From contig CALARM010000142.1 in assembly GCA_937888925.1 (NCBI GenBank), forward strand, positions 1-9,368: a DNA stretch of 9,368 nucleotides. The letters run 5' to 3'. The position numbers were made by a program, and so were the translations under genes. The notes beneath the pieces are model-generated. The model saw nothing but the letters and a program-made list of their open reading frames with translations. It did not search any database and was not told the DNA's origin. This DNA is from an uncultured Synergistia bacterium. Lineage in GTDB: Bacteria > Eremiobacterota > SpSt-956 > JAKJGF01. Positions 1-9,368 of this stretch are shown one piece after another. Each line of letters begins with the position of its first letter. Position 1 is the first letter of the stretch.

Positions 1-76
1 AGTATAATTTTTACAAAAAAATTGGGGCAAGCAAATGTGACAAGGTCAAGTTATAATCAACTTTGTAATTGGAGAT

Positions 77-105
77 TTGACAGAAAACTCTTAATAGAAT
101 ATCAT
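77..105 (+). promoter_or_regulatory. Sigma70-type promoter P1 for the HEAT-repeat operon
   Basis: A perfect -35 hexamer TTGACA (77-82) is followed after 17 bases by TATCAT (100-105), a five-of-six match to the -10 consensus. Transcription would start near 112 and give a leader of about 100 bases before the TTG start at 213. The reading is from sequence only. The surrounding DNA is AT-rich, so chance matches to the -10 are common, but a full -35 at ideal spacing is not. Confidence 0.6.
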
Positions 106-153
106 TGGCTAATAAGAAAATCAAATTTTAATAATGTATCACCAATCGAATAT

Positions 154-182
154 TTGAGATATATCTTCAGACATGTTATAAT
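154..182 (+). promoter_or_regulatory. Sigma70-type promoter P2 with extended -10
   Basis: TTGAGA (154-159) and a perfect TATAAT (177-182) are separated by 17 bases. The -10 is preceded by TG at 174-175, one base away, making an extended -10 element. Transcription would start near 189, only about 24 bases before the TTG start codon and just ahead of the ribosome binding site (about 198-206). Together with P1 it gives the downstream operon two start points with a long and a short leader. Confidence 0.6.
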
Positions 183-212
183 AAACATCAAAAATAGAAA
201 GGGGAGTATCTA

Positions 213-1244
213 TTGATAGACATAAAAGTTGTTGATAAATATCTGGAAGACCTTGGAAAGTCTGATCCTAAATACTGGCCTGCAGCAAGATATGAGCTTG
301 TAAAACTCGGCCCTGAAGTTACAGAGTTTATGATTAAATTTTTAAAACATAAAAATCCTGTTATGAGAGGCAGAGTGGCAAGAATACTCGGAGAAATAGG
401 AGATAAAGAAACTGTGCCATTCCTTATTGAACTGCTCAGGACAGATAAAGACAGTTATGTCTGCAGCAGTGCAGCAAGCGCTCTCGGAGAGATAAAAGAC
501 AGCAGAGCTATTGAGATTTTAATTGAAAAGCTTTCCGTAAAAGAGCCAAAGGTAAGAAAAGAAGCTGCCAGAGCACTTGGATCACTGGAGGTTCCTGCAG
601 CACTGGAACCTTTAATGAAATATTATGAAAAAAGCTCGGGAGAAGAAAAAATCTGGGCTATATACGCTTTAATCAAACTCGGTAAATCAGAACTTGTATA
701 TCTTCTGGAAGATAATTTAAAAGAAGAAGTTTTACTTGCAGCCATTACCGTGGCAGGCCATCTGAATTTATCGGAAACTGTACCACTGTTGCTTGAATTA
801 CTCAATATTTCTAAAGATGTTAGATTCAGAATAGAAATCATTAAATCACTTGCACAGACCGGTAACCCTGTCGTAAAAGAAAAACTTGAACAGTACTATG
901 AAAAATGCAGGGGAGAAGAGAGAATATGGGTCATTTATGCACTCTGTAAACTGGGTGACAGAGACAGGGCATGTGTGATTATGGATGTTCTGGAAAGGGA
1001 TGTACGTAAAGCTTCTGCTATGGCTCTCGGTGAAACAGGACATAAAGATAGCTGTAACGTATTATTGAAAACTCTTAAAAGTGATGAAGGAGAATTACGG
1101 TACAGAGCTGTTCAGGCTTTACAGAAACTTGGTGATATTCAAATACTTGATAATCTTGAACAGGCTCTTTCTGTTGAAAGTGAAACTTACATAAAACTTG
1201 CCATAGAAGAAGCTATAAGTTGTTTAAAGAAAGGAGAAGCTTGA
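213..1244 (+). CDS. HEAT-repeat protein (PBS-lyase-type repeats)
   Basis: A 343-residue protein made almost entirely of helical HEAT-like repeats. Repeating segments such as VRKEAARALGSL (114-125) and VRKASAMALGETG (264-276) are typical of PBS-lyase HEAT repeats, which act as protein-binding scaffolds; the ligand is unknown. No signal peptide, membrane segment or catalytic motif is visible, so it is probably cytoplasmic. It contains an internal duplication with a 91-residue period: YYEKSSGEEKIWAIYALIKL (137-156) recurs as YYEKCRGEERIWVIYALCKL (228-247). The start is TTG at 213, chosen because an AAAGGGGAG ribosome binding site precedes it by about six bases and no better ATG follows at the N-terminus. 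It ends one base before the next gene, so the two are almost certainly co-transcribed and translationally coupled. Fold confidence is high; cellular role is not known. Confidence 0.9.
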   Translation: MIDIKVVDKYLEDLGKSDPKYWPAARYELVKLGPEVTEFMIKFLKHKNPVMRGRVARILGEIGDKETVPFLIELLRTDKDSYVCSSAASALGEIKDSRAIEILIEKLSVKEPKVRKEAARALGSLEVPAALEPLMKYYEKSSGEEKIWAIYALIKLGKSELVYLLEDNLKEEVLLAAITVAGHLNLSETVPLLLELLNISKDVRFRIEIIKSLAQTGNPVVKEKLEQYYEKCRGEERIWVIYALCKLGDRDRACVIMDVLERDVRKASAMALGETGHKDSCNVLLKTLKSDEGELRYRAVQALQKLGDIQILDNLEQALSVESETYIKLAIEEAISCLKKGEA

Positions 1245-1245
1245 G

Positions 1246-1968
1246 ATGAATACAGAAGATAATAACATGGATATGGAGAATTTAGATGAGGAAATTTCAA
1301 GAAATACATCGGAACTTATTAACCTTGGTGAGAGGATTATCAGTTATAAGCCAAAGGGAGTAAGGCATGAAGCCATTGAAATCATACAGGGACTTGCATC
1401 AAAACTGAAACAGAATATGGAATATTCCAAAAATTTGGAAAAAGACCTTGCAAAAGCCAGGGATGATTCGGAAAAATTTAAAAAACAGAATAAAACTATT
1501 GAAGAAAAAAATAAATCCCTTGAGGGAGAACTGAGCAATAAAACAAAGGAATTAAATGATTATATAGGTAATCTTGAGCAAAACAAGGGAAGTTTAGAGG
1601 GAAACCTTTCTTCTATAAAATTAGAACTTTCAGGTGCAATGAAGAAAATAAATTCTCTGGAAGAAGAAAATAAGTCTTTACATGAAGAGAATTCCTCTCA
1701 GAAAGACATGATCGCAAATCTGGAGAAAAAACTCCTTGAAGAACTTGATAAGGAAAATACCAAAAGAGAACATGCCGAGAAAAGGTTTGATGCAAAGGTT
1801 ATTGAATTGAGAACCTATATAAAATATTTGAATGAAGAAATAGAAGAACTGACTGAAGCAAATAAGCTTCTCAGCACGGAACTTTCCACATACGTCCAGG
1901 AAGTGGAAGCAAATGAAAAGAGCTGGAGCGCCATTCAGGAGACTCTTAAGGCAAGCCTGAACGAATAA
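1246..1968 (+). CDS. Long coiled-coil protein, function unknown
   Basis: A 240-residue, highly charged protein rich in Glu, Lys, Leu, Ser and Asn. It has a single proline (Pro36), no cysteine and no hydrophobic segment. Residues from about 41 to 225 read as a nearly uninterrupted coiled coil with heptad leucines and isoleucines, including a local repeat (KSLEGELSNKTKEL at 90-103 and GSLEGNLSSIKLEL at 115-128). The first 35 residues are acidic and may be disordered. No enzyme or DNA-binding motif is recognisable. The ATG lies one base after the upstream TGA, with AGGAG nine bases ahead inside the upstream gene, so expression is tied to the HEAT-repeat protein. A scaffold plus coiled-coil pair suggests a structural or docking complex, but that is inference. 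Family assignment is not possible from composition alone. Confidence 0.8.
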   Translation: MNTEDNNMDMENLDEEISRNTSELINLGERIISYKPKGVRHEAIEIIQGLASKLKQNMEYSKNLEKDLAKARDDSEKFKKQNKTIEEKNKSLEGELSNKTKELNDYIGNLEQNKGSLEGNLSSIKLELSGAMKKINSLEEENKSLHEENSSQKDMIANLEKKLLEELDKENTKREHAEKRFDAKVIELRTYIKYLNEEIEELTEANKLLSTELSTYVQEVEANEKSWSAIQETLKASLNE

Positions 1969-1975
1969 ATAGCGT

Positions 1976-2005
1976 GTGGTGAGCAGTAACCTGTCTGCTC
2001 ACCAC
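1976..2005. terminator. Perfect 11-bp inverted repeat between convergent operons
   Basis: GTGGTGAGCAG (1976-1986) and its exact reverse complement CTGCTCACCAC (1995-2005) flank an 8-base loop. The stem lies between the stop of the rightward operon (1968) and the leftward operon, and its last base is the last base of the leftward TAG stop. Neither side has a proper T-run, so it is not a textbook intrinsic terminator. Its position and symmetry fit a bidirectional terminator or an mRNA 3'-end stabilising hairpin shared by both transcripts. Confidence 0.6.
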
Positions 2006-3933
2006 TAAATTTCTCCCCACAGTACAGCTTTGAACCCGCCCCCTTCTGCTCTGGCAGATTCCAGAAGTTTGAGATACCTTTTTGAAGATACAATAAAGAA
2101 TTTACCTTTTTTTATATCAATATTTATATTACCTGCATCTCCATTATCCGGCTTTTCACTGGTCGGTACCGGGTTATTCGGATCTATAGCCACAACTCCA
2201 CCTGTTACATGAAAGACAGGATCTATTTTTACTGCATTGGGATCTATCGCTAATGAACCACTCTGAAATTCATTACTTATTAATGTCATAATAGTGTTCT
2301 TCTGCTCTGCTGTTATAGTACCCGCTCCAAGAGCTGAAAAATTGCCCGGTAAATTTATATCAGGTAATTCACCTGCTACAAAAGGGCGTCCTTCTACAGA
2401 ACCTGAGCATGATGTTATTCCATGTATAGTAAATGAGTTCGGTCCATTTCTTTTGATAAAAGAACCTTCTCCTCCATTAATAAAAATATTCCCTGTACCA
2501 TCGGCAGCAACACCTGTCCTGAAAGGAAGAGACAGAGTATCTGCCGGTTTGAAAAATACAATATCTTCCCACTCTGAAGGCCATTGAGTATTTTCTGATA
2601 TATTATTGGCAGGATTCATCGGATCATCCGGCCGGAGTATACCCATATTTATATTTTCATTACTGTAAACAAGTCCTGTTACATTTATATCCAGTTCTTC
2701 CCTTCTGCTGGACGGAAGTTTCATTGTGAGATCCTTTGATGACATAATTGCCACTCCGGGATCTTCAGGGCCAACTACATTAGATTCTCCTATGAATGTT
2801 CCTTCTCCTGTTATATACACCGAGCCATTTCCTCTGACAGGGCCGGCTACTATAAGATTTCCTCTGTCAACGTACAGTGCAGGCATATGGCTCTCTGTAC
2901 CATCAAGGTATATGCCTGACTCGGCTATATTAATATTCGGGTCATAGTCAGTACTGGAAGGATTTGCGTAGGAATAATCCAGTTCAAATTTTATGTCATT
3001 TCCATTTGTATTGAATAACATATCATCTTTTATATGAAGCTGTCCGTTTTTAACTTCACACAGTGATAATGGAAGCTCCGGTTTTACCCTGTCTTTATAT
3101 ATTACATATGTTGTATTTCCATTAACATCGACTTTGCTTGAAGCAGCAAGAGTATTTCTCGCTTTTTCTATGGTTTTTCCTACGTCTACCGGTTTGACGT
3201 TTTTACTCTGCTGCACCGGATCAACGGAAGAATTATTGTCTGTATCCAGGTTTTTCGAAGGTCCTGATGTTTTAATATCTATATGTCCGTTTGCACTGAC
3301 AATGCCTCCATGAAGAAATACATTTGTTTTGCTTAAACCCTTCCTGGTATGTATGGCAGAACCCTCTATTTCTGTTTTCACACTGTTTGAATGAAGTGTA
3401 CCTGCTTCTGAAGAGTTTTCTGCCGTAGCTTCCTTTCTCAGATCAAAGGTATCTGCGTCTACCATTGTCTGGCCTGATGAAAAAGAGCCGGGATAATTAA
3501 AATCTCTCTGAAGTATAACTCTGAGGCGTTTTGTTATTTTACTGTCACCTCTGTCAACAATGCCTGTAACAATTAAATCTACAGAAAATCCCGGCACATT
3601 TACTCCGCCCCATCCCCCATTTCTTGTCCCCAATCTGAGGTTATTTACCGAGTAATAATCTGCTGTATTATCAAAGGTGATTTCAAATCTTCCGGGAATA
3701 TCTACCATAGGCTTATTCACAGGTGTTTCCCATGTCGGATCTTCATTCAGACAGTATATTGCATAGGCAATACCTGATTCTGCAACCTTTAAAGCCATAA
3801 CTCTGCCTTCTGTAATACTGGTAAATTTATTGTTGTAATAGTTTATTACGACAAGGGATGTAGTAACCATTGTGAGGATTACCGATACCATAAGGATGGA
3901 TATAAGTACCATACCGTCAGAATTATTCTTCAT
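2005..3933 (-). CDS. Large GspK/PilX-like minor pseudopilin, copy B
   Basis: Third gene of copy B, 642 residues from the preferred start. The N-terminus is a class III prepilin signal: MKNNSDG, then a hydrophobic helix MVLISILMVSVILTMVTTSL. Glu at mature position 5 is replaced by Ser, as is usual for GspK/PilX-type tip proteins. The segment LKVAESGIAYAIYCL after the helix matches the PilX N-terminal domain. The rest, about 550 residues, is rich in Gly, Asn, Val and Ser, with beta-type blocks such as GNLIVAGPVRGNGSVYITGE, likely a beta-helix or beta-sandwich exposed outside the cell. The ORF can be read from ATG at 3951, but that ATG falls in what is non-coding leader in copy A. The ATG at 3933 has AAAGGAAG seven bases ahead and gives the same N-terminus as the paralogue at 7051-5144. 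The TAG stop abuts the 1976-2005 inverted repeat. Confidence 0.85.
   Translation of the reverse strand: MKNNSDGMVLISILMVSVILTMVTTSLVVINYYNNKFTSITEGRVMALKVAESGIAYAIYCLNEDPTWETPVNKPMVDIPGRFEITFDNTADYYSVNNLRLGTRNGGWGGVNVPGFSVDLIVTGIVDRGDSKITKRLRVILQRDFNYPGSFSSGQTMVDADTFDLRKEATAENSSEAGTLHSNSVKTEIEGSAIHTRKGLSKTNVFLHGGIVSANGHIDIKTSGPSKNLDTDNNSSVDPVQQSKNVKPVDVGKTIEKARNTLAASSKVDVNGNTTYVIYKDRVKPELPLSLCEVKNGQLHIKDDMLFNTNGNDIKFELDYSYANPSSTDYDPNINIAESGIYLDGTESHMPALYVDRGNLIVAGPVRGNGSVYITGEGTFIGESNVVGPEDPGVAIMSSKDLTMKLPSSRREELDINVTGLVYSNENINMGILRPDDPMNPANNISENTQWPSEWEDIVFFKPADTLSLPFRTGVAADGTGNIFINGGEGSFIKRNGPNSFTIHGITSCSGSVEGRPFVAGELPDINLPGNFSALGAGTITAEQKNTIMTLISNEFQSGSLAIDPNAVKIDPVFHVTGGVVAIDPNNPVPTSEKPDNGDAGNINIDIKKGKFFIVSSKRYLKLLESARAEGGGFKAVLWGEI
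2218..2562 (-). other. Divergent C-terminal module of the copy-B GspK/PilX-like protein
   Basis: Counterpart of 5357-5752, between WPSEWED and TGGVVAIDPNNPVP. It has an NGGEGSFIKRNGPNSFTIHG segment, one cysteine (SCSGS) and no Pro/Thr linker. Flanks are well conserved while the middle is not, so this domain appears to evolve faster than the rest of the protein. Confidence 0.6.
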
Positions 3934-3960
3934 AACAACACTTCCTTTCATAAAATCTTA

Positions 3961-4659
3961 TTACTCCTCAGTATTTTTTAGTATTGCTGTATTTTTTATT
4001 GTTATTTTTTCTTTCCCTGCATTGTCGGAAAAATCCTTCTGAAAAGCAAGCCTGTCTTCCAATATGGATTTTTCTAAAATAATATTTATGTCAACAGCAC
4101 TTTTACTGTCCGGATTATCTGTGAGAATCATTTCATATATATGTTTTGATAGTACTCTTGGTATTCCTATATATTCTTCTCCTGGCACTGATGGAATACT
4201 GTTTGGTTCGTAAAAATATAATTCAATATCTGTCAGCTTTGTATTTGTATAAGGAGCATGTTTTATTACTTTTCTTACAAGTCTTTTTCTGTCACCTGGA
4301 GAACCTGAACATTTTTTATCGGAACTGTCTCTTGGGAGGGTATAATATAGAATATAGGCCTGCCATTTCGGCTCTCCTGTATAGTGATTATATTCTATAA
4401 TACCTTTATCATTCATAGCACTCTGTAATATGGCATATTCTTTCCCCTTACCCCCTATTACGGCAGTTCTTCTGTCGCTCTGAGCAAGATCCTTCAGAAG
4501 GAAATTCATACAAATAGATGACTCCTGCTGTGTCTCAGTTTTATTCTGCACCAGCTTCCATGATTTAAGACCTGTGCTGAACATAATAGTAATAGCAAGT
4601 AAAAAAATAGAAAATATTACTGTTGTCAGCATTAATTCCAGTGTTGTATGTCCTTTCAT
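3961..4659 (-). CDS. GspJ/PilW-like minor pseudopilin, copy B
   Basis: 232 residues. The N-terminus MKG-HTTLELMLTTVIFSIFLL is a prepilin peptidase site with Gly at -1, Glu at mature position 5 and a hydrophobic helix. The usual Phe at mature position 1 is His. After the helix comes a conserved amphipathic stretch, STGLKSWKLVQNKTETQQES, nearly identical to the copy-A protein (7859-7125). The soluble part is a mixed domain with a conserved PKWQAYILYYTLPR block near residues 97-110. By family knowledge, GspJ/PilW proteins join GspI and GspK at the filament tip in the inner membrane and periplasm. The start ATG lies 13 bases after the preceding TAA, with an AAGGAAAGG ribosome binding site in that gap. 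PilW and GspJ cannot be told apart by sequence here. Confidence 0.85.
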   Translation of the reverse strand: MKGHTTLELMLTTVIFSIFLLAITIMFSTGLKSWKLVQNKTETQQESSICMNFLLKDLAQSDRRTAVIGGKGKEYAILQSAMNDKGIIEYNHYTGEPKWQAYILYYTLPRDSSDKKCSGSPGDRKRLVRKVIKHAPYTNTKLTDIELYFYEPNSIPSVPGEEYIGIPRVLSKHIYEMILTDNPDSKSAVDINIILEKSILEDRLAFQKDFSDNAGKEKITIKNTAILKNTEE

Positions 4660-4672
4660 AATAAGCCTTTCC

Positions 4673-5125
4673 TTACTGAGTTTTAAATTCTTCCAGAGTA
4701 ACGGATGTGTTACCTTCCCCTGTTGTTCCTTTGCTTATTACTGTAACACTGACACTTTTTAACCTGTTACCTGTTCCCGGAACATATGAAACTTTTACTT
4801 TATAAAAATAAACTGTTCCTCCTGTATCGGAAAGTGTTTCTGATGGGTAAGGGGAAGGAGGAAATTTAATGCCATTATTATCAGAGTCTGTCGCCTGATC
4901 AAAGGAAGGCTTTGAGCCGTCAAAGATGCCAACTTCTACGTCAGTATAGGTCATAAGCATGATTTTATTCAATATTCCCTCTGCAAGGTTTATATCTGTT
5001 ACTTTTTTGGCGGTTTTTTTTGATGCAGAAAGGCCGCTTATGAATACGGAAGAAATGGATACTATAATGATACCGAGAAGAAAAATACCGATTACTACCT
5101 CGGCAAGAGTAAAACCTTTTTTCAA
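4673..5125 (-). CDS. GspI/PilV-like minor pseudopilin, copy B
   Basis: 150 residues. MKKG-FTLAEVVIGIFLLGIII is a canonical type IV prepilin signal: Gly at -1, Phe at +1, Glu at +5, then a membrane helix. A conserved SVFISGLSASKKTAKKVT amphipathic segment follows, then a short beta-rich domain containing KFPPSPYP and GTVYFYKVKVSYV. This size and domain match GspI/PilV-type pseudopilins, which with GspJ and GspK form the filament tip. The start is TTG; the in-frame TAA 18 bases upstream is the stop of the preceding gene and there is no ATG between. GGGAGG lies 12 bases upstream, rather far, and directly follows that stop codon, so translation is probably coupled to the end of copy A. The paralogue at 8380 also starts with TTG. 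Confidence 0.85.
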   Translation of the reverse strand: MKKGFTLAEVVIGIFLLGIIIVSISSVFISGLSASKKTAKKVTDINLAEGILNKIMLMTYTDVEVGIFDGSKPSFDQATDSDNNGIKFPPSPYPSETLSDTGGTVYFYKVKVSYVPGTGNRLKSVSVTVISKGTTGEGNTSVTLEEFKTQ

Positions 5126-5143
5126 TTTATCTGAAGGCCTCCC

Positions 5144-7051
5144 TTAAATTTCGCTCCAGAAGATACACCGGAAATTGACATTACTCGATTCGCTGAAGTC
5201 CAGAAGTTTAAGATATTTCGGTGAAGATATTATGGATACATGTCCCTGTCCTATAGAAACCTTGATATTCCCTGCTGTATTTGTATCAGGATTGGATTTG
5301 CTGGGAACGGGATTGTTGGGATCCACTGCTACAAGACCTCCTGTGAAAGAAAAATTGGGAGGGATTTTTTCTGCAGTGGCTGACGGCGTCGGAGTTGGGT
5401 TAGTACTTCCACCACCGGAACCAGAACTAGAAACTCCTGAACATTTATCAAGCAATTGAGCCATTATTGTATCTGCTTCATAGTTTTTTATATAAGTGCC
5501 GCTAATATCACTTCTACCGTCTTCATCTTTAATACCAGTCTTCTCATTTATGATCAGGATATGAAATCCCTCTGTCCCTCCACCACCTGTACCGACATTG
5601 ATCGTCAGTGTATAGCTGCCATCAGCATTTCTTGTAAGGGTACCGGTAGTTCCACCATTAAGCTGTACATCTATTTTGATATCATTATTTTTGTAGCCAT
5701 AAATAGGCAGATCATATGATGGCTGGCTTGTTTCCGTTGCTCCTCCCGAACCATCTTCCCAGTCATCAGGCCACGGAGTTGCTGCAGTATTCTTAGCAGG
5801 ATTTACTTCACTGTTCGGATCGAGGATGTTGATATTTATATTTCCATGACTGTAGACAAGACCGGTAATACTTTGATCTAAAGCCTTTTTCTTACTGGAA
5901 GGTAATTCCATGGAAACATTACCTTTACTGACAACTGCCACACCTGTATCATCAGAAGCAACTATATTTGTTTCCCCTATAAGGGCAGTGTCCCCCGATA
6001 CATAACATGAACCATTTCCTGTTATCGGGCCTGCAACCTTCAGATTTCCCTGATCTACATATAATGACGGTGAATTGCCGTTTTTATCTTTTTCCAGATA
6101 TATGCCTGCATCTTTTGACTTATCGTTTAATTCGAATTTTACATTACCGGTAAAAGCAAGATCTTCTTTTATATAAAGTTTACCCTTTTTAACTTCGCAG
6201 GAAGCAGGCAGAGTTGACGGACCCTTTACATCATCTTTATTAATTACATAGGTGCCTCCTGTCAGATTACTGGATACTTTCTTTTTCCCGTTACTGATAA
6301 TTTTATCCAGATCCAGAGGTGTTACATTTTTACCAGGTGAGAAAGGAGCCGTTGTTGAATCTGTATCAAGGTCAGAAATCTTAACCTCACCCTGTGCAGT
6401 GGCTTTACCGCCATGTAATAACACTTTAGAGTTCTTTGTATCTATGGCAAAACCATCGATGCCTGCTCCTGTTTTGACACTGTTTGAATGAATGTTTCCT
6501 GAAATACCCGGATTTTCTTTTGTAGCTTCTGTTTTTATATCTGCCGTATTGGCATCTACTGTGGTCTGGCCGCTTGAGAAAGAACCGGGATAATATATAT
6601 CTCTCTGCAGTATGGCTCTGATACGTTTTACAGATTTAACTTCGTCCTTTCCTGCATAGCCTGTTACAATAAGCTCAACTGAATGTCCGGGAACACCTTT
6701 CCCGCCCCATCCGCTTAAAACTTTTTCATCTGTGGCATCATTTTTTAAATTATTTACCGAATAATAAGGCTTTGTTCTGTCAAAGGTTATTTCGAACCTT
6801 CCGGGCACACCTGTCATAGGAACACTGACGACCTGATTTGGTTCCCATGTCGGATCTTCTTTAAGACAGTAGATTGCATAGGCTACTCCTGCTTCTGCAA
6901 CCTTGAGGGCTGATGCATTATTTTCTGCTCTGTTTGTAAAGCCCAGATTGTAGTAATTAAGGACAACCAGAGAACTGGCGACCATTAATAGAACTACTGT
7001 CACCATGAGAATAGATATAATTACTATACCTTTATTTGAAGATTTTTTCAT
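5144..7051 (-). CDS. Large GspK/PilX-like minor pseudopilin, copy A
   Basis: 635 residues. MKKSSNKG-IVIISILMVTVVLLMVA is a prepilin-type signal with Gly at -1 and Ser instead of Glu at mature position 5, a hallmark of GspK/PilX-type tip pilins. LKVAEAGVAYAIYCL (49-63) matches the PilX N-terminal domain. Residues 70-430 share many blocks with copy B, including PGSFSSGQTTVDA, LHGG, CEVKKGKLYIKED, YVDQGNLKVAGPITGNGS and ITGLVYSHGNI. Residues about 434-565 form a distinct module ending in a Gly/Ser/Pro/Thr linker (SSSGSGGGSTNPTPTPSATA), after which homology resumes with TGGLVAVDPNNPVP. Usual GspK or PilX proteins are roughly 170-330 residues, so this is oversized and probably carries an exposed tip domain. 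Start ATG with GGTGG seven bases ahead; the stop overlaps the ribosome binding region of copy B. Adhesion is a plausible role but is inference. Confidence 0.85.
   Translation of the reverse strand: MKKSSNKGIVIISILMVTVVLLMVASSLVVLNYYNLGFTNRAENNASALKVAEAGVAYAIYCLKEDPTWEPNQVVSVPMTGVPGRFEITFDRTKPYYSVNNLKNDATDEKVLSGWGGKGVPGHSVELIVTGYAGKDEVKSVKRIRAILQRDIYYPGSFSSGQTTVDANTADIKTEATKENPGISGNIHSNSVKTGAGIDGFAIDTKNSKVLLHGGKATAQGEVKISDLDTDSTTAPFSPGKNVTPLDLDKIISNGKKKVSSNLTGGTYVINKDDVKGPSTLPASCEVKKGKLYIKEDLAFTGNVKFELNDKSKDAGIYLEKDKNGNSPSLYVDQGNLKVAGPITGNGSCYVSGDTALIGETNIVASDDTGVAVVSKGNVSMELPSSKKKALDQSITGLVYSHGNININILDPNSEVNPAKNTAATPWPDDWEDGSGGATETSQPSYDLPIYGYKNNDIKIDVQLNGGTTGTLTRNADGSYTLTINVGTGGGGTEGFHILIINEKTGIKDEDGRSDISGTYIKNYEADTIMAQLLDKCSGVSSSGSGGGSTNPTPTPSATAEKIPPNFSFTGGLVAVDPNNPVPSKSNPDTNTAGNIKVSIGQGHVSIISSPKYLKLLDFSESSNVNFRCIFWSEI
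5357..5752 (-). other. Divergent C-terminal module of the copy-A GspK/PilX-like protein
   Basis: This coding segment (residues about 434-565) lies between two blocks conserved in both paralogues: WPDDWED before and TGGLVAVDPNNPVP after. It is hard to align with its counterpart at 2218-2562. Only faint matches remain: an NGG...TLTRN...SYT pattern and TIM followed by LL near the end. It ends in a Gly/Ser/Pro/Thr linker that the other copy lacks. Confidence 0.6.
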
Positions 7052-7094
7052 AAAATAACCACCATTCCTTTCTTTTTATAAAATCGTGACAGAA

Positions 7095-7118
7095 ACCTTC
7101 GTCCCCTGTAGGCGAGGT
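7095..7118 (-). other. Small hairpin in the 73-base linker of copy A
   Basis: On the plus strand ACCTTCG (7095-7101) pairs with CGAGGT (7113-7118), six pairs with one bulged T and an 11-base loop. It sits between the GspJ-like stop (7125) and the GspK-like start (7051). Copy B has no matching element. It could slow RNases or tune stoichiometry; chance is possible at this stem length. Confidence 0.3.
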
Positions 7119-7124
7119 CATTGA

Positions 7125-7859
7125 CTATTGCGTATTATTTAACATCACAGTATTTTTTATTATTATTTTTTCTTTGCCTGCAGTGTCAGAAAAATCTTTT
7201 GTAAAAGCCAGTCTGTCTTCCAGCATAGATTTTACTATGGTAATCTCTATGTCGATTGCATTTGCATTCTCAGAATTTTCTTTCAGATCCATTTCATATA
7301 CATGCCTGGATAATACTTTTGGTTTCCCTATAAATTCCTCTCCTGAAGTTTTTACGTCAATATCATTAAAGTATGTTTCAAAATTCTTTAATTTTTCGTT
7401 GTTAAAGGGGGTATGTTTTATTATCTTTCTTATGAGCTTTTTCCCTAACCTGGGATTATTTGGATCAAGAGTACCGGGAATAGTAGAAGGATCTGTCAGA
7501 ATCATAGAAAATTCTTTACCTTTTTTACTCCTGGGAAAAGTGTAGTATAGAATATATGCCTGCCATTTCGGTTTCCCTGTGGTATGGTCATATTCATAAA
7601 GGCCGAACTCATTTATATCACTCTGCAGTATGGCATATTCATAGCCTTTCCCACCTATTGTTGCAGTAGATTTATCTGTATGGAGAAAATCTTTTACAAG
7701 AAACATATTACAGATAGACGCTTCCTGCTGTGTCTCAGTTTTATTCTGCACCAGATTCCACGATTTCAGTCCTGTACTGAAAATACTGGTAAGAGCAAAT
7801 AAAAATATAGAAAATATTACTACTGTTAACATTAATTCCAATACTGAATGACCTCTCAT
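7125..7859 (-). CDS. GspJ/PilW-like minor pseudopilin, copy A
   Basis: 244 residues. MRG-HSVLELMLTVVIFSIFLFAL gives a prepilin site with Gly at -1, His at +1 instead of Phe, and Glu at +5, then the membrane helix. STGLKSWNLVQNKTETQQEA follows and is nearly identical to copy B. The soluble domain keeps PKWQAYILYYTFPR and the C-terminal LEDRLAFTKDFSDTAGKEKI block. A longer loop near residues 111-135 (with DPSTIPGTLDPNNP) explains most of the 12-residue size difference from copy B. The start ATG has AGAGG six bases ahead. It is separated by 62 bases from the GspI-like gene and by 73 from the GspK-like gene, far looser than copy B. By family knowledge it would act at the inner membrane as part of the tip trimer. 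Confidence 0.85.
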   Translation of the reverse strand: MRGHSVLELMLTVVIFSIFLFALTSIFSTGLKSWNLVQNKTETQQEASICNMFLVKDFLHTDKSTATIGGKGYEYAILQSDINEFGLYEYDHTTGKPKWQAYILYYTFPRSKKGKEFSMILTDPSTIPGTLDPNNPRLGKKLIRKIIKHTPFNNEKLKNFETYFNDIDVKTSGEEFIGKPKVLSRHVYEMDLKENSENANAIDIEITIVKSMLEDRLAFTKDFSDTAGKEKIIIKNTVMLNNTQ

Positions 7860-7883
7860 GATAAACCTCTATTATAATCGTCA

Positions 7884-7902
7884 CCTGTCAAACAGCAACA
7901 GG
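7884..7902 (-). other. Small hairpin in the 62-base linker of copy A
   Basis: CCTGT (7884-7888) and ACAGG (7898-7902) form a five-pair stem with a nine-base loop, between the GspI-like stop (7922) and the GspJ-like start (7859). It ends about 25 bases before the start codon, upstream of the AGAGG ribosome binding site. The stem is short, so function is uncertain. Confidence 0.25.
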
Positions 7903-7921
7903 AAACCATTAAATTTGAATT

Positions 7922-8380
7922 TTACTGGCTTTTAAACGTTTCCAGTGTTGTACCTGTTATCCCTTCTGAGCCTGCCCCTGCGCTTGTTACTGTTACAATG
8001 ATACTTTTTACTTTACCACCGGTGCCGGTGACATCATGTACTGTTACTTTATAAAAATAGACAGTTCCGCCTTTCCCACCCGTACTGCCGGGTATTTCGA
8101 AGGGATAAGGAGATGGAGGAAATTTAACCCCATTTATTACAGTCTGTGATGTTGGAGGTTTCTGCGAGCCGTTAAAGGTACCTGTGCTTATTTCGCTGTA
8201 GTTCATAAACATAATCCTGTTTAACATCCCCTCTGCAAGACTGATGTTTGTAACTTTTTTCCCTGATTTTTTTGCTGCAGAAAGACCGCTTATAAATACA
8301 GACGTAATTGTAATTATAATAATACCCAGCAGAAAGATACCAATTACTACTTCTGCAAGAGTAAAAGCTTTTTTTCTCAA
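7922..8380 (-). CDS. GspI/PilV-like minor pseudopilin, copy A
   Basis: 152 residues and first gene of the six-gene pilin operon. MRKKA-FTLAEVVIGIFLLGIII is a type IV prepilin N-terminus with Phe at +1 and Glu at +5, but Ala replaces the usual Gly at -1. Ala is one of the few tolerated residues at that place, so processing is probably slower rather than absent. The region after the helix (SVFISGLSAAKKSGKKVT) and the GTVYFYKVTVHDV strand block match the copy-B paralogue (5125-4673). The start is TTG, fixed by the prepilin motif and by GAGGA six bases upstream; no in-frame ATG fits. The leader from the promoter at 8428-8457 is about 40 bases. GspI and PilV types cannot be separated on this evidence. 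Confidence 0.85.
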   Translation of the reverse strand: MRKKAFTLAEVVIGIFLLGIIIITITSVFISGLSAAKKSGKKVTNISLAEGMLNRIMFMNYSEISTGTFNGSQKPPTSQTVINGVKFPPSPYPFEIPGSTGGKGGTVYFYKVTVHDVTGTGGKVKSIIVTVTSAGAGSEGITGTTLETFKSQ

Positions 8381-8427
8381 TTTTTGTCCTCTTTTCTGGA
8401 AAAATCAGACAATAGTACCTGTAAAAA

Positions 8428-8457
8428 ACTATAACATAAAAATTAAGCTAAAGTCAA
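8428..8457 (-). promoter_or_regulatory. Sigma70-type promoter of the pseudopilin operon
   Basis: Read on the minus strand, TTGACT (8457-8452) and TATAGT (8433-8428) are 18 bases apart, and TG one base upstream of the -10 gives an extended -10 (TGTTATAGT). Transcription would start near 8421, about 40 bases before the TTG start at 8380. This is the only good promoter found ahead of the six pilin genes, consistent with one operon. Confidence 0.65.
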
Positions 8458-8516
8458 CTAATTTTTTATTATAGAAAAATAGAACCAAAAAATAATAAAA
8501 AATTAATATAAACCCC

Positions 8517-8544
8517 TTATATTTTTATGAAAATTGTTTATAAT
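8517..8544 (+). promoter_or_regulatory. Candidate promoter of the micro-ORF (perfect -10, poor -35)
   Basis: A perfect TATAAT lies at 8539-8544. The only -35 at workable spacing is TTATAT (8517-8522, 16 bases), a weak match. CCCCT (8513-8517) and AGGGG (8551-8555) flank the -10 as an inverted pair and could be an operator. Weak -35 plus flanking symmetry would fit activator or repressor control, but the evidence is thin. Confidence 0.35.
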
Positions 8545-8591
8545 AGAAATAGGGGATATTTATGCATAACCCGTTACCTGTCACGAGAAAG

Positions 8592-8599
8592 AGGAGGTG
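8592..8599 (+). promoter_or_regulatory. Very strong ribosome binding site of the micro-ORF
   Basis: AGGAGGTG is an eight-base perfect complement to the 3' end of 16S rRNA and lies seven bases before the ATG at 8607. No other gene in the window has a site this good, and it is the main reason to accept the short reading frame. Confidence 0.7.
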
Positions 8600-8606
8600 T
8601 GTAATT

Positions 8607-8666
8607 ATGAAGATTCCGAAACCGCCACCGATTGAAGAACCTGATTTCCCTGTATATGCTTTTTAA
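8607..8666 (+). CDS. Proline-rich micro-protein of 19 residues
   Basis: A short frame encoding MKIPKPPPIEEPDFPVYAF, then TAA. It has five prolines in eight residues around a PPP run and an acidic EEPD segment, no hydrophobic helix and no cysteine. Support comes from the AGGAGGTG ribosome binding site seven bases upstream and a TATAAT about 60 bases upstream. A second in-frame ATG at 8562 would give 34 residues, with a weaker AGGGG six bases ahead of it; 8607 is preferred. The gene stands alone: its neighbours on both sides run leftward, and no rightward gene follows, so it is not a leader peptide of a downstream operon in this window. PPP runs slow ribosomes and need elongation factor P. It could be a regulatory or signal peptide, or the 5' mark of a small RNA. 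No family is recognised. Confidence 0.5.
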   Translation: MKIPKPPPIEEPDFPVYAF

Positions 8667-8670
8667 TATA

Positions 8671-8694
8671 GACGATTCCTTTGTCGAATAAGTC
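8671..8694. terminator. Imperfect hairpin between convergent micro-ORF and prs
   Basis: GAC (8671-8673) plus ATTC (8675-8678) pair with GAAT (8686-8689) plus GTC (8692-8694), seven pairs with an internal loop and a seven-base apical loop. It lies in the 30-base gap between the two convergent stops. No T-run follows on either strand, so a terminator role is weakly supported. Confidence 0.25.
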
Positions 8695-8696
8695 GA

Positions 8697-9368
8697 TCAT
8701 ACTTCTACAATATCACCGATGACTTCACCGTTGATAGCTCTTTTTTGTTGTGCTATAAGATAATCATTTATATCGGTCTGTTCTTTTATTGCTCTTTCAA
8801 GATGCATATCCAGAATTTTTCTTACAGATATACCTGCTTCATTGCAGTAAACCAGATCTGCATAATATTTGGCAAGGCTGACGACTCTGAGCCATTTATA
8901 ACAGCTATCGTAATAGACCTGGGAACGGGGAATGGAATCTGTTATGAGCACTCTGAGACCTGACCGGTATAGTTTTTCTTCTGTCAGGATTTTGCTGTTT
9001 GCATCTATATTAAAAAGACCATGTGTTGCACATGCATAAACCTGTGTGGCTCCGTTGTCTTCCAGGAGTTTTGCTCCGTTTACAATGGAGCCTCCCGTGC
9101 AGATCATATCATCTATCATAATGGCAATCTTTCCGTCTACATCTCCGAGAAGGGCTTTGGATACGGCTTCTTTCCCTTTTTCCCTTTTCTTATATATGAC
9201 TGCCACATCTGCGCCAAGGCAGTTGGCAAGTTTTTCTGCCCTTGTTGTTCCGCCTGCATCAGGCGATACTACTACTACTCTTTTTTCTTTTAATTCTTCT
9301 GCCAGTTTTACCTTGTAGTAGAGTACAAATAGGGGGAATGCGGCAATTTTATCTACAGGGAGATCTGT
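8697..9368 (-). CDS. prs: Ribose-phosphate pyrophosphokinase (PRPP synthetase), 3' part
   Basis: The last 223 residues of Prs; the 5' part lies beyond the right edge. The enzyme transfers pyrophosphate from ATP to ribose 5-phosphate, making PRPP for nucleotide, histidine and tryptophan synthesis in the cytoplasm. Visible landmarks, in order: LPVDK near the fragment start, VVVVSPDAGG (about 31-40), the flexible catalytic loop YKKRE (59-63) keeping the Lys and Arg positions, GDVDGK, the ribose-phosphate loop IDDMICTGGS (85-94), the YACATHGLF strand and TDSIPRS. In the loop, Cys stands where most family members have Asp (DDMIDT). After the segment that aligns with the usual C-terminus there is an extra tail of about 37 residues, including LERAIKEQTDINDYLIAQQK. 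The frame is open to the window edge; an internal GTG at 9206 is not the start, because conserved Prs sequence continues upstream of it. It runs toward the pilin operon but is separated from it by about 316 bases, so co-transcription is doubtful. Confidence 0.9.
   Translation of the reverse strand, partial: TDLPVDKIAAFPLFVLYYKVKLAEELKEKRVVVVSPDAGGTTRAEKLANCLGADVAVIYKKREKGKEAVSKALLGDVDGKIAIMIDDMICTGGSIVNGAKLLEDNGATQVYACATHGLFNIDANSKILTEEKLYRSGLRVLITDSIPRSQVYYDSCYKWLRVVSLAKYYADLVYCNEAGISVRKILDMHLERAIKEQTDINDYLIAQQKRAINGEVIGDIVEV

Follow-up and report, generated by a model that had tools for sequence, protein, structure and literature searches.

The tip of the type II secretion system (T2SS) is formed by GspI, GspJ and GspK. 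In type II secretion and in type IV pili, minor pilins are described to prime the filament and to remain at its tip (PMC12075869, PMC7541494). Alternative tips on one pilus machine have already been shown in Myxococcus: the Kil (Tad) pili of M. xanthus are reported to have four KilLMN tips, any one of which is sufficient for polymerization (PMC12075869), and in M. xanthus T4aP three tip clusters of minor pilins and PilY1 are described to serve one pilus machine (PMC7541494, PMC9109919, PMC13190605). Duplicated minor-pilin sets, arranged as paralogous operons with different functions, are also reported for X. fastidiosa (PMC9956873). In Thermus, ComZ is described as the DNA receptor at the pilus tip (PMC6561018).

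The locus analyzed here lies in a DNA stretch of 9,368 nucleotides (the window) and carries two tandem I-J-K cassettes, referred to as copies 1 and 2. It resembles the GspI-GspJ-GspK triad of T2SS in gene order and in the predicted GspJ fold of J1, whereas K1 scores far below the cut-off of the GspK model and has a predicted β-solenoid. ComZ of Thermus thermophilus is described as a large tip pilin with a GspK-like pilin domain and a β-solenoid preceding the last strand (PDB 6QVI; PMC6561018), an architecture that is also predicted for K1. However, K1 and ComZ share no detectable sequence similarity, K1 has an extra hypervariable module, and K is part of an I-J-K set that is here in tandem. 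Several paralogous three-gene minor-pilin clusters are shared with Kil, where they are reported to be alternative tips of one pilus (PMC12075869). Kil as described there differs in comprising four clusters of another pilin class that were studied by experiment, whereas here two tandem cassettes, and more in a relative, are known from sequence. The T4aP tip of M. xanthus is described as the PilY1 adhesin with four minor pilins, whereas here K itself would be the large subunit. X. fastidiosa is similar in its paralogous operons but, as reported, differs in gene set and in the location of the sets in two separate genome regions. New in the present case are the phylum, a ComZ-like K that carries a hypervariable module, the large cassette number and a K in a relative that ends in an intein-like Hint domain.

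We give an even chance to the proposal that the window encodes two tip cassettes, duplicated as a unit and lacking their own motor and platform, which serve as alternative tips for machinery encoded elsewhere. Each cassette would supply a type IV-type filament with its tip complex, in which I and J would be the base and K, a ComZ-like pilin with a β-solenoid, would be the cap that displays a fast-changing recognition module. Without motor or platform, the cassettes would plug into pilus machinery encoded elsewhere, each providing the filament with a different tip. We infer this function, that is, the tip position, the recognition role of the module, the sharing of machinery in the window's organism and the alternation; tip genes that lack adjoining machinery, exceed the platforms in number and change fastest in one exposed part fit the multi-tip pattern of M. 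xanthus.

Layout, prepilin features and predicted folds

Six intact open reading frames without internal stops follow each other on the minus strand in the order I1-J1-K1-I2-J2-K2 (Table 1), confirming the initial annotation, which described six leftward genes between 2005 and 8380 as two I-J-K copies of the same order.

Table 1. Coordinates and properties of the cassette genes and associated features in the window.
Feature	Position	Strand	Properties
I1, GspI/PilV-like minor pilin, copy 1	7922..8380	-	152 aa, TTG start; family models below cut-off; 65% identity to I2
J1, GspJ-fold minor pilin, copy 1	7125..7859	-	244 aa; GspJ fold predicted by structural model
K1, ComZ-like tip pilin (putative), copy 1	5144..7051	-	635 aa; ComZ-like fold predicted by structural model
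I2, GspI/PilV-like minor pilin, copy 2	4673..5125	-	150 aa, TTG start; TIGR02532 above cut-off
J2, GspJ-like minor pilin (by sequence), copy 2	3961..4659	-	232 aa; 63% identity to J1
K2, ComZ-like tip pilin (putative, by sequence), copy 2	2005..3951	-	648 aa; 48% identity to K1 over 607 residues
K1 hypervariable module	5369..5752	-	K1 residues 434-561; from identity profile of six K1-type sequences
K2 variable module	2230..2562	-	K2 residues 464-574; by alignment to K1 module
Promoter-like site upstream of I1	8428..8457	-	10/12 match, extended -10

The intergenic gaps I1-J1, J1-K1, K1-I2, I2-J2 and J2-K2 measure 62, 73, 18, 13 and 9 bases. No minus-strand terminator-like site was found inside the K1-I2 gap, the nearest one being located just within I2 (5105-5086). 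The cassettes are thus spaced like a single operon, and joint production of both may occur; this spacing is no less compatible with joint production than with alternation and counts against the alternative-tip reading. The promoter-like site before I1 is a plausible candidate for the transcription start, although the region shows no excess of such sites over chance (25 observed vs. 22.3 ± 5.1 in shuffles). Upstream, the cassettes are flanked by a phosphoribosyl-pyrophosphate synthetase-like gene (prs, 8697-9368) that is truncated by the window end, and downstream by plus-strand genes of the coiled-coil-like and HEAT-repeat kinds. In two related genomes, I-J-K cassettes immediately follow nucleoside phosphorylase- and phosphopentomutase-like genes, as judged by eye (L115, G002:C103; L111, G009:C52), and the window cassette follows prs.

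Pfam N_methyl scores 18.5 bits in I1, 19.3 bits in I2 and 13.2 bits in J1, each below its cut-off of 21.2 bits, and is absent from the listed matches of J2, K1 and K2. TIGR02532 exceeds its cut-off in I2 only (18.5 vs. 16.3 bits) and is not listed for I1, J1, K1, J2 and K2. Inspection by eye places the cleavage region at G↓FTLAE in I2 and at A↓FTLAE in I1, with alanine replacing the glycine before the cut, and at G↓HSVLE and G↓HTTLE in J1 and J2; all four have a glutamate at position 5, which is absent from the corresponding regions of K1 (G↓IVIIS) and K2 (G↓MVLIS). Affiliation with the Verru_Chthon cassette (TIGR02599) is not supported, as J1 and J2 score 12.0 and 11.2 bits against a cut-off of 256.5.

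The predicted structure of J1 has the GspJ fold that characterizes the minor pseudopilin triad of T2SS. For the K1 model, the best Foldseek match is ComZ: an N-terminal helix (6-65) and pilin strands (75-150) are followed by the β-solenoid, the variable module and the last strand (627-634), and a pilin domain with a β-solenoid inserted ahead of its last strand corresponds to the ComZ-type architecture, albeit in a model of modest confidence. The comparison yields whole-chain TM-scores of just 0.18-0.23 and a large rmsd, and the K sequence profile (A1) has no match to solved chains at E <= 10; these results argue against the alternative-tip reading, and we assign the ComZ-like fold to K1 with modest confidence. 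The label GspI-J-K-like in the initial annotation holds for the co-directional gene order and for the predicted fold of J1, whereas K1 scores 11.9 bits against a cut-off of 130 in the GspK model NF037980 (K2 is not listed) and has a predicted ComZ-like fold. The further suggestion that I, J and K are tip proteins agrees with both predicted folds.

Divergence and history of the two copies

At 65, 63 and 48% amino-acid identity for I, J and K (147, 228 and 607 aligned residues), the copies are homologous rather than similar by chance. Between copies, dS is 1.16, 1.10 and 1.56 and dN 0.25, 0.25 and 0.49 (NG86), suggesting a long and similar time of divergence under purifying selection; dN/dS is 0.22-0.37 by NG86 and LWL85. 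With these ratios and without stops, neither copy shows the decay that had been named as an argument against a functional pair. In the first 50 columns, identity between copies amounts to 78% in I, 80% in J and 48% in K. The initially described pattern of moderate divergence in the helices and strong divergence in exposed parts thus applies to I and J, whereas in K even the first columns are this divergent and change is most concentrated in a single module closer to the C-terminus.

The two cassettes might also be produced together and mix, giving hybrid I/J/K tips or a mixed filament population instead of regulated alternatives. The similar N-termini of I and J and the short K1-I2 gap devoid of a terminator-like site speak for such mixing, which we nevertheless consider unlikely because J and K have diverged strongly in their exposed parts, where the two would need to fit together.

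A comparison of six K1-type proteins in 22 forty-column windows gives an identity of 0.8-0.97 in 15 of them, 0.68 at columns 201-240 and 0.67 and 0.51 at the module edges. It drops to 0.19-0.27 in four windows covering columns 561-720 (core corresponding to K1 residues 445-538) and ranges from 0.68 to 0.97 beyond the module, which is bounded by low-confidence linkers in the predicted structure. After exclusion of P0010, which hardly differs from K2, and of the incomplete P0013, three K2-type proteins show identities of 0.32-0.71 in the same four windows and 0.30 in the following one. One type of module is present in WIN_K1, P0002 and P0003 (shuffle z-scores 22-25), and P0004-P0006 have a second, more remote type (22-48 within this type, 3-17 between the types), although shared Gly/Ser/Pro-rich linkers possibly raise these scores. 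The K1 and K2 modules of the window have no clear similarity (z 2).

Separate trees were calculated for I, J and K (17, 22 and 27 sequences), based on database matches and some genes of the related genome G001 (see below). In the K tree, a K1-type clade of six and a K2-type clade of five sequences (both 100/100) form a group of 13 with two further sequences (100/99). The J tree places the clades of the two copy types, one of four and one of five sequences (each 100/99), inside a group of 12 (99/99), and in the I tree only the I2-type clade of three sequences is supported (99/98), the I1-type sequences lacking resolution. A third lineage (K: P0007 and P0008; J: P0025) branches near the split, with K joining the K2 type (93/93) and J in an unsupported position. 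Both K types are found on one 30,566-base contig three locus-tag steps apart (K1-type ABRQ39_05355, K2-type ABRQ39_05370) and in ABRQ37, where K1-type ABRQ37_02800 is accompanied by consecutive I2-, J2- and K2-type genes (ABRQ37_20915/20920/20925); ABRQ38_23250 is of the J1 type. Clades by copy type together with both K types in two MAGs (ABRQ37, ABRQ39) show that the cassette was duplicated as a whole, prior to the divergence of these MAGs. The proposed unit duplication is thereby upheld by the J and K trees, where support is complete or almost so, and by the I tree within the limits of its resolution.

Redundant paralogs without separate roles, retained for dosage or by chance, are conceivable since cassette genes are frequently multiplied in relatives. 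Yet both K types occur in ABRQ37 and ABRQ39, selection between the copies is purifying, and sequences cluster with their own type instead of with their genome, indicating that the copies were not homogenized, all of which makes redundancy improbable.

Cassettes and machinery in related genomes

A related genome, G001, was reached via its prs, which is 90% identical to that of the window. It contains 15 J loci on 14 contigs, 13 found with the J profile and two more by reading contigs. Ten are co-directional I-J-K sets, one of which is cut by the contig end and has weak matches (C218), and one is an I-J-K set with a broken K frame; the remaining four comprise two I-J pairs that lack K, one of which is at a contig end, and a single case each of K-I-J and K-J. 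The broken K (L069 3635-5723, G001:C369) has a 98-aa frame with the apparent rest in another frame, due to either decay or an assembly error.

Genome-wide, G001 has 32 T2SSE, eight T2SSF and one secretin match, none of them on the 14 cassette contigs. Platform proteins occur at two loci only (one on C405, three on C40), the T2SSE matches are spread over 20 contigs and the secretin match lies at a contig edge (C316). Hence, cassettes exceed platform loci but not ATPases, and the abundance of the latter argues against alternative tips. In this relative, rather than in the window's own genome, tip cassettes outnumber platform loci and are not located beside machinery, as expected for alternative tips, with the separation applying to short distances, given the small size of most G001 contigs. 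G001 and the window contribute 17 sequences to a tree of 46 J proteins, and 11 of these cluster together (90/97), a grouping favored by the use of a single J from each of the 29 other genomes.

Across 58 related genomes including G001, J is matched in 32 and K in 29 (E <= 0.001). Tandem multiplication recurs as J-J-K-J-K-K (G011:C24) and J-K-J-K (G015:C40). A further contig (L105, G025:C116) has four tandem K-like genes of 741-792 aa with no I or J detected between them; the one that was scanned matches PilX_N above cut-off. In G018:C21, a J-K pair adjoins GspE and GspF genes, so machinery-linked forms exist as well, which also weighs against alternative tips. In the 7-8 Mb genomes G017, G018 and G027, there are 86, 57 and 76 T2SSF domain matches; assuming two domains per protein, this would correspond to about 30-40 GspF-like platform proteins in each genome.

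One cassette K of G001 ends in an intein-like Hint domain behind a Ser/Gly-rich linker (L072:6615-9074, G001:C25). The NCBIfam models intein_Nterm (27.2 bits, cut-off 24.5) and intein_Cterm (25.6 bits, cut-off 15.6) detect it, and five Pfam Hint-type models match below their own cut-offs. Hint domains are a feature of processed secreted proteins, and this K, like the predicted GspJ fold of J1 and the GspI-J-K composition of the T2SS tip, would suit a T2SS-like secretion pseudopilus in which each cassette selects a different cargo. We attach little probability to this reading, as K1 matches ComZ and not GspK and G001 has a single secretin match. A role of the proteins as adhesins that carry a pilin-like signal yet always stay outside filaments, either anchored in the membrane or secreted, might be allowed by the large K ectodomain but is highly improbable given the conserved I-J-K set and the glutamate at position 5 of I and J, a requirement of filament assembly.

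Returning to alternative tips, we tentatively extend the proposal, with odds clearly below even, to a genome-wide library of plug-in pilus tips in this lineage, with about 15 cassettes and about two platform loci. Here, K would evolve by rapid change or replacement of its exposed module, the Hint domain of one K could serve to free cargo from the end of the pilus or to fix it there, and the window pair would be a local addition. If true, type IV filaments of a little-studied phylum would be multi-tool devices whose tip sets far outnumber the assembly platforms, and ligand choice would evolve in the hypervariable module of K. The alternative-tip idea would reach beyond Myxococcus to a further phylum and to tips of the ComZ-like kind, and the natural duplicate pairs would be test material for the surfaces that decide partner choice in the tip complex. 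As to taxonomy, the record with the 90%-identical prs is labeled Bacillota (isolate UR.bin48) and the closest named proteins of the cassette are labeled Candidatus Eremiobacterota; one of the two labels is probably wrong.
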